Assembly (NCBI GenBank): GCA_903832295.1
Contig: CAILAZ010000289.1
Location: 1 to 64,000 of the forward strand
Length of the DNA stretch: 64,000 nucleotides
Source of the DNA: an uncultured Acidobacteriota bacterium
GTDB taxonomy: Bacteria > Acidobacteriota > Terriglobia > Terriglobales > Acidobacteriaceae
Reading direction: 5' to 3'
The notes under the pieces are model-generated. The model saw nothing but the letters and a program-made list of their open reading frames with translations, was not told the DNA's origin and searched no databases. Position numbers and translations under genes: made by a program. The first letter of the stretch is position 1. The number at the start of each line of letters is the position of its first letter. This document shows, piece after piece, positions 1 to 64,000 of this stretch.

Positions 1-372
1 AGATTTTGTACTCCATCGGTCTCCAGGTCGTAGAGGATTCTTAAGTAAGAACCTTTCAGTACCAGCCTCCACAATGCCAGACTCTACTCTGGACAGACTT
101 AAAGGCTCATCGTCTTGAGCTTGCCAGACATGAAACACAGCTGATCCATGCAACAGTTCCCTTTGTGTGACTCTCCATTTTGTCGTTTTCGTTTTGGTCC
201 CACCTTGCCCAGAGACTGTATAACTCCACCAGTTACCAACCGCCAAAGGAAAATAGTTCTCGCTGCCGGGGCTCCTGGTTTGACCTATCGCTCCGGCACA
301 AAAGCAAAGAACGATGAAGAAGATCGTACGCATAGCAGACAAGACGAAGCGATGCGCCTTAGTTCTCGTCAT
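1..372 (-). CDS. Putative secreted protein, partial (C-terminus beyond left edge)
   Basis: An open frame starts with ATG at 372 and stays open for 124 codons to base 1, so the C-terminus lies outside the window. Residues about 14-31 form a hydrophobic signal-peptide-like stretch (MRTIFFIVLCFCAGAIG) followed by Gln-Thr, a plausible signal peptidase region. The mature part begins near FPLAVGNWWSY, a style of opening I associate with acidobacterial secreted proteins of unknown function. The rest is rich in beta-forming residues with no catalytic motif. No strong ribosome binding site is visible. Base composition is more AT-rich than in the genes to the right. Function is unknown; export is inferred from the leader only. 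Confidence 0.6.
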   Translation of the reverse strand, partial: MTRTKAHRFVLSAMRTIFFIVLCFCAGAIGQTRSPGSENYFPLAVGNWWSYTVSGQGGTKTKTTKWRVTQRELLHGSAVFHVWQAQDDEPLSLSRVESGIVEAGTERFLLKNPLRPGDRWSTKS

Positions 373-448
373 GGGAATAAACTCCAGTCTGTTTGGGAGT
401 CATGCGCGGGTGGCCCGGGCTAACATTCCCATTCATCGATGCACTTCA

Positions 449-479
449 GGGTGGCGGGTGGCCGGGTGGCCGGGTGCCC
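449..479. repeat. Short G-rich tandem repeat, about 4 units of 8 bp
   Basis: Four adjacent units related to GGGTGGCC lie between the partial secreted gene and the rhomboid gene. A related GGGTGGCC also occurs just upstream near 409. No function is apparent. Confidence 0.5.
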
Positions 480-504
480 GTCCTAGCTTCCTTTGCTAGG
501 GCGG
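478..504. terminator. Hairpin downstream of the rhomboid-TPR gene
   Basis: A 10-bp stem (CCGTCCTAGC with GCTAGGGCGG, one G-T wobble) closes a 7-nt loop. It lies about 110 bp past the stop of the minus-strand rhomboid gene. There is no clear T-run on either side, so a role as terminator is only possible. Confidence 0.3.
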
Positions 505-615
505 GTTAGTTGCCCTTATTCTTGCCTTTGGCTTTCCACCGTCAAACCCTGGCCTGCTACCTAGCCTGCCGTTGGCCCATGCTCGTGAGCACCGACCCCA
601 CGGCTCATGCAATCC

Positions 616-2052
616 TCAGTCTGCGTTCTTCAACCGCAGCGCCTCTTTCTCCGCCGCCTCGGCCTCTGCCGTCATTCCCTTCGCCCGCAGAGCCTCCGCC
701 AGAAAGCCCTGTGTCTCCGCATCGTTGCCGCTCATCTCAATCTCTTTGTGGAACGCCGCAATCGCCGCGTCATACTGCTTCCCTTGCATCAGGCATCGCC
801 CCTGCCGCGAATACACGTACCCCAGCTTCGGCTCCAACTGCTCCGCCAGCGCATATTCCCGCATCGCCGCTCCGCAGTTGCCTTCCAGGAACGACGCCAC
901 CCCCAGCCCAAGGTGCGCCTCCCCGCTCCTCGGATTCATCGCCAGCAGTTTCCCAAAACTCTCCCGAGCCTCCGCCAGCTTGCGTTCTTCCAACTGCGCC
1001 CCGCCCAACTCATACAGAATGTCTTCATCCTTGGGCGCGCTCTCCAGCGCCTTCCGCAGTTCCCGCTCGGCAGCCGCATAGTCCTTCTTCACCCAGTACG
1101 CATGGCCAAGGTCGTAATGAATTTCAGCCGCCGCGCCCGGCCTTGCCTTCAGCACTTGCTCCAGCAGCGGCACGGCCGCGTCCACCCTGCCCTCTCGAAT
1201 CGCATCGCCCGCGCGCATCATGTAGTAGGAATACGCCCGGAGCTTCCACAACTGATACCCGCACCCCGCCAGCACCGCGCCCACCACCAGCATTACGCCC
1301 AGCCTTGGCAGCAGCTTTGCCTCCGGCGCAGCCTTCGCGATCAGCGCCCCCAGCGCCAGCCCCGCCAGCAACCCGCCCACGTGGCACGCGTTATCGGCAA
1401 ATCCGCTGATCATGCCAAACACCACGTTGTATCCCACAAATGCCAGCAGGCTCTGCATCGTGCTCTGCGCCATGCCGCGCGACGAAACCTCGCCCAGCTT
1501 CAGCGACGCAATCACCGCGCCCGCAATTCCAAAGATCGCGCCGGATGCGCCCGCGCTCACCGTCGGCGTCGAATGCCACCACACGCTCGCCAGGCTTCCC
1601 GAGATGCCGCACAATAGATAGACACATGCAAATGTAAAGCGCCCGTACAGCCGCTCCGCCAGTCCTCCCAGCATCCACAGGCACCACATGTTCATCGCAA
1701 TATGGAAAATCCCGATGTGCACAAAGCACGAGGTGATCAGCCGCCACCACTGTCCGGTCAGCGTGTACGGCCCATAGTTCCCTCCCCACGTCAGCAGTTC
1801 CCTGCTCGTGGGCTGCATCACAGACGCGCCGCTCAACGCCATCCCCACGAACACCGCCACGCACACGCCCAGGATCGCCTGCGTCACCAGCATCGGCATC
1901 GCCTCGCTCCGCTTCCACGGAGTCGCCATCACCGGCTGGTACTCGGAGACCTCGCCGCGCTGTGCCGCTTCATGCTGCTTGCACCAGCCGCAGATTTTTT
2001 TGCCGAAGGTGAACCCGGAGATCGTACGCCCACACCGAACACATTGTGCCAT
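616..2052 (-). CDS. Rhomboid-family intramembrane serine protease with zinc ribbon and TPR domain
   Basis: The 478-residue protein has three parts. Residues 4-24 hold two CxxC pairs, a zinc-ribbon-like tip. Residues about 55-240 form the rhomboid membrane domain, with the HIGIFHIAMNM loop at 112-122, the catalytic GASG motif at 168-171 (Ser170) and the partner His224 in NACHVGG. Residues about 270-478 are tetratricopeptide repeats. Rhomboids cleave membrane-embedded substrates; the TPR part, separated by one more hydrophobic segment (about 250-268), probably binds partner proteins. The ATG at 2052 is the natural start because it places the zinc motif at the N-terminus. A second gene with the same architecture lies at 13845-15197. 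The substrate is unknown. Confidence 0.88.
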   Translation of the reverse strand: MAQCVRCGRTISGFTFGKKICGWCKQHEAAQRGEVSEYQPVMATPWKRSEAMPMLVTQAILGVCVAVFVGMALSGASVMQPTSRELLTWGGNYGPYTLTGQWWRLITSCFVHIGIFHIAMNMWCLWMLGGLAERLYGRFTFACVYLLCGISGSLASVWWHSTPTVSAGASGAIFGIAGAVIASLKLGEVSSRGMAQSTMQSLLAFVGYNVVFGMISGFADNACHVGGLLAGLALGALIAKAAPEAKLLPRLGVMLVVGAVLAGCGYQLWKLRAYSYYMMRAGDAIREGRVDAAVPLLEQVLKARPGAAAEIHYDLGHAYWVKKDYAAAERELRKALESAPKDEDILYELGGAQLEERKLAEARESFGKLLAMNPRSGEAHLGLGVASFLEGNCGAAMREYALAEQLEPKLGYVYSRQGRCLMQGKQYDAAIAAFHKEIEMSGNDAETQGFLAEALRAKGMTAEAEAAEKEALRLKNAD

Positions 2053-2075
2053 CGTTGCCCACCAGAAAAGTTTCA

Positions 2076-2095
2076 GCCGGGTTTCTCACCCGGCC
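2076..2095. terminator. GC-rich hairpin between guaA and the rhomboid gene
   Basis: A perfect 7-bp stem (GCCGGGT / ACCCGGC) with a 5-nt loop. A T-run follows it on the plus strand (CTTTTT). On the minus strand it lies 24 nt ahead of the rhomboid start and is followed by a weaker TGAAACTTTTC. It could stop transcription from guaA or shape the rhomboid leader. Confidence 0.35.
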
Positions 2096-2175
2096 TTTTT
2101 GATGCCGCGCGCAGGCCGCGCAACCATTCACTTTCCGGTCAGGCATCCTGCGTTTTTCCTTGTACCGGAAAGTCA

Positions 2176-2199
2176 ATCGTTCAGAAATTTCTGAACGAT
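2176..2199. promoter_or_regulatory. Perfect 24-bp palindrome upstream of the rhomboid gene
   Basis: Bases 2176-2199 read identically on both strands; the right half is ATTTCTGAACGAT. The AT-rich centre and absence of a loop suit a binding site for a dimeric regulator better than a terminator. It lies in the 209-bp gap between the guaA stop and the rhomboid start, both minus strand. A TTGACT element follows it in the transcription direction. Confidence 0.5.
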
Positions 2200-2261
2200 A
2201 TACCTTTTCGTAACCGCAGCTCCGCCAACGATTGCCCTGCGAGTCAATCCTTGGCCGCCTG

Positions 2262-3824
2262 CTATTCCCACTCAATCGTCCCCGGAGGCTTCGACGTTAT
2301 GTCATAAACCACCCGGTTGATCCCCGGCACTTCGTTCACAATGCGGCTTGAAATGGCCTTCAAAACCTCATGCGGCAGCGGAACCCAGTCCGCCGTCATC
2401 CCATCTTCACTGGTCACCGCGCGGATCGCGCACGTGTACGCATACGTCCTCTGGTCGCCCATTACGCCCACCGACATCACCGGCAGCAGCACCGCGAACG
2501 ACTGCCATATCTGGTCGTAAAGCCCAGCCCGCTTGATCTCCGTCAACACAATGTCATCGGCCTCCTGCAGCAGCGCAATGCGCTCCGGCGTCACTTCGCC
2601 CAGGATTCGCACTGCCAGTCCAGGCCCCGGAAATGGCTGCCTCTGCAGCATCTCATCCGGCATCTGCAGGTCGCGCCCTATGCGCCTCACCTCATCCTTG
2701 AACAGGTCGCGCAGCGGCTCAATCAATTTCAATTTCATCTTCGCCGGAAGCCCACCCACGTTGTGATGGCTCTTGATCGTCACCGAAGGTCCGCGCACGC
2801 TCACCGACTCAATCACGTCCGGATACAGCGTTCCCTGCACCAGCCACTGCACCTCGCCGTACTCGCGCTTGATGCGCTGCGACTCCTCGTCAAACACTTC
2901 GATGAATTCGTTGCCGATAATTTTCCGCTTGCGCTCCGGATCGCTTACGCCCGCGAGTTTTGAGAGAAACCTGTCGGTCGCGTCCACCGCGTCAATGTTG
3001 AGCTTGAGCTTGGTTCGCAAATTGTGCTGCACCTTCGCGTACTCATCCTTGCGCAGCACGCCGTTGTTGACGAATACGCACGTCAACCGGTCGCCGATGG
3101 CGCGGTGCACCAGCGTCGCAGCCACGCTGGAATCCACTCCGCCGGAGATCGCGCACAGCGCACGCCCCTCGCCCACGGTCTCGCGTATCTGGGCGATGGT
3201 GGAATCGATGAAGCGCTGCGGCGTCCAAGACGGCTGCGCCTTGCAGATGCCGAAGACAAAATTCTTCAGCAGGCTGGTCCCAAACTTTGTGTGATGCACC
3301 TCAGGATGAAATTGCACCGCGTAATATCCTGCGGCAACATTTTCAATTGCCGCCACGGCGCTAGTCGTGCGCGCCACCAGGCGGAAGCCGGGCGCAAGTG
3401 TATCCGCCTCATCGCCGTGCGACATCCACACCGACAGCGTCTCCGGCAATCCCACGAACAGCGCAGAACTCTCGAGCACGGTCACTTCCGCGTGGCCGTA
3501 CTCGCGTTTGCTGGCTGCGTGTACCGTGCCGCCCAGCGTGTGCGTCATGAACTGCAGGCCGTAGCAGATGCCCAGCACCGGCAGTCCAAGCTTGAGCACT
3601 TCGGGGTCGGCCGGAGGTGCGTCCACGTCATACACCGAGCAGGGGCCGCCGGACAGAATAATGCCCACCGGATTGTAGCCGCGGATTTCGTCCAGCTTGG
3701 CCGTGCAAGGCAGGACAACCGAGAAGACATTCTGCTCGCGAATGCGCCGCGCAATAAGCTGCGTGTACTGCGAGCCGAAGTCCAGGACAACGATGGAGGG
3801 AAGCGCTATGTGTTCCACACTCAA
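2262..3824 (-). CDS. guaA: GMP synthase (glutamine-hydrolysing)
   Basis: GuaA converts XMP, ATP and glutamine to GMP in the cytoplasm, the last step of guanine nucleotide synthesis. The 520-residue length is normal. The N-terminal class I glutamine amidotransferase domain (about 8-195) starts with DFGSQYTQLIARRIRE and carries the triad Cys87 (GICYGLQ), His173 and Glu175 (FHPEV). The ATP pyrophosphatase domain has the P-loop SGGVDSS at 227-233. The C-terminal dimerisation domain ends in the family-typical PPGTIEWE. The first codon of this frame is TTG at 3824, with a GTG two codons later; no ATG is available nearby. It follows the membrane-protein gene at 3858 by 33 bp and may share its transcript. 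Confidence 0.97.
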   Translation of the reverse strand: MSVEHIALPSIVVLDFGSQYTQLIARRIREQNVFSVVLPCTAKLDEIRGYNPVGIILSGGPCSVYDVDAPPADPEVLKLGLPVLGICYGLQFMTHTLGGTVHAASKREYGHAEVTVLESSALFVGLPETLSVWMSHGDEADTLAPGFRLVARTTSAVAAIENVAAGYYAVQFHPEVHHTKFGTSLLKNFVFGICKAQPSWTPQRFIDSTIAQIRETVGEGRALCAISGGVDSSVAATLVHRAIGDRLTCVFVNNGVLRKDEYAKVQHNLRTKLKLNIDAVDATDRFLSKLAGVSDPERKRKIIGNEFIEVFDEESQRIKREYGEVQWLVQGTLYPDVIESVSVRGPSVTIKSHHNVGGLPAKMKLKLIEPLRDLFKDEVRRIGRDLQMPDEMLQRQPFPGPGLAVRILGEVTPERIALLQEADDIVLTEIKRAGLYDQIWQSFAVLLPVMSVGVMGDQRTYAYTCAIRAVTSEDGMTADWVPLPHEVLKAISSRIVNEVPGINRVVYDITSKPPGTIEWE

Positions 3825-3857
3825 GGTTCGCAGAATTGGGGGCAGACTGTAAAGCGA

Positions 3858-4802
3858 TTAGAGAACAGCCTTTCCAGAATGATCTGCTGCCGAAAGCGCC
3901 TGCGGCAACACCAGTTCGCGTACTGCCACCGAGGCGTATGCCGCCAACCGGGCCAGCAGGAATGCGTCTGAGATCACCAGGTACGCCAGGGTCTCGAGAA
4001 TCAACAGGCTGGTGACGACCCACGCGGGCAGTGAAGATCGCAACGCAGCGGTAGAGACTCCCACCAGCGAGATTACGGTCGCAGCCACTCCCCGCAATGT
4101 GCTGTTCCATACTGCAATGGATACAAGTCGCGAGTAATTTTGCCGCGCAAACGCGATTGCGGCCACCACTGAGTCCAGCGCCGACAGGCCGTCACGCGCA
4201 ACAAAGATGGGCGACAGCGAGAGCAGCCAGTTCACATAGCTCCACACCACGCCAGAGACCGCCAGCGCAGCGAAGACGATCAGGGCAGCGAGTGCAAGAC
4301 TATCGCCAGCAGGGTTGACCAGCGCCGCTAGGTATCCGCCGCCGAGATAGCCGATCAACACGATCAACAGCATGAGCACGCGAGCGCACTTCAGAATCGC
4401 GTACGCGCTCCACCGCGGGGCATCGGGTGCAACGCGCACCGCGTACTCGGTGGCGAAACGGCGCACCAGCACGCGGGTGATGATTCCACGCCCCAGCGTC
4501 GCGGGGATGATCCACAACACACAGCCAGCGCTGAAGACCTGCGTCAGGGTGCGCACCAGGGGCGGCAGCGCCTGGGCAATCACATTCCCGGCGGCGGTCA
4601 CGAAGGTAAATGGATCCGTCCCATTGAGCGCCTGCTCATCGGTATCAGAGAGAAGAATGGCCTGCCGCAGATGCGAGTAGGCAAAGAAGGACAGTGCAAG
4701 CAATCCCAACCCAAAGCTCCAGCGCCAGAGCAGTTCCATTGGCAGCAGCGCCGGTTCGCGGCGCAGCATGCGAAAGCCTTCGCGATTTGCGTCTGCACTC
4801 AT
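3858..4802 (-). CDS. Multi-pass membrane protein of unknown function
   Basis: The product is about 314 residues with six or so hydrophobic segments, including one near the N-terminus (ALLPMELLWRWSFGLGLLAL) and a strongly hydrophobic middle (ARVLMLLIVLIGYLGGGY). I recognise no family motif. ATG at 4802 is the start given here; a GTG six codons upstream (4820) is an alternative, and neither has a clear Shine-Dalgarno site. The gene sits 33 bp ahead of guaA on the same strand and just downstream of the leuS terminator, so it probably heads a two-gene unit with guaA. Confidence 0.7.
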   Translation of the reverse strand: MSADANREGFRMLRREPALLPMELLWRWSFGLGLLALSFFAYSHLRQAILLSDTDEQALNGTDPFTFVTAAGNVIAQALPPLVRTLTQVFSAGCVLWIIPATLGRGIITRVLVRRFATEYAVRVAPDAPRWSAYAILKCARVLMLLIVLIGYLGGGYLAALVNPAGDSLALAALIVFAALAVSGVVWSYVNWLLSLSPIFVARDGLSALDSVVAAIAFARQNYSRLVSIAVWNSTLRGVAATVISLVGVSTAALRSSLPAWVVTSLLILETLAYLVISDAFLLARLAAYASVAVRELVLPQALSAADHSGKAVL

Positions 4803-4840
4803 GCCAGAAGCATAGCGCACGCAGCCGCCCCGCGCCCATG

Positions 4841-4880
4841 CAAAACGAAACGCCCGCCTTTGATGGAACCAGAGGCGGGC
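4841..4880 (-). terminator. Rho-independent terminator of leuS
   Basis: On the minus strand, 20 bp after the leuS stop, an 8-bp stem (GCCCGCCT / AGGCGGGC) is followed by GTTTCGTTTTG. It separates leuS from the next minus-strand gene. Confidence 0.7.
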
Positions 4881-4899
4881 GAGAATGTCTGCTGGCTTA

Positions 4900-7623
4900 T
4901 CAGCCCTTGATGACGATGTTGACCAGCTTGTTCTTCACCACGATCACCTTGACGATCTGCTTGCCGGCCAGCGCTTCCTTCACCTTCTCGTCGTTGAGGG
5001 CGGTGACGCGCACGGCCTCATCTTCGGCATCGTGAGCCACAGTGAGCCGCTGCCGCAGCTTGCCGTTGAACTGCACCACGATCTCGACCTCATCCTCTTT
5101 CGCCAGCAGCGGGTCCGCAATCGGCCACGGGTGGCGTAACAGTGCATTGGCATCTTCGCCGAGCACGGTCCACAGTTCCGCAGCGAGATAGGGCGCAAAG
5201 GGGCTGAGCAGCAGCACCATCTTGCGCTGCACCTCGGCGCGGAAGGCCTTGGGAGCCGCTGAATCCGCGGCGAAGAGCTCGGCTTTCACCATGCACGCGT
5301 TCAGCAGTTCCATCATGGCCGCGACAGAGGTATTGAAGTGCCAGCGTCCCTGGAAGTCGCCGGTGATGCGCTGGATTGTCTGGTGCAGCTTGCGCAGAAC
5401 GTTGCGCGCGCCAGGAGCAAGCGCGGCGACATCGTACTCGCGGGGCTCGCCCGCAGCCATCTTCACCGAGTTCTCGGTGATGAAGCGGTAGAGGCGAGAG
5501 AGGAAGCGGTACACGCCCTCGACGCCCTGGTCCTGCCAATCGAGGTCGCGGTCCGGCGGGGCGGCAAACAGGGTGTAGAGCCGCGTGGCATCGGCACCGT
5601 AGCGGGCCACCATGTCATCGGGCGATACCACGTTGCCCAAAGACTTTGACATCTTGGCGCCGTTCTTGATCACCATGCCCTGCGTGAACAGGCGCTGCGC
5701 CGGTTCGTCGTTCTTCACCAGGCCGATGTCGCGCATGAACTTTGTCCAGAAGCGCGAGTACATGAGGTGAAGGATGGCGTGCTCGACGCCGCCGATGTAC
5801 TGATCCATGGGGAACCAGTAGTTGGCGATGTCGCTGTCAAAGGGCGCGGTGTTGATGGGGCTGGTGTAGCGGTAGAAATACCAGCTTGAATCGACAAACG
5901 TGTCCATGGTGTCAGAGTCGCGGCGCGCCGTTCCTCCGCACCTGGGGCAGGCAACTTCGTAGAACTCTTTTACGCGCGTCAGCGGGGAGCCGCCTGCGAG
6001 CGTGATCTCGACATTTTCCGGCAGCAGCACGGGAAGCTGATCTTCCGGCACCGGCACCAATCCGCATTTTTCGCAGTAGAGAATCGGAATCGGCGTGCCC
6101 CAGTAGCGCTGGCGAGAGATGCCCCAATCCTTCAAGCGATAGGTGATGGTCGCCTTGCCAAAACCATTCTGCTCGGCAAAGTCGGCCATCTTCTTTTGCG
6201 CTTCTTCGCAGGCCATTCCGTTGAACGGGCCGGAGTTGATGAGCAGAGAATCTTCGGCCACAAAGGGCAGCACGGGCTGCTCCGGCTGCCCGGCTTCGGG
6301 CGGCTCCTGCTGGCGGCGCGGCAGAATGACGATGCGCACTTCGATGCCGTATTTGTTGGCGAATTCAAAGTCGCGCTCGTCGTGCGCGGGCACGGACATG
6401 ATGGCGCCGGTGCCGTAGTCCATCAGGATGTAGTTGGCCACCCAGATGGGTACGCGCTCCTGGTTGAAGGGATTGATGGCGCAATGTCCGGTGAAAAAGC
6501 CCTTCTTGTCCACCGATCCGATGTCGCCCTCTTCGCGGGCTTTCTTCTGGTCGGCCAGCATCTGCTCCAGGCTGGCAAGCTTCGCGGGATCGTTGCCGAC
6601 GAGCTCTGCCACCAGGGGATGCTGTGGCGCTAGCTGCAAGGAAGTCGCGCCGAAGATGGTGTCAATGCGGGTGGTGAAGACCGTGATCTTCGTTTCGGTG
6701 CCCCCGTCGAGTTTGAAGTCGACGTTTGCGCCTTCGCTGCGGCCAATCCAGTTGCGCTGCATGGTACGCACGCGCTCCGGCCAGCCCTCCATTTTGTCCA
6801 GCCCCTGCAGCAGTTCTTCGGAATAGTTGGTGATGCGCAGCGACCACTGTTCGAGTTCACGCTGCTCTACCGGGGTGCCTTCGTGGCGCCAGCAGCAGCC
6901 GTCCACCACCTGCTCGTTGGCGAGCACGGTGGCGCAATCCGGACACCAGTTGACCTTGCTCTTTTTGCGGTAGGCCAGACCCTTCTCAAAGAGCTTGAGG
7001 AAGAACCACTGGTTCCAGCGGTAGTACTCAGGCAGGCAGGTTGCGATCTCGCGCGACCAGTCATAGCTGAAGCCGAGGCGCTTCATCTGCGCCTTCATGG
7101 CGGCAATGTTGTTCAGCGTCCACTCGCGCGGCTGGCGCTTGTGCTTGATGGCGGCGTTTTCCGCGGGCAGACCAAAGGAATCCCAACCCATGGGGTGCAG
7201 CACGTTGTGGCCGCTCATCCACATGTAGCGGGCCAGGGCGTCGCCGATGGCGTAGTTGCGCACGTGTCCCATGTGCAGCGCGCCGGAGGGATAGGGCAGC
7301 ATCTCCACTACGTAGTACTTGGGCTTGCCGCAGGTGGGCGGCTCAGGAGCGTAGCGGGTAAGATCGCTCTCCCAGAGCGCGGCCCACTTCTGCTCCACCG
7401 GAGTGGGATCGTAGCGTGTGTCGTCGGCTGCTCGCAGGTGAGGCTCCGCGTCGGGCTCCGTAACGGCGGCCGGAGGCGAGACGATGCCTAGCTCCTGTGC
7501 CAGTCCCTTCACGTCCTGCACCATGACTTCGGCGGCTTCACGCACCACTTCCACAACTTGTTCGAGGATGTCGGCTGGAGAATCCAGCGACGTTTTAGGG
7601 AGAGATTTCTGCTGATCTGCCAT
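4900..7623 (-). CDS. leuS: Leucyl-tRNA synthetase with N-terminal extension
   Basis: This class I synthetase charges tRNA-Leu. From the ATG at 7623 the protein has 907 residues. The HIGH-type motif is HMGH at 117-120 after PYPSGAL, and KMSKS lies at 657-661. Between them the CP1 editing region includes [15 protein letters not shown]. The zinc-type pairs CPDC and CEKC are also present. The family-typical start ([10 protein letters not shown]) comes only at residue 71, so about 70 extra residues precede it, partly predicted helix and rich in Glu, Val and Ala. A TTG ten codons upstream (7653) also lies in frame, but ATG is preferred. A terminator follows the gene. Confidence 0.96.
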
Positions 7624-7708
7624 GAGTGTTGGTTCGCCCTGAGAGTGGCGCAAATTGCGCTAAGGATAAGAATTCATTCTACAACTTATGGGGCCGTTCT
7701 CCACACAC

Positions 7709-8650
7709 CTACTCTGCCAGCGCTTTCAGGGCCTCGACATTATGCAAGTCGTCGAAGGGTTCGTCGACGGGAGTTTCCAGGATGAACGCGGCGTGTGCGT
7801 GGCGCGGATCGTGCAGCAGGCGGCGGAACGGCTCGGCTCCGATGGTTCCTTTTCCGATGCTGTCATGACGGTCCAGTTTGGAGCCGCAGGCGGCCTTGGC
7901 GTCATTGCAATGCCAGACGCGCACGTTCGCGAGGCCTACGGTGGCGTCCAGATTGCGCATCGTTTCCTCGTATCCGGCTTCGCTTACGATGTCATAGCCT
8001 TTGACGTGGGTGTGGCAGGTATCAATGCAGCTTGCGACGGGGACGTGGGCGCGGAGTGCGGCGATCAGTTCGGCCACGCTCTCAAAGCTCGAACCCAGGG
8101 AGAACTCCGCACCCGCCGTGTTTTCGATCAACAAGGTGAGCCCGTTCTGCTCCATGTTGAGGCCGTCGCTGGCGCGGCTGATGGCAGCGCAGGCGTTGGC
8201 GATTCCCTGCTCGCGGGTGCAGCTCCGGAAGCTGCCGGGATGCAGCACTACATACTCCGCCTGAATCGAAATCGCTCGCTCCATTTCGGCGCGCAGCGCG
8301 TTCACGGACTTCTCCAGCATCTCGGGATCGGTGCCCGCGACATTGATGAGGTAGTTGGCGTGAATGACCAGCGGCTTCAGGTCGTACTGCTGGCGCAGGC
8401 GCAGCATGGCCTCACATTGCGCGGCGGAGATGTCAAAAGGCCGCCACATGCGCGGGCTGGAGCTGAAAATTTGCAGCGTATTGCATCCCAGGCGCCAGGC
8501 GCGCTCGGCTGAGGTCTCAACCCCTCCGGCCGTGGAAGTGTGAATTCCGATGCGGCGCGACTTGGGCTGTGCCCGGTGCTCGTCGGCGGGGATCAGCTTG
8601 AGGATGTCTCTTTCTGGCGTGGTCGCGGATTTTTTCACGGCTCGGGGCAT
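7709..8650 (-). CDS. nfo: Endonuclease IV (AP endonuclease, TIM-barrel)
   Basis: Endonuclease IV nicks DNA 5' of abasic sites in base-excision repair. Family landmarks occur in order: GIHTSTAGG, a metal-binding His in VIHANYL, VLHPGSF, the metal Glu in IENTAG, CIDTCHTHVKGYD, and the C-terminal DRHDSIGKGTIG signature. From ATG at 8650 the protein has 313 residues, somewhat longer than the usual 280 because of about 30 basic residues ahead of the barrel. The frame extends upstream to 8755, but that would overlap the divergent gene at 8749 and adds an unlikely Cys-rich stretch. The 98 bp between the two starts should hold both promoters. Confidence 0.94.
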   Translation of the reverse strand: MPRAVKKSATTPERDILKLIPADEHRAQPKSRRIGIHTSTAGGVETSAERAWRLGCNTLQIFSSSPRMWRPFDISAAQCEAMLRLRQQYDLKPLVIHANYLINVAGTDPEMLEKSVNALRAEMERAISIQAEYVVLHPGSFRSCTREQGIANACAAISRASDGLNMEQNGLTLLIENTAGAEFSLGSSFESVAELIAALRAHVPVASCIDTCHTHVKGYDIVSEAGYEETMRNLDATVGLANVRVWHCNDAKAACGSKLDRHDSIGKGTIGAEPFRRLLHDPRHAHAAFILETPVDEPFDDLHNVEALKALAE

Positions 8651-8748
8651 CGATAGATTGTAAGGCGTGTCGGCCACGGGGGCCAATGTCGGCCAGCAAC
8701 TCCCATTGCAGCGAGCACGGCATCCAATTAGATTGATCATCACGACCA

Positions 8749-9747
8749 ATGGCAAAATCCGGAATTCCTCTCAGCGACCACTTCGACGGCAAGCAGTTCC
8801 ACAATCCACAGCGGCGGGCGAGGGGGCTCTGGGACGTGCTGCGCTGGCTGCGAACGCGCCAGCCGGGGAGATGGCCAAAGTGGATTGATCGGCGCTACGG
8901 AGCACCGCCTCCAGCGCGCGTGCCCTGTTCGGACGAACCCGCCGAGGCGTTGCGCCTGACATTTGTGGGGCACATGACATTCCTGCTGCAATGGCAGGGG
9001 CTCAACATTCTCACCGATCCGATATGGTCTGAGCGCGCCAGCCCTATCTCATTTGCCGGTCCGCTTCGGGTCTGCGCCCCTGGCATCCGCTTCGAAGATC
9101 TGCCAGCAATTGACGTTGTGCTGCTCAGCCACGACCACTACGACCACATGGACCGGCGCACCATTCAGCGACTCTGGAAGACGCATCGGCCGCGTTTCTA
9201 CACCGCGCTGGGTAACGGCCGTCGCCTGCGTGCCTGGGGCATAGAGGAAGTTGTAGAGATGGACTGGTGGCAACAGTCAGAGCATGAAAGCGGGGTGCGC
9301 ATCGCCTGCACGCCGGCTCAACATTTTTCCGGACGCATGCCCTGGGGCCGCGATGCCGCGCTCTGGTGCGGCTTTGCCCTGCTACCGGCCGATGCGAAGG
9401 ATGGGAGCAATGCAATCTACTTTGCGGGAGACACCGGCTTTGGACCGTTCTTTGCACAGGTGGCAGAGCGTTTTCCTCATCCCAGGCTGGCGCTCCTGCC
9501 CATTGGAGCTTTCCGTCCGGAGTGGTTCATGGGAGAGGTGCACTGCAGTCCTGCGGATGCCGTGAAGGCTCATCGGATTCTGCGGCCAGGGCTGAGCGTG
9601 GCGTCACACTTCGGGAGCTTTCCATTGGCCGATGACGGATATGCCGAACCGCTCGCCGGACTGAATGCCGCGCTGCTCGAGCTGGAGGGCGACGCGACAG
9701 CAACATTCATCGCTCTCACAGAGGGCGATTCGCGCCTCATCGGCTGA
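8749..9747 (+). CDS. Metallo-beta-lactamase-fold hydrolase, NAPE-PLD/UlaG-like
   Basis: The 332-residue protein has the metal-binding SHDHYDHMD motif of the metallo-beta-lactamase fold, preceded by GHMTFLLQWQGLNILTDP. Further metal ligands are expected in PAQHFSGR, FAGDTG and SHFGSFP. The short lead-in (DHFDGKQFHNP) and overall pattern resemble the NAPE-phospholipase D / UlaG-like group, which act on phosphoester-type substrates. The true substrate cannot be read from sequence. The start at 8749 has no obvious ribosome binding site. It is divergent from nfo and ends 68 bp before rpsA. Confidence 0.88.
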   Translation: MAKSGIPLSDHFDGKQFHNPQRRARGLWDVLRWLRTRQPGRWPKWIDRRYGAPPPARVPCSDEPAEALRLTFVGHMTFLLQWQGLNILTDPIWSERASPISFAGPLRVCAPGIRFEDLPAIDVVLLSHDHYDHMDRRTIQRLWKTHRPRFYTALGNGRRLRAWGIEEVVEMDWWQQSEHESGVRIACTPAQHFSGRMPWGRDAALWCGFALLPADAKDGSNAIYFAGDTGFGPFFAQVAERFPHPRLALLPIGAFRPEWFMGEVHCSPADAVKAHRILRPGLSVASHFGSFPLADDGYAEPLAGLNAALLELEGDATATFIALTEGDSRLIG

Positions 9748-9815
9748 GGCCTCCGCGCGCCGGAGCGGTCGCGATGATATTCTAGTCGGGATCACGATTG
9801 AGGCTTTCACCTTCC

Positions 9816-11501
9816 ATGGCAAACCCGAGCAACCCTAACTCCCAGCCCGCCCCCGATGCTAACGAGTCCTTTGAGGACATTCTCACCCAATATGAGCAGT
9901 CGCATAAGCGCAAGGCTCCGGATGGGAACAAACAACTGGAGGGCACGGTTGTTGCCGTCTCCGCCGAGTCGGTCTTTGTCGATATCGGCTACAAGACGGA
10001 GGGCATTCTTCCACTCGCGAACTTCCAGGGCGCGGGAGAGACCGTAAAGGTGGGCGATAAGTTCCCGGTCTCGGTGAAGGGCCGCGACCCCGAAGGCTAC
10101 TACGAACTGTCGCGCCTGAAGGTGGAACTGCCGAAAGACTGGTCTGCGCTGGAAAAGGCCTTTGCGGAAAAGACCATCATCCTCGGCACCATCACCGCCG
10201 TCGTAAAAGGCGGGCTTAGCGTGGATGTGGGCGTTCGTGCATTCATGCCGTCCTCTCGCAGCGGCGAGCGCGATGCCAAGCTCATGGAGAAGATGGTGGG
10301 CGAGCAGATCCGCTGCCGCATCATCAAGCTGGATGTGGCCGATGAAGACGTGGTGGTGGACCGCCGCGTGGTCGCCGAAGAAGAAGAGCGCGCAGGAAAA
10401 GAGCGCCGCTACATTGAAATCGAAGAGGGCGCGACCCTGAGCGGCAACATCCGCAGCCTGGCTGATTACGGAGCGTTTGTCGATCTTGGCGGCGTGGACG
10501 CCCTGCTGCACGTGAGCGATATGTCCTGGGGACGCGTGGGAAAGCCCGCCGATGTGCTTACCGTGGGACAACAGGTGGAAGTGAAGGTGCTGAAGGTTGA
10601 TGCCGAGAAGCACCGCATCTCCGTCGGCCTCAAGCAGCTTCAGAAGCATCCGTGGGATGCCGTGCCGGACAAGTATATTGTCGGCGAGCGCGTGACCGGA
10701 ACCGTAACTCGAGTGGTGGAGTTTGGAGCCTTTGTCGAACTGGAACCTGGCATTGAAGGACTGATCCATCTCTCCGAGATGTCGTGGGGAAAGAAGGTCA
10801 AGAAGGCCGGAGACGTCATCAAGCCAGGAGAAACTGTCGAAGCCCTGATCCTTGGCGTCAGCCTGGGAGAGCGGCGCATTTCTTTGGGACTCAAGCAGGC
10901 TCTGGGCGATCCTTGGGCCAACGCCGCACAGAAGTTTGGCGCAGGCACGGTGATTGAAGGCCCCGTCACAAGCATCACGAAGTTCGGTGCATTCGTGCAG
11001 CTTGCCGAAGGCATTGAGGGGATGGTGCACGTCAGTGAGATCAGCGCGGAAAAGCGCATTGAACATCCGCAGGACGTGCTCAAACTTGGCCAGATTGTGA
11101 AGGCGCAGGTGCTTGAACTCGACATGGAGAAGCGTCAACTTCGCCTCAGCATGAAACAGTTGATCCCGACTGGACTGGATGAGTACATTGCCGAGCACAA
11201 AGCAGGCGACGTTGTAACCGGACGGCTGCTGGAAGAATCCGGCGACCGCGCTCGTGTGGAACTAGGCGAGGGACTCTACGCCACATGCCGCATCGTTGCC
11301 GCGGCCGCCACGGCGGAAGAAGCCAAGCCGGAAACCAAGGTCGATATGTCGTCCATCAGCGCGATGCTCAACGCAAAATGGAAGGGCGGCGCAACAACCA
11401 GCGCAGCCAAGCCGGAAGCCGCGCACGCGGGTCAGATTCGGAGCTTCCGCATCGTAAAACTCGATGCGTCGGCAAAGAAGATTGAACTCGAACTGGCATA
11501 A
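9816..11501 (+). CDS. rpsA: 30S ribosomal protein S1 (multi-S1-domain RNA-binding protein)
   Basis: S1 helps the ribosome bind mRNA. The 561-residue product contains successive S1 RNA-binding repeats: GTVVAVSAESVFVDIGYKTEG, GTITAVVKGGLSVDVG, GNIRSLADYGAFVDLG, GTVTRVVEFGAFVEL and GPVTSITKFGAFVQL (each family-typical), then a weaker sixth near the C-terminus. The middle repeats have the expected GLIHLSEMSW-type ending. The N-terminus is polar and Pro/Asn-rich. ATG at 9816 is chosen over the TTG at 9798; GAGG at 9800-9803 is upstream. A likely terminator follows, so the gene appears to be transcribed alone. Confidence 0.93.
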   Translation: MANPSNPNSQPAPDANESFEDILTQYEQSHKRKAPDGNKQLEGTVVAVSAESVFVDIGYKTEGILPLANFQGAGETVKVGDKFPVSVKGRDPEGYYELSRLKVELPKDWSALEKAFAEKTIILGTITAVVKGGLSVDVGVRAFMPSSRSGERDAKLMEKMVGEQIRCRIIKLDVADEDVVVDRRVVAEEEERAGKERRYIEIEEGATLSGNIRSLADYGAFVDLGGVDALLHVSDMSWGRVGKPADVLTVGQQVEVKVLKVDAEKHRISVGLKQLQKHPWDAVPDKYIVGERVTGTVTRVVEFGAFVELEPGIEGLIHLSEMSWGKKVKKAGDVIKPGETVEALILGVSLGERRISLGLKQALGDPWANAAQKFGAGTVIEGPVTSITKFGAFVQLAEGIEGMVHVSEISAEKRIEHPQDVLKLGQIVKAQVLELDMEKRQLRLSMKQLIPTGLDEYIAEHKAGDVVTGRLLEESGDRARVELGEGLYATCRIVAAAATAEEAKPETKVDMSSISAMLNAKWKGGATTSAAKPEAAHAGQIRSFRIVKLDASAKKIELELA

Positions 11502-11506
11502 ATCTC

Positions 11507-11552
11507 AGCCGCGCCGCAAACTGCCTGATGGCGAATTTCGGCGCGGCTTTGT
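11507..11552 (+). terminator. Probable terminator of rpsA
   Basis: A 10-bp perfect stem (AGCCGCGCCG / CGGCGCGGCT) with a 22-nt loop starts 6 bp after the rpsA stop and is followed by TTGT. The T-run is short. Confidence 0.55.
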
Positions 11553-11623
11553 ACTGCACTGAAATCCCCGCATTGCCCCCACTACCGGGCCTCCGCTAAA
11601 CTAGTGGTTTCAGCGAGGGAAAA

Positions 11624-12694
11624 ATGCTGGTAGTAATGCAGTCGTCTGCAACGCCCGATGAAGTACGCGCCATCTGTGAAAAGATCGAAGCCCTCGGCTT
11701 CCAGTCGCACTCGGTAGAAGGAACTCAGCGTTACGCCATCGCCGTCACCGGCGACCTGCGCGGAATCGACACCTGCGGCATTGATGAGATGCCAGGCGTC
11801 GGCGAGATCATACGCATCAGCAAGCCTTACAAACTGGTGAGCAGGGAATCAAAGCCGGAGAACACCGTCGTCCGCTTCCCCAATTCTGAGGTAACGATCG
11901 GCGGCGAGGAGTTTGCCATCATTGCCGGCCCGTGTTCGGTGGAAAGCCGCGCGCAGACGCTGACCATCGCCGAAAAAGTTGCAGCCGCCGGGGCCAAGCT
12001 CTTCCGCGGCGGAGCCTACAAACCCCGGACCTCGCCCTACGCTTTCCAGGGTATGGGCGTGGATGGCCTCAAGATTCTGGCCGAGGTTCGTGACCAGTTC
12101 GGCATGCTCATCGTCACCGAGGCGGTGGATGCCGAGGCGATGACGGCGATCGAGGATTATGCCGACATGGTGCAGATTGGCGCACGGAATATGCAGAACT
12201 TCTCGCTGCTCAAGCGCGCAGGACGTTCTCCGCTTCCCATCCTGCTCAAGCGCGGCCTTAGCGCCACGCTGGAAGAACTGCTGATGGCTGCCGAATACAT
12301 CATGAGCGAGGGAAATCGCAACGTGGTGTTGTGCGAACGGGGCGTACGCACCTTTGCCGACCACAGCCGTAATACGCTGGACCTCTGCGTGATTCCGGCA
12401 GTTCAAAAGCTCAGCCACCTGCCGATCCTCTCCGACCCCAGCCACGCCACCGGAAAGCGCGACCGCGTCATTCCCATGGCTCTGGCCTCAGCCGCGGCGG
12501 GCGCAAATGGACTGCTGGTGGAAGTGCACCACGATCCGGAGCACGCGCTCTCCGATGGAGCACAGTCGCTGTTCCCTAATCAGTTTGTGGCAATGCTCTC
12601 GCAACTCGGCGGAGTGCTGCCGGTAGTGCATCGCACTCTCAACACCGATCCGCCAAAAGCCAGAAAAGCCGCTGCACAGGTGGTACGCTCGTGA
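11624..12694 (+). CDS. aroF: 3-deoxy-7-phosphoheptulonate (DAHP) synthase
   Basis: DAHP synthase joins phosphoenolpyruvate and erythrose 4-phosphate, the first step of the shikimate pathway. The 356-residue protein belongs to the type with an N-terminal ferredoxin-like domain (about 1-75), as in Bacillus AroA and Thermotoga. The barrel carries IIAGPCSVES, KPRTSPYAFQGMG, QIGARNMQNF, LLKRGLSAT, CERGVRTF and DPSHATGKR, which hold the metal and PEP ligands. The gene is the first of a coupled three-gene set: its TGA overlaps the GTG start of the lipoprotein gene. The symbol aroF is used in the Bacillus/Thermotoga sense. Confidence 0.95.
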   Translation: MLVVMQSSATPDEVRAICEKIEALGFQSHSVEGTQRYAIAVTGDLRGIDTCGIDEMPGVGEIIRISKPYKLVSRESKPENTVVRFPNSEVTIGGEEFAIIAGPCSVESRAQTLTIAEKVAAAGAKLFRGGAYKPRTSPYAFQGMGVDGLKILAEVRDQFGMLIVTEAVDAEAMTAIEDYADMVQIGARNMQNFSLLKRAGRSPLPILLKRGLSATLEELLMAAEYIMSEGNRNVVLCERGVRTFADHSRNTLDLCVIPAVQKLSHLPILSDPSHATGKRDRVIPMALASAAAGANGLLVEVHHDPEHALSDGAQSLFPNQFVAMLSQLGGVLPVVHRTLNTDPPKARKAAAQVVRS

Positions 12695-13845
12695 ACATGC
12701 ACAAGAACGTGGTTGCGGGCCGGCTGTTTGCCGGCCTTGCACTTGCCGCCGTGGCGCTGCTTGCCGGATGCACCAAGCGAACCGCCGAACCTCCCCACAC
12801 CTTCGCCTACATCACCAACTCCGGCTCGAACACTGTGAGCGTGCTCGACCTTGCGACCATGAAGATCATCGCCACCCTGAACACGGGGAACAATCCCACG
12901 GGTGTCAGCGCAAGCCCCACCAAAGATGAAGTCTATGTGGTCAACACTGACTCCGGCACGGTGAGCGTCATCAACGCTACAACCAACAAACTGGCGGGCA
13001 GCATCGGCGTGGGGCGCGCGCCTGCGGCGATCTCCATTACTGCCGACGGCACGCGGGGGTGGGTGGCCAACACCGAATCCGGCACCGTTACCGTGGTGGA
13101 CCTGGACGCCCATCGCGCCATCGGACATGTCGCTGTCGGGAGGCAACCCGCCATGGTACGCGTCTCAGAGGATGGCAAAGTTGCTGCCGTCGCCAATCGA
13201 GGAGACGACTCGCTCACCGTCATCGACGGCGCCACCATGAAGGTTCGCGCCACGCTTCACATCTGCAAAGCCCCGGACTCGCTGGTCATTCTGCCGGATG
13301 CCTCGAAGGCGGTGGTAGGCTGCTCCGGTTCACGCCAGGTCGCCTCCGTGAATCTGAAGAACGCTGTTGTTGAGGCACTGCTCAACGTTGGCGGCACCCC
13401 TGTGGACCTGGCGATGAAGCCCGATGGGGGCGAGGTATTCGTCTCCAACTACGAGGCACAGACCATCTCCGCCGTCAGCCCCTACAACAATGAAGTCGGA
13501 GAGAGTTTCCTTGTGGGCGATCACCCCGTGCGCGCCCTCGTGAGCGCGGACAACGGCACGCTCTATGTCAGCAACTTTGCATCCAACAGTGTGGCAATAT
13601 TCAGCGCTGTGGATCGCAAGCCGATCACGACGGTGCAGGTCGGATTGCAGCCCGGAGCGCTTGCCCTCACGCCGGCGGAAAACATGTTGCTGGTGGCGGA
13701 CTCCGGCTCGGGAGATGTTGCCGTGCTTCTGCTTGACCGGCGGCAGGACAAGAAAGTGCAGGCGAAGCAGCCGCGATTGTTCCTTATGATTCCTACCGGC
13801 GTGCGGCCCTCGCAAATAGCAATCAAGACGGTGAAAGCGATTTAA
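12691..13845 (+). CDS. YVTN beta-propeller repeat lipoprotein
   Basis: The 384-residue protein opens with a lipoprotein signal peptide ending in the lipobox LLAGC, so Cys27 should be lipidated. The rest is a series of repeats of about 42 residues typical of YncE-like propellers, for example FAYITNSGSNTVSVLDL, VYVVNTDSGTVSVINA and LYVSNFASNSVAIFS. These form a seven-bladed propeller in known relatives, a fold used for binding rather than catalysis. The GTG start at 12691 overlaps the aroF stop by four bases; ATG at 12697 is an alternative. The TAA stop shares a base with the next start, so translation is coupled. The ligand is unknown. Confidence 0.88.
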   Translation: MNMHKNVVAGRLFAGLALAAVALLAGCTKRTAEPPHTFAYITNSGSNTVSVLDLATMKIIATLNTGNNPTGVSASPTKDEVYVVNTDSGTVSVINATTNKLAGSIGVGRAPAAISITADGTRGWVANTESGTVTVVDLDAHRAIGHVAVGRQPAMVRVSEDGKVAAVANRGDDSLTVIDGATMKVRATLHICKAPDSLVILPDASKAVVGCSGSRQVASVNLKNAVVEALLNVGGTPVDLAMKPDGGEVFVSNYEAQTISAVSPYNNEVGESFLVGDHPVRALVSADNGTLYVSNFASNSVAIFSAVDRKPITTVQVGLQPGALALTPAENMLLVADSGSGDVAVLLLDRRQDKKVQAKQPRLFLMIPTGVRPSQIAIKTVKAI

Positions 13846-15197
13846 TGGTCATCTGCACGGGGTGCGGTCGAGAGTTCGAGTCTGCCACTGACACCGAGAA
13901 CCTCTGCCCGCAGTGCCAGGCAGAGATTCTCTCCACACTCCCGCCCGACCCCGAGCCAGGCCGCCTGCGCAGGCTGTTGGAATCGCCCACCATCGTGCTG
14001 ATCGCACTCAACACGCTGGTGTATCTAGTGATGGCCACGGAGAGCCGCAACTTCACCTTCACTCCACAGGTGCTGGAGAGCTGGGGCGCGAACTCGGGTG
14101 CGCTCACCTGCTCCGGCCAATGGTGGCGGCTCTTCACATCGACCTTTGAACATGGATTCCTGCTGCACATCGCGCTGAATATGTGGGCGCTCTACAACCT
14201 GGGGTGGCTGGCCGAGTTGCTCTTCGGTCGCACGCGTTTCACCCTGATGTACCTGCTCTGCGGGATCGGCGGGAGCCTGGGAAGCATTTGCTGGCACGGC
14301 AACGGAGTCAGTGTGGGTGCCTCGGGAGCCATTTTCGGTATCGCCGGAGCGCTCATCCCTGCAATGCTGCTGCACGGCAATCAGCAGCTCCGCAAAGTCC
14401 TGCGCGGCCAGCTCGTCAGCATCACTATTTTCGTTCTGTACAGCCTTGTCTCGGGAGCACGTAGCAGCGGGATTGACAATGCCGCGCACATCGGCGGACT
14501 CGTCACCGGACTCATCCTCGGCGCGCTGTTTCCCACGGGTCCTGATCGGGAAGAGCATCGCGGGAGGCTGCGCGTGGCCGCCGGAACAGGGCTGATGCTG
14601 CTAGTCTTCACCGGTGCGGGAGCCTTCGCCCGTCAGCGGAACGAGCCTTATGTGGAAGAAGAGCTCGCTCTCAGCGCACATGGGCGGGGAGATATCTCCG
14701 CCGCGATTGTGCATGCCCGGCGGGCTGTTCAGTTGAATCCGCAAAATGCGCATGCCCAGTTCATGCTGGGAACCATGCTGCTGGATACGCAACAGTACGG
14801 GGACGCCGTGCAGCCATTCACCACGACCGCTCGCCTTCGTCCCAAATTCGGCCCCGCATTTGTCAATCTGTGCGTAGCCCAGCGCGAGTTAAAGATGCTG
14901 CCTGAGGCGCTATCCAACTGCGAGCACGGGGCTGAGCTCGCTCCCGGCGACTCCGAGTCCTGGTTCAATCTCGGGAGAGTACGCTACGACCTTCGTGACC
15001 TGACTGGGGCGCGCGACGCACTGGCAAAAGCGGCGGCGCTCAATCCCCAGGGCTTCGATGAGAACCTGCAGTATGCCCTCATGCTGATTGCCAACAACCA
15101 GCTACCCGATGCAATCCCATACCTCCGCAAGGCTCACAACCTGCGGCCACAGGATGATAGCCTTACCCGGTTGCTACTGCGGGCTGAGCGGCAGTAG
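13845..15197 (+). CDS. Second rhomboid-family intramembrane protease with zinc ribbon and TPR domain
   Basis: The 450-residue protein repeats the architecture of the gene at 616-2052. CxxC pairs lie at residues 4-7 and 21-24. The rhomboid domain spans about 48-230, with the HGFLLHIALNMW loop at 103-114, GASG at 158-161 (Ser160) and His215 in NAAHIGG. One more hydrophobic segment precedes TPR repeats from about 265 to the end. Both catalytic residues are present, so activity is expected. The start ATG overlaps the stop of the lipoprotein gene (TAATG), which ties it to aroF and the YVTN protein. Its stop is 11 bp from the convergent bacilliredoxin gene. Confidence 0.88.
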   Translation: MVICTGCGREFESATDTENLCPQCQAEILSTLPPDPEPGRLRRLLESPTIVLIALNTLVYLVMATESRNFTFTPQVLESWGANSGALTCSGQWWRLFTSTFEHGFLLHIALNMWALYNLGWLAELLFGRTRFTLMYLLCGIGGSLGSICWHGNGVSVGASGAIFGIAGALIPAMLLHGNQQLRKVLRGQLVSITIFVLYSLVSGARSSGIDNAAHIGGLVTGLILGALFPTGPDREEHRGRLRVAAGTGLMLLVFTGAGAFARQRNEPYVEEELALSAHGRGDISAAIVHARRAVQLNPQNAHAQFMLGTMLLDTQQYGDAVQPFTTTARLRPKFGPAFVNLCVAQRELKMLPEALSNCEHGAELAPGDSESWFNLGRVRYDLRDLTGARDALAKAAALNPQGFDENLQYALMLIANNQLPDAIPYLRKAHNLRPQDDSLTRLLLRAERQ

Positions 15198-15208
15198 CTG
15201 CTCCGCGT

Positions 15209-15637
15209 TCAATTTGCGGCCGGCTGGCAGAGCTGTTCAAATGCCTGCTTGAGCGACGCCGCGATTTCAGCTGCATCCCGGCCCTCAATCTGGTTCCGAG
15301 GCATGAAATAGGCGAGCTTCCCCTCCCGCATGATCGCAATGCTTGGCGACGAGGGAGGCTGGTCGGTAAAGTACTCCCGCGCGCGCTGCGTCGCCGCCAC
15401 GTCCTGCCCGGCAAACACGGTAATCGCGTGATCCGGCCGTACCGCGTTTTGCAGTGCAACCCGCACCGCTGGACGCATCTTGCCCGCCGCGCAGCCACAG
15501 ATGGAATTCACCACCACCATTAATGTGCCCTTGCTATCCCGGATCGCCGAGTCCACGTCTTCAGGAGTGCGGGCCTCCTGCACTCCCAATCGCGTCAGTT
15601 CCTGACGCATGGGCACCACCATCAACTCTGGATACAT
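15209..15637 (-). CDS. Bacilliredoxin, BrxA/BrxB (YphP/YqiW) family
   Basis: These thioredoxin-fold proteins remove bacillithiol or other low-molecular-weight thiols from proteins. The 142-residue product has the family Cys-Gly-Cys active site (SICGCAAG) and the motifs MYPELMVVPMRQEL, HAITVFAGQDVAAT and PPSSPSIAIMREGK. The ATG at 15637 is clearly right: GGGAGG lies 7 bases upstream, and homologues start with MYPE or similar. The open frame continues upstream to 15802, but that part overlaps the divergent murB. Whether the host makes bacillithiol cannot be told from this window. Confidence 0.9.
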   Translation of the reverse strand: MYPELMVVPMRQELTRLGVQEARTPEDVDSAIRDSKGTLMVVVNSICGCAAGKMRPAVRVALQNAVRPDHAITVFAGQDVAATQRAREYFTDQPPSSPSIAIMREGKLAYFMPRNQIEGRDAAEIAASLKQAFEQLCQPAAN

Positions 15638-15723
15638 CGATTCGCCTCCCAACAGATTACTTCTTTCCTGTTGGATGAGCAGCGCACCGGATTGGGCGCA
15701 TTCCATTCGCCTGGCTGTATCAT

Positions 15724-16773
15724 GTGAGCAAGATGCTGGAGATTCAGGAGAACGTCTGGCTCGCCCCGTACACCACTCTGAAGGTGGGCGGACCTGCGGC
15801 ATTCCTTGCCCGGCCCACCACCCAGGAAGCCGTGATCGAAGCTCTCCAATGGGCGCAGGCCCGCTCGCTGCCTGTTTTCGTGATTGGGGGAGGCAGTAAC
15901 CTGCTGGTCAGCGACCGCGGCTTTCCCGGCCTCGTCCTGCACATGAGCATATCCGGCATCGTTTCCAGGAGCGAGGATGGCAAGCAGATCTACTCTGCCG
16001 GAGCGGGAGTAGTCTGGGATGAACTGGCGGCCCGAGCGGTGGCTGACGACTGCGCCGGGGTGGAGTGCCTCAGTGGCATTCCCGGAACCGTTGGTGGCAC
16101 GCCGATACAAAACGTGGGCGCCTACGGCCAGGATGTCGCGGAGACCATACATTGCGTCCGTGCCGTGGACACTGCGTCCGGCCAGCCCGTGATATTCAGC
16201 AGTTCCGCCTGCGAATTCAGCTATCGCCGCAGCCGATTCAATCAGCGCGACCGGGGCCGCTACATCATCACCCAGGTGGATTACGGGCTTGAGCCCGGAG
16301 GCCCTCCCAAGCTTGCCTATGCTGATCTCAGGCGCCACTTCGCCGAGTCACAAGAAATTCCAACGCTTGCAGAAGCCCGCGAAGCTGTCCTCGCCATCCG
16401 CCGCGCTAAGGGCATGGTTCTCGATGAGAACGACGCAGACAGCCGGAGCGCAGGCTCCTTCTTCCAGAACCCCGTAGTCACCCGCGCACAATACGAGCGC
16501 GTTGCCGGAGCTTCCAGCTTGCCGGTGCCCCACTTTGAAGCGGCCGATGGCCAACTGAAGCTTGCGGCGGCATGGCTGATTGAGCAGTCTGGAATTGCAA
16601 AGGGTTTTGTGCTCGGCTCAGTAGCTATCAGCAGCAAACATACCCTTGCCCTCACAAATCGCGGAGGCGCGACTGCCGCTGACGTAATTTTGCTTAAGGA
16701 ATACGTGCAACGCAGGGTCTTTCAGCGCTTCGGCATTGAGTTACATCCCGAACCGGTGATGCTGGGCTTTTAG
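15724..16773 (+). CDS. murB: UDP-N-acetylenolpyruvoylglucosamine reductase
   Basis: MurB reduces UDP-GlcNAc-enolpyruvate to UDP-MurNAc using FAD and NADPH in peptidoglycan precursor synthesis. The 349-residue protein has FAD-binding VIGGGSNLLVSD, SGIPGTVGGTPIQNVGAYGQ, and the substrate-region motifs SAGSFFQNP and KHTLALTNRG; it resembles type I MurB of the E. coli kind. The first codon is GTG at 15724; ATG at 15733 is also possible. Unlike in many bacteria, it lies well apart from the murC-fts cluster (27-32.5 kb). Its stop overlaps the stop of the convergent modC by four bases (16770-16773). Confidence 0.95.
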   Translation: MSKMLEIQENVWLAPYTTLKVGGPAAFLARPTTQEAVIEALQWAQARSLPVFVIGGGSNLLVSDRGFPGLVLHMSISGIVSRSEDGKQIYSAGAGVVWDELAARAVADDCAGVECLSGIPGTVGGTPIQNVGAYGQDVAETIHCVRAVDTASGQPVIFSSSACEFSYRRSRFNQRDRGRYIITQVDYGLEPGGPPKLAYADLRRHFAESQEIPTLAEAREAVLAIRRAKGMVLDENDADSRSAGSFFQNPVVTRAQYERVAGASSLPVPHFEAADGQLKLAAAWLIEQSGIAKGFVLGSVAISSKHTLALTNRGGATAADVILLKEYVQRRVFQRFGIELHPEPVMLGF

Positions 16774-17870
16774 CCGCGCAGGAACTGAATGGAGTGTGTC
16801 TTGATGATGAGCCACACCGACTTTCCGTGATGGAGGTCCAGCGCTTCTCTCGCGCCGCGCGTGATGTGGACCACGAACGCCGTCGCTGCTCCCGCCCCGC
16901 ACAGCACCCGCAATTCCACCATTCCGGCCCGGTCTTCGATCACTTCAACCCGTCCCGGCACAATGTTGCGCGCACTGATCCCGGACGGGCGCTCGGTGGC
17001 CACCAGGATGTCTCCAGCCCGCATCGCAAGGCAGACTGCCTCGCCCGCCAGGCGGTTCGCCACAGGAGCCTCCATCAGCAATCCGCTGCCGCCGAGCCGG
17101 CAGGTCATTGTCCCCATCTCGGGATGAAGCGCCTCGAGCACTGCGTCAAAGATATTCTCGTATCCCGCGAGCGACGCCTGCTCGCGGCGGACCGGCGTAT
17201 TGAATACCTCGCGCGGAGCGCCGTCCGCAATTACCTTCCCCGCCTCCAATACCAGCACGCGTCGCGACAGCAAGTAGGCCTCAGACTGTTCGTGCGTCAC
17301 ATACAGCATCGGCACAGCACGTTCGCGCTGCCAGTCGAAGATCGTTTCCAGCAGCAGAGATTTCAAGGCCTCGTCCAATGCTGAGAGCGGTTCATCCAGC
17401 AACAATACTTCCGATTCACAGACCAGGGTGCGCGCCAGGGCCACCCGCTGCTGCTCGCCTCCAGAGATCGCTGCCGGACGTCTCCTCGCCAGGGAGGCAA
17501 TCTTGAATCGCTCGAGGATCGCCTCGACGCGCAACTCCCTTTCGGCCCGGGGCTGATCCAGCAATCCGTACTCCACGTTTTCCCGCACCGAGAGATGCGG
17601 AAATAACGCTGACTGCTGCGAGAGATATCCCACTCGTCGCCGGTGCGCCGGGATATCCACTCCCTGTGCGCTCGAGAACAGTATCCGTTCGCCCAGTGCG
17701 ATCTCGCCACGCTCTGGCGTTCGAAACCCAGCGATGCACTCCAGCACCGAGCTCTTCCCCGCACCGGAGGCGCCGAATAAGACAACCACCTCAGGCCTCG
17801 CGTCGAAATGGCACTTCAGGCAGAAGTGCGCCAGCGCGGTTTCGATCTCCACCCGCAGATCACCGCTCAT
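16770..17870 (-). CDS. modC: Molybdate ABC transporter, ATP-binding protein
   Basis: ModC energises molybdate (or tungstate) uptake. From ATG at 17870 the protein has 366 residues. The ATPase has Walker A GASGAGKS (33-40), the ABC signature ISGGEQQRVALARTL, Walker B EVLLLDEPLSALD and H-loop YVTHEQSEA. The last 70 residues form a molybdate-binding Mop-like domain (ARNIVPGRVEVIE to TKTHSIQFL-like end), which separates ModC from other importers. The start overlaps the modB stop (ATGA). The frame is open further upstream but that part lies inside modB. No gene for the binding protein ModA is seen nearby. Confidence 0.92.
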   Translation of the reverse strand: MSGDLRVEIETALAHFCLKCHFDARPEVVVLFGASGAGKSSVLECIAGFRTPERGEIALGERILFSSAQGVDIPAHRRRVGYLSQQSALFPHLSVRENVEYGLLDQPRAERELRVEAILERFKIASLARRRPAAISGGEQQRVALARTLVCESEVLLLDEPLSALDEALKSLLLETIFDWQRERAVPMLYVTHEQSEAYLLSRRVLVLEAGKVIADGAPREVFNTPVRREQASLAGYENIFDAVLEALHPEMGTMTCRLGGSGLLMEAPVANRLAGEAVCLAMRAGDILVATERPSGISARNIVPGRVEVIEDRAGMVELRVLCGAGAATAFVVHITRGAREALDLHHGKSVWLIIKTHSIQFLRG

Positions 17871-18532
17871 TGCATTCTCCAGTTGCGCTTGCGGTTCAGA
17901 GCGTGAATGCCGATCAGCAGCGCAAGCGAAATGCCCAGCAGCACGAGCGATTGGTGCGCCGCCGCGGTGTATTCCAGCATCTGCACGTTGTCGTATATCG
18001 CGATGGAAGCTGTCTGTGTGCGCCCCGGGATGTTGCCGCCGAGCATCAGCACCACACCGAACTCGCCGAGGGTATGGGCAAAACTCAACGCGATGCCCGT
18101 GACAATCCCCGGCAGCGCAAGGGGGAAAGTAATGCGCCAGAAGGTGCGCCACGGTGCTGCGCCCAGGCTGGCAGAGGCGGCCAGCAATCTGCGGTCCACC
18201 GAGGCCAAGGCCGAGGTGAAGGGCTGCACCGCGAACGGCAGACTGTAAATCACAGAGCCCAGCACTAGTCCTTCAAAGCTGAAGGCAAACGTGTGACCTG
18301 TGAAGCGCTGCCACATCGCCCCCAGCGCGCCACGCGAGCCCAGCACCAGCAGAAGATAAAAGCCCAGCACCGTCGGCGGTAGCACAATGGGAAGCGCCAC
18401 CACGGCCTCCACTAGAAAGCGGAAGCGAAAGCGCGTGGAAGCCAGCCACCACGCCAAAGGCATTCCCAGCACGAACAGCAGCGCCGAGGTCACCAGAGCC
18501 AGCTTCAGGCTCAGGAAGACGGGTGAGATCAT
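17867..18532 (-). CDS. modB: Molybdate ABC transporter permease
   Basis: ModB forms the membrane channel for molybdate. The 221-residue product has about five membrane segments, the EAA-type loop GAAPWRTFWRITFPLALPG that contacts ModC, and the ModB-typical AHTLGEFGVVLMLGGNIPG. ATG at 18532 is preferred; the frame continues 11 codons upstream to 18565 with a charged, non-membrane start. The start region has only a weak GGGG Shine-Dalgarno-like site. modB and modC overlap by four bases. A periplasmic ModA would be expected directly upstream but the space up to 18958 holds only a tiny membrane ORF. Confidence 0.92.
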   Translation of the reverse strand: MISPVFLSLKLALVTSALLFVLGMPLAWWLASTRFRFRFLVEAVVALPIVLPPTVLGFYLLLVLGSRGALGAMWQRFTGHTFAFSFEGLVLGSVIYSLPFAVQPFTSALASVDRRLLAASASLGAAPWRTFWRITFPLALPGIVTGIALSFAHTLGEFGVVLMLGGNIPGRTQTASIAIYDNVQMLEYTAAAHQSLVLLGISLALLIGIHALNRKRNWRMQ

Positions 18533-18642
18533 GGCTTGCCCCGATGTGCGGCAGCGGGCGCGCATTCTGATTCAGATGGGGTTGTGGGCATCGGCTCCTT
18601 GCGGCTCCTAATGCGTATTTTGAACTCTGGAGGAGTATGCAC

Positions 18643-18678
18643 ACAATTGCTCACCACGATTCTCCAAGGAGCAATTGT
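18643..18678. promoter_or_regulatory. Perfect 10-bp inverted repeat upstream of modB
   Basis: ACAATTGCTC (18643-18652) and GAGCAATTGT (18669-18678) are exact inverted copies separated by 16 nt. They lie about 110 bp ahead of the modB start. This may be an operator or a leader hairpin. It does not match the ModE consensus that I remember. Confidence 0.4.
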
Positions 18679-18737
18679 ATGGCGCGTTGCACTCGGGAAA
18701 CTCAGGCTTGCAGCAGAGAACCGCAGCCCCGTGGGCG

Positions 18738-18878
18738 CTATTTCGGTTTGCGCTGCCGCTTAAACTGCAAAACACTTCCGGGCATTCCGCGAGTCTCACT
18801 GAGAACGGCAACTGTTGCGAGCACGCCCATTACCAGAAAGAGCGCGAAGAAAATCACGGCAATGACGAGAATGGGCAT
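18738..18878 (-). CDS. Small single-pass membrane protein (46 residues)
   Basis: A short frame from ATG 18878 to TAG 18738 encodes one strong membrane helix (residues about 3-26, ILVIAVIFFALFLVMGVLA) followed by a positively charged tail ending in KRQRKPK. That inside-positive tail suggests the C-terminus is cytoplasmic. GAGG lies about 8 bases ahead of the ATG. It has the design of a genuine small membrane protein. It lies between modB and a coiled-coil gene, all on the minus strand. No known family is recognised, and partner or function cannot be stated. Confidence 0.5.
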   Translation of the reverse strand: MPILVIAVIFFALFLVMGVLATVAVLSETRGMPGSVLQFKRQRKPK

Positions 18879-18958
18879 AAAACACCTCGCGCGTTATTGT
18901 CTATCGGCATCAGCCGCCGCTCGGTGATGCGAATCACCGTCACGGGTGAGCCAGTTGC

Positions 18959-19216
18959 CTAAACCAGCTTTGCGAGTTCGCCATCTATCTGGTTCAGCTC
19001 TGTATTGAGCAATTGTGTATATCGCTCGTTGCTGGTGCGCGCCAGCTGTTCGCAGATGCGAGCCCGGGTCAGCTTAAGCGCCTGAACCTTGCGGGCTTCC
19101 TCCGCCTTCAGGCGTCCGAGCCGCTCGTTTTCGTCCACTACTTCCTGAGAACGAACCTGCTCCTGTCGATCAATTTGCTGCTCTTCCACGGATTTGCTCT
19201 CCCAGCCTTTTGCCAT
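18959..19216 (-). CDS. Conserved-looking coiled-coil protein, unknown function
   Basis: From ATG at 19216 the protein has 85 residues and is almost entirely charged helix: MAKGWESKSVEEQQIDRQEQ, then long stretches rich in Glu, Arg, Leu and Gln ending in LNQIDGELAKLV. It lacks a signal peptide and membrane segments and is probably cytoplasmic and coiled-coil. The open frame extends 12 codons upstream, with two extra Cys, but ATG 19216 gives the more natural N-terminus. I have an impression of similar short proteins in Acidobacteriota but no function. Confidence 0.6.
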   Translation of the reverse strand: MAKGWESKSVEEQQIDRQEQVRSQEVVDENERLGRLKAEEARKVQALKLTRARICEQLARTSNERYTQLLNTELNQIDGELAKLV

Positions 19217-19296
19217 GCATTGATTATATGCGGCTGGGCAGGGCTTAGACAAAGCAAAGAGGGCCGGAATCCGGCCCTCCAGGAAAATTGGCCGTC

Positions 19297-19860
19297 CTAG
19301 AACCTGATTACCAGCCCAGCAGTGTAGCGCAGATGATTCTCTCCCCCGCCGTGGCTCGTGTGGATGTAATCGAGTTGTCCTGCGCGCACGGCAAAGTGTT
19401 CGCCCAGCTTTGCGTCCACTCCGCCGCCGAGTGCGGCAGCAAACGACTTCGTAATGGTCTCGCCAAGGTAGCTCACGCTGAAGCGCTCATGGTCCATTCC
19501 GAACAGCACATGCGCAAAAGGAGTAAAGGTCGAATCCGAGCGCACCGCATAAACTGGGCCAAAAAGGTAGGTGTAGCGGGAGACGTTGACCCCCGATTGC
19601 GCCACATTGGTGCCGGTTGCGCGCATCACATCGGCCCTGGCTCCAAGGTTTCCGTGCAGGAAATACGTTGCCTGCAGCAGTTCACCGCTCAGACCGGCGC
19701 TTCCGAGACCATAGTTCTGCAACCCAGAATGCACATAGCTGTATCCGGCAAACAGCTCCTTCTTAGGGTTCACCGGCGCTTGCTCTTCTTCCTGTTGCTG
19801 GGCAAACGCCACGGAGCAGAGCACGATAACAGACATCAATACAACAATGAGCTTACGCAT
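19297..19860 (-). CDS. Outer-membrane beta-barrel protein (tandem copy 1)
   Basis: From ATG at 19860 the 187-residue protein has a signal peptide (MRKLIVVLMSVIVLCSVAFA, then Gln) and a body of alternating hydrophobic and polar residues typical of a small eight-stranded outer-membrane barrel. It opens with KKELFAGYSYVHSG and closes with LRYTAGLVIRF, an aromatic C-terminus suited to BAM recognition. It is a paralogue of the gene directly upstream at 19931: leader, opening and closing strands match. The longer frame upstream to 20052 runs into that neighbour and is not credible. Role unknown. Confidence 0.78.
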   Translation of the reverse strand: MRKLIVVLMSVIVLCSVAFAQQQEEEQAPVNPKKELFAGYSYVHSGLQNYGLGSAGLSGELLQATYFLHGNLGARADVMRATGTNVAQSGVNVSRYTYLFGPVYAVRSDSTFTPFAHVLFGMDHERFSVSYLGETITKSFAAALGGGVDAKLGEHFAVRAGQLDYIHTSHGGGENHLRYTAGLVIRF

Positions 19861-19930
19861 ACAATTTATCCCCACGCAATTAAGATGAAGTTGCGGCTCG
19901 TGCAAGCCTGCCGCGTTCGAAATCCGCTTG

Positions 19931-20506
19931 CTAGAACCGGAACACAACGCCACCCGTGTAGCGAAGCGACGCCTGGTTGGTGCCATAGTGATTGGTGTAG
20001 AGGTAATCCAGTTGTGCCAAGCGTATCCCCAGATGGTGAGACAAGTTGCCATCCAGCGTCACTCCGCCTGCCGCCGCAAGTTCCGTACTCCGGTAGTCGA
20101 TTGTTGTTCCATTCTGGGGCACCGTGAAGTCGTCGCGATCCACTCCCACCAGTCCATGCACCGAAGGCGTCAGGAATCCAAACGTATGCAGGCGGTAGCT
20201 CGGCCCTCCCATGTAGCTGGAGCGCTGGTACTTGATCCCCGTGCTATCGACGGATTTGTTTGAGCCGCGCGCGAGGTCCACGGTGAAGCCAAAATTGTGA
20301 GCCTTGAAATAATGGCTGAATTCGAATGCAAATCCATTCAGCGGAGTGCTGTGTACCACATTGCTGCCGGTGGTGTCGGCACGCTGGTACGCATACCCAA
20401 GGTAGAGCTCCGTCTTCGGAACCTCCAGGGGCTTGGGCTCCATCTGGGCCGCGGCAAACGCGCCGAAAACAAGAACAAACAGGAGAACAACGGTGAATTT
20501 ACGCAT
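19931..20506 (-). CDS. Outer-membrane beta-barrel protein (tandem copy 2)
   Basis: The 191-residue product begins with the signal peptide MRKFTVVLLFVLVFGAFAAA. The mature part starts with KTELYLGYAYQRAD and ends with LRYTGGVVFRF, again a small barrel with a terminal Phe. ATG at 20506 is chosen because GGAGGA ends nine bases before it; the ATG at 20515 would be too close to that site. It lies 70 bp ahead of copy 1 on the same strand, consistent with local duplication. Neither copy shows an OmpA peptidoglycan-binding domain. Confidence 0.8.
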   Translation of the reverse strand: MRKFTVVLLFVLVFGAFAAAQMEPKPLEVPKTELYLGYAYQRADTTGSNVVHSTPLNGFAFEFSHYFKAHNFGFTVDLARGSNKSVDSTGIKYQRSSYMGGPSYRLHTFGFLTPSVHGLVGVDRDDFTVPQNGTTIDYRSTELAAAGGVTLDGNLSHHLGIRLAQLDYLYTNHYGTNQASLRYTGGVVFRF

Positions 20507-20694
20507 CAATATCATTCCTCCGGGAGGTGAGAACCATCACCGGCAAGCCCGGCGTGATCGTTCTTCAGCCGGAACCTGAGACCTGAGATGAATTGCTCGT
20601 CTGCACTCAACTTAACACGGCAGGGCCCCCGAGGGGCAGAGGGGAGTGCTTACCCAAGCCCTCAGGAGGCATTCCTCAAGTCAGAATAATACGT

Positions 20695-22827
20695 TTATTC
20701 GTTTTCCCGCGATTCTCTCAAGAGGCGCAGGGACCGCCCGGCAATCTGGGGATCCTTCTCCACCGGACCATTGGAAAACGGACTTTTCAGCGCGCTCGTG
20801 TCCAGCATGTTCCGCCAGCCGCGATTATTTGGCGATGGTGGCAGCGTGTAGCCAACCGCTTCGTGATAGGAATTCAGGAGAATCAGGAACGTGTCATCCA
20901 CAAGCTGGCGTCCCATTTCATCCACACTGTCCAGCGTTTCGCCATTGAACATTACCGCAATGCTGCGGATCCACCCGGCGTTCCACTCCTCTTCGGTCAT
21001 CTCGTGCCCATCGGCTCCGAACCACGCAATGTCCTTCAGGATCGAGTTGCGAATACTGCGGTCCTGGTAGAAATGCCGCCGCCGAAGGTTCGGATGCTCC
21101 TTGCGCAGTGCGATCAGCCTGGAGACAAATTCGAGCAGATCCTCCTGCTCCTCCCCAAGCTTCCAGTTGTTCCAGCTCAGCTCGTTATCCTGGCAGTAGG
21201 CGTTGTTGTTTCCAAACTGGGTGCGTGCAATCTCATCGCCCCCGCAGATCATTGGTACCCCCTGCGAGAGAAGCAATGTGGCAAGGAAGTTCCTCATTTG
21301 CACCCGCCGCGCCGTCAGGATCGCTTCATCTTCCGTCGGGCCTTCGGCTCCCATGTTCCAGGAATTGTTGTCGTTGGCGCCATCCTGATTGTCCTCGCCA
21401 TTGGCGATGTTGTGCTTTTCGTTGTAGCTCACCAGGTCGTGCAGGGTGAAGCCGTCGTGCGCGGTAATGAAATTGATGGAGGCGTAAGGCTTGCGGCCAT
21501 CATTTTTGTAAAGATCGCTGCTGCCGGTCAACCGGTAGGCCAGATCGGAGAGCTGCCCCTCGTCGCCCTTCCAATAACGCCGCACGGTATCGCGGTACTT
21601 GCCATTCCACTCCGCCCAGAGCACCGGGAAATTCCCTACCTGGTAGCCGCCCTCGCCCACGTCCCACGGCTCGGCAATCAGCTTTACGCGCGAGACGATC
21701 GGATCCTGGTGGATGATATCGAAGAACGAGGATAGCCGGTCCACATCGTGCAGTTCGCGCGCCAGCGCCGACGCAAGGTCAAAACGGAAGCCGTCCACAT
21801 GCATCTCCGTTACCCAATAGCGCAGACTGTCCATGATCAACTTCAGCACCTGCGGATGGCGCACGTTCAGCGTATTGCCTGTCCCGGTGTAATCCATGTA
21901 GTAGCGGGGCATTTCTGCTACCAGCCGGTAATACTCCGTGTTGTCGATGCCGCGGAAGTTCAACATCGGACCCAGGTGGTTGCCTTCACCCGTGTGGTTG
22001 TACACCACGTCCAGGATCACCTCAATGTTCTCGCGATGCAGTGCCTTCACCATGGCCTTGAATTCGGCCACCTGGCTTCCCGTGTCGCCGCTTGAGGAGT
22101 AGCGCGCCTCCGGGCTGAAGTAGGCAACAGTGTTGTAGCCCCAGTAATTGCGTAAGTTTCCTTCCACCAACCGTTTGTCGTCGATGAACTGATGTACCGG
22201 CAGAAGTTCCACTGCCGTGACACCCAACCGCTTCAGGTACTTGATGCTGGGGGGCGAGGCAAGCCCTGCATATGTCCCCCGCAGTTCTTCCGGAACCTCC
22301 GGGTTCAGTTTGCTGAATCCTTTGACATGCAACTCGTAAATGATCGAGTCGCTCAGAGGGGTATTTGGCGAACGATCCTGCTCCCAGTCAAAGTACGGAT
22401 TCACAACTACCGACTTGGCCATGCCATCGCCATCGTCGCGCTCGTCGCGCATCAGATCCGGATCGGCTCCGCCAAACTGGTAGGGATAAATCGACTTGGT
22501 CCAATCCACCACCCCACAGACCGCTTGCGCCTGAGGATCGATCAGCAGCTTGGAGGGATTGAAACGGAAGCCATTTGCCGGGTCCCACGGTCCGTACACC
22601 CGATAACCGTAGAGTTGCCCTGGCTGGATGCCCTGCAGATAGCCGTGGTGCACGAAAGCCGTCGTCTCTCGAAGTTCGATGCGCTCATTTTCCCGCCTCG
22701 ACCGATTATCGTAGAGGCACAGCTCAACCTTGGTAGCATGCTCAGAATACAGTGCAAAGTTCGTGCCGGTTCCATCCCAGGTGGCACCGAGAGGATAGGG
22801 CTTGCCAGGCAAAACGATTCCAGACAT
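20695..22827 (-). CDS. glgX: Glycogen debranching enzyme, isoamylase type
   Basis: GlgX hydrolyses alpha-1,6 branch points of glycogen limit dextrins. From ATG at 22827 the protein has 710 residues. An N-terminal CBM48-like domain (PYPLGATWDGTGTNFALYSEHA) precedes a GH13 catalytic barrel. Motifs are DVVYNHTGEG (about 273-282), GFRFDLASAL with nucleophile Asp350, LIAEPWDVG with acid/base Glu386, and FITAHDGF. A TTG 23 codons upstream (22896) is an alternative start. The glycogen synthase gene glgA is in the same window (53.3 kb) but not linked. It is preceded by a terminator for the upstream transpeptidase gene. Confidence 0.95.
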   Translation of the reverse strand: MSGIVLPGKPYPLGATWDGTGTNFALYSEHATKVELCLYDNRSRRENERIELRETTAFVHHGYLQGIQPGQLYGYRVYGPWDPANGFRFNPSKLLIDPQAQAVCGVVDWTKSIYPYQFGGADPDLMRDERDDGDGMAKSVVVNPYFDWEQDRSPNTPLSDSIIYELHVKGFSKLNPEVPEELRGTYAGLASPPSIKYLKRLGVTAVELLPVHQFIDDKRLVEGNLRNYWGYNTVAYFSPEARYSSSGDTGSQVAEFKAMVKALHRENIEVILDVVYNHTGEGNHLGPMLNFRGIDNTEYYRLVAEMPRYYMDYTGTGNTLNVRHPQVLKLIMDSLRYWVTEMHVDGFRFDLASALARELHDVDRLSSFFDIIHQDPIVSRVKLIAEPWDVGEGGYQVGNFPVLWAEWNGKYRDTVRRYWKGDEGQLSDLAYRLTGSSDLYKNDGRKPYASINFITAHDGFTLHDLVSYNEKHNIANGEDNQDGANDNNSWNMGAEGPTEDEAILTARRVQMRNFLATLLLSQGVPMICGGDEIARTQFGNNNAYCQDNELSWNNWKLGEEQEDLLEFVSRLIALRKEHPNLRRRHFYQDRSIRNSILKDIAWFGADGHEMTEEEWNAGWIRSIAVMFNGETLDSVDEMGRQLVDDTFLILLNSYHEAVGYTLPPSPNNRGWRNMLDTSALKSPFSNGPVEKDPQIAGRSLRLLRESRENE

Positions 22828-22895
22828 TTTGTACCCGTCAGTCAGATTTTCCTGCTTGCTTGGATGCAGGAACAAACCATACGCTGCATCGGACA

Positions 22896-22923
22896 AAAGG
22901 AAAAGGCCTTCGCGGGGAAGACC
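22896..22923 (-). terminator. Rho-independent terminator of the transpeptidase gene
   Basis: On the minus strand a 7-bp stem (GGTCTTC / GAAGGCC, one wobble) with a 5-nt loop is followed by TTTTCCTTTTG, 28 bp after the stop at 22951. Confidence 0.65.
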
Positions 22924-22950
22924 TTCCAGACACTCGTGAGTTCAATTTGC

Positions 22951-24174
22951 TTACTTCAGCGAAGCGCTTTTGACAGGCGGAGCTTTATCCGCGAAGTAAT
23001 TGTGCTCGTCCAGGTTTCGGTAAAAGCGACCTGCCAGCTCGGCGGCTTTGGGCCCATAAACCGCGTGATCTCCCTCCAGGAAGATTACAGTCACAATCCT
23101 CCCAAACTGCGAGTTTGCGAATGAGCCAAACCACCCGAATCTCGTTCCAGCGCTGCTGCAGGTTCCGGTCTTGCCCAGCACCTGCTCCGACGTAAAGCTC
23201 GTGCGCAGGCTGCGCGCGGTGCCAAACTGCGTTGCACCCAGCATACCCACGCTCACCTCGGGAATGAGCGGCGCGATGTCGAGATAGCGCTTTACCTTCG
23301 GCTGGAAGTCTGCAACCTCGGTCGCCGAATTCGGATGCTGCAGGTAGTACAGCGTGCCACCGTTGGCGATCGATGCCATGAGCGCGCCAAGTTGCAGCGG
23401 CGTCATGCTGATGCTCTCGCCAAACGAGCACATCTTACCCACTCCGCCCAAACTCGCCGGAAGCTCCTCGGTCGGGTACACGCCGAGGTGCTCGCCTTCG
23501 ATATTCCATCCCGCCAGTTCGCCCAGTCCAAACTGGTGTGCATAGTAGCTGACCTTCTGGAAGCCAAGCCGCCGTCCCAAAGCTTCAAAATACTGGTTAT
23601 TGGAATGTGCCAGCGCCTGGTTCATGTCCATCTTCCAGCCGCCCAGATTCACCGGCGTGTCCTTGGTCACAATGCCTTCGCTGAGTGCCGCCAGCGCCAC
23701 GGAAACCTTGATCGTAGAGCAGGGCTGCGCGCCGCTTGCGAGCGCCAGTCTCTGGTTCACCATCGCCAGGATTCGTCCGTTGCTCGGATCGATGGCCACC
23801 ACCGTGCCGTGCATATTCCCGAGCGCGTTTACTGCTGCTTCGCGCACCAACGGGTCTTCGCCCAGCGTGACATCACCAGCCTCGGGGTCCGACACAAAAG
23901 AACTCGCCGTGAAGCGCTCATAGTAACGCGCTCTGCGCTTTCCGTGCTTGCTCACGATTACAGCTGCGGCTGGAGTCTTCGCGCGAGCTATGACCCTGCT
24001 ATGCTTCGCGGCCGCCATGCGCTTTTCCGTCTTCGTACTTTCCTTGATCTTGCGATTCGTGCGCGTCTCATGACGTGTGGATACCGTAGCCGCAAATGAG
24101 CCCAATGCGCAGAAAATGCAAAGCGCCATCGCCAGCGCGGCTCTAAAAATCCGAGTTTGAATCGCAGTAAACAT
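22951..24174 (-). CDS. Penicillin-binding protein transpeptidase domain protein
   Basis: The 407-residue protein has an N-terminal signal sequence or anchor (residues 8-29), a Lys/Arg-rich linker to about residue 90, and a penicillin-binding transpeptidase domain. The three active-site motifs are STIK at 153-156 (Ser153 nucleophile), SNN at 191-193 and KTG at 335-337. Such enzymes cross-link peptidoglycan in the periplasm. The protein lacks both the glycosyltransferase domain of class A PBPs and the long dimerisation module of FtsI or MrdA. Its compact form also resembles class D beta-lactamases or their sensor relatives, so the exact activity is open. Confidence 0.82.
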   Translation of the reverse strand: MFTAIQTRIFRAALAMALCIFCALGSFAATVSTRHETRTNRKIKESTKTEKRMAAAKHSRVIARAKTPAAAVIVSKHGKRRARYYERFTASSFVSDPEAGDVTLGEDPLVREAAVNALGNMHGTVVAIDPSNGRILAMVNQRLALASGAQPCSTIKVSVALAALSEGIVTKDTPVNLGGWKMDMNQALAHSNNQYFEALGRRLGFQKVSYYAHQFGLGELAGWNIEGEHLGVYPTEELPASLGGVGKMCSFGESISMTPLQLGALMASIANGGTLYYLQHPNSATEVADFQPKVKRYLDIAPLIPEVSVGMLGATQFGTARSLRTSFTSEQVLGKTGTCSSAGTRFGWFGSFANSQFGRIVTVIFLEGDHAVYGPKAAELAGRFYRNLDEHNYFADKAPPVKSASLK

Positions 24175-24451
24175 CCTTGTACCTACACCTCTGCCGCAGC
24201 TCGGTCTTCCGGGCTTTTGACTTCTCTGGTCAATCGGTCAGTAAGTTGATCCTAAGCGACTCGATCCTGCTTTTACAAGATCGAAACACGCAACTCAGGT
24301 ATCTCAACCTATGACCTAAGTACATCTACCAACACAGCTGATGCAGCATCTTTCAGCAGAGTTGCGGAACCAGCCGTTGCTCTTTGTGTCTATCGGCAGG
24401 CACTCCGTCCCGGATAAGGGAAACCGTCCCGCTCTGTTGATTGTTAGCACA
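24175..24451. other. Gene-free stretch upstream of the transpeptidase gene
   Basis: This AT-richer stretch holds no convincing reading frame. It presumably contains the promoter of the transpeptidase gene. An imperfect inverted repeat (TCGATC ... GATCGA) occurs near 24260-24285. I see nothing else in it. Confidence 0.4.
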
Positions 24452-24494
24452 AACAGAAAGGGCGGAGGCTAACCGACTTGAGTCCCCCCGCCCC
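24452..24494 (-). terminator. Rho-independent terminator of the FG-GAP gene
   Basis: On the minus strand a 9-bp stem (GGGCGGGGG / CCTCCGCCC, one wobble) with a 16-nt loop is followed by TTTCTGTTTG, about 30 bp after the stop at 24528. Confidence 0.65.
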
Positions 24495-24527
24495 GAATTC
24501 TTGTTTGGCCGTGCGCTGCACGCAATC

Positions 24528-27173
24528 TTATTTTGTGATCGTCAGCGCAATCTGAGTCGAGTGGACCGTCGTTCCAGCCGAGGCCAGGATCGTAATCGTC
24601 GTCGTCACCGACTTCGGAGCGGTCGTCACGATTGGCGGAACTGAGTTCGGCGACGAGCAACTCGCCATCATCATCACCGCCAGCAGCGCAAACACTGCAC
24701 ACATCAATATCCGCCGCCGCCGGACGCTGGCTCCTGCCAGCAACACTCCGCAAAATACGAAGCCTGTCCATCCTGTCCGCTTCCGGGGAGCGTCTGGAAC
24801 ACGCAACGCACTCACGGAGTTCAGCGAGGTTTGAATCGTCAACGTCGCACTTGCAGCCGTCGCCGGAATCGTGACATTCACCGGAGAAAATACACACGTG
24901 GTATATGCCGGAAGCCCTGAACAGGACAGCGCTACGATTCCTGCGTAACCGTTCAGCGAGCCCAAGGTGAGCGCAACCGTCGTCTTGTCCCCCGCAGCCA
25001 CACTGGGTGCAACCGGTGCAGCGCTGATCGAAAAATCTCCTGCCGCGGTAGTTCCAAACTGGTTGTAAGCCAATGTCCAATAGCTGCGCGAGCCGGATAC
25101 CTGCAACAGGTCGGGCAGTCCATCGGTGTTGATATCTGCGAGTTCCAACGGCCCTCCCAGTGGGAGGTCCTGTGCTTTTGCGAAGGTCCCGGCCTTGGTG
25201 TTCAGCCAAATCCCTGTTGCCGAGCCTTCGTCGGCCACAATATCGGCCAAGCCATCGTTGTTGATGTCGGCAAAGTGAATGCGTGTTGCGCCACCCAGCG
25301 CAATCTGCGAAGTCTGCGTGAACGTGCCAGTCCCGGAGCCAAGGTACACCGTGGCTGTCGTCGCCGTCCCCGTTCCGGAGACGATCACAAGGTCAAGTTT
25401 TCCATCGCCATCCACGTCCGCCAGAGCCACAGAAGCAGCTGCCACCGTGCTGATTGCCTTGTAGTACGCGTACGTTCCATCGCCGTTGTTCGGGAGATAA
25501 TCAACCCCGCCCGCGCCCGCCGTAATCAGATCCGGATGTCCATCGCCATTCACGTCGGCAGCCGTGATGAAAGTCGCCCCCGGCGCGGTCGGGTAGCCTA
25601 TCTCGTAGCCGAACGTGCCATCGCCCTTGCCAAGAAATACCGCCACATTTCCCGGGGCAGTATCCAGGTCAGCCACATCCGGAAACCCATCCCCATTCAG
25701 GTCCTTTACCACTGCCTGCGTGGAGAGGCTCTGCGTGACCACCACCGGGGCATCGAATGTTCCATCACCCCTCCCCAGCGCCGCAAAAGTTGCGCCTTGT
25801 GTCGTCACATTGTTTGCCGTCACCGCCGAGGTCCAGAACACCAAGTCCAGCAATCCGTCCGCATTCAGGTCCGCTGGCACCATCCCCGCAAGCGGCGCAG
25901 TCGTAAGCGTTGTGTAGATGGGAGCCGCCAGCGTGCCGTCTGCCTTGTCCAGCATCACGCCAACCTTGCCTGTTGAGGTCCCCGCAAAGATCGCATCCGG
26001 ACGCGCATCGCCATTGAAATCGGCCGAGGCAACGATCCCGCCGCTGTAGGGATAGACGTTCGGAGTCGCAAAGCCCCCAGTCGATTTTGACAGCCACAAC
26101 ACCACTCTGCCGGTGACACCGGATGGTGCCACAAGGTCCGGAGTTCCATTGCCGTCAAAGTCCGCTGTAGCCAGGGACGCGCCAGTCACGTTGTCTGCAA
26201 AACCCAGTGCCAGCAGCTTTTCTGCGTCGAGGCTTCCCGTTCCGCTGCCCGCCAGCAGGGACACGGGCTCTGTGATCCCGCCCGCCACAATCACGTCGCG
26301 CAATCCGTCTGCCGTGAAGTCAGCCACCGCAATCTCGTACGGATCAACCACCGAACTTGTCTGGGTCAGAGCCGTCTGCAGCGTTCCATCGCCGTTGCCC
26401 AGCAGCACCAGCACCTTTCCGCCGCTAACTCCCGCGATCACGTCCAGTTTGCGGTCGCCGTTCATATCCGCCACCGCCACGCTGCGGACCGCTCCGGTCA
26501 CAGCCGTCGAACTGGCAGCCCCAAAACTCCCATCTCCTATCCCCAGCAGGACAGAGATTCCTGCGCTGTCAATGCCCAGCAGGTCCAGATTTCCGTCGCC
26601 GTTCAGGTCTGCCGCCGTGTAGAACGTTCCGCCATAGCTCGTGGTCAGCGCGGACTGAAAGGTCCCATCTCCCTTGCCCAGAAAAATCTGGTTCCCCGTG
26701 GCCAGGTCGGGATGCCCGTCGTTGTTGAAGTCGCCCACAACCAAGCGTCCATTGCTGGTGGTTACCGTCTTAACGGGCGCTTGGAATGTTCCGTCTCCGT
26801 TTCCGAGCAGGACAACAATCTTCAGATCAAACTTGTTGTGGAGCGCAATGTCCAATTTGCCGTCGCCGTTGAAGTCTCCCACCACGAGCGACGCCGGTAC
26901 GGACACTCCTGATGCCGACGAAACCGAAGAGGCAGCGCTTCCCGTGCCGCTGTTCAGCAGCACCTCCACGGTGGAGGAGGCACCGTCTGCCACCACAATG
27001 TCCATCTTGCCGTCGCCGTTAAAATCACCTGCGGCAATCGCATTCACTCCCGTCACCGGAATGTTAATAGGAGATGGGTAGATACCCGCGAACACTGCAG
27101 GGACAAGCGCCAGCAGGATAAGTGCAAAAGTACTGGCGAAACGCGCCGAACCGTGCACGTGACAGCGACTCAT
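24528..27173 (-). CDS. Secreted FG-GAP/VCBS repeat protein
   Basis: The 881-residue protein has a signal peptide (residues about 10-30, FASTFALILLALVPAVFA). Residues about 38-700 are some twenty repeats of the FG-GAP/VCBS type, each with a calcium-binding loop such as DFNGDGKMDIVVAD or DLNGDGNLDLLGID, which build beta-propellers. A bacterial Ig-like module follows (FSISAAPVAPSVAAG to TLTIQTSL), then a hydrophobic stretch with RRRR (about 800-830) and a short Ser/Thr-rich tail. It is probably exported and surface-bound. The ATG at 27173 has AAGGA upstream. Ligand unknown; the repeats suggest protein or carbohydrate binding. Confidence 0.88.
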   Translation of the reverse strand: MSRCHVHGSARFASTFALILLALVPAVFAGIYPSPINIPVTGVNAIAAGDFNGDGKMDIVVADGASSTVEVLLNSGTGSAASSVSSASGVSVPASLVVGDFNGDGKLDIALHNKFDLKIVVLLGNGDGTFQAPVKTVTTSNGRLVVGDFNNDGHPDLATGNQIFLGKGDGTFQSALTTSYGGTFYTAADLNGDGNLDLLGIDSAGISVLLGIGDGSFGAASSTAVTGAVRSVAVADMNGDRKLDVIAGVSGGKVLVLLGNGDGTLQTALTQTSSVVDPYEIAVADFTADGLRDVIVAGGITEPVSLLAGSGTGSLDAEKLLALGFADNVTGASLATADFDGNGTPDLVAPSGVTGRVVLWLSKSTGGFATPNVYPYSGGIVASADFNGDARPDAIFAGTSTGKVGVMLDKADGTLAAPIYTTLTTAPLAGMVPADLNADGLLDLVFWTSAVTANNVTTQGATFAALGRGDGTFDAPVVVTQSLSTQAVVKDLNGDGFPDVADLDTAPGNVAVFLGKGDGTFGYEIGYPTAPGATFITAADVNGDGHPDLITAGAGGVDYLPNNGDGTYAYYKAISTVAAASVALADVDGDGKLDLVIVSGTGTATTATVYLGSGTGTFTQTSQIALGGATRIHFADINNDGLADIVADEGSATGIWLNTKAGTFAKAQDLPLGGPLELADINTDGLPDLLQVSGSRSYWTLAYNQFGTTAAGDFSISAAPVAPSVAAGDKTTVALTLGSLNGYAGIVALSCSGLPAYTTCVFSPVNVTIPATAASATLTIQTSLNSVSALRVPDAPRKRTGWTGFVFCGVLLAGASVRRRRILMCAVFALLAVMMMASCSSPNSVPPIVTTAPKSVTTTITILASAGTTVHSTQIALTITK

Positions 27174-27258
27174 GGCTGATTCCTTGAACAGAAGTTCCTT
27201 CGACTTTAGCGCAGCTCAGGCGGGGGTACAACAGAAGTTACGGTTTGACAATGGTTAA

Positions 27259-27303
27259 GGGCGTTCCCAGCCCTCCATCTGCTGAAAACGCCCCAGAATC
27301 TGA
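27259..27303 (-). terminator. Possible terminator downstream of ftsZ
   Basis: A 7-bp inverted repeat (GGGCGTT / AACGCCC) with a 31-nt loop lies 17 bp after the ftsZ stop. On the minus strand it is followed by TTAACC, not a T-run, so support is weak. Confidence 0.3.
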
Positions 27304-27319
27304 TCCGATCTTCAGAAGT

Positions 27320-28645
27320 TCAGCCCAGGTCTGGATTCCTCTTTCGAAGATATGCGGGGACGTCCAGTTCATCATGTTCGTCGTCCATCGCCAGCGCATC
27401 CAGAGAAGATACCGGCCTCGTCTGCTGCACCGCCTCCCAGATTCGCGTCGGAGGCTGAGTCGTCGGCTGAACCTCCACCACTCCTGTCATAGGACCTGCC
27501 AGGGGCGGTGGCTCAGGAATCGCATGCTCGGACTCCTCTGCTCGTAATTCGTAGGTCTCATCGGCCCGCCGCGTGATCTGCGGCTCCGGCGTTCGCGTCC
27601 ACTGTGCCTGCCTCGCCTGCTGAATTGCAGCTGCCGTCGCCGTCATCGTATCCCGCGCGTGGAGGCGCGATTCGGACCGAAAGCCCGTTGCGATCACGGT
27701 GATCTTCACCTCATCCTTCATCTTCTCGTCCAGCACAGCGCCAAAGATGATGTTTGCATCCTCATGGGCTGCGCTTTGGATGATTGTAGATGCCTCATAC
27801 ACTTCGGCCAGCTTCAGTGAACTCGATCCTGTAATGTTCAGCAGAATGCCACGTGCACCATCAATGGCTCCAGCCTCCAGCAGTGGCGATGCAATCGCCC
27901 TCTGCGCCGCCTCCAGCGCCCGGCGTTCGCCCTTCCCCGTCGAGGTCCCCATAACGGCGTATCCCATGCCCGCCATGATCGCCTTAACGTCTGCAAAGTC
28001 GCGGTTGATGATGCCAGGAATCGTGATGATGTCGGAAATTCCCTGCACCGCCTGCCGCAGAATGTCGTCAGCCACCCGGAATGACTCGAAGAAGCCCGCA
28101 TCCTGCGCCACCGCGAGCAGTTTCTCGTTCGGAATCACAATCACCGTGTCCACCGAGTCAATCAGCTCCGCCAAGCCCTTTTCCGCCTGGTTCATCCGGC
28201 GCTTGCCCTCAAACGCAAAGGGCTTGGTAACTACTGCCACGGTGAGCGCACCCATTTCGCTGGCCAGCGAGGCAATAATGGGCGCGGCTCCAGTTCCGGT
28301 GCCACCGCCCAGACCCGTGGTTACAAAGACCATGTCCGCGCCTTCCAGCGCGGCAATGATCCTGTCCGTATCCTCCAGCGCGGCCTGCCGCCCCACCTCA
28401 GGATTCGCCCCGGCGCCCAGCCCGTTCGTCAGCTTCACACCCAGTTGAAGTTTCTTCGGAGCGCGGGACATCTGCAACGCCTGCAGGTCCGTGTTGGCCG
28501 TAATGAACTCCACGCCCTCCACGCCGGCCTCAATCATCCGGTTCACCGCGTTGTTGCCGCCGCCACCGACGCCGATCACCTTGATCTTGGCGTTGTTGCG
28601 TACCTCTTCGTGGAACTGAATTCGAATGTCCTGCTCGTCCATCAT
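27320..28645 (-). CDS. ftsZ: Cell division protein FtsZ
   Basis: FtsZ is the tubulin-like GTPase that forms the division ring. The 441-residue protein (440 from the second ATG at 28642) has the opening [17 protein letters not shown], the tubulin signature GGGTGTG at 113-119 and the catalytic T7 region with [12 protein letters not shown] variable linker of about 90 residues leads to the conserved C-terminal peptide [10 protein letters not shown], which binds FtsA and other anchors. The gene lies 36 bp after ftsA and ends the cluster murC-ftsQ-ftsA-ftsZ. Confidence 0.98.
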
Positions 28646-28681
28646 GCTAGCCTCACTCTTGGCGCGCCTTCGCGCCTGGCA

Positions 28682-29905
28682 TCAGTTCGTTGAGCGCGAC
28701 GTGAACAGTCCCCGCAGCCGCGCTCCAAAACCGGTCTCTTCCTTACTCTTCAGTACCCGCGCCCGCTGCGTGTAAAACACCAGGCCAATTGCGGTTGCAT
28801 ACTCGGGCTCCTGCAGTTCCACCGGAAGCTGCGCAATCCCCATCGGCAGTCCGACTCGCGCCGGACGCCTCAGAATGTCCTCGCAACTTTCCGTCAGGCT
28901 CAACAACCGCGATCCGCCCCCGGTGAGGATGATTCCTCCGCCGAGCGTTTCCAGCACTCCCGCATGACGAAGGTCGTCACGCAACAACTCCATCAGTTCC
29001 CTGGCGCGAGGCTCCAGGATTTCTCCCAGGTCGCGCTGCCTCATCATCCTCGAAGGACGCTCTCCCACGGATGGAACCTCAATCTCGTTCTGCTCCGCAA
29101 TCCGCGTCACCATGGAGCAGCCAAATTGCCGCTTCAGACTCTCAGCGTCCACCAGCGAGGTCTTCAGCCCATATGCAACGTCGCGGGTAAAGTTGATTCC
29201 ACCAAGCGGCACAACACTCGAGTGGATCACAACCTCATCCTGCACAACTGCAATGTCTGATGTTGCTGCTCCAATATCGATTACCGCGGCACCCAGTTCG
29301 CGTTCGTCGCGCCGCAGCACCGCATCGCAGCACGCCAATCCTTCGTAAACCTTATCTTCCACGCTCATGCCAGCCAGGTTTAGCGCAGTCACCACGTTTT
29401 GAACTGCTGCGCTCGCCGCCGTAATCACGTGCACACGAATGTCTAATTGACGCCCTATCATCCCCACTGGGTGCTGGATACCGTCCTGGCCGTCCAGCAA
29501 AAACTCTTGCGTCATCAGGTGCAGAATCTCGCGTCCTTCCGGCAAGGCGATCTCGCGCGCCCGCTCTCCGGCCTCCTGCACGTCGGCGCTGGTAATTTCC
29601 CGTGGCCGCGATCCAAGCGAAATCACTCCGTGGCTGTTTACGGAGCGAATATGCGGCCCGCTCACCCCTACCACTGCCGAAGCCAGGGCGAGTCCGCTGC
29701 TTTTCTCTGCGCGCCCTACCGCCTCCTCCACACTCTTCTTAGCCAACTCGAGGTCCACGATTACGCCGCGCTTGGTTCCCCCCGAAGCCGCAACCCCGTA
29801 GCCGCGATAGCGCAGCCCCGCCTCGGTCATCTCCACCGACAGTGCCACCGTCTTAGAAGAGCCCAGGTCGATGATCGTGATGATGTTCTCGTTGCTCTTT
29901 CCCAT
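28682..29905 (-). CDS. ftsA: Cell division protein FtsA
   Basis: FtsA is an actin-fold ATPase that ties FtsZ filaments to the membrane. The 407-residue product has the phosphate-1 motif IIDLGSSKTVALS, VVGVSGPHI of the 1C domain, VIDIGAATSDIAV, and adenosine-region LGGGIILTGGGSRL. The C-terminal FGARLRGLFTSR is the amphipathic membrane-targeting helix. The start ATG follows the ftsQ stop directly with no spacer, so translation is likely coupled. Confidence 0.96.
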   Translation of the reverse strand: MGKSNENIITIIDLGSSKTVALSVEMTEAGLRYRGYGVAASGGTKRGVIVDLELAKKSVEEAVGRAEKSSGLALASAVVGVSGPHIRSVNSHGVISLGSRPREITSADVQEAGERAREIALPEGREILHLMTQEFLLDGQDGIQHPVGMIGRQLDIRVHVITAASAAVQNVVTALNLAGMSVEDKVYEGLACCDAVLRRDERELGAAVIDIGAATSDIAVVQDEVVIHSSVVPLGGINFTRDVAYGLKTSLVDAESLKRQFGCSMVTRIAEQNEIEVPSVGERPSRMMRQRDLGEILEPRARELMELLRDDLRHAGVLETLGGGIILTGGGSRLLSLTESCEDILRRPARVGLPMGIAQLPVELQEPEYATAIGLVFYTQRARVLKSKEETGFGARLRGLFTSRSTN

Positions 29906-30976
29906 CTATTTCCGTTTCTTCACTGCCCGGTGCCGTGGCTTCGATGGCACTGCCGGCTCTGAGTTCTTTTCCGTGCCGTCAGTCTTTGCAGCCCCCGCTG
30001 CGGCCGGCGGTGTCGCAACATGAGTGTCTGGATTCAAAATCACCTCGCGGCCATAGCGCATGTCCACAGATTCCAGTTTTCCGCGTTCCTGCTCCCATTT
30101 CTGCACATTCGATAAAAACACCATGAAGCGCGACAGGAAATTCTCCTTGCCCAGATGCAGCAGAATCGGCGCCGACCCGCCCTTCGCCAGCACCTTCACG
30201 TCTTCCGGATCGCTCAAGTCCACCTCATCGATGTTGCGCGAATATTGTGCGCCCTGCGCGCCGTTGCCCTCGTCCAACTCGCGCATCAGTCTCATATACG
30301 CCCTCATTCGCGGTGCGCGTGTGGAAAGAGGCTCGTTCTCGTTCATTCCCAGGATGACCGGAAACGAATAGCCGTCTCCCTGCGTGCCGGAGGGCATCTC
30401 CATCAGCACTCCCTGCGCATCCACCAGTTCCACGCGCTCTCCCAGGGCGACAAATCCAACCGGCGTACGCTCCTTCACCACCACCCGGAGTTGATTCGGC
30501 CAGAGTCTTATCACTGCCGCCGACTCCACCCAGGGGATCTTCTCCAACTCCCGTTTACGCTCCGCCAGCGGGATCTGGAATACATTGCGCCCCACGTCCT
30601 CCCGCATTTTTTCCAACACCTGCGCTCGCGACTTTGAAGCCTCTCCCCCCACCTGCACGTCATTCTCTGAGCGAACACGGAATCGCCACGAGTGTGTCGC
30701 AAATCTGTAGGACTCAAATCCAGCCACTGCCAGCACTGCCAGCGTCAGCACCACCGCTGCCACAGCGCGCATCCGCGAAGCCGTCTTTTTCGGCAGCGCG
30801 CTGCGCCTTACTGAAACCCGTTTGTTTGCCCGCCGGAACTGGTTCTGTTCGTCTTCGTCCTCGTCATCCGTCAGTCCAGCGTCCAGCGGCAGCGAGTCGT
30901 CCGCATAGGAATTGCGGGCCGTCTGGCCTCGGCGGTAGAACGGATCGTCGGAAGGTGGTCCCTGGTTGCGCGCCAT
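29906..30976 (-). CDS. ftsQ: Cell division protein FtsQ/DivIB
   Basis: FtsQ is a bitopic membrane protein that links early and late division proteins. The 356-residue protein has a charged cytoplasmic N-terminus (1-67), one membrane helix (about 68-92, MRAVAAVVLTLAVLAVAGF), a POTRA domain (VQVGGEASKSRAQVLEKM to VVKERTPVGFV) and the FtsQ beta domain. A Lys/Arg-rich tail (KPRHRAVKKRK) ends the protein. Neighbours ftsA (no gap) and murC (161 bp away) support the call. Confidence 0.92.
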   Translation of the reverse strand: MARNQGPPSDDPFYRRGQTARNSYADDSLPLDAGLTDDEDEDEQNQFRRANKRVSVRRSALPKKTASRMRAVAAVVLTLAVLAVAGFESYRFATHSWRFRVRSENDVQVGGEASKSRAQVLEKMREDVGRNVFQIPLAERKRELEKIPWVESAAVIRLWPNQLRVVVKERTPVGFVALGERVELVDAQGVLMEMPSGTQGDGYSFPVILGMNENEPLSTRAPRMRAYMRLMRELDEGNGAQGAQYSRNIDEVDLSDPEDVKVLAKGGSAPILLHLGKENFLSRFMVFLSNVQKWEQERGKLESVDMRYGREVILNPDTHVATPPAAAGAAKTDGTEKNSEPAVPSKPRHRAVKKRK

Positions 30977-31137
30977 AGATGGAAAGCAGGCAGCAAGCGC
31001 CTTATGCGCTCACTATACCTGCTTTTGCCGCCGATTCAGCTAGTGAATATTCAGGCTTCCCCGGCCCGGACTTTAACTCGTTAACAGTGTGTGCAGAATT
31101 TCTCCCCCTTCTGCACCGTCCCCTGTGCATACTCGCC

Positions 31138-32547
31138 TCAGACGCCCGCCGCCTGCTCGCGCGCCCGCAACTTCTCCAGGATCTGCGGCCCCAGTTGCGA
31201 AACCGTTCCTGCGCCCAGAGTCAGCACGACGTCGCCCTCCTGCACCTGTTCCACCAGTGCATCGACCGCGGCCGCAAAGCTCGCTGCAAACTCCGCCGGA
31301 TGATCGTTCCGGCAGCGTATCTTCTGTGCAAGCGAAAGTCCGCTCACCCCTGCAATCGGCTGCTCGCTGGCCGCATAAATGTCAAGCACCAGCAACCGGT
31401 CCGCATCCGGAAATGCCGAGACGAATTCATCCATGAGCAGGTAGGTCCGCGTGTACCGGTGCGGCTGGAAGATCACGTGAACTCGCCCTGCCCCGCGCAG
31501 CCATTGCCGCGCCGCCGCCAGCGTTGCCACAATCTCGGTGGGATGGTGTCCGTAGTCATCCACTACCCGCACGCCTGCGGCCGTGCCCTTCAACTGGAAG
31601 CGCCTGTCCACTCCGCGGAATTGCGCGATCCCATCGCGGATGCGCTCCACCGGAATCTCCAGTCCCATCCCGACCGCAATCGCCGCCGTCGCGTTCAGTA
31701 CGTTGTGCGCGCCCGGGACGAACAGTTCGAAACGCCCCAGATCGCGCCCCTGGAACTGCACCCGGAAATTGTTGTGCATCGCTTCGGGCTCCTGCCCAGT
31801 CGCCATCTCCATCGCGCGGAAGTCTGCATCCTCGCGCGTTCCGTAGCTCACCACTCGGCGCTCCACCCGCGGCAGCAGATTCCGCAACCCGTCGTTATCT
31901 GTACATGCCACCACCGTCCCATAGAACGGCACCCGGTCCATGAATTCCACGAACGTATTCTGCACGTCGTCCATGTCGCGGTAGCAATCCATGTGTTCGC
32001 GGTCGATGTTCGTAACCACGGAGAGGATCGGCGACAACTTCAGGAATGAACGGTCGCTCTCGTCTGCCTCCGCCACAAGGTATTGCGAGGTCCCCAGGCG
32101 CGCATTGGAGCCCATGGCATCCACGCGACCCCCCACCACAACCGTCGGGTCCAGTCCGCCCGCCGCAAGCACGGCCGCCACCAGGCTCGTCGTAGTCGTC
32201 TTGCCGTGCATCCCCGCAATGGCGATTCCATATTTCAGCCGCATCAGTTCGGCCAGCATCTCCGCCCGCTGGATCACCGGTAGATGCAACTGCCGCGCCT
32301 CTGCCACCTCCGGGTTCTCGCGTGAGATCGCCGAACTGGTAACCACCACCTCAGCCCCGTGGACGTTGTCTGCCACGTGACCCACAAAGATCTCAGCTCC
32401 TAGTTTCTTCAGCCGTTCGGTTGTTGCCGACAAGCGCAGGTCTGAGCCGCTCACGCGGTATCCAAGGGTAAGCAGCACCTCGGCAATCCCGCTCATGCCG
32501 ATGCCACCGATGCCAACAAAATGTATGCGCTGAATCTTTGCGAACAT
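31138..32547 (-). CDS. murC: UDP-N-acetylmuramate--L-alanine ligase
   Basis: MurC adds the first amino acid to UDP-MurNAc. From ATG at 32547 the protein has 469 residues. The N-terminal Rossmann motif HFVGIGGIGMSGIAE (9-23) is typical of MurC and the ATP loop GMHGKTTTT lies at 112-120. The C-terminal domain carries VRVVDDYGHHPTE. The frame is open to 32622, but that 25-residue extension overlaps the next gene and is Arg/Trp-rich, so it is discounted. The stretch 30977-31137 between murC and ftsQ shows nothing recognisable. Confidence 0.96.
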   Translation of the reverse strand: MFAKIQRIHFVGIGGIGMSGIAEVLLTLGYRVSGSDLRLSATTERLKKLGAEIFVGHVADNVHGAEVVVTSSAISRENPEVAEARQLHLPVIQRAEMLAELMRLKYGIAIAGMHGKTTTTSLVAAVLAAGGLDPTVVVGGRVDAMGSNARLGTSQYLVAEADESDRSFLKLSPILSVVTNIDREHMDCYRDMDDVQNTFVEFMDRVPFYGTVVACTDNDGLRNLLPRVERRVVSYGTREDADFRAMEMATGQEPEAMHNNFRVQFQGRDLGRFELFVPGAHNVLNATAAIAVGMGLEIPVERIRDGIAQFRGVDRRFQLKGTAAGVRVVDDYGHHPTEIVATLAAARQWLRGAGRVHVIFQPHRYTRTYLLMDEFVSAFPDADRLLVLDIYAASEQPIAGVSGLSLAQKIRCRNDHPAEFAASFAAAVDALVEQVQEGDVVLTLGAGTVSQLGPQILEKLRAREQAAGV

Positions 32548-32581
32548 GACTCTTGAATTGTACGGCAGGCGGCGCGGACCA

Positions 32582-33118
32582 TCACACCAGGTGCGAATTC
32601 TCTTCCTCCTCCGGAGCCACAATGCCCTCCGGCAGGGCGCCGCCGTTGTAGCTGGCCATCCGGTTCTTCCACTTCAGGAAGTCCCCGATCCTCTGTGGCT
32701 CAATCCTCACCTCCACCCGCCGCAGGCTCGCCAGCAACAGGTTCATCTCGTTCATCAGCCCCTCGGCATGCCGAAGTTTGCGCTTGGACTTCCTCGCCAC
32801 CTGCAGTTCGCGCCCTGCGGCTTCCAGCAGCCCCCAGCCCTCGGGCATCTCCTCGGCCTTCAGCATCCCCTTTGGAGCCGCGAAGTAGCGCTCGCATCCC
32901 AGCGCAATCTCCGGATCGCGCCTCCACGGCTTCCACGCATCGGCCAGAAAATCCGCGCGGCTGATCTTGCACTCAATCACAATCGAGTGGTTCTTGCCCT
33001 TCCACCCGATCGCATCCGGCATTTCGCCCGATGAGCATCCCTGCTCGCTCAACACAATCCCGCAGCGATACCGCCGCAGCCACGCCTCCGCCATCTCCAC
33101 CAACCGAGCGTGTGTCAT
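32582..33118 (-). CDS. MmcB-like PD-(D/E)xK nuclease family protein
   Basis: The 178-residue protein shows a compact nuclease core: PDAIGWKG (Asp35) followed by VIECKISRADFLAD, giving the PD ... ExK triad Asp35, Glu49, Lys51. The piece ECKxSRxDFLxD ... RYFAAPKGM closely resembles MmcB-like DNA-repair proteins. A basic, helical C-terminal half follows (VARKSKRKLRHAEGL). It probably acts on DNA, but the substrate is not known. It sits 34 bp ahead of murC and downstream of argJ, all on one strand, so it may be co-transcribed with the division cluster. Family assignment is from motif memory and untested. Confidence 0.72.
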   Translation of the reverse strand: MTHARLVEMAEAWLRRYRCGIVLSEQGCSSGEMPDAIGWKGKNHSIVIECKISRADFLADAWKPWRRDPEIALGCERYFAAPKGMLKAEEMPEGWGLLEAAGRELQVARKSKRKLRHAEGLMNEMNLLLASLRRVEVRIEPQRIGDFLKWKNRMASYNGGALPEGIVAPEEEENSHLV

Positions 33119-33136
33119 GCCCTTTTATCGCACGAA

Positions 33137-33157
33137 GGGCCCGCCATTGGCGAGCCC
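33137..33157 (-). terminator. Possible terminator of the arginine operon
   Basis: Past the argJ stop on the minus strand, a 9-bp stem (GGGCTCGCC / GGCGGGCCC, one wobble) with a 3-nt loop is followed by TTCG. The T-run is poor, so read-through into the MmcB-like gene is possible. Confidence 0.35.
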
Positions 33158-33188
33158 CGGATTCATGGCCATTGTGAAGCAGCGCTCC

Positions 33189-34397
33189 CTATGTCGAGTA
33201 GTCCGCGTTGATATGCACGTACTCCACCGTCAGGTCGCAGGTCAGAAACTCCAGCGCGCTCTTCCCTCTTCCCAACTCCACTCGAATCTCATACTCCGCC
33301 TGCTTCAAATATTCATGCGCCTGCTTCTCGTCGAAGGCGTGCGCCACTCCGCCCTTGCAGACCTGCTGCGGACCGAAGAAGATGTTGATCTTCGCCGCAT
33401 CCACCGCCACTCCGCTCTTCCCCACCGAGGAGAGGATTCGTCCCCAGTTCGGGTCGCACCCCGCCCAGGCGGTCTTCACCAGAGGCGAATTGGCGATCGA
33501 GCGCGCAATCGTCCGCGCTTCGTCCACGGACTTCGCGCCTGAAATCCTCAGCCTCACCAGGTGCTCTGCGCCTTCGCCGTCGCGCACCACCTGCTCCGCC
33601 AGCGACGCGCAAACCCCGCGCAACGCCTCCGCAAACTTCTTTGCCACCGCCGCCAGCTTCACCTTGCTCGCCCCGGAAGCCAGCACCAGCACGGTGTCGT
33701 TGGTCGAGGTATCCCCATCCACGGAAATCGCGTTGAACGTGGTATCCACCGCCGCCTTCAGCGCTGCCCGCAAATCCACTGGCTCCGCCTCCAGATCGGT
33801 GAATATGTAAACCAGCATCGTTGCCATGTTGGGATGAATCATCCCCGATCCTTTGCACACTCCGGCGATCCGCACCGTCTTCTTGCCTGCGGCAAATTCC
33901 GCCGAAGCCAGCTTCATCCGCGTGTCCGTCGTCATGATGGCCGTCGCGAATGCCTTCAATGCTTCCGCGTCGCCACCGCGCCCTTCCACCACCGCCGGAA
34001 TCGCCTTCACCAGTTTTTCCACCGGCAGCGGCACTCCAATAATTCCAGTTGACGATGGCACGATGAACTGCGGAGCCGCCTCCAGGGCCGCTCCCAGTGC
34101 CGCGCAGCTCTGCTCCGCCACTGCGATTCCCGCAGCGCCTGTCGCACAATTTGCGTTGCCCGCGTTGACCAGAACGGCACGCACCCGTCCCCGGCTCTTG
34201 CGAAGGTGCGCCCGCCCTACCTCAACCGGCGCGGCCACCACTCGGTTCCGCGTGAACATCGCCGCCGCCGAAGCGCCCATAGGAGCCTCCGCCAGCGCAA
34301 GGTCCGCACGCCCGCTTGCCTTGATTCCGGCCTTCGTGGCCGACCACAAAAATCCCAGGGGTAGAAATACCGCCTCATCCGCTCCGTTTACATTCAT
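33189..34397 (-). CDS. argJ: Glutamate N-acetyltransferase / amino-acid acetyltransferase
   Basis: ArgJ moves the acetyl group from N-acetylornithine to glutamate, recycling it in arginine synthesis; some forms also use acetyl-CoA. From ATG at 34397 the 402-residue protein has the self-cleavage site HPNMATMLVY, where the Thr after Ala becomes the nucleophile of the beta chain. Other marks are AMFTRNRVVAAPV, LVNAGNANCATG, STGIIGVPLP and DPNWGRILSSVG. The start overlaps the stop of the acetyltransferase gene upstream (ATGA). It is the last gene of the arginine operon. Confidence 0.95.
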   Translation of the reverse strand: MNVNGADEAVFLPLGFLWSATKAGIKASGRADLALAEAPMGASAAAMFTRNRVVAAPVEVGRAHLRKSRGRVRAVLVNAGNANCATGAAGIAVAEQSCAALGAALEAAPQFIVPSSTGIIGVPLPVEKLVKAIPAVVEGRGGDAEALKAFATAIMTTDTRMKLASAEFAAGKKTVRIAGVCKGSGMIHPNMATMLVYIFTDLEAEPVDLRAALKAAVDTTFNAISVDGDTSTNDTVLVLASGASKVKLAAVAKKFAEALRGVCASLAEQVVRDGEGAEHLVRLRISGAKSVDEARTIARSIANSPLVKTAWAGCDPNWGRILSSVGKSGVAVDAAKINIFFGPQQVCKGGVAHAFDEKQAHEYLKQAEYEIRVELGRGKSALEFLTCDLTVEYVHINADYST

Positions 34398-34924
34398 CTT
34401 TCGATCTTCACCAGCGGCTGTCTCACCCGCAACTGCAATTTTGCCGGACGCGGCAGGATCGCGAATTGCGGCAGCTCTCCGCGATACATCGCAACCTCGT
34501 CGCACTCGTGCAACTTCGGACAGTTCGCGCAGTCCTTGTAAATTTTGTCCGGCAGTTCCTCACGCTTGGCTTCCGCAAAGCCCATGTGCGCAAAGAACTC
34601 CGGGATACGCGTGAACAGGCACACGCAATGAACGTGGTGCAGCTCTGCTTCTTCCAGCAGCGCATCCACCAGCAGGCGTCCCGCGCCCGCGCCCTTGAAG
34701 CGCGGCCACACGGCAATCGAGCGGATCTCCGCCAGGTGCGTGCCATACAGATGCAGCGCTCCGCAGCCCAGCAGTTCGTCGCCCTCCACCACCACAGTAA
34801 AATCGCGGATGTTCTCGCAAATCTCCGCCAGCGACCTTGGCAGCAGCGTTCCGTCTCCCGAAAAATCCGCAATCAGCCCACGCAGGTTTTCCGCGTCCGG
34901 CAAAACCGCTTTACGCGTGTACAT
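34394..34924 (-). CDS. GNAT-family N-acetylglutamate synthase-like protein
   Basis: The 176-residue protein is a GNAT acetyltransferase: IRSIAVWPRFKGAGAGRLLVDALL is the acetyl-CoA-binding segment. A C-x2-C-x5-C cluster (DCANCPKLHEC) near residue 135-145 matches short N-acetylglutamate synthases found in arg clusters, so it probably makes the first acetylglutamate to prime the cycle that ArgJ then maintains. It overlaps argH by 14 bases and argJ by 4, inside a nine-gene arg operon. The context makes the assignment fairly strong; a different acyl acceptor remains possible. Confidence 0.8.
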   Translation of the reverse strand: MYTRKAVLPDAENLRGLIADFSGDGTLLPRSLAEICENIRDFTVVVEGDELLGCGALHLYGTHLAEIRSIAVWPRFKGAGAGRLLVDALLEEAELHHVHCVCLFTRIPEFFAHMGFAEAKREELPDKIYKDCANCPKLHECDEVAMYRGELPQFAILPRPAKLQLRVRQPLVKIER

Positions 34925-36311
34925 CGGCCGCCTCTGTCTTCCTCAACTGCATCACCCGCTGCTCCATGGACGCAAGCGCCGCAGCCACCTTCGCGCGCGC
35001 CGTGCCGCCGGTTACATCATGGCAGTCCAGCACAGCCTCCAGCGTTACGCTGGCGTAAAAATCATCCCCGAACGCTTCGCTGATCTCGCGCAGCTCTGCC
35101 AGCTTCATCTCGTGCAGTTCCAGGCGTTGCTCCATCCCCGCGCGCACCGCCCGTCCAATCACCTCGTGCGCCCGCCGGAACGGCACTCCCTTGCCCACCA
35201 GGTAAGTGGCCGCAGCCATCGCGTTCATGTAGCCCGAACTCGCCGCGCTTGCCATTCGCTCCAGGTCGAACTGCACCTCGCGCATAAAGCCCCCCGCCAC
35301 ACGCAGCATCATGCTCACCGTGTCGGCCACCACGAATACCGGCTCCTGCGTCTCCTGCATGTCCTTGTTGTAGGCCAGCGGCAGCCCCTTCAGCGTGATC
35401 AGCAACTGTTGCGCCGCGCCCATCACTCGTCCCGCCTTGCCGCGAATCAGCTCCAGCGCATCTGGATTCTGCTTCTGCGGCATCGCGCTCGAACCCGTCG
35501 AATAGCTCTCCGGAAGGTGCACAAAGCCATACTCCAGCGTCGAGAACAGGATGAACTCCTCTGCCCACCGGCTCAGGTGTACCGCCAGTATCGACAGTAC
35601 CTGCGCGAACTCAATCGCAAAATCCCGGTCGCTGGTTGCATCCATGCTGTTCCGCGTCGGAGCCTCAAACTTCAGCTCGCCCGCCACCATCTCCCGGTCC
35701 AGTGCCAACGTCGCGCCCGCAATTGCCCCGGAGCCCAGCGGGCAGTGATTCAGCCGCTCACGGCAATCCCGCAAGCGCTCCACGTCGCGCAGGAACATCT
35801 CGCAATAGGCCAGCAGCCAATGTGCCACCAACACCGGCTCGGCCCGCTGCAGATGCGTATAGGACGGCATCGCCGCCGTCCCCGCCTGCCGCGCCCGCTC
35901 GGTCGTAGCCGCCACCAGTTCCGCCAGTAGTCTGCTGATCTCGTCGCACTGCGCGCGTACAAACAGCCTCAGGTCGGTCGCAATCTGCTCGTTGCGACTT
36001 CGCCCCGCGTGCAGTTTCAGCGCCGTCTCGCCGATCAGGCCCTGCAGAGATTTCTCCACAAAGTGGTGAACATCTTCGGCCTCCGGGTCGTTCAGCAGCT
36101 CATGCCCGGTCAGCGAGAGCTTTTCCAGCCCTCCGAGCATCGTCGCGTACTCTGCCCCGGAAAGGACACCAGCCGCGAGCAGGGCTTTCGCGTGCGCGCG
36201 GCTGGCGGATATCTCTTCCTGAAGAAGACGCTGGTCAAAGGGAAACGACCTTTGCCAGCGCTCGAATTCCGGATCGAGCGGCTGTCTGAACCGCCCCGAC
36301 CACATCTTCAC
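34911..36311 (-). CDS. argH: Argininosuccinate lyase
   Basis: ArgH splits argininosuccinate into arginine and fumarate. The 466-residue protein has the fumarase/aspartase-superfamily signature GSSAMPQKQNPD, with the catalytic Ser in the flexible loop, plus HAGRSRNEQIATD and TSDRDFAIEF. The opening MWSGRFRQPLD is typical. The frame starts with GTG at 36311, whose GTGA overlaps the argG stop; ATG at 36305 gives the more usual N-terminus and is equally possible. Confidence 0.96.
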   Translation of the reverse strand: MKMWSGRFRQPLDPEFERWQRSFPFDQRLLQEEISASRAHAKALLAAGVLSGAEYATMLGGLEKLSLTGHELLNDPEAEDVHHFVEKSLQGLIGETALKLHAGRSRNEQIATDLRLFVRAQCDEISRLLAELVAATTERARQAGTAAMPSYTHLQRAEPVLVAHWLLAYCEMFLRDVERLRDCRERLNHCPLGSGAIAGATLALDREMVAGELKFEAPTRNSMDATSDRDFAIEFAQVLSILAVHLSRWAEEFILFSTLEYGFVHLPESYSTGSSAMPQKQNPDALELIRGKAGRVMGAAQQLLITLKGLPLAYNKDMQETQEPVFVVADTVSMMLRVAGGFMREVQFDLERMASAASSGYMNAMAAATYLVGKGVPFRRAHEVIGRAVRAGMEQRLELHEMKLAELREISEAFGDDFYASVTLEAVLDCHDVTGGTARAKVAAALASMEQRVMQLRKTEAADVHA

Positions 36312-37534
36312 TTTGTCACCTCAAGAGCCTTCTTCTTCGCCTTCTGGTTCATCATCCGCGCCCGTGCCGGCAGCGCCAGTATCTTGATGAATCCCGCAGC
36401 GTCCTTCTGATCATAGCTCTCGCTCATCGTGAATGAAGCAATATCGGCGTTGAACAGCGAGTACTCCGATTTCCGGCTGCTGATCCCCACATTGCCCTTG
36501 TACAGCGACAGCTTTACCGTGCCCGTCATCTCCGCCTGCGTCGAGGCCACAAACGCATCCAGCGAAGCCCGCAGCGGAGTGAACCAGAGCCCGTTGTACA
36601 CAATCTCTGCGTACTTCAATCCCACGTGCTGCTTGAAGTGCGACAGGTCGCGATCCAGGCACAATGCCTCCAACTCGCGATGCGCCAGCAGCAGCAGCGT
36701 TCCGCCCGGAGTCTCATACGCACCGCGGGATTTCATTCCTACGAACCGGTTCTCCACCAGGTCGATTCGTCCGATCGCGTTGCGCGCGCCAATCTCATTC
36801 AGCAGGTCGAGCATTTGCACCGCCGGCAGCGCCTGTCCATTCACCGAAATCGGAACACCCTTGTCAAACCCGATCTCCACTTCCTCCGTCCGGTCCGGGG
36901 CCTTCTGCGGCGAATTTGAAATCTGCCACGTCGTGTCCAGAGGTGCGCTGGCTGGATCCTCCAGTTCCCCGCCCTCGTGCGAAATATGCCAGATATTCCG
37001 GTCGCGCGAGTGAATCTTTGTCCGGCTTGCTACGATTGGAATCTTCCGCGCCTCCGCGTAATCGATGCAGTCCTCGCGCGATTTCAAAGTCCACTCACGC
37101 CACGGCGCAATAATCTGCAACTCCGGCGCAAGCGCCTGGAATGCGTGCTCGAAGCGCACCTGGTCGTTGCCTTTGCCGGTGCAGCCGTGCGCCACCGCAT
37201 CAGCGCCCTCGGCCAGTGCAACCTCCACCTGGTACTTGGCGATAATCGGCCGCGCCATCGAGGTCCCCAGCAGGTACTTATGCTCGTACACCGCGCCTGC
37301 CTGCAGGCACTTCCACACATACTCGGTCAGGAACTCCTCGCGCAGGTCCTTCACCACAACCTTGGACGCGCCCGTGTTGATCGCCTTCACGGCGACCTCT
37401 TCCATGTCTTCGCGCTGTCCCACGTCGGCAACAAAGGCGATTACATCGCAGTCATAATTCTCTTTCAGCCACGGAATAATAATCGATGTATCAAGTCCGC
37501 CCGAATATGCCAGTACAACCTTCTTCTTAGACAT
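36308..37534 (-). CDS. argG: Argininosuccinate synthase
   Basis: ArgG condenses citrulline and aspartate at the expense of ATP. From ATG at 37534 the protein has 408 residues. The pyrophosphatase P-loop AYSGGLDTSIIIPWL is at about 9-23, followed by DVGQREDMEEV and GCTGKGNDQVRFE. GAGG lies about 6 bases ahead of the ATG. The start lies inside the argF stop region (8-base overlap). The longer upstream frame to 37729 runs inside argF out of frame and is rejected. Confidence 0.96.
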   Translation of the reverse strand: MSKKKVVLAYSGGLDTSIIIPWLKENYDCDVIAFVADVGQREDMEEVAVKAINTGASKVVVKDLREEFLTEYVWKCLQAGAVYEHKYLLGTSMARPIIAKYQVEVALAEGADAVAHGCTGKGNDQVRFEHAFQALAPELQIIAPWREWTLKSREDCIDYAEARKIPIVASRTKIHSRDRNIWHISHEGGELEDPASAPLDTTWQISNSPQKAPDRTEEVEIGFDKGVPISVNGQALPAVQMLDLLNEIGARNAIGRIDLVENRFVGMKSRGAYETPGGTLLLLAHRELEALCLDRDLSHFKQHVGLKYAEIVYNGLWFTPLRASLDAFVASTQAEMTGTVKLSLYKGNVGISSRKSEYSLFNADIASFTMSESYDQKDAAGFIKILALPARARMMNQKAKKKALEVTK

Positions 37535-38534
37535 TAAAGCTCCTCGTTGGGAAGCGGCGAGCGCCTCCTCCCAGTAGCTGCAGAAGGATCGCCTTCTGTA
37601 TGTGCAGGCGGTTCTCCGCCTGGTCAAATACCACGGACGCGGACGAGTCGATGACCGCCGCTTCCACTTCTTCGCCACGATGCGCGGGCAGGCAGTGCAT
37701 GAACACGGCTCCCGGCGCGGCGTTTGCAAAAAGTTCCGGAGTCACTTTGAAGCCGGCAAAAATACGCGCCCGCTCTGCGATCTCGGCTTCCTGTCCCATG
37801 CTGGCCCAAACGTCGGTGTACACCGCGTCCGCGCCCTTCACGGCCTCTACCGGATCATTCACCACTTCAATGGTGGCACCCGTTTCCAGCGCAATCTCAC
37901 GCGCCGCCGCCAGTACTGCCGCGCTCGGCTCAAAGCCCTTTGGAGTTCCCACCACGATGTGCGCTCCAAACAGCGCCGCACTCAGCATCAGCGAGTGGGC
38001 TACGTTGTTGCCATCGCCCACATACGCCAACCGCACTTTGCGGAGATCGCCAAAGTGCTCCCGCAGCGTCAGGAAGTCAGCCAGCGCCTGGCATGGGTGC
38101 TCATAGTCACTCAGCGCGTTGATCACCGGAATCGACGAGAACTTCGCCAGTTCCGTCACCGTGCTGTGTTCAAAGGTGCGGAGCACCAGTGCATCCACCC
38201 AGCGCTCCAGGTTGTGCGCCATGTCGCTGATGGGCTCGCGCTCGCCGATGCGCGAGGTCAACTGGTCCACGAACATCGCGTGTCCGCCCAGCGAGTAAAT
38301 TCCCGACTCAAACGTCAATCGCGTGCGGAACGAAGGCTTCTCGAAGAACAGAACAATCTGCTTCCCCGCCAGCGCTGTGCGGAAATCCGCGGGCCGCGCC
38401 TTCACCAGCGCTGCCAGTTCCAGCAACCCCTCGGCCTCTGCCGAAGTCAGGTCGCTCATCGCCGTCAAGTCCGTCAGCACCGCCGACGGCGCTGCGTTAT
38501 CAACCGAGTCCTTGTCCACTGGACGTGTTGCCAT
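37527..38534 (-). CDS. argF: Ornithine carbamoyltransferase
   Basis: ArgF makes citrulline from ornithine and carbamoyl phosphate. The 335-residue protein has a carbamoyl-phosphate loop FEKPSFRTRLTFE (relative of STRTR), DYEHPCQALADFLT, and the ornithine-binding FMHCLPAHRGEEV. ATG at 38534 is chosen because GGAGG lies 8 bases upstream. An ATG at 38585 overlapping the argD stop (ATGA) would add 17 residues and may serve for coupling. The residue pattern FEKPSFRTR, rather than STRTR, also occurs in acetylornithine-type relatives, but the argB-argD-argJ context supports the ornithine enzyme. Confidence 0.9.
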   Translation of the reverse strand: MATRPVDKDSVDNAAPSAVLTDLTAMSDLTSAEAEGLLELAALVKARPADFRTALAGKQIVLFFEKPSFRTRLTFESGIYSLGGHAMFVDQLTSRIGEREPISDMAHNLERWVDALVLRTFEHSTVTELAKFSSIPVINALSDYEHPCQALADFLTLREHFGDLRKVRLAYVGDGNNVAHSLMLSAALFGAHIVVGTPKGFEPSAAVLAAAREIALETGATIEVVNDPVEAVKGADAVYTDVWASMGQEAEIAERARIFAGFKVTPELFANAAPGAVFMHCLPAHRGEEVEAAVIDSSASVVFDQAENRLHIQKAILLQLLGGGARRFPTRSFNV

Positions 38535-38581
38535 CTTCTTGTCCTCCTCTGCTCCCAGCTCCGGATTCAATTCCGGGCTCC

Positions 38582-39859
38582 TCATTTCGCGCCGCTCGCG
38601 CTTGCCTTGGGGAGCCTCTGCCGAGGGCTGCGCACAACCGCGGGCGCAGCGTCGCCAGATGACGCGCAGGAGGACAGAATCTGATCGAGCGCTTTCACTA
38701 CCACTTCCACTTCCTTCTTCGTAACAATGAACGGCGGCAAAAAGCGCAACACCGTTTCATGCGTCCGGTTAATGATGATCTTCTCCGCCAGCATCGCCTT
38801 CTGCACGGCCTTGGCCAGTTCCGCGGAATCCAATTCCACTCCCGCCATCAGCCCTACGCCGCGCACATCCACAATGCAGCCGTGCCGCGCGTCCAGTTGC
38901 TGCAGCAGGTCCAGAAAGTACCCTCCCACCTCTTTCACGTGGGCTAGAATCTTCTCCTCTTCCAGCACCTTCAGCACTTCCAGCGCCACCGCGCACGCCA
39001 GCGGACCGCCGCCGAATGTCGTCCCATGCATCCCAGGATGAATCGCCCCAGCCACATCCGCCGTCACGATGATCGCTCCCAGCGGAAGTCCCGCTGCCAG
39101 CGGCTTTGCCAGCGTCACCACATCCGGCTTCACCTTGTAATGCTGGTAGGCAAACATCTTGCCCGTCCGCCCCAACCCGCACTGAATCTCATCCAGCATC
39201 AGCAGTGCGCCGCTCGCCTCGGTCAACTCACGCGCGGTCTTCAGGAACTCCGGGCTTACCGGATGAATCCCGCCCTCGCCCTGAATCGTCTCAATACAGA
39301 TGGCGCAGACATCTTCGCCAAACTTGCTCTTTAGATCTTCAACGTCGTTGAACTTCACGAACGTAACGCCCGGCATCACTGGCGCAAACGGCTTTCGGTA
39401 TTTCTCCGTGTACGTGGTCGCCACCGAACCCATCGTCCGCCCGTGAAAGGAGTTTTCCATTGCCAGGAACTTTGTGCGCTTCTTCAGCCCCTTGCCGCTG
39501 GCCACAGCGCGCGCAATCTTCAGCGCGCCTTCCCAGGCCTCCGTCCCGCTGTTGGAGAAAAATACCCGGTCGAGCCCTGAGAGCTTCACCAGCTTCTGCG
39601 CCAGCACCGAAGGAAACTCGGTGTAGAACAGGTTGGAAACGTGCACCAGCTTCCCAGCCTGTTCCTTGATCGTCTTCGTGACCGCCGGATGCGAATACCC
39701 CAGCGCCATCACTCCAATTCCACTCAGGAAGTCGAGGTACTTGCTGCCGTCGTCCGCGTACAGGTACGCCCCTTTTCCGTGGGTAAACAAGATCGGATGC
39801 CGGTCGTAGGTGTGCAGCACATACTTCTCTTCCGCTTTCTGTACCTTGGCTAAGCTCAC
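38582..39859 (-). CDS. argD: Acetylornithine aminotransferase
   Basis: ArgD is a PLP enzyme that transfers an amino group to N-acetylglutamate semialdehyde. The 425-residue protein has NSGTEAWEGALKIAR, the LMLDEIQCGLGRTGK segment with the PLP-ring Asp, and the Schiff-base Lys in TLAKPLAAGLPLGA. GTG at 39859 is the likely start: its GTGA overlaps the argB stop and GGAGG lies 10 bases upstream. An in-frame ATG at 39883 would overlap argB more deeply. A C-terminal tail of about 25 residues (rich in Ala, Ser and Arg) extends past the usual end. Confidence 0.94.
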   Translation of the reverse strand: MSLAKVQKAEEKYVLHTYDRHPILFTHGKGAYLYADDGSKYLDFLSGIGVMALGYSHPAVTKTIKEQAGKLVHVSNLFYTEFPSVLAQKLVKLSGLDRVFFSNSGTEAWEGALKIARAVASGKGLKKRTKFLAMENSFHGRTMGSVATTYTEKYRKPFAPVMPGVTFVKFNDVEDLKSKFGEDVCAICIETIQGEGGIHPVSPEFLKTARELTEASGALLMLDEIQCGLGRTGKMFAYQHYKVKPDVVTLAKPLAAGLPLGAIIVTADVAGAIHPGMHGTTFGGGPLACAVALEVLKVLEEEKILAHVKEVGGYFLDLLQQLDARHGCIVDVRGVGLMAGVELDSAELAKAVQKAMLAEKIIINRTHETVLRFLPPFIVTKKEVEVVVKALDQILSSCASSGDAAPAVVRSPRQRLPKASASGAK

Positions 39860-40641
39860 GATGCCATAACCTCCGTGCCGCACTCGATCTTCGTCTGGTA
39901 AAACGCGGGCAGCATGTCAGCATCCAGCGCCGGCAGAATCCGTACCCGGTGCACGCCCGAACGCAGCGCATCCTGGCAGGCTTCCAGCTTCGGCAGCATT
40001 CCGCCGCACACCACCGCGCTCTTCACCAATTGCGGAATGTCGCTCATTGAAAGCCAGCGGATCACCGCGCCATCGGCACCCTTCACGCCCGCGACGTCGG
40101 TTAAAAAGATGAGCGCGTTCGCCTTGCATCCCGAAGCGCACGCCGACGCCATCTGGTCCGCGTTCACGTTGTAGTACTCGCCATCGGAACCCAGCGCGAG
40201 GCTGGAAATCACGGGGATTCCGTCGTTATCCCAGATCGCCTCGATCCAGCGCGAATCCACCGAGCTGATCTCGCCGACAAAGCCAAGGTCTGCGCCCTTT
40301 GTCTTCTTCTTCCGCGCCAGGAACGCCGCGCCATCGCCGCCGCATAGTCCCACCGCGGCCTGTCCCGTCGCCGTGATCGCGGCCACCAGTTGCTTGTTCA
40401 CCCGCCCCGCGAGCACCATCAGCGCCACGTCGCGCGTGTCGGAGTCGGTCACCCGCAGTCCATTCACAAATACCGATTCCTTGCCCATCAGCGCCAGGGT
40501 TTGCGTCAGTGCCTTGCCGCCGCCATGCACCACCGCCACTTTGTGCCCCTCTGCCGCCAGATCTGCAACCGCCTGTGCGCACTTCTTCAGGAGCGCCTTG
40601 TCTTCCAGAGCCGCACCACCAATTTTCACCACGAGCTTCAT
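39856..40641 (-). CDS. argB: Acetylglutamate kinase
   Basis: ArgB phosphorylates N-acetylglutamate. From ATG at 40641 the protein has 261 residues. It belongs to the amino-acid kinase fold: KLVVKIGGAALED at the start, VAVVHGGGKALTQ with the Gly-rich phosphate loop, and NVNADQMASACASGCKANALIFLTDVAGV. The start shares one base with the argC stop (TGATG). The frame is open upstream to 40788 but lies inside argC. It lacks the N-terminal helix that marks arginine-inhibited hexameric kinases, so feedback inhibition of this step is uncertain. Confidence 0.94.
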   Translation of the reverse strand: MKLVVKIGGAALEDKALLKKCAQAVADLAAEGHKVAVVHGGGKALTQTLALMGKESVFVNGLRVTDSDTRDVALMVLAGRVNKQLVAAITATGQAAVGLCGGDGAAFLARKKKTKGADLGFVGEISSVDSRWIEAIWDNDGIPVISSLALGSDGEYYNVNADQMASACASGCKANALIFLTDVAGVKGADGAVIRWLSMSDIPQLVKSAVVCGGMLPKLEACQDALRSGVHRVRILPALDADMLPAFYQTKIECGTEVMAS

Positions 40642-41681
40642 CACAGTAACCCCTCTTTCTCGCTCCAACCGAACATCACGTTCAGGTTCTGGAGCGCCTG
40701 GCCGGCCGCACCCTTCATCAGGTTGTCCAGGCAGCTCACCACAATGAGCCGCTTTCCATCCGGAGCCAGTTGAAATCCCACATCGCAAAAGTTTGTGCGC
40801 ACCGAGTACTGAATCTGCGGCAACTTGCCGTGCTCGAATATCCGAACCCAGCTCGCATTGCCGTAGAACTCGCGCAGCACGCCTTCAATTTCGTTCGGAG
40901 TCGCGGGCCTTTTCAGCCCTAGATAGATCGTCGAAAGAATGCCGCGTGGGATCGGCAACAAGTGTGGAGTAAAGATAAGCTCGTCTGCATGTAGTCCCGC
41001 CTGTTCCAGGATCTCGCCCGTGTGGCGATGTCCAAATACCGAATACGCCGAAAAGTTGTCGGCAGCTTCCACGAAATGTGTCTTCTGCGTCGGCTTTTTG
41101 CCCGCGCCGGAGACACCCGACTTGCAATCGCAAACCACGCCGCGCGTGGTCTCCACCAGCCCTGAACGCACCAACGCTGCCAGCGGCACAATTACCGAGG
41201 TCGCATAGCACCCCGGATTCGCCACCAACCGCGCTCCGCGAATCTCCTCGCGATGCAGCTCCGGCAATCCATACACGGCCGTCCGGTCCAACTCCGCCGC
41301 CAGCGCCGCGTCCTTATCCTCAAACCCGTAAACCGCGCGGTTCGCCGCTTCCTTCAGCCGCCACGCGCCGCTCAAATCGACAATCCGCAATCCCCGCGCC
41401 AAGCCCTCGGGAACCAACTCCCGCGAAAGCTCATGCGGGGTCGCCAGGAACAGAACATCCACGCCCCGGGCCTTCAACAGCTCCCAGGAAAACGCTTCCA
41501 GCGGCAGGCTCGCTCCGCCCGCCAGCTCCGGGTAGTGTTGCTCCAACGGCTGCGCCGAAGCCTCGCGAGTGAGAAACACCGGCGCAGCCAGCTCCGAATG
41601 CCTCAGCAGCAGTTTTGCCAGCTCGAATCCCGCGTAGCCCGTGGCGCCCATCACCGCGGTCTTCAGTTTCGCCGTTGTCAC
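40641..41681 (-). CDS. argC: N-acetyl-gamma-glutamyl-phosphate reductase
   Basis: ArgC reduces acetylglutamyl phosphate with NADPH. The 346-residue protein has the dinucleotide motif MGATGYAGFELAKLL at residues 11-25 and the active-site Cys in ANPGCYATSV. Other typical parts are FLATPHELSRELVPEG and HRHTGEIEQ-like segment. The start is GTG at 41681; its GTGA overlaps the argR stop, so expression is coupled to the repressor. Confidence 0.95.
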   Translation of the reverse strand: MTTAKLKTAVMGATGYAGFELAKLLLRHSELAAPVFLTREASAQPLEQHYPELAGGASLPLEAFSWELLKARGVDVLFLATPHELSRELVPEGLARGLRIVDLSGAWRLKEAANRAVYGFEDKDAALAAELDRTAVYGLPELHREEIRGARLVANPGCYATSVIVPLAALVRSGLVETTRGVVCDCKSGVSGAGKKPTQKTHFVEAADNFSAYSVFGHRHTGEILEQAGLHADELIFTPHLLPIPRGILSTIYLGLKRPATPNEIEGVLREFYGNASWVRIFEHGKLPQIQYSVRTNFCDVGFQLAPDGKRLIVVSCLDNLMKGAAGQALQNLNVMFGWSEKEGLL

Positions 41682-42121
41682 TGCATCATCCCTTTGATCC
41701 GCAGCGAAATCCGGTGCGCGTTCTTCTTGTTCTGCGAGATCACCAGGATGGTGTCATCTCCGCCCACGGTCCCTACAATCTCGCTCCACCCTTCTGAATC
41801 GATGGCCGCTGCCACCGGCTGAGCCGAACCTGTAGCCGTCTTAATCACCAGCAGGTTCTGCGCCTCGCGAACTTCCACCACGAACTCCCGCACCAGCCGA
41901 CCTGCCGAGTGATAGCCCGGCTCCGCCTGCTGATCACCGCGCGACATGCTGTATCCCGCCGAAGTCTTGACCAGCGCAAGCTCATTGATATCGCGCGACA
42001 GCGTCGCCTGCGTCACATCGAATCCCTGCCGCAACAGCAGCCTGCGCAGTTGCTCCTGGTTCGCAACCGCCTCCTGCTGCACCAGCTCCAGAATCAGATT
42101 TTGACGCGACACCTTCGACAT
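41678..42121 (-). CDS. argR: Arginine repressor
   Basis: ArgR is a hexameric, arginine-binding repressor. The 147-residue protein has an N-terminal winged helix with the signature DVTQATLSRDINELALVK and a C-terminal oligomerisation/arginine domain ending in GTVGGDDTILVI. As the first gene of the arginine operon and downstream of ARG-box-like sites, it very probably represses itself and the whole cluster. Confidence 0.95.
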   Translation of the reverse strand: MSKVSRQNLILELVQQEAVANQEQLRRLLLRQGFDVTQATLSRDINELALVKTSAGYSMSRGDQQAEPGYHSAGRLVREFVVEVREAQNLLVIKTATGSAQPVAAAIDSEGWSEIVGTVGGDDTILVISQNKKNAHRISLRIKGMMQ

Positions 42122-42134
42122 AGGCTTCCCGGAT

Positions 42135-42148
42135 AGAATTATTATTCA
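42135..42148 (-). promoter_or_regulatory. ARG box (ArgR operator), strong match
   Basis: On the minus strand the site reads TGAATAATAATTCT, one base from the palindromic ARG-box form TGAATWWWWATTCA. It lies 14-27 bp ahead of the argR start, in the transcribed leader. Confidence 0.7.
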
Positions 42149-42160
42149 GATGACCGTATA

Positions 42161-42190
42161 AGTATGCATCTTCAAATCTCGCCCCGTCAA
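42161..42190 (-). promoter_or_regulatory. argR operon promoter with second ARG-box-like site
   Basis: On the minus strand TTGACG (42190-42185) and CATACT (42166-42161) are spaced by 18 bp and can serve as -35 and -10 boxes. TTGAAGATGCATACT (42175-42161) partly matches an ARG box and covers the -10, a natural place for repression. Confidence 0.5.
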
Positions 42191-42248
42191 TATTTTTCGC
42201 CCTCACTTTGCGTGTTTTGCCCGTCTCCTGTGGATATTTCCCGCAAAT

Positions 42249-42276
42249 GCGTAAGCGGCCCGCAGGCCGCTCACGC
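42249..42276. terminator. Strong hairpin downstream of the CydA-like gene pair
   Basis: A 12-position stem with one mismatch (GCGTaAGCGGCC / GGCCGCTcACGC) closes a 4-nt loop, about 20 bp past the stop at 42298. No T-run follows on the minus strand. It may still end transcription or protect the 3' end. Confidence 0.4.
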
Positions 42277-42297
42277 ACGCATAATACGTATTTCCCC

Positions 42298-43416
42298 CTA
42301 CCGCGCCGCCGCGACTGGCCGCCTTCCCTGAGCTACCAGCCACAGCATGTACCCCACCGTAGCCAGCCCACCGACAAACAGAAGCAGGAACAGCACGATC
42401 ACTCCCACCTGCGGTTGCACCGCCAGTCCGCCCAGGTCCACATACGGCTTCAGGTAGGCCAACCGCAGCAGGTACCGCAGGCACACCATCAGGAACAGAG
42501 TCACCACGGACATCCCGAACCCCGCATGCACCAGCGGGCTCGGTTTCTCCGCCAGGCTTCCCAGCAGGATTAGCAGCATCGCCAAAATCACCGACATCAG
42601 CCCCAGCCCAAACACTCCTCCCGCCAGCGGGTCGCGCAACAGGGTCATCGCAATCTCCCGCGGAATTGCCAGCAGCAGCCACATCCCCAGCAGGAACTGT
42701 CCGCCCGTGCAGGCCGCAAACACCAATGCTGCACGTTGCACCAGCCAGCGCCCGTACTCGGCATCGGTCTTCATCTTGCGCATGCCCAGGTGCGCCAGGA
42801 TCGCCGAGAACAGCGCAATCGCCCCGTTCACGATATGCAGATACCGGGGTACGAGGCTGCGCTCACCCAGGTTCAGGTTCCATCCGTTCGGATGCGCGCG
42901 GTACATCGCCAGCCATCGCTCCGGCGCCAGCATCAGGGTCATGTTGTTCACAAAGATGAATGCGATCCCCAGCAGCACGCACACCGAAACCGCCAGCACG
43001 CAGCCCGCAATACCCGTTCCTTTTTCCGCCCTGTAGGAGAAGTAGTAGTAGCCGTAATACGCCACCATCACCAGTGGAATCACCATCAGCCACAGCGAGC
43101 CAATCAGGATCGAACTGGCATAGAGGAAGTTGCCGAACAGCACCTGCACAAACAGCAGCGCCGCCACTCCCAGCGTCACCGTAAAGGCCAGGAAAGTCGG
43201 CAGCATCCCCGCCAGTTCGTTCGCCAACCGGCGCGAGTAAGGATGTTCCGAGTGCCGCCCCCTCAGGTAGTTCCACAGCGTCCATATCCCGCCGCCCAGC
43301 GCCGAATTCATCAACACCACGTGCAGCGTGAATACCACCAGCAGCAGCGCCGTAAATAGCCACACCGGCCCCGGCAGCGGAAGAGGATCAACATGAGGAA
43401 TTGGAATCGTCTGCAT
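42298..43416 (-). CDS. CydA-like membrane subunit (partner of the cytochrome c-fused subunit)
   Basis: The 372-residue protein has about nine membrane helices and no soluble domain. Its first helix (FTLHVVLMNSALGGGIW, with His32) matches the first helix of the neighbouring subunit (VLHVFVSHFAVGGGFF), so the two look like divergent homologues. In cytochrome bd the corresponding N-terminal His binds a b-type haem. The second His of the partner (His28) is Asn here. The start shares a base with the stop of the 534-residue gene (TAATG). Together they probably form a membrane redox complex. Distant cytochrome bd relationship is inferred, not proven. Confidence 0.6.
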   Translation of the reverse strand: MQTIPIPHVDPLPLPGPVWLFTALLLVVFTLHVVLMNSALGGGIWTLWNYLRGRHSEHPYSRRLANELAGMLPTFLAFTVTLGVAALLFVQVLFGNFLYASSILIGSLWLMVIPLVMVAYYGYYYFSYRAEKGTGIAGCVLAVSVCVLLGIAFIFVNNMTLMLAPERWLAMYRAHPNGWNLNLGERSLVPRYLHIVNGAIALFSAILAHLGMRKMKTDAEYGRWLVQRAALVFAACTGGQFLLGMWLLLAIPREIAMTLLRDPLAGGVFGLGLMSVILAMLLILLGSLAEKPSPLVHAGFGMSVVTLFLMVCLRYLLRLAYLKPYVDLGGLAVQPQVGVIVLFLLLFVGGLATVGYMLWLVAQGRRPVAAAR

Positions 43417-45020
43417 TAGCGCACCTCCTGCCGCGGGCTGGCCGGGCGCATCAGTTGCGAATGATTGCTCCCCGTTGGCATCTGCTCGGGAATCGGGGTA
43501 TGCAGAATTGGCCGGTTCGCCTCGTGGGAAATATATGCTGCCAGCGCCGCCGCCTGATCCGCTGGAGCATTGAAGGCCGGCATGTTGCTGCTCATATCGC
43601 CCAGCGCTGGAAAGACCTCTGCCACCTGCGCGGGCGTTGCTTTCTCAAACGCTCCCCGCAGCGGCCTGTAATTTCCATTCACCGTGTGGCAGTGTCCGCA
43701 GCGCGCTCCAAACACCTTCTCGCCAACCTCCAACCGGTTCGCGTCCGTTACCTGGAACTGCCATGCCGGATTGAGCGATGCCAGGTATTTACCCAGCGCC
43801 TTACGGTCCTGCGCGTCTCCCGCATACGGAGGCATCGTCCCCCGCAACATGTGAATGTGTTGCAGAATGTCGGCTGCAAAATCCGCGTCCCAGCCATCCA
43901 CTCTCTGCCGCATCCCGCGATATCCTCCTGCCGCGTGGCAGCTGCCGCATTGCAGATGGAAGAGGTTCTGCCCATACGCCTCACTCGTCACATCGTCCGC
44001 CAGCAGAAAGTTCGCCGTCCGGCTCACGCCCTTCGCCTGCAGCGCCTCCACCTGCGCCGCACGGATGTCGTTGGCATAAATCACCTGGTTGATCACCCAC
44101 GGCTTGCGCAAGAACTCGCGCAGGTACTCACCCGCGCCAATCATTCCCAATCCGCACACTACCAGCGCCGTCACCACCCCAGGCCGCATCCAGCGCGGCT
44201 TCCACACCCCGCAAATCAGCGCGATCGCCAGCGCGGCCAGCGTGAATCCAACTCCCCCGCGAACCGCGTGCCGCACGCCGCGGATCAGTCCGTTCAAATA
44301 AAATTGCGAGAACTGCGGCAGCCGCGAGAAGTACCACATCAGCCCCAGCGGAAGCACCACCGCCCCGGCTACCATCCACATCGCGGCCCAGCGCGCCACC
44401 TTCTCTCTACCCTCTACCTTTGGCAGCGTGATGTAGCCAAAGATGCCCGCCAGGATAAAGCTCACCGCCGTGCGCGCCACCAGTGACGGCATGAATGTCG
44501 GGTTGAACATTCCATCCCAGAAGTTATGCGTCTCAATCCACCGCCCCGGCGTCAGCATAAATGTCAGAATGCCATTGATGACGAACAGGCTCATCCAGGC
44601 TGCTACAAAGTAAATCCATCCGATGATCAGGTGTTCACGCCCGTCCAGGCTGTCCCAGGTCTTCGCATAGATGATCGCCGCAGCGATCTCCACGAAGAAG
44701 AACACCCACTCGATTGCCCACGCCCACACAAATGTATGGATCAGCGTCGAAGTCGCCTCCGGGCTCACCAGCCCGATAGTGAACCAGATTCCCACTCCGC
44801 TGATTGCCCCGAAGACCAGCGTCAACAGCGCGAAGAACTTCGAGTGCCGGCGGCAGTAGCTCAGCAGTTCCCCGTCGCCCCTCCGTCGGGCAATGCTCTC
44901 GGTCACCACCAGGAAGAAGCCGCCGCCCACCGCAAAGTGGGAGACAAAGACGTGCAGCACCGCGACCAGCGCAATCAGCATGCCGCCCGGAATCGCAAGT
45001 TGCCAGTGTGGATAGTTCAA
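43416..45020 (-). CDS. Cytochrome bd-like (CydA-type) subunit with C-terminal diheme cytochrome c domain
   Basis: The 534-residue protein has about eight or nine membrane helices (to about residue 300) then a periplasmic part with two c-type haem sites, CGSCH at 358-362 and CGHCH at 441-445; likely Met ligands are Met396 (TMPPY) and Met480 (NMPAF). In the membrane part, His23, His28 and the paired acids Glu104 and Glu111 (AIEWVFFFVE) recall the haem and proton-path residues of CydA. The start is TTG at 45020 with GGAG seven bases upstream. Fused cytochrome c would let it take electrons from or pass them to periplasmic carriers rather than quinol. The terminal acceptor is unknown. Confidence 0.68.
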   Translation of the reverse strand: MNYPHWQLAIPGGMLIALVAVLHVFVSHFAVGGGFFLVVTESIARRRGDGELLSYCRRHSKFFALLTLVFGAISGVGIWFTIGLVSPEATSTLIHTFVWAWAIEWVFFFVEIAAAIIYAKTWDSLDGREHLIIGWIYFVAAWMSLFVINGILTFMLTPGRWIETHNFWDGMFNPTFMPSLVARTAVSFILAGIFGYITLPKVEGREKVARWAAMWMVAGAVVLPLGLMWYFSRLPQFSQFYLNGLIRGVRHAVRGGVGFTLAALAIALICGVWKPRWMRPGVVTALVVCGLGMIGAGEYLREFLRKPWVINQVIYANDIRAAQVEALQAKGVSRTANFLLADDVTSEAYGQNLFHLQCGSCHAAGGYRGMRQRVDGWDADFAADILQHIHMLRGTMPPYAGDAQDRKALGKYLASLNPAWQFQVTDANRLEVGEKVFGARCGHCHTVNGNYRPLRGAFEKATPAQVAEVFPALGDMSSNMPAFNAPADQAAALAAYISHEANRPILHTPIPEQMPTGSNHSQLMRPASPRQEVR

Positions 45021-45111
45021 AGGATTGCTCCTGCGTAGTGCGGATGAGTACCTGTGTATCTTCTAACGCCGGGCGCGTCGAAAGCAATCCGCACTCTCGC
45101 CCAAATACAAA

Positions 45112-45137
45112 TGTCCTGCTGCGGGCGCAGCAGGACA
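45112..45137 (-). terminator. Rho-independent terminator of the ferredoxin gene
   Basis: An 11-bp perfect stem (TGTCCTGCTGC / GCAGCAGGACA) with a 4-nt loop is followed on the minus strand by TTTGTATTT. It lies between the ferredoxin stop and the CydA-like gene, so these are separate units. Confidence 0.7.
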
Positions 45138-45209
45138 GAGCTTTCCCACGGCACGCCATGACGCTGCGCGAAAGGGAGCTACCATACTCATCCATTGAAA
45201 ATCGCGAAA

Positions 45210-45464
45210 CTAGCTCTTGTAGTAGTTCGCGTTCTTCGCCGCAAACTCCTGCTTGTCTGCAGGCAGTTCGTCAGCCGGGAAGATCGAATTCGTCGGGCAC
45301 TCTGCTACGCAGCCGCCGCAATCCATGCACTCTTCCGGATTGATATAAAGCTGGGTTGCGGTCTCAAACGCGGGTTCGTCCTTCGTGGGGTGGATCGCTT
45401 CCGAAGGACAGGCATCGAGACAAAGGGCATCTTTTACGCAGCTATCAGTGATGACGTAAGCCAT
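45210..45464 (-). CDS. 7Fe ferredoxin (one 3Fe-4S and one 4Fe-4S cluster)
   Basis: The 84-residue protein has seven cysteines placed as in 7Fe ferredoxins: Cys9, Cys15 and Cys19 (the last followed by Pro) and then CMDCGGCVAECP with Cys46, 49, 52 and 56. The first group has the wide C-x5-C spacing expected of a 3Fe-4S site. It carries electrons in the cytoplasm. ATG at 45464 is supported by AGGAGA six bases upstream. It ends in its own terminator, so linkage to the cytochrome genes is only by proximity. Confidence 0.88.
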   Translation of the reverse strand: MAYVITDSCVKDALCLDACPSEAIHPTKDEPAFETATQLYINPEECMDCGGCVAECPTNSIFPADELPADKQEFAAKNANYYKS

Positions 45465-45579
45465 GAGAAATCTCCTTGCGCAATTCCGGGTTCAGCAAGT
45501 CCTTATAAATGGAATGCAATCCTGCCCGCGCGCAATTCGATCATAACGGCATTGGGTAGGCTCAACTCTGTGATGTGAA

Positions 45580-46446
45580 TCACTTTTCTGGAGTAAACGG
45601 TGCAAAAATCGCTCCCGCCATCTCCCGCGCCCGTTCCGGACTCACACCCTCGTTCCGCAGCTTTTGCAGGCTCAACGCGTCGTGCCGTTTTGCCAGCCGC
45701 ACACCGCAGTGGTCCTTCATCAAGTCGCAGTGGAAGTATTCCGGTGTTTCCAGTCCCAGCGCTCTTTGAAGCAGAATCTGCCTCGCCGTAGAGCGCAACA
45801 GATCCTCGCCGCGCACTACCTCAGTCACACGCATCGCCGCGTCGTCCACCACCACCGCCAGTTGATAGGCAGGAACGTCGTCCCGTCTCCACACGACGAA
45901 ATCCCCAAAATCCTGTCCCGCGACAAACGACTGCGCGCCCAAGCGTCCGTCCACAAACTCCACCCGCTCGCCATCCGGCACGCGGAAGCGCCAGTTCAGG
46001 CCACCCGGAGAAGCGGTCGTCGCCCGTTGATTCCGGCACGTCCCCGGATAGACCGGCTCGTCGTTGTCATCATGCGGCGCGCTCGCCGACTCCGCCAGTT
46101 CCTTGCGTGAACACGTGCACGGATAAATCCATCCGCCCACCAGCAACTCTCTCCACGCATTCAGGTAAAGTTCGTGACGCTCACTCTGCACGTATGGTCC
46201 GTACTCTCCGCCCACATCCGGCCCCTCTTGCCACTCGATTCCGTACCAGTGCAAATCCGCAGCCATCGCCTGCACAAACTCGGGCCGGCAGCGCTGCCCA
46301 TCCAAATCTTCATTGCGGAAAATCAGCACGCCCCCATGTTCGCGCGCGCGTGCAAACGCCGCCCAGAATGTGGCCGCGTGCCCCAGGTGAAGAAACCCTG
46401 TCGGCGAAGGTGCAAGACGCCCGCGATACTGCTTTCCGCATTCCAT
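45580..46446 (-). CDS. gluQ: Glutamyl-Q tRNA(Asp) synthetase
   Basis: This truncated glutamyl-tRNA synthetase attaches glutamate to queuosine in tRNA-Asp. The 288-residue length (no anticodon-binding domain) distinguishes it from GltX. It has RLAPSPTGFLHLGHA with the HLGH signature, a zinc site in YPCTCSRKEL plus the later YPGTC, and the RLAKRHDALSL motif in place of KMSKS. This function implies that the host modifies tRNA-Asp with queuosine. Confidence 0.92.
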   Translation of the reverse strand: MECGKQYRGRLAPSPTGFLHLGHAATFWAAFARAREHGGVLIFRNEDLDGQRCRPEFVQAMAADLHWYGIEWQEGPDVGGEYGPYVQSERHELYLNAWRELLVGGWIYPCTCSRKELAESASAPHDDNDEPVYPGTCRNQRATTASPGGLNWRFRVPDGERVEFVDGRLGAQSFVAGQDFGDFVVWRRDDVPAYQLAVVVDDAAMRVTEVVRGEDLLRSTARQILLQRALGLETPEYFHCDLMKDHCGVRLAKRHDALSLQKLRNEGVSPERAREMAGAIFAPFTPEK

Positions 46447-46502
46447 CGCATCATTCTAGCGCCATGCTGTCACCACGAAACCTCGTGTGAACCTTATGTA
46501 CA

Positions 46503-46533
46503 AACAAAAAGCGCCATCATTTATCGATGGCGC
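46503..46533 (-). terminator. Rho-independent terminator of phhA
   Basis: An 8-bp perfect stem (GCGCCATC / GATGGCGC) with a 7-nt loop is followed on the minus strand by TTTTTGTTTG, 20 bp past the phhA stop. Confidence 0.85.
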
Positions 46534-46553
46534 CGCATCAAGATTTCACTCCC

Positions 46554-47309
46554 TCAACTGGCTTCCACCAGCTCTCTCGCTTCCCGAACAGCGCCCATGA
46601 TCTCCGCAAATGAGGTGATCGCAAACAGCCGCTTGTGAATTTCATCCACCTTCACCGTCGCATTCAGCACCGCCTCCACCGTAAAGTCACAGATCTCGCA
46701 GCCGCCCGTCAGCACATTTGTGCACTCTTCCTGCGACGAAGCAACTCCCGACCCGTAAACCTTCACCTTGCCATCCTGCCGTATCAACCCAAACTCGAAT
46801 GTGTACCAGTAAAGCCGCCCCATCCGCTCAAGCTTCTCTTCGCCTTCGATCTCGCAGCACACCCGACCGTACTCCGCTACTGCATCGGCAAATCGCTGCT
46901 CGGCAAACATCGGCAGGTGGCCCAGGGCGTCGTGCAGGATGTCAGGCTCCGGGGTGTAATCCATCGACTCCCGGCTGCGCAGCCATGTTGTTGTCGGGAA
47001 CCTTTTCGCCCCCAACATCTCAAAGAACGCTCTCGACGGCATGAAGCCCGATACCGGCTGCACCTTCCATCCTGTCCGGGCCTCGAGCCGCGTGCTCACC
47101 TCCGCCAGCCGAGGCAGCCGCTCCCGTTCCAGTCCCAGCGCCTCCCAGCCTTCCAGGTACTCGCGGCAGGCGCACTGTTGCAGTTGCGCCATTCTCCGCG
47201 CCACCAGTTCGCTCCACAGCCCGTGCTGCTCTGCCGAGTACCTGGCATAGTCCTGTTCAATCAGGAATGGTTTCGCTGCAATCAGTCCACTCTCTTCCAA
47301 ACTCCTCAT
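46554..47309 (-). CDS. phhA: Phenylalanine 4-monooxygenase (aromatic amino acid hydroxylase)
   Basis: This non-haem iron, tetrahydropterin-dependent enzyme hydroxylates phenylalanine to tyrosine. From ATG at 47309 the protein has 251 residues. The iron ligands are His126 and His131 in PDILHDALGHLPMF and Glu172 in YWYTFEFGL. The ATG is supported by GGGAGG eight bases upstream; a GTG three codons earlier is discounted. No pterin-4a-carbinolamine dehydratase (phhB) is seen in the window. The gene is monocistronic: its own terminator follows and the upstream gene is divergent. Confidence 0.94.
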   Translation of the reverse strand: MRSLEESGLIAAKPFLIEQDYARYSAEQHGLWSELVARRMAQLQQCACREYLEGWEALGLERERLPRLAEVSTRLEARTGWKVQPVSGFMPSRAFFEMLGAKRFPTTTWLRSRESMDYTPEPDILHDALGHLPMFAEQRFADAVAEYGRVCCEIEGEEKLERMGRLYWYTFEFGLIRQDGKVKVYGSGVASSQEECTNVLTGGCEICDFTVEAVLNATVKVDEIHKRLFAITSFAEIMGAVREARELVEAS

Positions 47310-47432
47310 CAGTTTCACCTCCCAAGGGGTTGGAACACTTTCTTCAGATGCCCAGAGCGAACAAAGCGACTAAACTTCTCTCGCGTGTTATTTCCGCGCC
47401 AAACTTGGTACCCTGTCTTCGGAGACTCTCCC

Positions 47433-47732
47433 ATGGCAAATTTCAACGAACAACCCGAGATCAGGATCAGGAATTCCGACGACTATCGTGAAGGCTACTC
47501 CAATAGTGTCCAAGTCCGAATGAGCGTGTGGGATTTCTTCCTTGCCTTCGGCAAAGCACTCCCGGGTGACGGCCCCGGCATCGACCTGCAGAACTTTCAG
47601 GGGATTTACCTGAGCCCGCAGCAGGCTAAGGCGCTTGCGCTCATGTTGCAGCAGAATGTCGCCAACTATGAACAGACATTTGGCGAGATCAAACTCGATC
47701 CGCAGTTCACACAGAACGGTCCCGTCCACTAA
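47433..47732 (+). CDS. DUF3467 family protein
   Basis: The 99-residue protein matches the DUF3467 pattern: a central GIYLSPQQAKALALMLQQNVANYEQTFGEIKLD, which in relatives reads SP..AK.L...L..N...YE..FG.I. No function is established. ATG at 47433 gives the natural N-terminus (MANFNEQPEIRIRN); the long upstream frame in this register lies antisense to phhA and is not coding. It is divergent from phhA and lies 3 bp ahead of the glycosyltransferase gene. Confidence 0.82.
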   Translation: MANFNEQPEIRIRNSDDYREGYSNSVQVRMSVWDFFLAFGKALPGDGPGIDLQNFQGIYLSPQQAKALALMLQQNVANYEQTFGEIKLDPQFTQNGPVH

Positions 47733-47735
47733 CGC

Positions 47736-49454
47736 ATGCCGGGCAAACCGCAGAACACCGCCGCTCCTGGGGCTCAGGCTTTGGGAGCATTCGCCGTAAT
47801 CTTCGGAGCTCTCTGGCTCACTCACCTTCCGCTGCTTCGCCTGCCTTACTTCTGGGATGAGGCCGGGTACTTTATTCCCGCCGCGCGCGACATTCTGCTC
47901 ACCGGCACGCTCATTCCGCATACCACGCTCTCCAATGCCCACCCGCCGCTGGTGATGCTCTACCTCGCGCTCGCATGGAAGCTCACGGCTTATTCGCCGC
48001 TGATTACACGCACGGCCATGCTGCTGGTGGCCGCGTTCGGGTTCACTGCTCTCTGGCTGATCGCACGACGCGTGGCATCACCTTCGGTTGCTGCTGCCAC
48101 CGTTCTGCTCACTGCGCTTTCACCCACCATCTTTTCGCAATCCGCCATGGCGCAACTTGACATTGCGGCCTTCGCGCTCATTCTCTGGATGCTGTACTCC
48201 CACATACTAGGGCGACGCTGGCAGGTGATTCTGTTCGCCTCGCTCGCGGCGGTCGCCAAAGAAACCACCATCGTCGTCACCCTCACACTCTTTGGAGCCG
48301 ACCTGTTGGGCTACATCGCGCACCGCTATTGTGGCGCGCGGCAGGGCGCTCTCGTCGCACGACTCTGCCTTCCGCGCCGCAGTCTTGCACAGTGCGCCGC
48401 ATATCTGCTCGCGCTGCTTCCGCTCGTGGCCTGGTATGCATACCACTATCAACAGACGGGGCACGTCTTCGGCAACCCGGACTACCTGCGCTACAACGTC
48501 GGAGCCACAGTCACGCCACTGCGCATTGTGCTCGCAGCGCTGATGCGCATGTGGCACGCCGCAGGATATATGAATCTGTTCGTCCTCACATTTGCAGCGC
48601 TGTTGCTGTGGTGGAAGAAGGATGAAACATCCGCTGCCTGTTTGGGCGCACCCATCGCGGAGAACATTCAACTACTCTTCGTGCTGGTGGTGCTGGCGCA
48701 GGTTGCGGAGTTCTCAGTGGTGGGGGGAGCGCTGCTGGCGCGCTACATGATCGCGGCAGTTCCGCTGGTGGTGCTGCTCGCGGTGAATACGGTGCGGCGC
48801 TATGCACCGGGGTGGAGGTGGTGGATCGCGGCGTGCGCGCTGGCGTTTGTGGCGGCAATGATTTTCAACCCGCCGTGGTTCATCTCGCCAGAGGACAATC
48901 TGACGTGGACGCAATACGTGCGCATGCATCAGCAGGCGGCGCGGTACGTGGAAGCGCACTACGCGCAACAGCGCATTCTTACTGCGTGGACTGCATCGGA
49001 CGAATTGAGCCGGCCATTCCTGGGATATGTGGAGAAGCCGCTGGCAGTGGTGCGAATTGAGAACTTCACGGCGGAGGAGATACTGCGGGCACGGCAGGCA
49101 ACAGAGAGCTATGACGTGGTGGTGGCGTTCTCTACGAAGTACGAGCCGCGGCGCGGAATCTTCCAGAAGATTCCGGGATGGACGCGAATGCAGACGCGGT
49201 ACTTTGATTTCCATCAAGATCTGGGGGCGGAGAGGATTGCGCGGATGCTGCAAGGACGAATTGTGTGGAGCGACGCGACAGTGGGGGAATGGGTGGCGGT
49301 CATTGAGATTGACAAGATACGGAATGCGGATGCGGGTTTGGAGCAGTATTCATGCGGGGTTGCGAGGGTGGGGCGCCGCGGAAGAGGAATATTTCCGGCT
49401 CCGGGCGGGTGGGGCGCGGAGGAAGAAACGATTGGCGTTCCTGATAATCGTTGA
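47736..49454 (+). CDS. GT-C-type membrane glycosyltransferase (family 39-like)
   Basis: The 572-residue protein has about ten membrane helices to residue 380 and a soluble C-terminal part. The first extracytoplasmic loop carries YFWDEAGYFIPAARDIL, the acidic DE pair typical of GT-C enzymes such as ArnT/PMT, which use polyprenyl-phosphate sugars. HPPL in the next loop (NAHPPLVMLYLA) fits the same group. It probably glycosylates lipid, protein or polymer outside the membrane, but the acceptor is not evident. The last 25 residues are Gly/Arg-rich and may lie near a disturbed end at the border of the low-GC island. Confidence 0.78.
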   Translation: MPGKPQNTAAPGAQALGAFAVIFGALWLTHLPLLRLPYFWDEAGYFIPAARDILLTGTLIPHTTLSNAHPPLVMLYLALAWKLTAYSPLITRTAMLLVAAFGFTALWLIARRVASPSVAAATVLLTALSPTIFSQSAMAQLDIAAFALILWMLYSHILGRRWQVILFASLAAVAKETTIVVTLTLFGADLLGYIAHRYCGARQGALVARLCLPRRSLAQCAAYLLALLPLVAWYAYHYQQTGHVFGNPDYLRYNVGATVTPLRIVLAALMRMWHAAGYMNLFVLTFAALLLWWKKDETSAACLGAPIAENIQLLFVLVVLAQVAEFSVVGGALLARYMIAAVPLVVLLAVNTVRRYAPGWRWWIAACALAFVAAMIFNPPWFISPEDNLTWTQYVRMHQQAARYVEAHYAQQRILTAWTASDELSRPFLGYVEKPLAVVRIENFTAEEILRARQATESYDVVVAFSTKYEPRRGIFQKIPGWTRMQTRYFDFHQDLGAERIARMLQGRIVWSDATVGEWVAVIEIDKIRNADAGLEQYSCGVARVGRRGRGIFPAPGGWGAEEETIGVPDNR

Positions 49455-49702
49455 AAACGCTGTATTTACTTTTGAGTGAATGGTTCAGGCGGGTCCGGAA
49501 CGATTGACTGATGTGTCCTACGATTTCAGGGAGATGGTTGGCGAGAAAGTGAATGGTCAGGAGAGCCGGGATTCGGAGTTCTTCCCCGGCGGCGGGTAGA
49601 GGGTGAGAGGAATTTTCCGGAGACGGATGGGGCGCCCTCGAGTCCCTTCAACAATCAGTTTCTTCCACGACGATCAGCTCAGGAAATCCAAGAGTTACCA
49701 GT
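49455..49702. other. Gene-free stretch at left border of the low-GC island
   Basis: No convincing reading frame or RNA gene is seen. GC content falls visibly here compared with the glycosyltransferase gene before it. Confidence 0.35.
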
Positions 49703-49933
49703 TCAGATTGAAAATGAGTAAGTCTTGCCATCCGCAAGAGAATGGCTCCCCATCCTTTGGCCGTGTACCCAGATAGTGCCCGGGTGATTGCCGTGGTTGT
49801 GAAACTCGACCCAGCCGTCGCGGTGTGTCCGCTTCTCATCACAGCCGCGGAGGAGTCCATAGTCGATCATCACGCCGATGTCTCCGCGAGGCTTGCCACG
49901 GTCATCGATCACTCTCACTGAAAAATGTCCCAT
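49703..49933 (-). CDS. Small beta-rich protein, unknown function
   Basis: The 76-residue protein opens with MGHFSVRVIDDRGKPRGDIGVMIDYGLL and continues with THRDGWVEFHNHGNHPGTIWVHG before LADGKTYSFSI. That is the pattern of a small Ig-like or carboxypeptidase-regulatory-like sandwich: a strand, a D-x-G-K-P turn and a DGWVEF strand. I believe similar short proteins occur in other bacteria but know no function. The ATG at 49933 has only a weak AGAGC upstream. It sits in the low-GC island beside the DpnI-like gene, on the same strand. Confidence 0.5.
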   Translation of the reverse strand: MGHFSVRVIDDRGKPRGDIGVMIDYGLLRGCDEKRTHRDGWVEFHNHGNHPGTIWVHGQRMGSHSLADGKTYSFSI

Positions 49934-50191
49934 ATAGAAGCTCTATGGTTACGAGCCGCACGTTCGCTCCAGCCCCGTAACAGTCTCACTCAACGAATAA
50001 CGCAAAGAGCTTGAAGCGACCACTCGTCCCTCTAGTGTAGGCCGGGGGACCAGCGATCCGGATGTGCGATGTTCAAGTTTGGATCGCTTTCCCTTTGTGG
50101 AATGCAGAGCCGAAAATTCCTCCGAGGCGCTGCCTACAACCACACTCGACATTCAGTGAGGATTAGGATCCTAGTCGGAATTGAGGTGACT

Positions 50192-50359
50192 ATGCCGGGA
50201 ATGATTTACGAGAACAGATATGTGTGCCCAAGATGCGGGACCAAGTGGATGGACCGATGGTGTGCTTTGTGCAATGACCGCTGCCCTCATTGCCATCTGG
50301 AGAGTTCGCCAATCTTAAGTTCGGAGACCGGCCAGCGATGCCAGCACTCGGATTGCTAA
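50192..50359 (+). CDS. Small zinc-ribbon protein
   Basis: The 55-residue protein (MPGMIYENRYVCPRCGTKWM...) holds four cysteine pairs or near-pairs: CPRC, CALC, CPHC and a terminal CQHSDC, enough for two zinc sites. Such treble-clef or ribbon proteins bind nucleic acid or protein. GAGGTG lies 3-8 bases ahead of the ATG, a good start. The open frame continues upstream to 50069 without coding character. Its stop overlaps the stop of the convergent DpnI-like gene by four bases. Confidence 0.62.
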   Translation: MPGMIYENRYVCPRCGTKWMDRWCALCNDRCPHCHLESSPILSSETGQRCQHSDC

Positions 50360-51153
50360 GGAATGGGGAGCTTATCAACGATGTTCGTATTCCATTGATA
50401 GTTCCCACTCCCCACGAAGCGGAGCATTCCTAAATCCCTTAGCGCTTGCAACTGCTGTCGAATTTTGGGGCGAACGTTTTTGTTTCGGGGATGCAGAGCG
50501 CTTAGATAATGGTCCTGCGAGTACATATCTCCGAGGCTGAATTCTGACTTATTGAGCGAGCGCGCGATGTTAAGCACATCGATTAGCCATCCACGCGTCG
50601 AGACATCCAACGTCTGCAAAACGGCCATGCTCCTGTATTGCCTCCGCACCGCTATCGCATCGATTGGCTGGGAGTCGGCAATAAGGGGCACTCTGAGATC
50701 GCTTGGGATGCTGCTAAGGAGGATGTTGCAGCCCACCCACCCTGCGCGCCGTGCGGTCGGAGAAAGCGGCTTCCTCTTTTCTACTGCGGCGAGACTGAAG
50801 CCGAAGGACGGGATGAGCATCGCGTTCTTTACGGACCATTCGGCACGGTCGTAATGCACAAGAATGAGATTTGGAATCCGGTTTGACTCTATTGCACGAC
50901 ACATGGCGTCGTAGCCGGAGTCGGTCACCCTGTTTCCAAAAGGAAAACTCTGACTCTTGAGTTGGAATACCGACTCACAACCATCGCAAGTGAAATCAAC
51001 GGCCTGTGTATTTGGCGGCGTCGAACGAAGTTGAGCAGACTCGCACTTGACACAATAGAGATTTGCTTGTGCCCAAGCCTCGGTACATACACGCGCCTGT
51101 TGGCTAGCGCTGGTGAAGTTCACGGCCAGCAAACGACTCATCTGCAGGTCCAA
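50356..51153 (-). CDS. DpnI-type methylation-directed restriction endonuclease
   Basis: The 265-residue protein lines up with DpnI, which cuts GATC only when the adenine is methylated. The N-terminal nuclease domain has SASQQARVCTEAW, a zinc site of Cys34, Cys37, Cys56 and Cys59, and the catalytic line AVDF...FQLKS giving Asp53, Gln64 and Lys66. The middle matches DpnI closely in RKPLSPTARRAGWVGCNI. The last 75 residues (SRGWLIDVLNIARSL onward) fit its C-terminal winged helix, a second methyl-GATC reader. TTG at 51153 keeps DpnI numbering; ATG at 51141 is an alternative. No methyltransferase lies nearby, as expected for this type. Gln64 stands where DpnI, from memory, has Glu. Confidence 0.9.
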   Translation of the reverse strand: MDLQMSRLLAVNFTSASQQARVCTEAWAQANLYCVKCESAQLRSTPPNTQAVDFTCDGCESVFQLKSQSFPFGNRVTDSGYDAMCRAIESNRIPNLILVHYDRAEWSVKNAMLIPSFGFSLAAVEKRKPLSPTARRAGWVGCNILLSSIPSDLRVPLIADSQPIDAIAVRRQYRSMAVLQTLDVSTRGWLIDVLNIARSLNKSEFSLGDMYSQDHYLSALHPRNKNVRPKIRQQLQALRDLGMLRFVGSGNYQWNTNIVDKLPIP

Positions 51154-51519
51154 GAGGCTGTCGCTCCATTACAGAAGTGTATCGGGTACTCTGTTGAACA
51201 ACTTCTAGCAGTCGCTGTCTGCTCCGGTGGTGGCCGACGAGGACTCTGCCCGCACCAAGAAACCGCAATAGGCAACGGATACTAAAATGAAGTCGTAGTT
51301 CAACTTTATAGTCTTCTCGCAGAAATGAAACGGAAATTCTCAGCACCAAAGCCTGCACTTCCCATTTGCGACTTCTCTTCCTCTCTGCGATTCGGGCTAC
51401 CGCCTCGAACTTTGCAGGCGCAGGTCGGGAATTCCGGAGAGCAAGGTGGTGCAGCTCCAAGAGTTGGAGGGAGCCGAGGCTGAACCACGCAGCAAGGAGC
51501 CAACTCTGGGCCATCTGGT
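51154..51519. other. Gene-free stretch at right border of the low-GC island
   Basis: This 366-bp stretch between the DpnI-like gene and the MEMO-family gene has no credible gene. One minus-strand frame is open across it, but it runs out of the MEMO gene in another frame and has no family features. A TTGAAC ... TATCCG pair (51304-51277 region, minus strand) could act as a weak promoter for the nuclease gene. Confidence 0.35.
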
Positions 51520-52329
51520 TTAGCGGATGACCATGGCGGCGTAGCCGACGACGTGGGTGCGGTCGCCGGAGACGTCTCCGGAGGTGGCGTAGCGGACGAG
51601 GGAGGCGGAGGTGGCTCCGAGGCGGAGGGCGGCGGTGAGCATGGCGACGGTGGGACCGACACCGCACATGGAGATGTTCTGGCCGCGGACGGTGTGAAAG
51701 AGTCCGGTGGGCTGGAGGGCGAGGACCTGCTCGATGGCGAGGGCGTCTTTGACGCGGGTTTCGGCGTCATCCTCGTAGTGGTTCATGTCACTGGAGGCGA
51801 CGATGAGGACGGGCTCGCGGGATTCGGCGATGACCTTGGCGAGGACGACACCGAGAGCGGTGAGGACTTCGAGTTGTCCGGTGCCGACGGTGATGGGGAC
51901 GAAGCTGAGGTCCGGCTGGAGAGCCTGGAGAAATGGAAGCTGCACCTCGACGGCGTGCTCGCGCAGCTGGGCGGCAAGGTCTTCACGCAGGAGGGGGAAA
52001 GAGAGCTTGAGGGCATCGGCGAGAGGGGTGTCAATGGCGACGTCGCCGAGGGGAGTGCGGAAGCTGCCGGCGCTGATGATGGAGAGCGGCTCTCCGAGGC
52101 CGGTGTGGTTGGGGCAGAGGATGATGACGCGGCGGGGGATGGCGACCTGGGCGTAAACGGAGCCGGCGACGGCGCCGGAGTAGATGTATCCGGCGTGGGG
52201 GGCGACGAGGCCGAAGGCGGGGAGTTTCTTGGCCGGGGGCGCGAGGAAGGCGTGCACCTCGCGGAGCAGCTCTGGCTTGGACCCGGGGTAGAACTGTCCG
52301 GCGACGGCGGGCTGGCGAACGGCGCTCAT
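51520..52329 (-). CDS. MEMO1-family protein (AmmeMemoRadiSam system protein B)
   Basis: The 269-residue protein has the MEMO family landmarks: VRQPAVAGQFYPGS at the start, VAPHAGYIYSGAVAG, LCPNHTGLG, EHAVEVQLPFLQ, VASSDMNHYE and CGVGPTVAML. The His and Cys residues form a metal-binding pocket related to extradiol dioxygenases. In many bacteria and archaea the protein is encoded with AMMECR1 and a radical SAM protein, but neither is seen in this window. The start overlaps the rsmA stop by four bases (ATGA). The reaction is not established. Confidence 0.9.
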   Translation of the reverse strand: MSAVRQPAVAGQFYPGSKPELLREVHAFLAPPAKKLPAFGLVAPHAGYIYSGAVAGSVYAQVAIPRRVIILCPNHTGLGEPLSIISAGSFRTPLGDVAIDTPLADALKLSFPLLREDLAAQLREHAVEVQLPFLQALQPDLSFVPITVGTGQLEVLTALGVVLAKVIAESREPVLIVASSDMNHYEDDAETRVKDALAIEQVLALQPTGLFHTVRGQNISMCGVGPTVAMLTAALRLGATSASLVRYATSGDVSGDRTHVVGYAAMVIR

Positions 52330-53192
52330 GCGGGAGTCCTTTCGGCCTTCAGTTCCAGGTAGAGGCGCGCCATGTCTTCAAGGGAGATGGCCTCGGCACG
52401 GGTGGTTCCGGCGATGGCGGCACGCTCGAGCGAGGACTTGACGATGGACTTGTCATAGGCAAGTTTGAGGTTGTTGCTGACGGTTTTGCGCTTCTGGGCA
52501 AACATGACCTTGAGGAAGGCGATGAATCCGGGCTCGTCCACCGAGAGCGCGGCAAAGCGTGGCTGCATCTTCATGCGGAAGACGGCGGAGCGCACGTTGG
52601 GCGGAGGGTCAAAGGATTCGGGGCCGAGTTCGAAGAGCTTCTGCACGGTTCCGTACATTTGCGCGGTGGCGGAGAGGAGACCGTAGTCGCGGGTGCCGGG
52701 AGCGGCGGTGATGCGGTCGGCCACTTCCTTCTGAACCATGAGGACGAGAGTTTCAATGCGGTCGGCGGCGGCGAAGAGCTTGAGGAGAATATCGGTGGTG
52801 ATGTAGTAGGGCAGGTTGCCGACGACATGGGCCTTGAAGAGCCCGGTGGGACGCAGATCGCGGAGAGGTCCGGGAGTGGAGCCGAGGACGGTGCCAAGAT
52901 CGACCTGGAGGATATCGGCTTCGAGAACCTCGACGTTGGTGAGCGGAGTAAAGCGCATGCGAAGCTGGGCGGCGAGGACGCGGTCGAGTTCGACGGCGAT
53001 GAGACGGCCGGAGCGGCGGGCAAGGAGTTCGGTGAGTGCGGCTTCGCCGGGGCCGATTTCGACGACGGTGGTTTCACGAACGTCGCCGAGGGCGTCCACA
53101 ATGCGCTGCATGGCATCGAGGTCCACGAGGAAGTTCTGGCCCAGCTTGGGCTTCCGGGTACTTACAACTCGATTCGGCAAAACCTTGACCAA
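52326..53192 (-). CDS. rsmA: 16S rRNA (adenine1518/1519-N6)-dimethyltransferase
   Basis: RsmA (KsgA) dimethylates two adenines near the 3' end of 16S rRNA. The protein has RKPKLGQNFLVD, the SAM motif VEIGPGEAALTELL, the acidic VELDRVLA, EADILQ and the catalytic NLPYY. No ATG fits before RKPKLGQNFL, so the start must be non-ATG: TTG at 53192, with AAAGGCGG upstream, gives 288 residues; TTG at 53180 is an alternative. The frame is open to 53492 but that part overlaps divergent glgA. It is coupled to the MEMO gene by a four-base overlap. Confidence 0.92.
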   Translation of the reverse strand: MVKVLPNRVVSTRKPKLGQNFLVDLDAMQRIVDALGDVRETTVVEIGPGEAALTELLARRSGRLIAVELDRVLAAQLRMRFTPLTNVEVLEADILQVDLGTVLGSTPGPLRDLRPTGLFKAHVVGNLPYYITTDILLKLFAAADRIETLVLMVQKEVADRITAAPGTRDYGLLSATAQMYGTVQKLFELGPESFDPPPNVRSAVFRMKMQPRFAALSVDEPGFIAFLKVMFAQKRKTVSNNLKLAYDKSIVKSSLERAAIAGTTRAEAISLEDMARLYLELKAERTPA

Positions 53193-53294
53193 GATTGACC
53201 GCCTTTCATTCCGACCGTTAGACTTCACGGTTGCGCGTGTTCCATGATTGGAGAACGCGCATCCAACTGCTGTTCGTGCTTTTCCGGAGGCCCC

Positions 53295-54752
53295 GTGCAC
53301 GTTCTGTTTGCTGCATCCGAGTGTGTTCCCTATTCGAAGACGGGAGGACTGGCCGACGTTGTCGGCGCCCTGCCGAGGGCAGTTGCCCAACTCGGACACC
53401 AGGTCACAGTGTACCTGCCACTGTACCGCCAGACCCTGCTGCATGATCCGAAGGCGGTGATTCACAGCATTACGATACCGTTTGATGACCATTACCGCTT
53501 CTGTTCAGTGCTCGACGGAGGCAAACGGCACGGCGTGCAGTTCTACTTTATTGATTATCCTCCCTTCTACGACCGGGAAGCGCTGTATGGCACGCCGCTG
53601 GGAGACTATCACGATAATCCGGAGCGATTTGCGCTGTTCTGCCGCGCGGTGCTGGAGGCTTCGAAGATCCTGGGAGTGCCCGACGTATTCCACTGCCACG
53701 ACTGGCAGACGGCACTGATTCCGGTGCTGCTGCGGACGCTTTACGACGAGGATCCGTCGCTGGAAGGGATTGCGACGGTGTTCACGATCCATAACATTGG
53801 CTACCAGGGAATCTTCACGGCAGACACGCTTCCGCTGCTGATGTTGCCGTGGGATTTGTTCACGATGACGAAGCTGGAGTTCTTCGGAAAGATCAATTTT
53901 CTGAAGGGGGCACTGACGTACTCGGACTTCATCACGACGGTGAGCCGGAAGTACGCGCAGGAGATCCAGACGGTGGAGTACGGCTTTGGGTTGGAAGGGG
54001 TGCTGCGGAGCCGGACTCCGAACGTGGCGGGGATTTTGAACGGGGTGGACTACGAAGAGTGGAATCCGGCGACGGACCGGCATATTGCGGCGAACTACTC
54101 GACGCAGTCGCTGGCAGGCAAGCAGGAGTGCCGGGCGGATCTGCTGCGCAGCTTCTCGCTGGACGCGAACTCGGGGTCTCCGGTGATTGGGATTGTGTCG
54201 CGGTTTGCGGCACAGAAGGGCTTTGACCTGATTGCGCTGGCAGCCGACCGGCTGGCACACGAGGATGTGATTGTGTGCGTGCTGGGCGCGGGCGACAAGG
54301 CGTTCGAGGATCTGTTCCGGCGGCTGGTGCGGCAGTATCCGGGACGATTTGCGGTGAAGGTTGGCTATGACAACGAACTGGCGCACAAGATCGAGGCTGG
54401 GGCGGATATTTTCCTGATGCCGTCACGCTATGAGCCGTGCGGGCTGAACCAGATTTACTCGTTGAAATATGGGACGGTGCCGGTGGTGCGGGCGACGGGC
54501 GGACTGGACGACACGATTGAGCCCTACGATCTGCGGACGGGCAAGGGGACAGGGTTCAAGTTCCAGGAATACACGCCGGAGGCGCTGCTGAACAGCGTGC
54601 AGGCGGCGCTGGCGCTGTTTGCGAAGCCGAAAGAGTGGAGAAAGCTGATGCTGAACGGGATGGGGAAAGACTTCTCCTGGACGGTTGCGGCCAAGGAGTA
54701 TTTGAAGATTTACGAGAAGGTGAAGGCGGCACGGCACGCGATCCCGGTTTAA
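53295..54752 (+). CDS. glgA: Glycogen synthase (ADP-glucose)
   Basis: GlgA elongates glycogen from ADP-glucose. From GTG at 53295 the protein has 485 residues, close to the usual 477. The N-terminus VHVLFAASECVPYSKTGGLADVVGALP contains the KTGGL substrate loop. The second Rossmann half carries SRFAAQKGFDLIA, PSRYEPCGLNQIYSLKYGT with the catalytic Glu, and RATGGLDDT. GGAGG precedes the GTG by four bases. An ATG 17 codons upstream (53244) adds an unlikely Cys-rich stretch. It is divergent from rsmA, and a strong terminator follows. Confidence 0.94.
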   Translation: MHVLFAASECVPYSKTGGLADVVGALPRAVAQLGHQVTVYLPLYRQTLLHDPKAVIHSITIPFDDHYRFCSVLDGGKRHGVQFYFIDYPPFYDREALYGTPLGDYHDNPERFALFCRAVLEASKILGVPDVFHCHDWQTALIPVLLRTLYDEDPSLEGIATVFTIHNIGYQGIFTADTLPLLMLPWDLFTMTKLEFFGKINFLKGALTYSDFITTVSRKYAQEIQTVEYGFGLEGVLRSRTPNVAGILNGVDYEEWNPATDRHIAANYSTQSLAGKQECRADLLRSFSLDANSGSPVIGIVSRFAAQKGFDLIALAADRLAHEDVIVCVLGAGDKAFEDLFRRLVRQYPGRFAVKVGYDNELAHKIEAGADIFLMPSRYEPCGLNQIYSLKYGTVPVVRATGGLDDTIEPYDLRTGKGTGFKFQEYTPEALLNSVQAALALFAKPKEWRKLMLNGMGKDFSWTVAAKEYLKIYEKVKAARHAIPV

Positions 54753-54796
54753 GGGAGCGGGACAGTAGATTGATTCCAAGTTATGGGGCACTTAAG

Positions 54797-54834
54797 AAGG
54801 CTCCGCGCAACCGGAAGAGGTTGCGCGGAGCCTT
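54797..54834. terminator. Bidirectional terminator between glgA and the FecR-type gene
   Basis: A perfect 16-bp stem (AAGGCTCCGCGCAACC and its complement) closes a 6-nt loop between the convergent genes. It has TT with TTGCAG beyond on the plus side and AAG on the other, so it can serve both directions. Confidence 0.8.
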
Positions 54835-54855
54835 TGCAGTAGAGATCAAAGCGGA

Positions 54856-56514
54856 CTAACGGTGGCTGCCTCCGCCGCCGTGAGAGCCGCCACCACCACC
54901 GCCACTGCTTGCGTGAGAGGCGCCACCACCACCGCTGCTGCCGTGCGAGGAGCTGGATGGGGCAGAGGCTCGGGGAGCGGAGCTGCCGCTGGAGCGAGGC
55001 GCGGAGGCAGAGGGGGCGGAGTAAGCACGCGAGGGCGGGGCGGAATAGCTGCGGACAGCGGGAGGTGAGTAGGCGCGAGAGGGCGCTCCGGAGTAGGGAC
55101 GGGGAGCGGGGGTTCCGGCGAAGGAGTGCGCGGTTGCAGAGGGGGGACGGTGGACCTCAAAGCCGTTGCGGGGACCGCTGGGGTTGGCAAGAGAGTAGGA
55201 GCCACGCTGACCGACGATTCCTGTGGATCCAGCGACGACCTGGCCGCGGACGAGGTTGGACGAAACGCCGATGCGTCCGGCGGGGCCTCCGGAGGGAGTG
55301 CCGGGACGGGGTACCGAGGCGGCAAAGCCGCCACCGGAGCGGGATGCGGCAAAGCCAGCGGCGTGGGTCTGGTTGATGGGGCCGACGCGGAGATTCGATC
55401 CGGCGACGGCGACGGTGCCGCGGGAAACGTGTGCGGGCGGGCGGGGGGCACTCCAGTTGCCGCCGGGGTGGCTGGCGTAGCGGGGCCGGGGGTGCCATCC
55501 ACCGTTGCCGAAGCCGCCGTGGCCGAAGCCACCGCCATGGCCGAAGCCGCCACCGTGGCCGAAGCCGTGACCGCCCCAGGGTCCGGGATGCCACCACCAG
55601 CCGCGTCCATTGATATAGAACCAGTCACCGTAGAAGAAGGGCGCCCATCCCCAGTTGTATCCGGAGACGAAGGTCCAGCCCCATCCGGGGTAGTAGCTCC
55701 ACGCGCCGTAGCCGAAGGGGTCCCAGTCGGCGTCGAATCCGGCGGGGCGCCAGCAGACGCCGTATCCGGGGATTTGAGAGTAGCTGCCGTAGTAGCCGAG
55801 ATCGGAATTGCCGTAGGCGGAGGCGTCATCACTGCCGGAGAACTGTGCTCCGGTGGAGGCGTACTGGTCGTTGTAGGTTTCGCGCTGCTGATCCCAGGCG
55901 TCGTCGGGCTGGGGCGGAACAGTGTCCTGACGGGCAGCGCTGTCGGGCTGTCCGAGAACATAGCTGTAAGTTTCTCCGGCAGGGACGGGGGAGTTCTGGT
56001 CGCCGGCCTGGATGGAGGCTTCTCCATTCAGGACTGAGAGCGAGGCGGTCTGCTGATCGACGATGAAGCGCAGGCGCGAGGGCTTGGTGACGGTGAAGGT
56101 TTCGCCGGTGGGGGCGAGGAGGCGGAAGTCGTCGGCATGGAGGAGGCGGGCGTCAATGTAGATTTGGCCGGAGTTGACCTGGATGACGTTGACGGGAGCG
56201 CCGCCGGAGCCGGTGGAAAGCTCGGTGAGGGTGATCTGCGCGGGTCCGGCGAGGCGGACACTGCTGCCATCCTCGAACTCAAGCTCGGCCTTGGAATTCT
56301 CAGCGGCGTAGATGCGGGCTCCTCCGATGACGGGCATGTTGAGAACGGCCTGTTCCCAGCCATCGCCGGAGTTGCGGTCAATCTGGACGTCTCCCTGGGC
56401 GAGGCTGAGACGGACGATGCGAACGCCGGGTGCCGAGGCGGCAAAGGCGACGAGGGACGAGAACACGAAGAGAAGAACGAGACAGCGGACGAGGCGGATC
56501 CGATCGGTAGTCAT
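54856..56514 (-). CDS. Secreted FecR-like domain protein with Gly/His/Ser-rich tail
   Basis: From ATG at 56514 (GGAG six bases upstream) the protein has 552 residues. A signal peptide (about 9-28, CLVLLFVFSSLVAFAA) is followed by a FecR-like region (about 35-180): VRLSLAQGDVQIDRNSGDGW, a typical ligand or regulatory fold, and the phrase SGQIYIDARLL. Residues about 240-310 are aromatic repeats (GYGAWSYYPGWGWTF, WWWHPGPWGGHG). The C-terminal 250 residues are low complexity, first GHGGGFGHGG units, then Pro/Ser/Ala, then Ser/Gly/His to the end. It is likely exported to the envelope. The tail could bind metal or polymer. Longer frames in other registers here are rejected. Confidence 0.78.
   Translation of the reverse strand: MTTDRIRLVRCLVLLFVFSSLVAFAASAPGVRIVRLSLAQGDVQIDRNSGDGWEQAVLNMPVIGGARIYAAENSKAELEFEDGSSVRLAGPAQITLTELSTGSGGAPVNVIQVNSGQIYIDARLLHADDFRLLAPTGETFTVTKPSRLRFIVDQQTASLSVLNGEASIQAGDQNSPVPAGETYSYVLGQPDSAARQDTVPPQPDDAWDQQRETYNDQYASTGAQFSGSDDASAYGNSDLGYYGSYSQIPGYGVCWRPAGFDADWDPFGYGAWSYYPGWGWTFVSGYNWGWAPFFYGDWFYINGRGWWWHPGPWGGHGFGHGGGFGHGGGFGHGGFGNGGWHPRPRYASHPGGNWSAPRPPAHVSRGTVAVAGSNLRVGPINQTHAAGFAASRSGGGFAASVPRPGTPSGGPAGRIGVSSNLVRGQVVAGSTGIVGQRGSYSLANPSGPRNGFEVHRPPSATAHSFAGTPAPRPYSGAPSRAYSPPAVRSYSAPPSRAYSAPSASAPRSSGSSAPRASAPSSSSHGSSGGGGASHASSGGGGGGSHGGGGSHR
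55500..55575. repeat. Gly-His repeat region within the FecR-type gene
   Basis: Imperfect short repeats (GCCGAAGCCACCGCCATGG type on the plus strand) encode successive GFGHGGG units. They have probably expanded by slippage. Confidence 0.55.
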
Positions 56515-56575
56515 GATGGACTCCTGCGCTAACAGTATGAACTCGGGCGGGGAGAGAAAGATGCGGTGGCGGCAA

Positions 56576-57229
56576 TTATTTGGGTTTTGCGGAAGGCTGA
56601 ATCTGCAGCAGGCGGCGGGCACGCTGGCGGGCGATGTTCATGACGGCAGGGTCGTTGGCGATGCGGGTGAGGATGGGCTGGAGAAGCTGGAGTTCGGGAA
56701 AACGGCGGAGGGCGGCGAGTTCTTCGGCGCGCTTGAGAGTGGCGTCGAGGGAGAACTTGTCAAAACGGAGCTGGGTGCGGAGGGTTTCGGAGAGCTCGAT
56801 GGACTCCGAGATGGCGCGCAGGAGTTCGGTGAGGTCGGTGAGCTCGGGGGAGGCGGAGTAGTTGTAGGAGAGGACGAGGGGGGCTCCAGCTGCGGGCTGG
56901 TAGCGGAGGGTCTTGGCTCCGGTGAAGGCGACCTTGATTTTATCGAGCGTGGGCTGAAAGCGGGCAAGGTTGGGAGCGAGGGAGAATACACGCTGGGTGG
57001 ACTGGGGCGAGAGGGTGAAGTCGAGGTCGAAGGGGTCGGGGGGCTGGGTGGAGTTGGCTTGCTGGTGAGCAACGGAACGGTAGTGGGCGGTGCCGGTGGG
57101 CTGGATGGTGATCTCGAAGAAAGAGGGATCAGCGGCAGGCCAGCTCTGCTGATAGGTGAGGGCGGGCGCGGGCGGCTGGGCGAAGAGAGTTGCGGCGAAG
57201 AGGAGGAGTGCGGGAGAGAACTTGAGCAT
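56576..57229 (-). CDS. Secreted protein of unknown function
   Basis: From ATG at 57229 the protein has 217 residues with a signal peptide (MLKFSPALLLFAATLFA, then Gln). The mature part is beta-rich to about residue 140, then helical with many Arg and Leu residues. I recognise no family; similar secreted proteins of about 220 residues seem common in Acidobacteriota. A GTG four codons upstream (57241) overlaps the ruvC stop (GTGA), so translation may start there instead. It follows ruvC in one unit. Confidence 0.65.
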   Translation of the reverse strand: MLKFSPALLLFAATLFAQPPAPALTYQQSWPAADPSFFEITIQPTGTAHYRSVAHQQANSTQPPDPFDLDFTLSPQSTQRVFSLAPNLARFQPTLDKIKVAFTGAKTLRYQPAAGAPLVLSYNYSASPELTDLTELLRAISESIELSETLRTQLRFDKFSLDATLKRAEELAALRRFPELQLLQPILTRIANDPAVMNIARQRARRLLQIQPSAKPK

Positions 57230-57237
57230 ACGGATTT

Positions 57238-57738
57238 TCACTTGGACGTGGCGGCCTGGCGGAGCAGGGTGGCGGCGGTGTGGATGTGGCAGATGGCGAT
57301 GGCGAGGGCGTCCGCGGCATCGGCGGGCTGGGGGAGTTCGTCGAGATGGAGAAGGCGGGCGACCATGACCTGGACCTGCGATTTTTCGGCGCGTCCGTAG
57401 CCGACGACGGCGGACTTGATGGCCAAGGGGGCGTAGGCGACGACGGAGAGACCTTGCTGGGCGGCAGACATCATGGCGACTCCGCGAACGTGCCCGAGCT
57501 TGAGGGCGCTCTTGGCGTTGACGGAGTAGAAGACGTCTTCGATGGCGACGACCTCGGGCTGGAATTCGAGGATGAGGGCGGAGAGGGCGTCGTAGACCTG
57601 CTTGAGGCGGATTTCGAGGGCGACCTTGGGGGAGAGGCGGATGGCTCCGGTGATGATGCAGGTGAGAGTACGGCCATCGCCATCGACTACTCCGTAGCCG
57701 GTGTACTCGCCGCCGCAGTCGATGCCTAGAACACGCAT
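57238..57738 (-). CDS. ruvC: Crossover junction endodeoxyribonuclease RuvC
   Basis: RuvC resolves Holliday junctions with RuvAB. The 166-residue length is normal. The four acidic catalytic residues are Asp7 (LGIDCG), Glu67 (AIEDVFY), Asp140 and Asp143 (PADAADALAIAICH), matching the positions known in E. coli. ruvA and ruvB are not in the window. It is followed by the secreted protein gene with a four-base overlap. Confidence 0.96.
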   Translation of the reverse strand: MRVLGIDCGGEYTGYGVVDGDGRTLTCIITGAIRLSPKVALEIRLKQVYDALSALILEFQPEVVAIEDVFYSVNAKSALKLGHVRGVAMMSAAQQGLSVVAYAPLAIKSAVVGYGRAEKSQVQVMVARLLHLDELPQPADAADALAIAICHIHTAATLLRQAATSK

Positions 57739-57859
57739 GGGGAGAGTTTAGCGGAAAACGAGGAGAAATGCGGAAGGACTATCCTCGGCGCTGTCGATAG
57801 GGAGTGGAAGGGCGATAGGCCGTTCACTATTGCGTTTCTGATCCAACTCCCCTTCCATC

Positions 57860-58252
57860 TCAGCAGCAGCGGGGACGGCGCTCGCGGGCGTGGGATTCCT
57901 GGTGGAGGAATTCGGCGTAGGCGGCAGGGGAGTTCGGGGTGTGGGTGCGGGAGAGGAAGCGGGCGTAGGCGTTTTCGTCGAAGATCTCACGCAGGGTTTG
58001 GGCGAGAAGGCGGAGGGCGGAGGTGAGGGCGGAAAGGAGGCTTGGGTGGCCGGAAAGCCGGGGGCGGAGGGCGAGAATTGAGCAGCGCTGGGGTCCTTCG
58101 CTGCGCTCAGGATGACACCTTAAGAACAAAGGCGAGGGCAGGGGGGAGGGCAAGGGCGAGGAAGGAGACAAAGGCGGGGGCAGGGGCGAGGGCAAGGGCG
58201 AGGAAGGAGACAAAGGCGGGGGCAGGGGCGAGGGCAGGGGTGAGGTTGGCAT
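57860..58252 (-). CDS. YbdD/YjiX-family protein with repeat-built N-terminal extension
   Basis: The C-terminal 50 residues match small YbdD/YjiX proteins that accompany CstA: LRLLAQTLREIF, then YARFLSRTH, YAEFLHQES and the hallmark RPRCC end. Relatives are about 65 residues; this one is 130. The extra N-terminal part consists of a 14-residue repeat (SPLPSPLPPPLSPS) and then CHPERSEGPQRCS, the translation of a dispersed-repeat-like sequence. The ATG at 58252 shares a base with the cstA stop (TAATG), the usual coupling. No later ATG, GTG or TTG precedes the core, so the extension is likely translated. The role is presumed to be accessory to CstA. Confidence 0.65.
   Translation of the reverse strand: MPTSPLPSPLPPPLSPSSPLPSPLPPPLSPSSPLPSPLPSPLFLRCHPERSEGPQRCSILALRPRLSGHPSLLSALTSALRLLAQTLREIFDENAYARFLSRTHTPNSPAAYAEFLHQESHARERRPRCC
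58079..58121. repeat. Dispersed-repeat-like element (HPERSEG type)
   Basis: The minus strand reads TGTCATCCTGAGCGCAGCGA followed by AGGACCCC. This family of palindrome-cored repeats is common in unrelated bacterial genomes and is often mistranslated as HPERSEG. The core (58091-58117) has an imperfect hairpin: TCCT..GC / GC..AGGA. Here it lies in frame within the ybdD-like gene. Confidence 0.6.
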
Positions 58253-58253
58253 T
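58128..58253. repeat. Tandem repeat, 42 bp x 3
   Basis: Units begin at 58128, 58170 and 58212 with AAAGGCG and are nearly identical; the third is altered near its end. The period is 14 codons, so copy number changes would keep the ybdD frame open. Confidence 0.85.
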
Positions 58254-60288
58254 AGATTTCCTCTGGGGTGAACTGGGAGGGGGTGAAGGGGGATTCGTGG
58301 AGGGTGGGGAGGCGGCGTCCGGAGAGGACGGCGAACCAGGCGCGGGCGGATTCGAGGACGACGAGGAGGACGAGGGCGATCAGGATGGCGGTGATCATGG
58401 CGTCGAGGCGGTCGTTGAAGGCGAGGCGGGCGGCTCCGGGGGTGGAGGCGGTGGAGAGAAGGCGGGCGTGGGCGAGGAATCCGATGCGGGGGTTGGGGTT
58501 GAGGACCTTGTGCCAGGCGGCGGTGAAGGTGATGGAGAGCAGGACGCAGAGGGGGACGAGGGTGACGGCGACGAAGCGCGTTTTGTGGGCCTTGATGAGG
58601 ATGGTGGTGGAGACGCAGAGAGCGACGATGGCGAGAAGCTGGTTGGCGATTCCGAAGAGGGGCCAGACGCTGTTGATGCCGCCGAGCGGGTCGCGAACTC
58701 CGGCGTAGAGGAAGTATCCCCAGGCGGCGACGATGATGGCGGAGGTTGCGAGGATGCTGGGGTACCAACTGGTGCGTCCGAGAGGCTTGTAGAGCTGGCC
58801 GAGCCCGTCCTGGAGCATGAAGCGGCCAACGCGGGTTCCGGCGTCGAGGGTGGTGAGGATGAAGAGCGCCTCAAACATGATGGCGAAGTGGTACCAGATG
58901 CCGAGGAGGGCGTTTCCTCCGATGGTGCGGGAGAAGATGTGGGCCATGCCGAGAGCGAAGGCGGGGGCGCCTCCGGTGCGGTTGAAGAGAGTCTGCTCAC
59001 CGACGGCGTGGGCGAGGGCGGACATCTGGTCCGGGGTAACGGGGAATCCCCAGGAGGCGATGGTGTGGGTGGCGGCAGCGGCGGTGGCTCCAACGATTCC
59101 GGCAGGACTGTTGACCGCGAAGTAAACGCCGGGGTCTAGCACGCAGGCGGCGATGATGGCCATGATGGCGACGAAGGATTCGGCGATCATGGCTCCGTAG
59201 CCGATCATGCGGGTTTCGGTTTCGCGCTGGACGAGCTTGGGAGTGGTGCCGCTGGCGATGAGGGAGTGGAATCCGGAGATGGCTCCGCAGGCGATGGTGA
59301 TGAAGGCGAAGGGGAAGATGCTCCCGGCAAAGACGGGGCCGGAGCCGTCAATAAAGCGGGTGAGAGCGGGCATGTGCAGGGTGGGGCGGGAGAGGAGAAT
59401 GCCGAGGGCGAGGACGGAGATGGTTCCGAGCTTGACGAAGGTGCTGAGGTAGTCGCGGGGAGCGAGGAGCAGCCAGACGGGGAGAGCGGAGGCGGCGAAT
59501 CCATAGACGATGAGGGCGAAGCAGAGAGTGACGCCGCTGAAACTGAACCAGGAGGCGTAGGGGGAGAGGGAGATCCACTGGCCTCCCCAGATGGAGAGCA
59601 TGACGAGGACGAAGCCGATGAGTGAGGCCTCAATCACCTTGCCGGGACGGATGCGGCGGAGATAGACGCCCATGAGGAGGGCGATGGGGATGGTGGCGGC
59701 GATGGTGAAGGTTCCCCAGGGAGAGCCCTTGAGGGCGTTGACGACGATGAGGCCGATGGCCCCGAGAAGAATGATGATGATAGTGATGACCGCGATGAAG
59801 GCGACAGTGCCGCCGATGGGGCCGATCTCCTCGCGGGCCATCTCGGTGAGCGATTTGCCGTCACGGCGGACGCTGAAGAGAAGGACGACGAAGTCCTGAA
59901 TGCAGCCTCCGAAGACGGCACCGACGAGAATCCAGAGAACTCCGGGGAGGTAGCCGAACTGGGCGGCGAGGACGGGTCCGACGAGCGGGCCGGGTCCGGC
60001 GATGGCGGCGAAGTGGTGTCCGAAGACGACCCACTTGTTGGTGGGGACGAAGTCGCGTCCGTTGTCGAGACGCTCGGAGGGGGTGGCGCGGCGGGAGTCA
60101 AGGAGAAGGACCCGGACGGCGACAAAGCGCGAATAGAAGCGATAGCCGAGCGTGTAGGTGCAGATGGCGGCGGTGACGATCCAGAGGGCGCTGATGGGTT
60201 CGGCGCGGCGGAGCGCGATGGTGGCAAAAGCGCCTGCGCCGGTGAGGGCGACGAGGGTCCAGAGGAAGATGCGCGGCAGACGATTCAA
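58252..60288 (-). CDS. cstA: CstA-family carbon starvation transporter
   Basis: CstA proteins are large inner-membrane transporters, for pyruvate or peptides in E. coli. The 678-residue protein has some sixteen membrane helices and the conserved stretches [56 protein letters not shown]-like region, and [21 protein letters not shown] (each shown in part). The start is most likely TTG at 60288, with GGAGAG six bases upstream, which gives the [14 protein letters not shown] opening of relatives. ATG at 60390 would add 34 poorly fitting residues. Its stop is coupled to the ybdD-like gene. Confidence 0.93.
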
Positions 60289-60461
60289 AAGGGACTCTCC
60301 GGTTTGGGGTGAGGTCCGACGGGAGTTAGATGCTAGCACGGAGCTTCGGTGGAGGAAAACGGATTTGGAAGGGAGCAAGAGACCACACATTTGTGGAAGT
60401 CGATGTGGAGGGCAAGAAGAAGTCAGAATACAAGATCAAGATGCAATCGATTTCCAGGTGT

Positions 60462-60492
60462 CCACATTCGCCCAACGGAGGGGCGGATGTGG
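60462..60492. promoter_or_regulatory. Hairpin in the leader of the M1 peptidase gene
   Basis: A 12-bp stem (CCACATTCGCCC / GGGCGGATGTGG, one wobble) with a 7-nt loop lies about 110 bp ahead of the peptidase start. No T-run follows. A short inverted repeat CCAATTTAATTGG is a little further down. Either could be regulatory. Confidence 0.35.
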
Positions 60493-60599
60493 AGCAACAG
60501 GGTTTGCCGATTCGATGGCTTCCAATTTAATTGGTATTCTGTGTAGCACCACGGGAAGGACGCGTGGGGGCGGCTGTCCAGACAGGCGCGGGAGAGGCG

Positions 60600-62534
60600 A
60601 TGACGATCGGTTGCAAGCGTATTGGACTGATGATGGCAGCGGTGGCGCTGGCGGTGGGCACGGCGGCGGCGCAGAGCGTGCCGCTGAGCGAACGCGTGGT
60701 GGCGTACCAGATTGAGGGCAAGTACGACGCAAAGACGCACACGCTGGATGCCACGGAGTTGCTGACCTACACGAACCGCACGGGGACGACACTGGAGCGG
60801 TTTCCGTTTCACCTGTACCTGAATGCGTTCCAGCCGAAGGCGACGTGGATGACGGAGTCCGAGCGCGGGGGACAGCGCGACACGCAGGCGGGCGAGGCTT
60901 GGGACGACAAGCACTTCGGGTCGAACGAGGTGAAATCGCTGGAGATCGTGGGCGCGGGCGACGTGACCAAGCAGATGAAATTCATCTCTCCGGACGACGG
61001 CAACGCGGACGACCGCACGGTGTTTGAGATTGCGCTGCCGAAGCCGCTGGCACCGGGCGGGAGCGCGCAGTTCAAGATTCACTTTGTGGCCAAGTTTCCA
61101 GAGGTGGTGGCGCGGACGGGATACAAGCGCGACTTTGTGCTGGGCGGGCAATGGTTCCCCAAGGTGGGGGTGTGGTGGAACGGGGGGTGGAACTGCCACC
61201 AGTTTCATGCATCGACGGAATTTTTTGCGGACTTTGGAACGTATGACGTGAAGCTGACGCTTCCGGCGAAGTGGAACGTGGGCGCAACCGGAGTGCAGAC
61301 CGATGCCAAGGAGAACGGCGACGGGACGCAGACACTGAGCTTCCACGCGGAGGATGTACACGACTTTGCGTGGACGGCAGACCCGACGACGAAGGTGGTG
61401 GAAGATTCCATTGAGCAGCGCGGGCGGACGGTGAAAATCCGCATGCTGATGCAGCCGGGACACATGGCCAGCGCACAAAGATACATGGATGCGCTGAAGG
61501 GAACGATGCGCAAGTTCGACGAGTGGATTGGTCCGTATCCGTATGCGCAGATCACGGTGGTCGATCCTCCGCACGGGGGCGGAGCGGCGGGCGGGATGGA
61601 GTATCCGACGTTCATCACGGCGGATACGACGTGGTGGATGCCGAAGTCTCTGCTGGAGCCTGAGGTGGTGGTGGAGCACGAGTTCGGCCACCAGTACTGG
61701 TACGGGATGGTGGCGACGAACGAGTTTGAAAATGCGTGGATGGACGAGGGCATCAACCAGTACATGGAAGCGAAGGTGATGGACGCGATGTATGGGAAGG
61801 ACACGTCCATGCTGAATTCGCGGCTGGGAGTGGTGGGCGAGCGGGGGACGGACCGGATGAGCTACGTGAGCGTGGCAGACCGCGATCCTCTCTCAAGGCC
61901 GGCGTGGCAGTATTCGGATTTTGGAACGTATGGGTCCATCACATACTCCAAAACGGCGCTGATGATGCTGACGCTGGAAAGCCTGGTGGGCGAGAAGGCA
62001 GTGCTGCACGGGCTGCACGTTTACTTTGACCGCTACAAGTTCAAGCACCCGCGTCCGGAAGATTTTACGGCGGCGATGAACGAGGCGCTGGGACAGAACC
62101 TGGACTGGTACTGGAAGCAGGCAATCTACGGAACGCAAACGCTGGACGACCGGATATTGTCGGCAGGCTCCGAGCGCAAGGACTGGTACAACAAGGCCGA
62201 AGAGAAGAAGGGCACGACGGTTTACCGCAGCCAGGTGACGGTACACCGGCGCGGCGAGTTTGACCTGCCGATGGTGGTGGAGGCGAAATTCGACGACGGC
62301 TGGACGGTGCGCGAGCGCTGGGATGGGAAAGATCGCTGGCACCGTTTCGAGTGGGAGCGGAAGAGCAAGCTGGTTTCCGCCGAGATCGATCCGGATCATG
62401 GGTATGTGCTGGATCGCGACCCGTTCAACAATAGCTGGACGGAGAAACCTGAGCGCAAGGCGAGCGGAAAAATCGCGGGATACCTTACGCTGTTGACGCA
62501 ATGGATGGAACAACTGCTGGGCTGGCTGGCTTAG
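60600..62534 (+). CDS. M1-family zinc metallopeptidase, secreted
   Basis: From ATG at 60600 (GGGAGAGG upstream) the protein has 644 residues. A signal peptide (residues 7-24, IGLMMAAVALAVGTAAA) leads to the usual N-terminal beta domain. The zinc site is HEFGH at 360-364 with the third ligand Glu383, exactly 18 residues later. AAGGMEYPTFI, the relative of the GAMEN exopeptidase loop, lies upstream. The enzyme should remove N-terminal residues from peptides in the periplasm or outside. GMEYP in place of GAMEN may alter specificity. The next gene follows after 10 bp. Confidence 0.9.
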   Translation: MTIGCKRIGLMMAAVALAVGTAAAQSVPLSERVVAYQIEGKYDAKTHTLDATELLTYTNRTGTTLERFPFHLYLNAFQPKATWMTESERGGQRDTQAGEAWDDKHFGSNEVKSLEIVGAGDVTKQMKFISPDDGNADDRTVFEIALPKPLAPGGSAQFKIHFVAKFPEVVARTGYKRDFVLGGQWFPKVGVWWNGGWNCHQFHASTEFFADFGTYDVKLTLPAKWNVGATGVQTDAKENGDGTQTLSFHAEDVHDFAWTADPTTKVVEDSIEQRGRTVKIRMLMQPGHMASAQRYMDALKGTMRKFDEWIGPYPYAQITVVDPPHGGGAAGGMEYPTFITADTTWWMPKSLLEPEVVVEHEFGHQYWYGMVATNEFENAWMDEGINQYMEAKVMDAMYGKDTSMLNSRLGVVGERGTDRMSYVSVADRDPLSRPAWQYSDFGTYGSITYSKTALMMLTLESLVGEKAVLHGLHVYFDRYKFKHPRPEDFTAAMNEALGQNLDWYWKQAIYGTQTLDDRILSAGSERKDWYNKAEEKKGTTVYRSQVTVHRRGEFDLPMVVEAKFDDGWTVRERWDGKDRWHRFEWERKSKLVSAEIDPDHGYVLDRDPFNNSWTEKPERKASGKIAGYLTLLTQWMEQLLGWLA

Positions 62535-62544
62535 GAGAGAGACG

Positions 62545-63477
62545 ATGAACGGAAGCGTGCGCAGTTCGGCGGGAATGGTGTGGCGGCATCAACGGCTGGT
62601 GTGGTGGATTTTTGCGGTGAACCTGGTGATTGCGTGGCTGGCTTCGCTGCCGTCGCGGGCTACGCTGAGCGCGGTGCTGGACCATAGTTTGGAATCGGCA
62701 CGGATGGTGACGGGCTTTGACGTGAGTTCATTTGTGCTGATGCTGCAGCGGCCCGATGTTTCGACACGGACCGTGGGGCCGGCGATGATGGGCGCGGCGT
62801 TCCTCTTTCTTGTTTACCTGCTGTTTGTGGATGGCGGGGTGATGGCGGTCTATCTGGATGACAGGAAGCTGAGCCGGGCGGAGTTCTTCGAGAACTCAGG
62901 ACTGTTTTTCTGGCGGATGGTGAGGCTGGCGCTGTATTCGTTGATTCCGCTGGGTGTGGTGGCGATGGCGCATGGCACGTTTAACAAGCTGACGGAAAAG
63001 CTCTCGAGCGACGCTCCGCAGGAGAGGCTGGGATTTTTTGTGAACCTGGCTGGGATGCTGGGGGTGCTGCTGCTGTCGCTGCTGATTCGCATGTGGTTTG
63101 ACCTGGCGCAGGCACGAGTGGTGAAAGACAACGAGCGGCAACTGCTGCGCACGGTGTGGCGAAGCTTGAAGCTGGCATTCCGGTCAGGGCGGCTGTATGC
63201 AAGCTACCTGGGAGTAGGAGTGTTTGCGGCGGCGACGTTTGGGCTGGGAACCTGGATATGGATTCTGCTGCCGCACCGGGCAATGGGAGCAAGCTTTGTG
63301 GTGCTGGAAGCAGTGACGGCGGCGCAGATTGCTTCGCGGCTATGGATGAAGGCAGCGAGCGCACGGTGGGTGGCGCTGCTGCCGGAGGCTGCGTTGGTGG
63401 TGGAGGTGGTGGTTCCGGTGGAGAGCCCGGTGATGGTAGTGGAACCCGTGGTGGATGAGCCTCCGGTTTCAGAGTAG
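62545..63477 (+). CDS. Multi-pass membrane protein of unknown function
   Basis: The 310-residue protein has about six hydrophobic segments: LVWWIFAVNLVIAWLASL, MGAAFLFLVYLLFVDGGVMA and others, then a soluble Val/Pro/Glu-rich tail (VVPVESPVMVVEPVVDEPP). No family motif is recognised. It follows the M1 peptidase by 10 bp with GGAGAGAG upstream of its ATG, so the pair is probably co-expressed. A terminator follows. Confidence 0.72.
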   Translation: MNGSVRSSAGMVWRHQRLVWWIFAVNLVIAWLASLPSRATLSAVLDHSLESARMVTGFDVSSFVLMLQRPDVSTRTVGPAMMGAAFLFLVYLLFVDGGVMAVYLDDRKLSRAEFFENSGLFFWRMVRLALYSLIPLGVVAMAHGTFNKLTEKLSSDAPQERLGFFVNLAGMLGVLLLSLLIRMWFDLAQARVVKDNERQLLRTVWRSLKLAFRSGRLYASYLGVGVFAAATFGLGTWIWILLPHRAMGASFVVLEAVTAAQIASRLWMKAASARWVALLPEAALVVEVVVPVESPVMVVEPVVDEPPVSE

Positions 63478-63499
63478 AAGGATGGGATTCCTGCGAGAG

Positions 63500-63526
63500 A
63501 CCCGGGGCTTCGGCTCCGGGTTTTGT
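63500..63526 (+). terminator. Rho-independent terminator after the M1 peptidase unit
   Basis: A 9-bp stem (ACCCGGGGC / GCTCCGGGT, one wobble) with a stable TTCG loop is followed by TTTGTATT, 23 bp past the stop. Confidence 0.8.
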
Positions 63527-63544
63527 ATTGGGCGAAACGCGGCC

Positions 63545-64000
63545 TCAAGGTTTGGAGGGGATGCAGTCTGTGGGGTCTCCCTGGAGTTTGAGGATGGCGT
63601 GAGGGATGGCGGGCCAGATGGCTGCGAGGTTTTCGACGGCCCCGGCGGGGGAGCCGGGGAGGTTGATGATGAGAGTGCGGTGACGGACGCCGGCAACGGC
63701 GCGGGAGAGCATGGCGTTGGGCGTTTTGGCGAGGCTGGCGGCGCGCATGGCTTCGGCGAAGCCGGGGATGAGGCGGTGGAGCACCTGCTGCGTGGCTTCG
63801 GGGGTGACGTCGCGGGGAGAGAGTCCGGTGCCTCCGGTGGTGAGGATGAGGTCGATGGAAGCGGAGTCTGCCCAGTGGCGGAGGGCGGCGGCGATTTGAG
63901 GCTGCTCGTCGGGGACGATGGCGGTGGAGACTTCGACGGCGCGGGCGGTGAGAAAGGCGGCGAGGGCGGGGCCGCTGAGATCGGTGCGGTGCCCGGTGGA
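63545..64000 (-). CDS. Molybdopterin adenylyltransferase-type protein (MogA/MoaB family), N-terminus beyond right edge
   Basis: The frame runs from the stop at 63545 to the window edge, 151 residues without the first dozen or so. It has S.GHRTDLSGPAL near the start, IVPDEQPQIAAAL, and the family signature LTTGGTGLSPRDVTPEAT, followed by LSRAVAGVRHRTLIINLPGSPAG. MogA-type proteins adenylate molybdopterin before molybdenum insertion; MoaB-type relatives carry the same motifs. The GTG at 63784 lies well inside the domain and is not the true start. It fits the presence of molybdate transport genes at 16.8-18.5 kb, although these are not linked. Confidence 0.88.
   Translation of the reverse strand, partial: STGHRTDLSGPALAAFLTARAVEVSTAIVPDEQPQIAAALRHWADSASIDLILTTGGTGLSPRDVTPEATQQVLHRLIPGFAEAMRAASLAKTPNAMLSRAVAGVRHRTLIINLPGSPAGAVENLAAIWPAIPHAILKLQGDPTDCIPSKP

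Follow-up and report, generated by a model that had tools for sequence, protein, structure and literature searches.

The gene at positions 50356 to 51153 of the window (the whole stretch of 64,000 nucleotides analysed here) encodes a new member of the known DpnI family, in all likelihood a stand-alone restriction enzyme of type IV/IIM that would cleave Gm6ATC in incoming DNA and that a Dam-less host would have acquired horizontally. DpnI, a workhorse enzyme, cuts DNA only at GATC sites methylated by another organism. What lifts the interest of this relative is its place in a branch of the family with glutamine at position 64 and its recurrent zinc-ribbon neighbour.

Identity and domain organisation

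The endonuclease gene and its surroundings contain the following features:
50356..51153, minus strand: DpnI-family modification-dependent endonuclease gene, 265 aa (Pfam, PDB and AF2 matches)
50956..50997, minus strand: active-site core codons D53...Q64-L65-K66 with zinc cysteines C56 and C59 (alignment to DpnI and 92 relatives)
51154..51519, no strand: upstream spacer between the DpnI gene and memo, 54% GC, with no other recognised gene; presumed to hold the DpnI-gene promoter

The frame is uninterrupted over 265 codons, with a TTG start and a TAG stop; the alternatives for the start are this TTG (51153, with GGAG 10 nt upstream) and an ATG at 51141. Residues 1-181 make up a PD-QXK catalytic domain with a zinc finger, and residues 186-253 a winged helix. 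The protein matches the Pfam families DpnI (PF06044; 5.7e-55, 186 bits against a cut-off of 26.7, model positions 1-182 of 183) and DpnI_C (PF17726; 2.3e-25, 89 bits against a cut-off of 23, model positions 2-69 of 70), as well as the PADLOC model mREase_II (methyl-directed type II; 9.9e-62), while no NCBIfam model matched it. Residues 5-253 align with the PDB structures of DpnI (4esj/4kyw) at 35% identity (5.3e-51). An AlphaFold2 model built from 43 natural sequences reached a mean pLDDT of 92.2, and in a Foldseek search of the PDB its sole significant matches were 4esj and 4kyw (4esj_B: 3.7e-27, TM 0.82/0.90). The protein is thus confirmed as a true relative of DpnI.

An earlier note on this DNA had claimed likeness to DpnI along the whole length and had named a search against DpnI and PF06044 as a check; the two Pfam domains and the PDB match, all far beyond chance, bear this out. 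The opening SASQQARVCTEAW and the motif PLSPTARRAGWVGCNI are present as it described them, the four zinc cysteines at DpnI positions were found (C34, C37, C56 and C59), and the match to PF17726 confirms the winged-helix tail. Its family assignment stands; it omitted the strand and missed the change of Glu to Gln at position 64. The host is acidobacterial, as it had proposed: two genomes of the family to which the window belongs have DpnI proteins identical to those in records labelled “Acidobacteriaceae bacterium” (G013 = L028, G009 = L078). Its interpretation as a whole holds, with three amendments (on rarity, on residue 64 and on the zinc-ribbon neighbour), given the family matches, the residues kept and a host without a PF02086 methylase.

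Active site and DNA-reading residues

The catalytic domain of R.DpnI reads Gm6ATC by Ser17, Gln18, Asn48, Asp78, Arg126, Leu129, Arg135, Trp138 and Gly140, and in its winged helix Lys229 and Arg231 are important for binding (PMC4117772). At every aligned contact position checked, the window protein has the identical residue. Nearly all of these residues are invariant or close to it in the alignment of relatives, and the four zinc cysteines are invariant. Among the ligands corresponding to DpnI Asp53/Glu64/Lys66, D53 and K66 are kept and Glu64 is replaced by Gln64. Position 64 is Q in 55 and E in 38 of the 93 near-complete relatives, with nothing else found there, and D53 and K66 are essentially invariant; Glu at this position is thus not a defining feature of the family. 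The tree indicates about four E/Q changes at this position, at least two of which are forced by well-supported branches, and places the window protein inside a largely acidobacterial Gln group.

In R.DpnI, Glu64 is one of the ligands of the site-1 metal (PMC4117772). Its loss could leave the Gln64 protein able to bind Gm6ATC but with little or no catalytic activity, making it a methyl-GATC reader and not a nuclease. We consider this unlikely: a position that holds only E or Q beside essentially invariant D53 and K66 has the pattern of a functional substitution, the repeated changes on the tree argue in the same direction, and QXK centres work elsewhere, namely in the PD-QXK enzymes of the BisI family, MspJI and Mrr, with Gln acting as a metal ligand in active BisI-family enzymes (PMC11347163, PMC12707154). 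Gln64 is probably a functional variant rather than a dead site, and the PD-QXK branch probably active, as residue 64 is confined to E or Q and the other key residues are conserved. This branch is large and spread over many phyla. The characterised family members found in the literature are all close to R.DpnI or Drg, and we know of no assayed enzyme of the Gln64 branch. It would supply new Gm6ATC enzymes and offers a test of PD-QXK replacing PD-EXK within one family.

Distribution and novelty

Matches to PF06044 over the cut-off were found in 9 of 100 relatives of the host and in 12 of 396 genomes across Acidobacteriota; the host genome carries one such gene according to the profile search. 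The share of sampled Acidobacteriota genomes with a DpnI-family gene is thus 3-10%, and hundreds of further genomes carry one as well. A single scan over 84,980 species genomes met 417 relatives, the best 80 of which come from Acidobacteriota, Verrucomicrobiota, Planctomycetota, Chloroflexota, Nitrospirota, Pseudomonadota, Bacillota and archaea. A pattern search of viral contigs returned no relative of the endonuclease; among plasmids and phages, the hits were confined to Neisseria records and fragments of the winged helix. The earlier note held the enzyme to be undescribed in Acidobacteriota: the literature search found no paper describing a DpnI-family enzyme there, but the gene itself is common enough in the phylum. 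Given this wide distribution of PF06044, the gene is new only in being undescribed in the acidobacterial literature found.

Host methylation and probable acquisition of the gene

The claim that the host must lack GATC adenine methylation is in keeping with the outcome of the check for a Dam methyltransferase which the earlier note had suggested: a profile search for Dam-type (PF02086) methylases, which detected the positive controls (E. coli and others), gave no match in the 4.87-Mb host genome (a draft of 351 contigs, 94.6% complete), nor does any methylase gene neighbour the DpnI gene. It is possible that a methylase was overlooked in a draft of 351 contigs, and the absence of PF02086 leaves room for GATC methylation by another methylase class. 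The same genome has a frame of 967 aa in which two segments match PF01555 (N6/N4 methylase; G000:C319:1252-2823; L101, L102), perhaps a phage-defence methylase. The siblings G001 and G002 carry PF02086 genes.

Two other indicators of methylation were tried and rejected. GATC has an observed/expected ratio of 0.74 in the window, similar to CATG (0.76) and GGCC (0.67); as GATC is not unusually avoided, base counts in the window are uninformative on methylation. The presence of PF02086, a family with many specificities, does not separate DpnI-bearing (2 of 9) from DpnI-less relatives (about 24 of 91), and a match of any kind occurs in 23 of the 63 DpnI-bearing genomes searched. Among the matches fetched, only 3 hosts had a close relative of M1 of pSRQ700, a GATC-type methylase: truncated beside DpnI in G512, broken by a stop in G490, and present twice in an archaeal MAG (G521). 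Such rarity would be expected if Dam and DpnI excluded each other, without being proof of it.

The GC content of the endonuclease gene is 0.53 (0.53-0.54 together with the zinc-ribbon gene), against 0.59-0.68 for the neighbours, and in three genomes of the same genus memo-ksgA-glgA is conserved (66-85% identity) and the DpnI gene absent. Together, these observations point to a recent acquisition. No clean empty insertion site turned up, since the siblings conserve memo-ksgA-glgA and differ beyond memo. Contamination was rejected as an explanation, the gene lying inside a 164-kb contig with flanking genes 66-85% identical to those of same-genus genomes.

The zinc-ribbon neighbour

Directly beside the endonuclease gene lies a further frame:
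50192..50359, plus strand: gene for a 55-aa zinc-ribbon protein (MPGMIYENRYVCPRCGTKWMDRWCALCNDRCPHCHL...), from the frame call and the adjacency survey

It is convergent with the DpnI gene, with a 4-bp overlap that covers the DpnI stop codon, and has a good ribosome-binding-like site (GAGGTG) just upstream. The family pattern is YxCPxCGTxWxDxWSCxCNDxCPxCxxEIEPYxS; nothing was found above any cut-off in Pfam, NCBIfam, PADLOC or PHROGs. The predicted structure is compact (pLDDT 90), and Foldseek gave no match for it in the PDB at E<=0.001.

Members of this family are present in 14 of 96 distinct DpnI loci, never more than 290 bp from DpnI, in four arrangements (upstream on the same strand, downstream on the same strand, convergent and divergent). 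A convincing copy was found in 7 of 200 relatives searched as whole genomes (all 7 beside DpnI) and in 3 of 396 genomes of the phylum (2 beside DpnI), while 8 of 50 DpnI-bearing genomes have a copy, beside DpnI in 7. Zinc-ribbon neighbours and methylase or dam-remnant neighbours (14 and 29 of the 96 loci) never share a locus, with a hypergeometric p of about 0.004 when relatedness is ignored. The two convincing acidobacterial copies away from DpnI are that of G490 (L172 6237-6413, minus strand), which follows an operon (6427-9432) of two PF02086-type methylases, one of them stop-broken, and a putative endonuclease, and that of G251, a longer protein of the family beside a zinc-finger protein.

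We propose that the zinc-ribbon gene is an accessory gene or regulatory partner of DpnI. That the family is functionally linked to restriction seems fairly probable from its placement; that its members are a new DpnI partner (an activator, an inhibitor or an expression control), recruited several times independently and perhaps with a role like that of DpnD/DpnA, we put forward tentatively. It is possible, if somewhat doubtful, that the gene is an unrelated passenger or a marker of a shared mobile element and that DpnI works alone. Relatives without DpnI nearby on proteobacterial plasmids (L173, L174, L175, L177 and L179) and in Pseudomonas phage KPP25 (ORF038, L176 2971-3297) would fit such a passenger, as would the 82 of 96 DpnI loci without the gene and a search profile built mainly from DpnI-adjacent copies. 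Against it, 11 of the 13 convincing copies pooled over Acidobacteriota lie within 300 bp of DpnI, and do so upstream, downstream and convergently; in alphaproteobacterial hosts with a copy it is beside DpnI in 3 of 3, and no copy was found elsewhere in the 1.13 Mb of the 96 DpnI loci. Because the adjacency occurs in several orientations, shared descent of one arrangement is not sufficient to account for it. If confirmed, the partner would add to methyl-dependent restriction a component missing from the four profile libraries searched.

Other recurring DpnI neighbourhoods

Grouping of the DpnI-neighbour genes by clustering gave two further recurring arrangements, neither of which is found at the window locus:
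Truncated Dam/DpnM-type genes: L135 10440-10742, L136 9556-9753, L083 425-817, L063 166-1164
Truncated Dam/DpnM-type genes: L040 6819-7772, L089 6862-7755, L088 961-1950; also L099, L077, L082, L048
DpnA-type methylases: L140 7279-8649, L009 90-1424, L024 412-1413
DpnA-type methylases: L025 6616-7830, L026 6573-7946, L049 6543-7964

In the first, seen in eleven loci from five phyla, DpnI is directly preceded on its own strand by a Dam/DpnM-type gene that is truncated just before it, at many different cut points. In Neisseria meningitidis, drg is inserted in dam with truncation, and for gonococci a DpnIIB-like neighbour has been published (PMC4269198); the truncated loci show that such a “dam-replacing” arrangement recurs outside Neisseria. 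In G396 (L012), DpnI is followed by a small DpnD/PcfM-like frame (2253-2570) and then by a frame (2563-3294) whose product resembles the G490 operon's putative endonuclease, which suggests that DpnI was inserted into a restriction-modification operon there.

The second arrangement concerns six Gln64-type loci, each with an intact DpnA-type methylase encoded upstream of DpnI in the same orientation; these methylases share 52-58% identity with M2, the second methylase of the lactococcal plasmid pSRQ700. The DpnA-type gene beside a Gm6ATC nuclease is probably a GATC methylase, a pairing explicable only by single-strand action or tight regulation. The same loci could be taken to mean that the Gln64 branch consists of ordinary methylase-paired restriction enzymes that target unmethylated GATC. 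We regard this as highly improbable: with no methylase neighbour and no PF02086 gene in its genome, an enzyme of that kind would cut the chromosome of the window's own host, and the methyl-pocket residues Trp139 and Arg136 are invariant in the Gln64 branch. Pneumococcal DpnA, moreover, acts on single strands (PMC3573125) and would be tolerable in a DpnI host; as DpnI has a strong preference for sites that are fully methylated (PMC11037411), coexistence of the two need not be lethal.

Proposed function

For the solitary, methyl-dependent enzyme that we favour, we infer activity, specificity and a role in defence from homology, conserved residues and the absence of PF02086. The winged-helix domain would bind Gm6ATC that is fully methylated. 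The catalytic domain would read the same sequence and, through its Trp139/Arg136 cleft, both methyl groups, with the metal centre formed by D53, Q64 and K66 cutting within the site. Dam-methylated phage or plasmid DNA would thereby be destroyed and host DNA spared, because the host has no Dam-type methylase. Being solitary in a Dam-less genome, the enzyme would have to ignore unmethylated GATC, as it would otherwise not be tolerated. Horizontal transfer probably brought in the gene along with its zinc-ribbon neighbour. For acidobacterial genetics, the proposed function implies that DNA from Dam-positive E. coli may be degraded as it enters the cell.

Comparison with known systems

R.DpnI (DpnC) of Streptococcus pneumoniae (4esj/4kyw) shares with the window protein homology over the full length, the zinc finger, the winged helix, D53, K66 and all GATC and methyl contacts checked. 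The two differ in overall sequence and in residue 64 (Glu in DpnI), and the window locus has a zinc-ribbon gene instead of a dpnD neighbour and is not a DpnI/DpnII exchange locus. Drg, the product of the dam-replacing gene of Neisseria (PMC4269198), is a DpnI-family enzyme with Gm6ATC specificity, found as a low-GC insertion in a Dam-minus host; it is about 31% identical to the window protein and lies in a leuS/dam locus, whereas no dam remnant was found at the window locus. FcyTI and Psp4BI are Gm6ATC-dependent enzymes which also combine PD-(D/E)XK with a winged helix, and at 58-59% identity (PMC11037411) they are far closer to DpnI than is the window protein, at 35%. The BisI family, MspJI and Mrr belong to other families, have other modified targets and lack the DpnI-type domain pair, but, like the window protein, have Gln where the (D/E)XK motif has its acidic residue.
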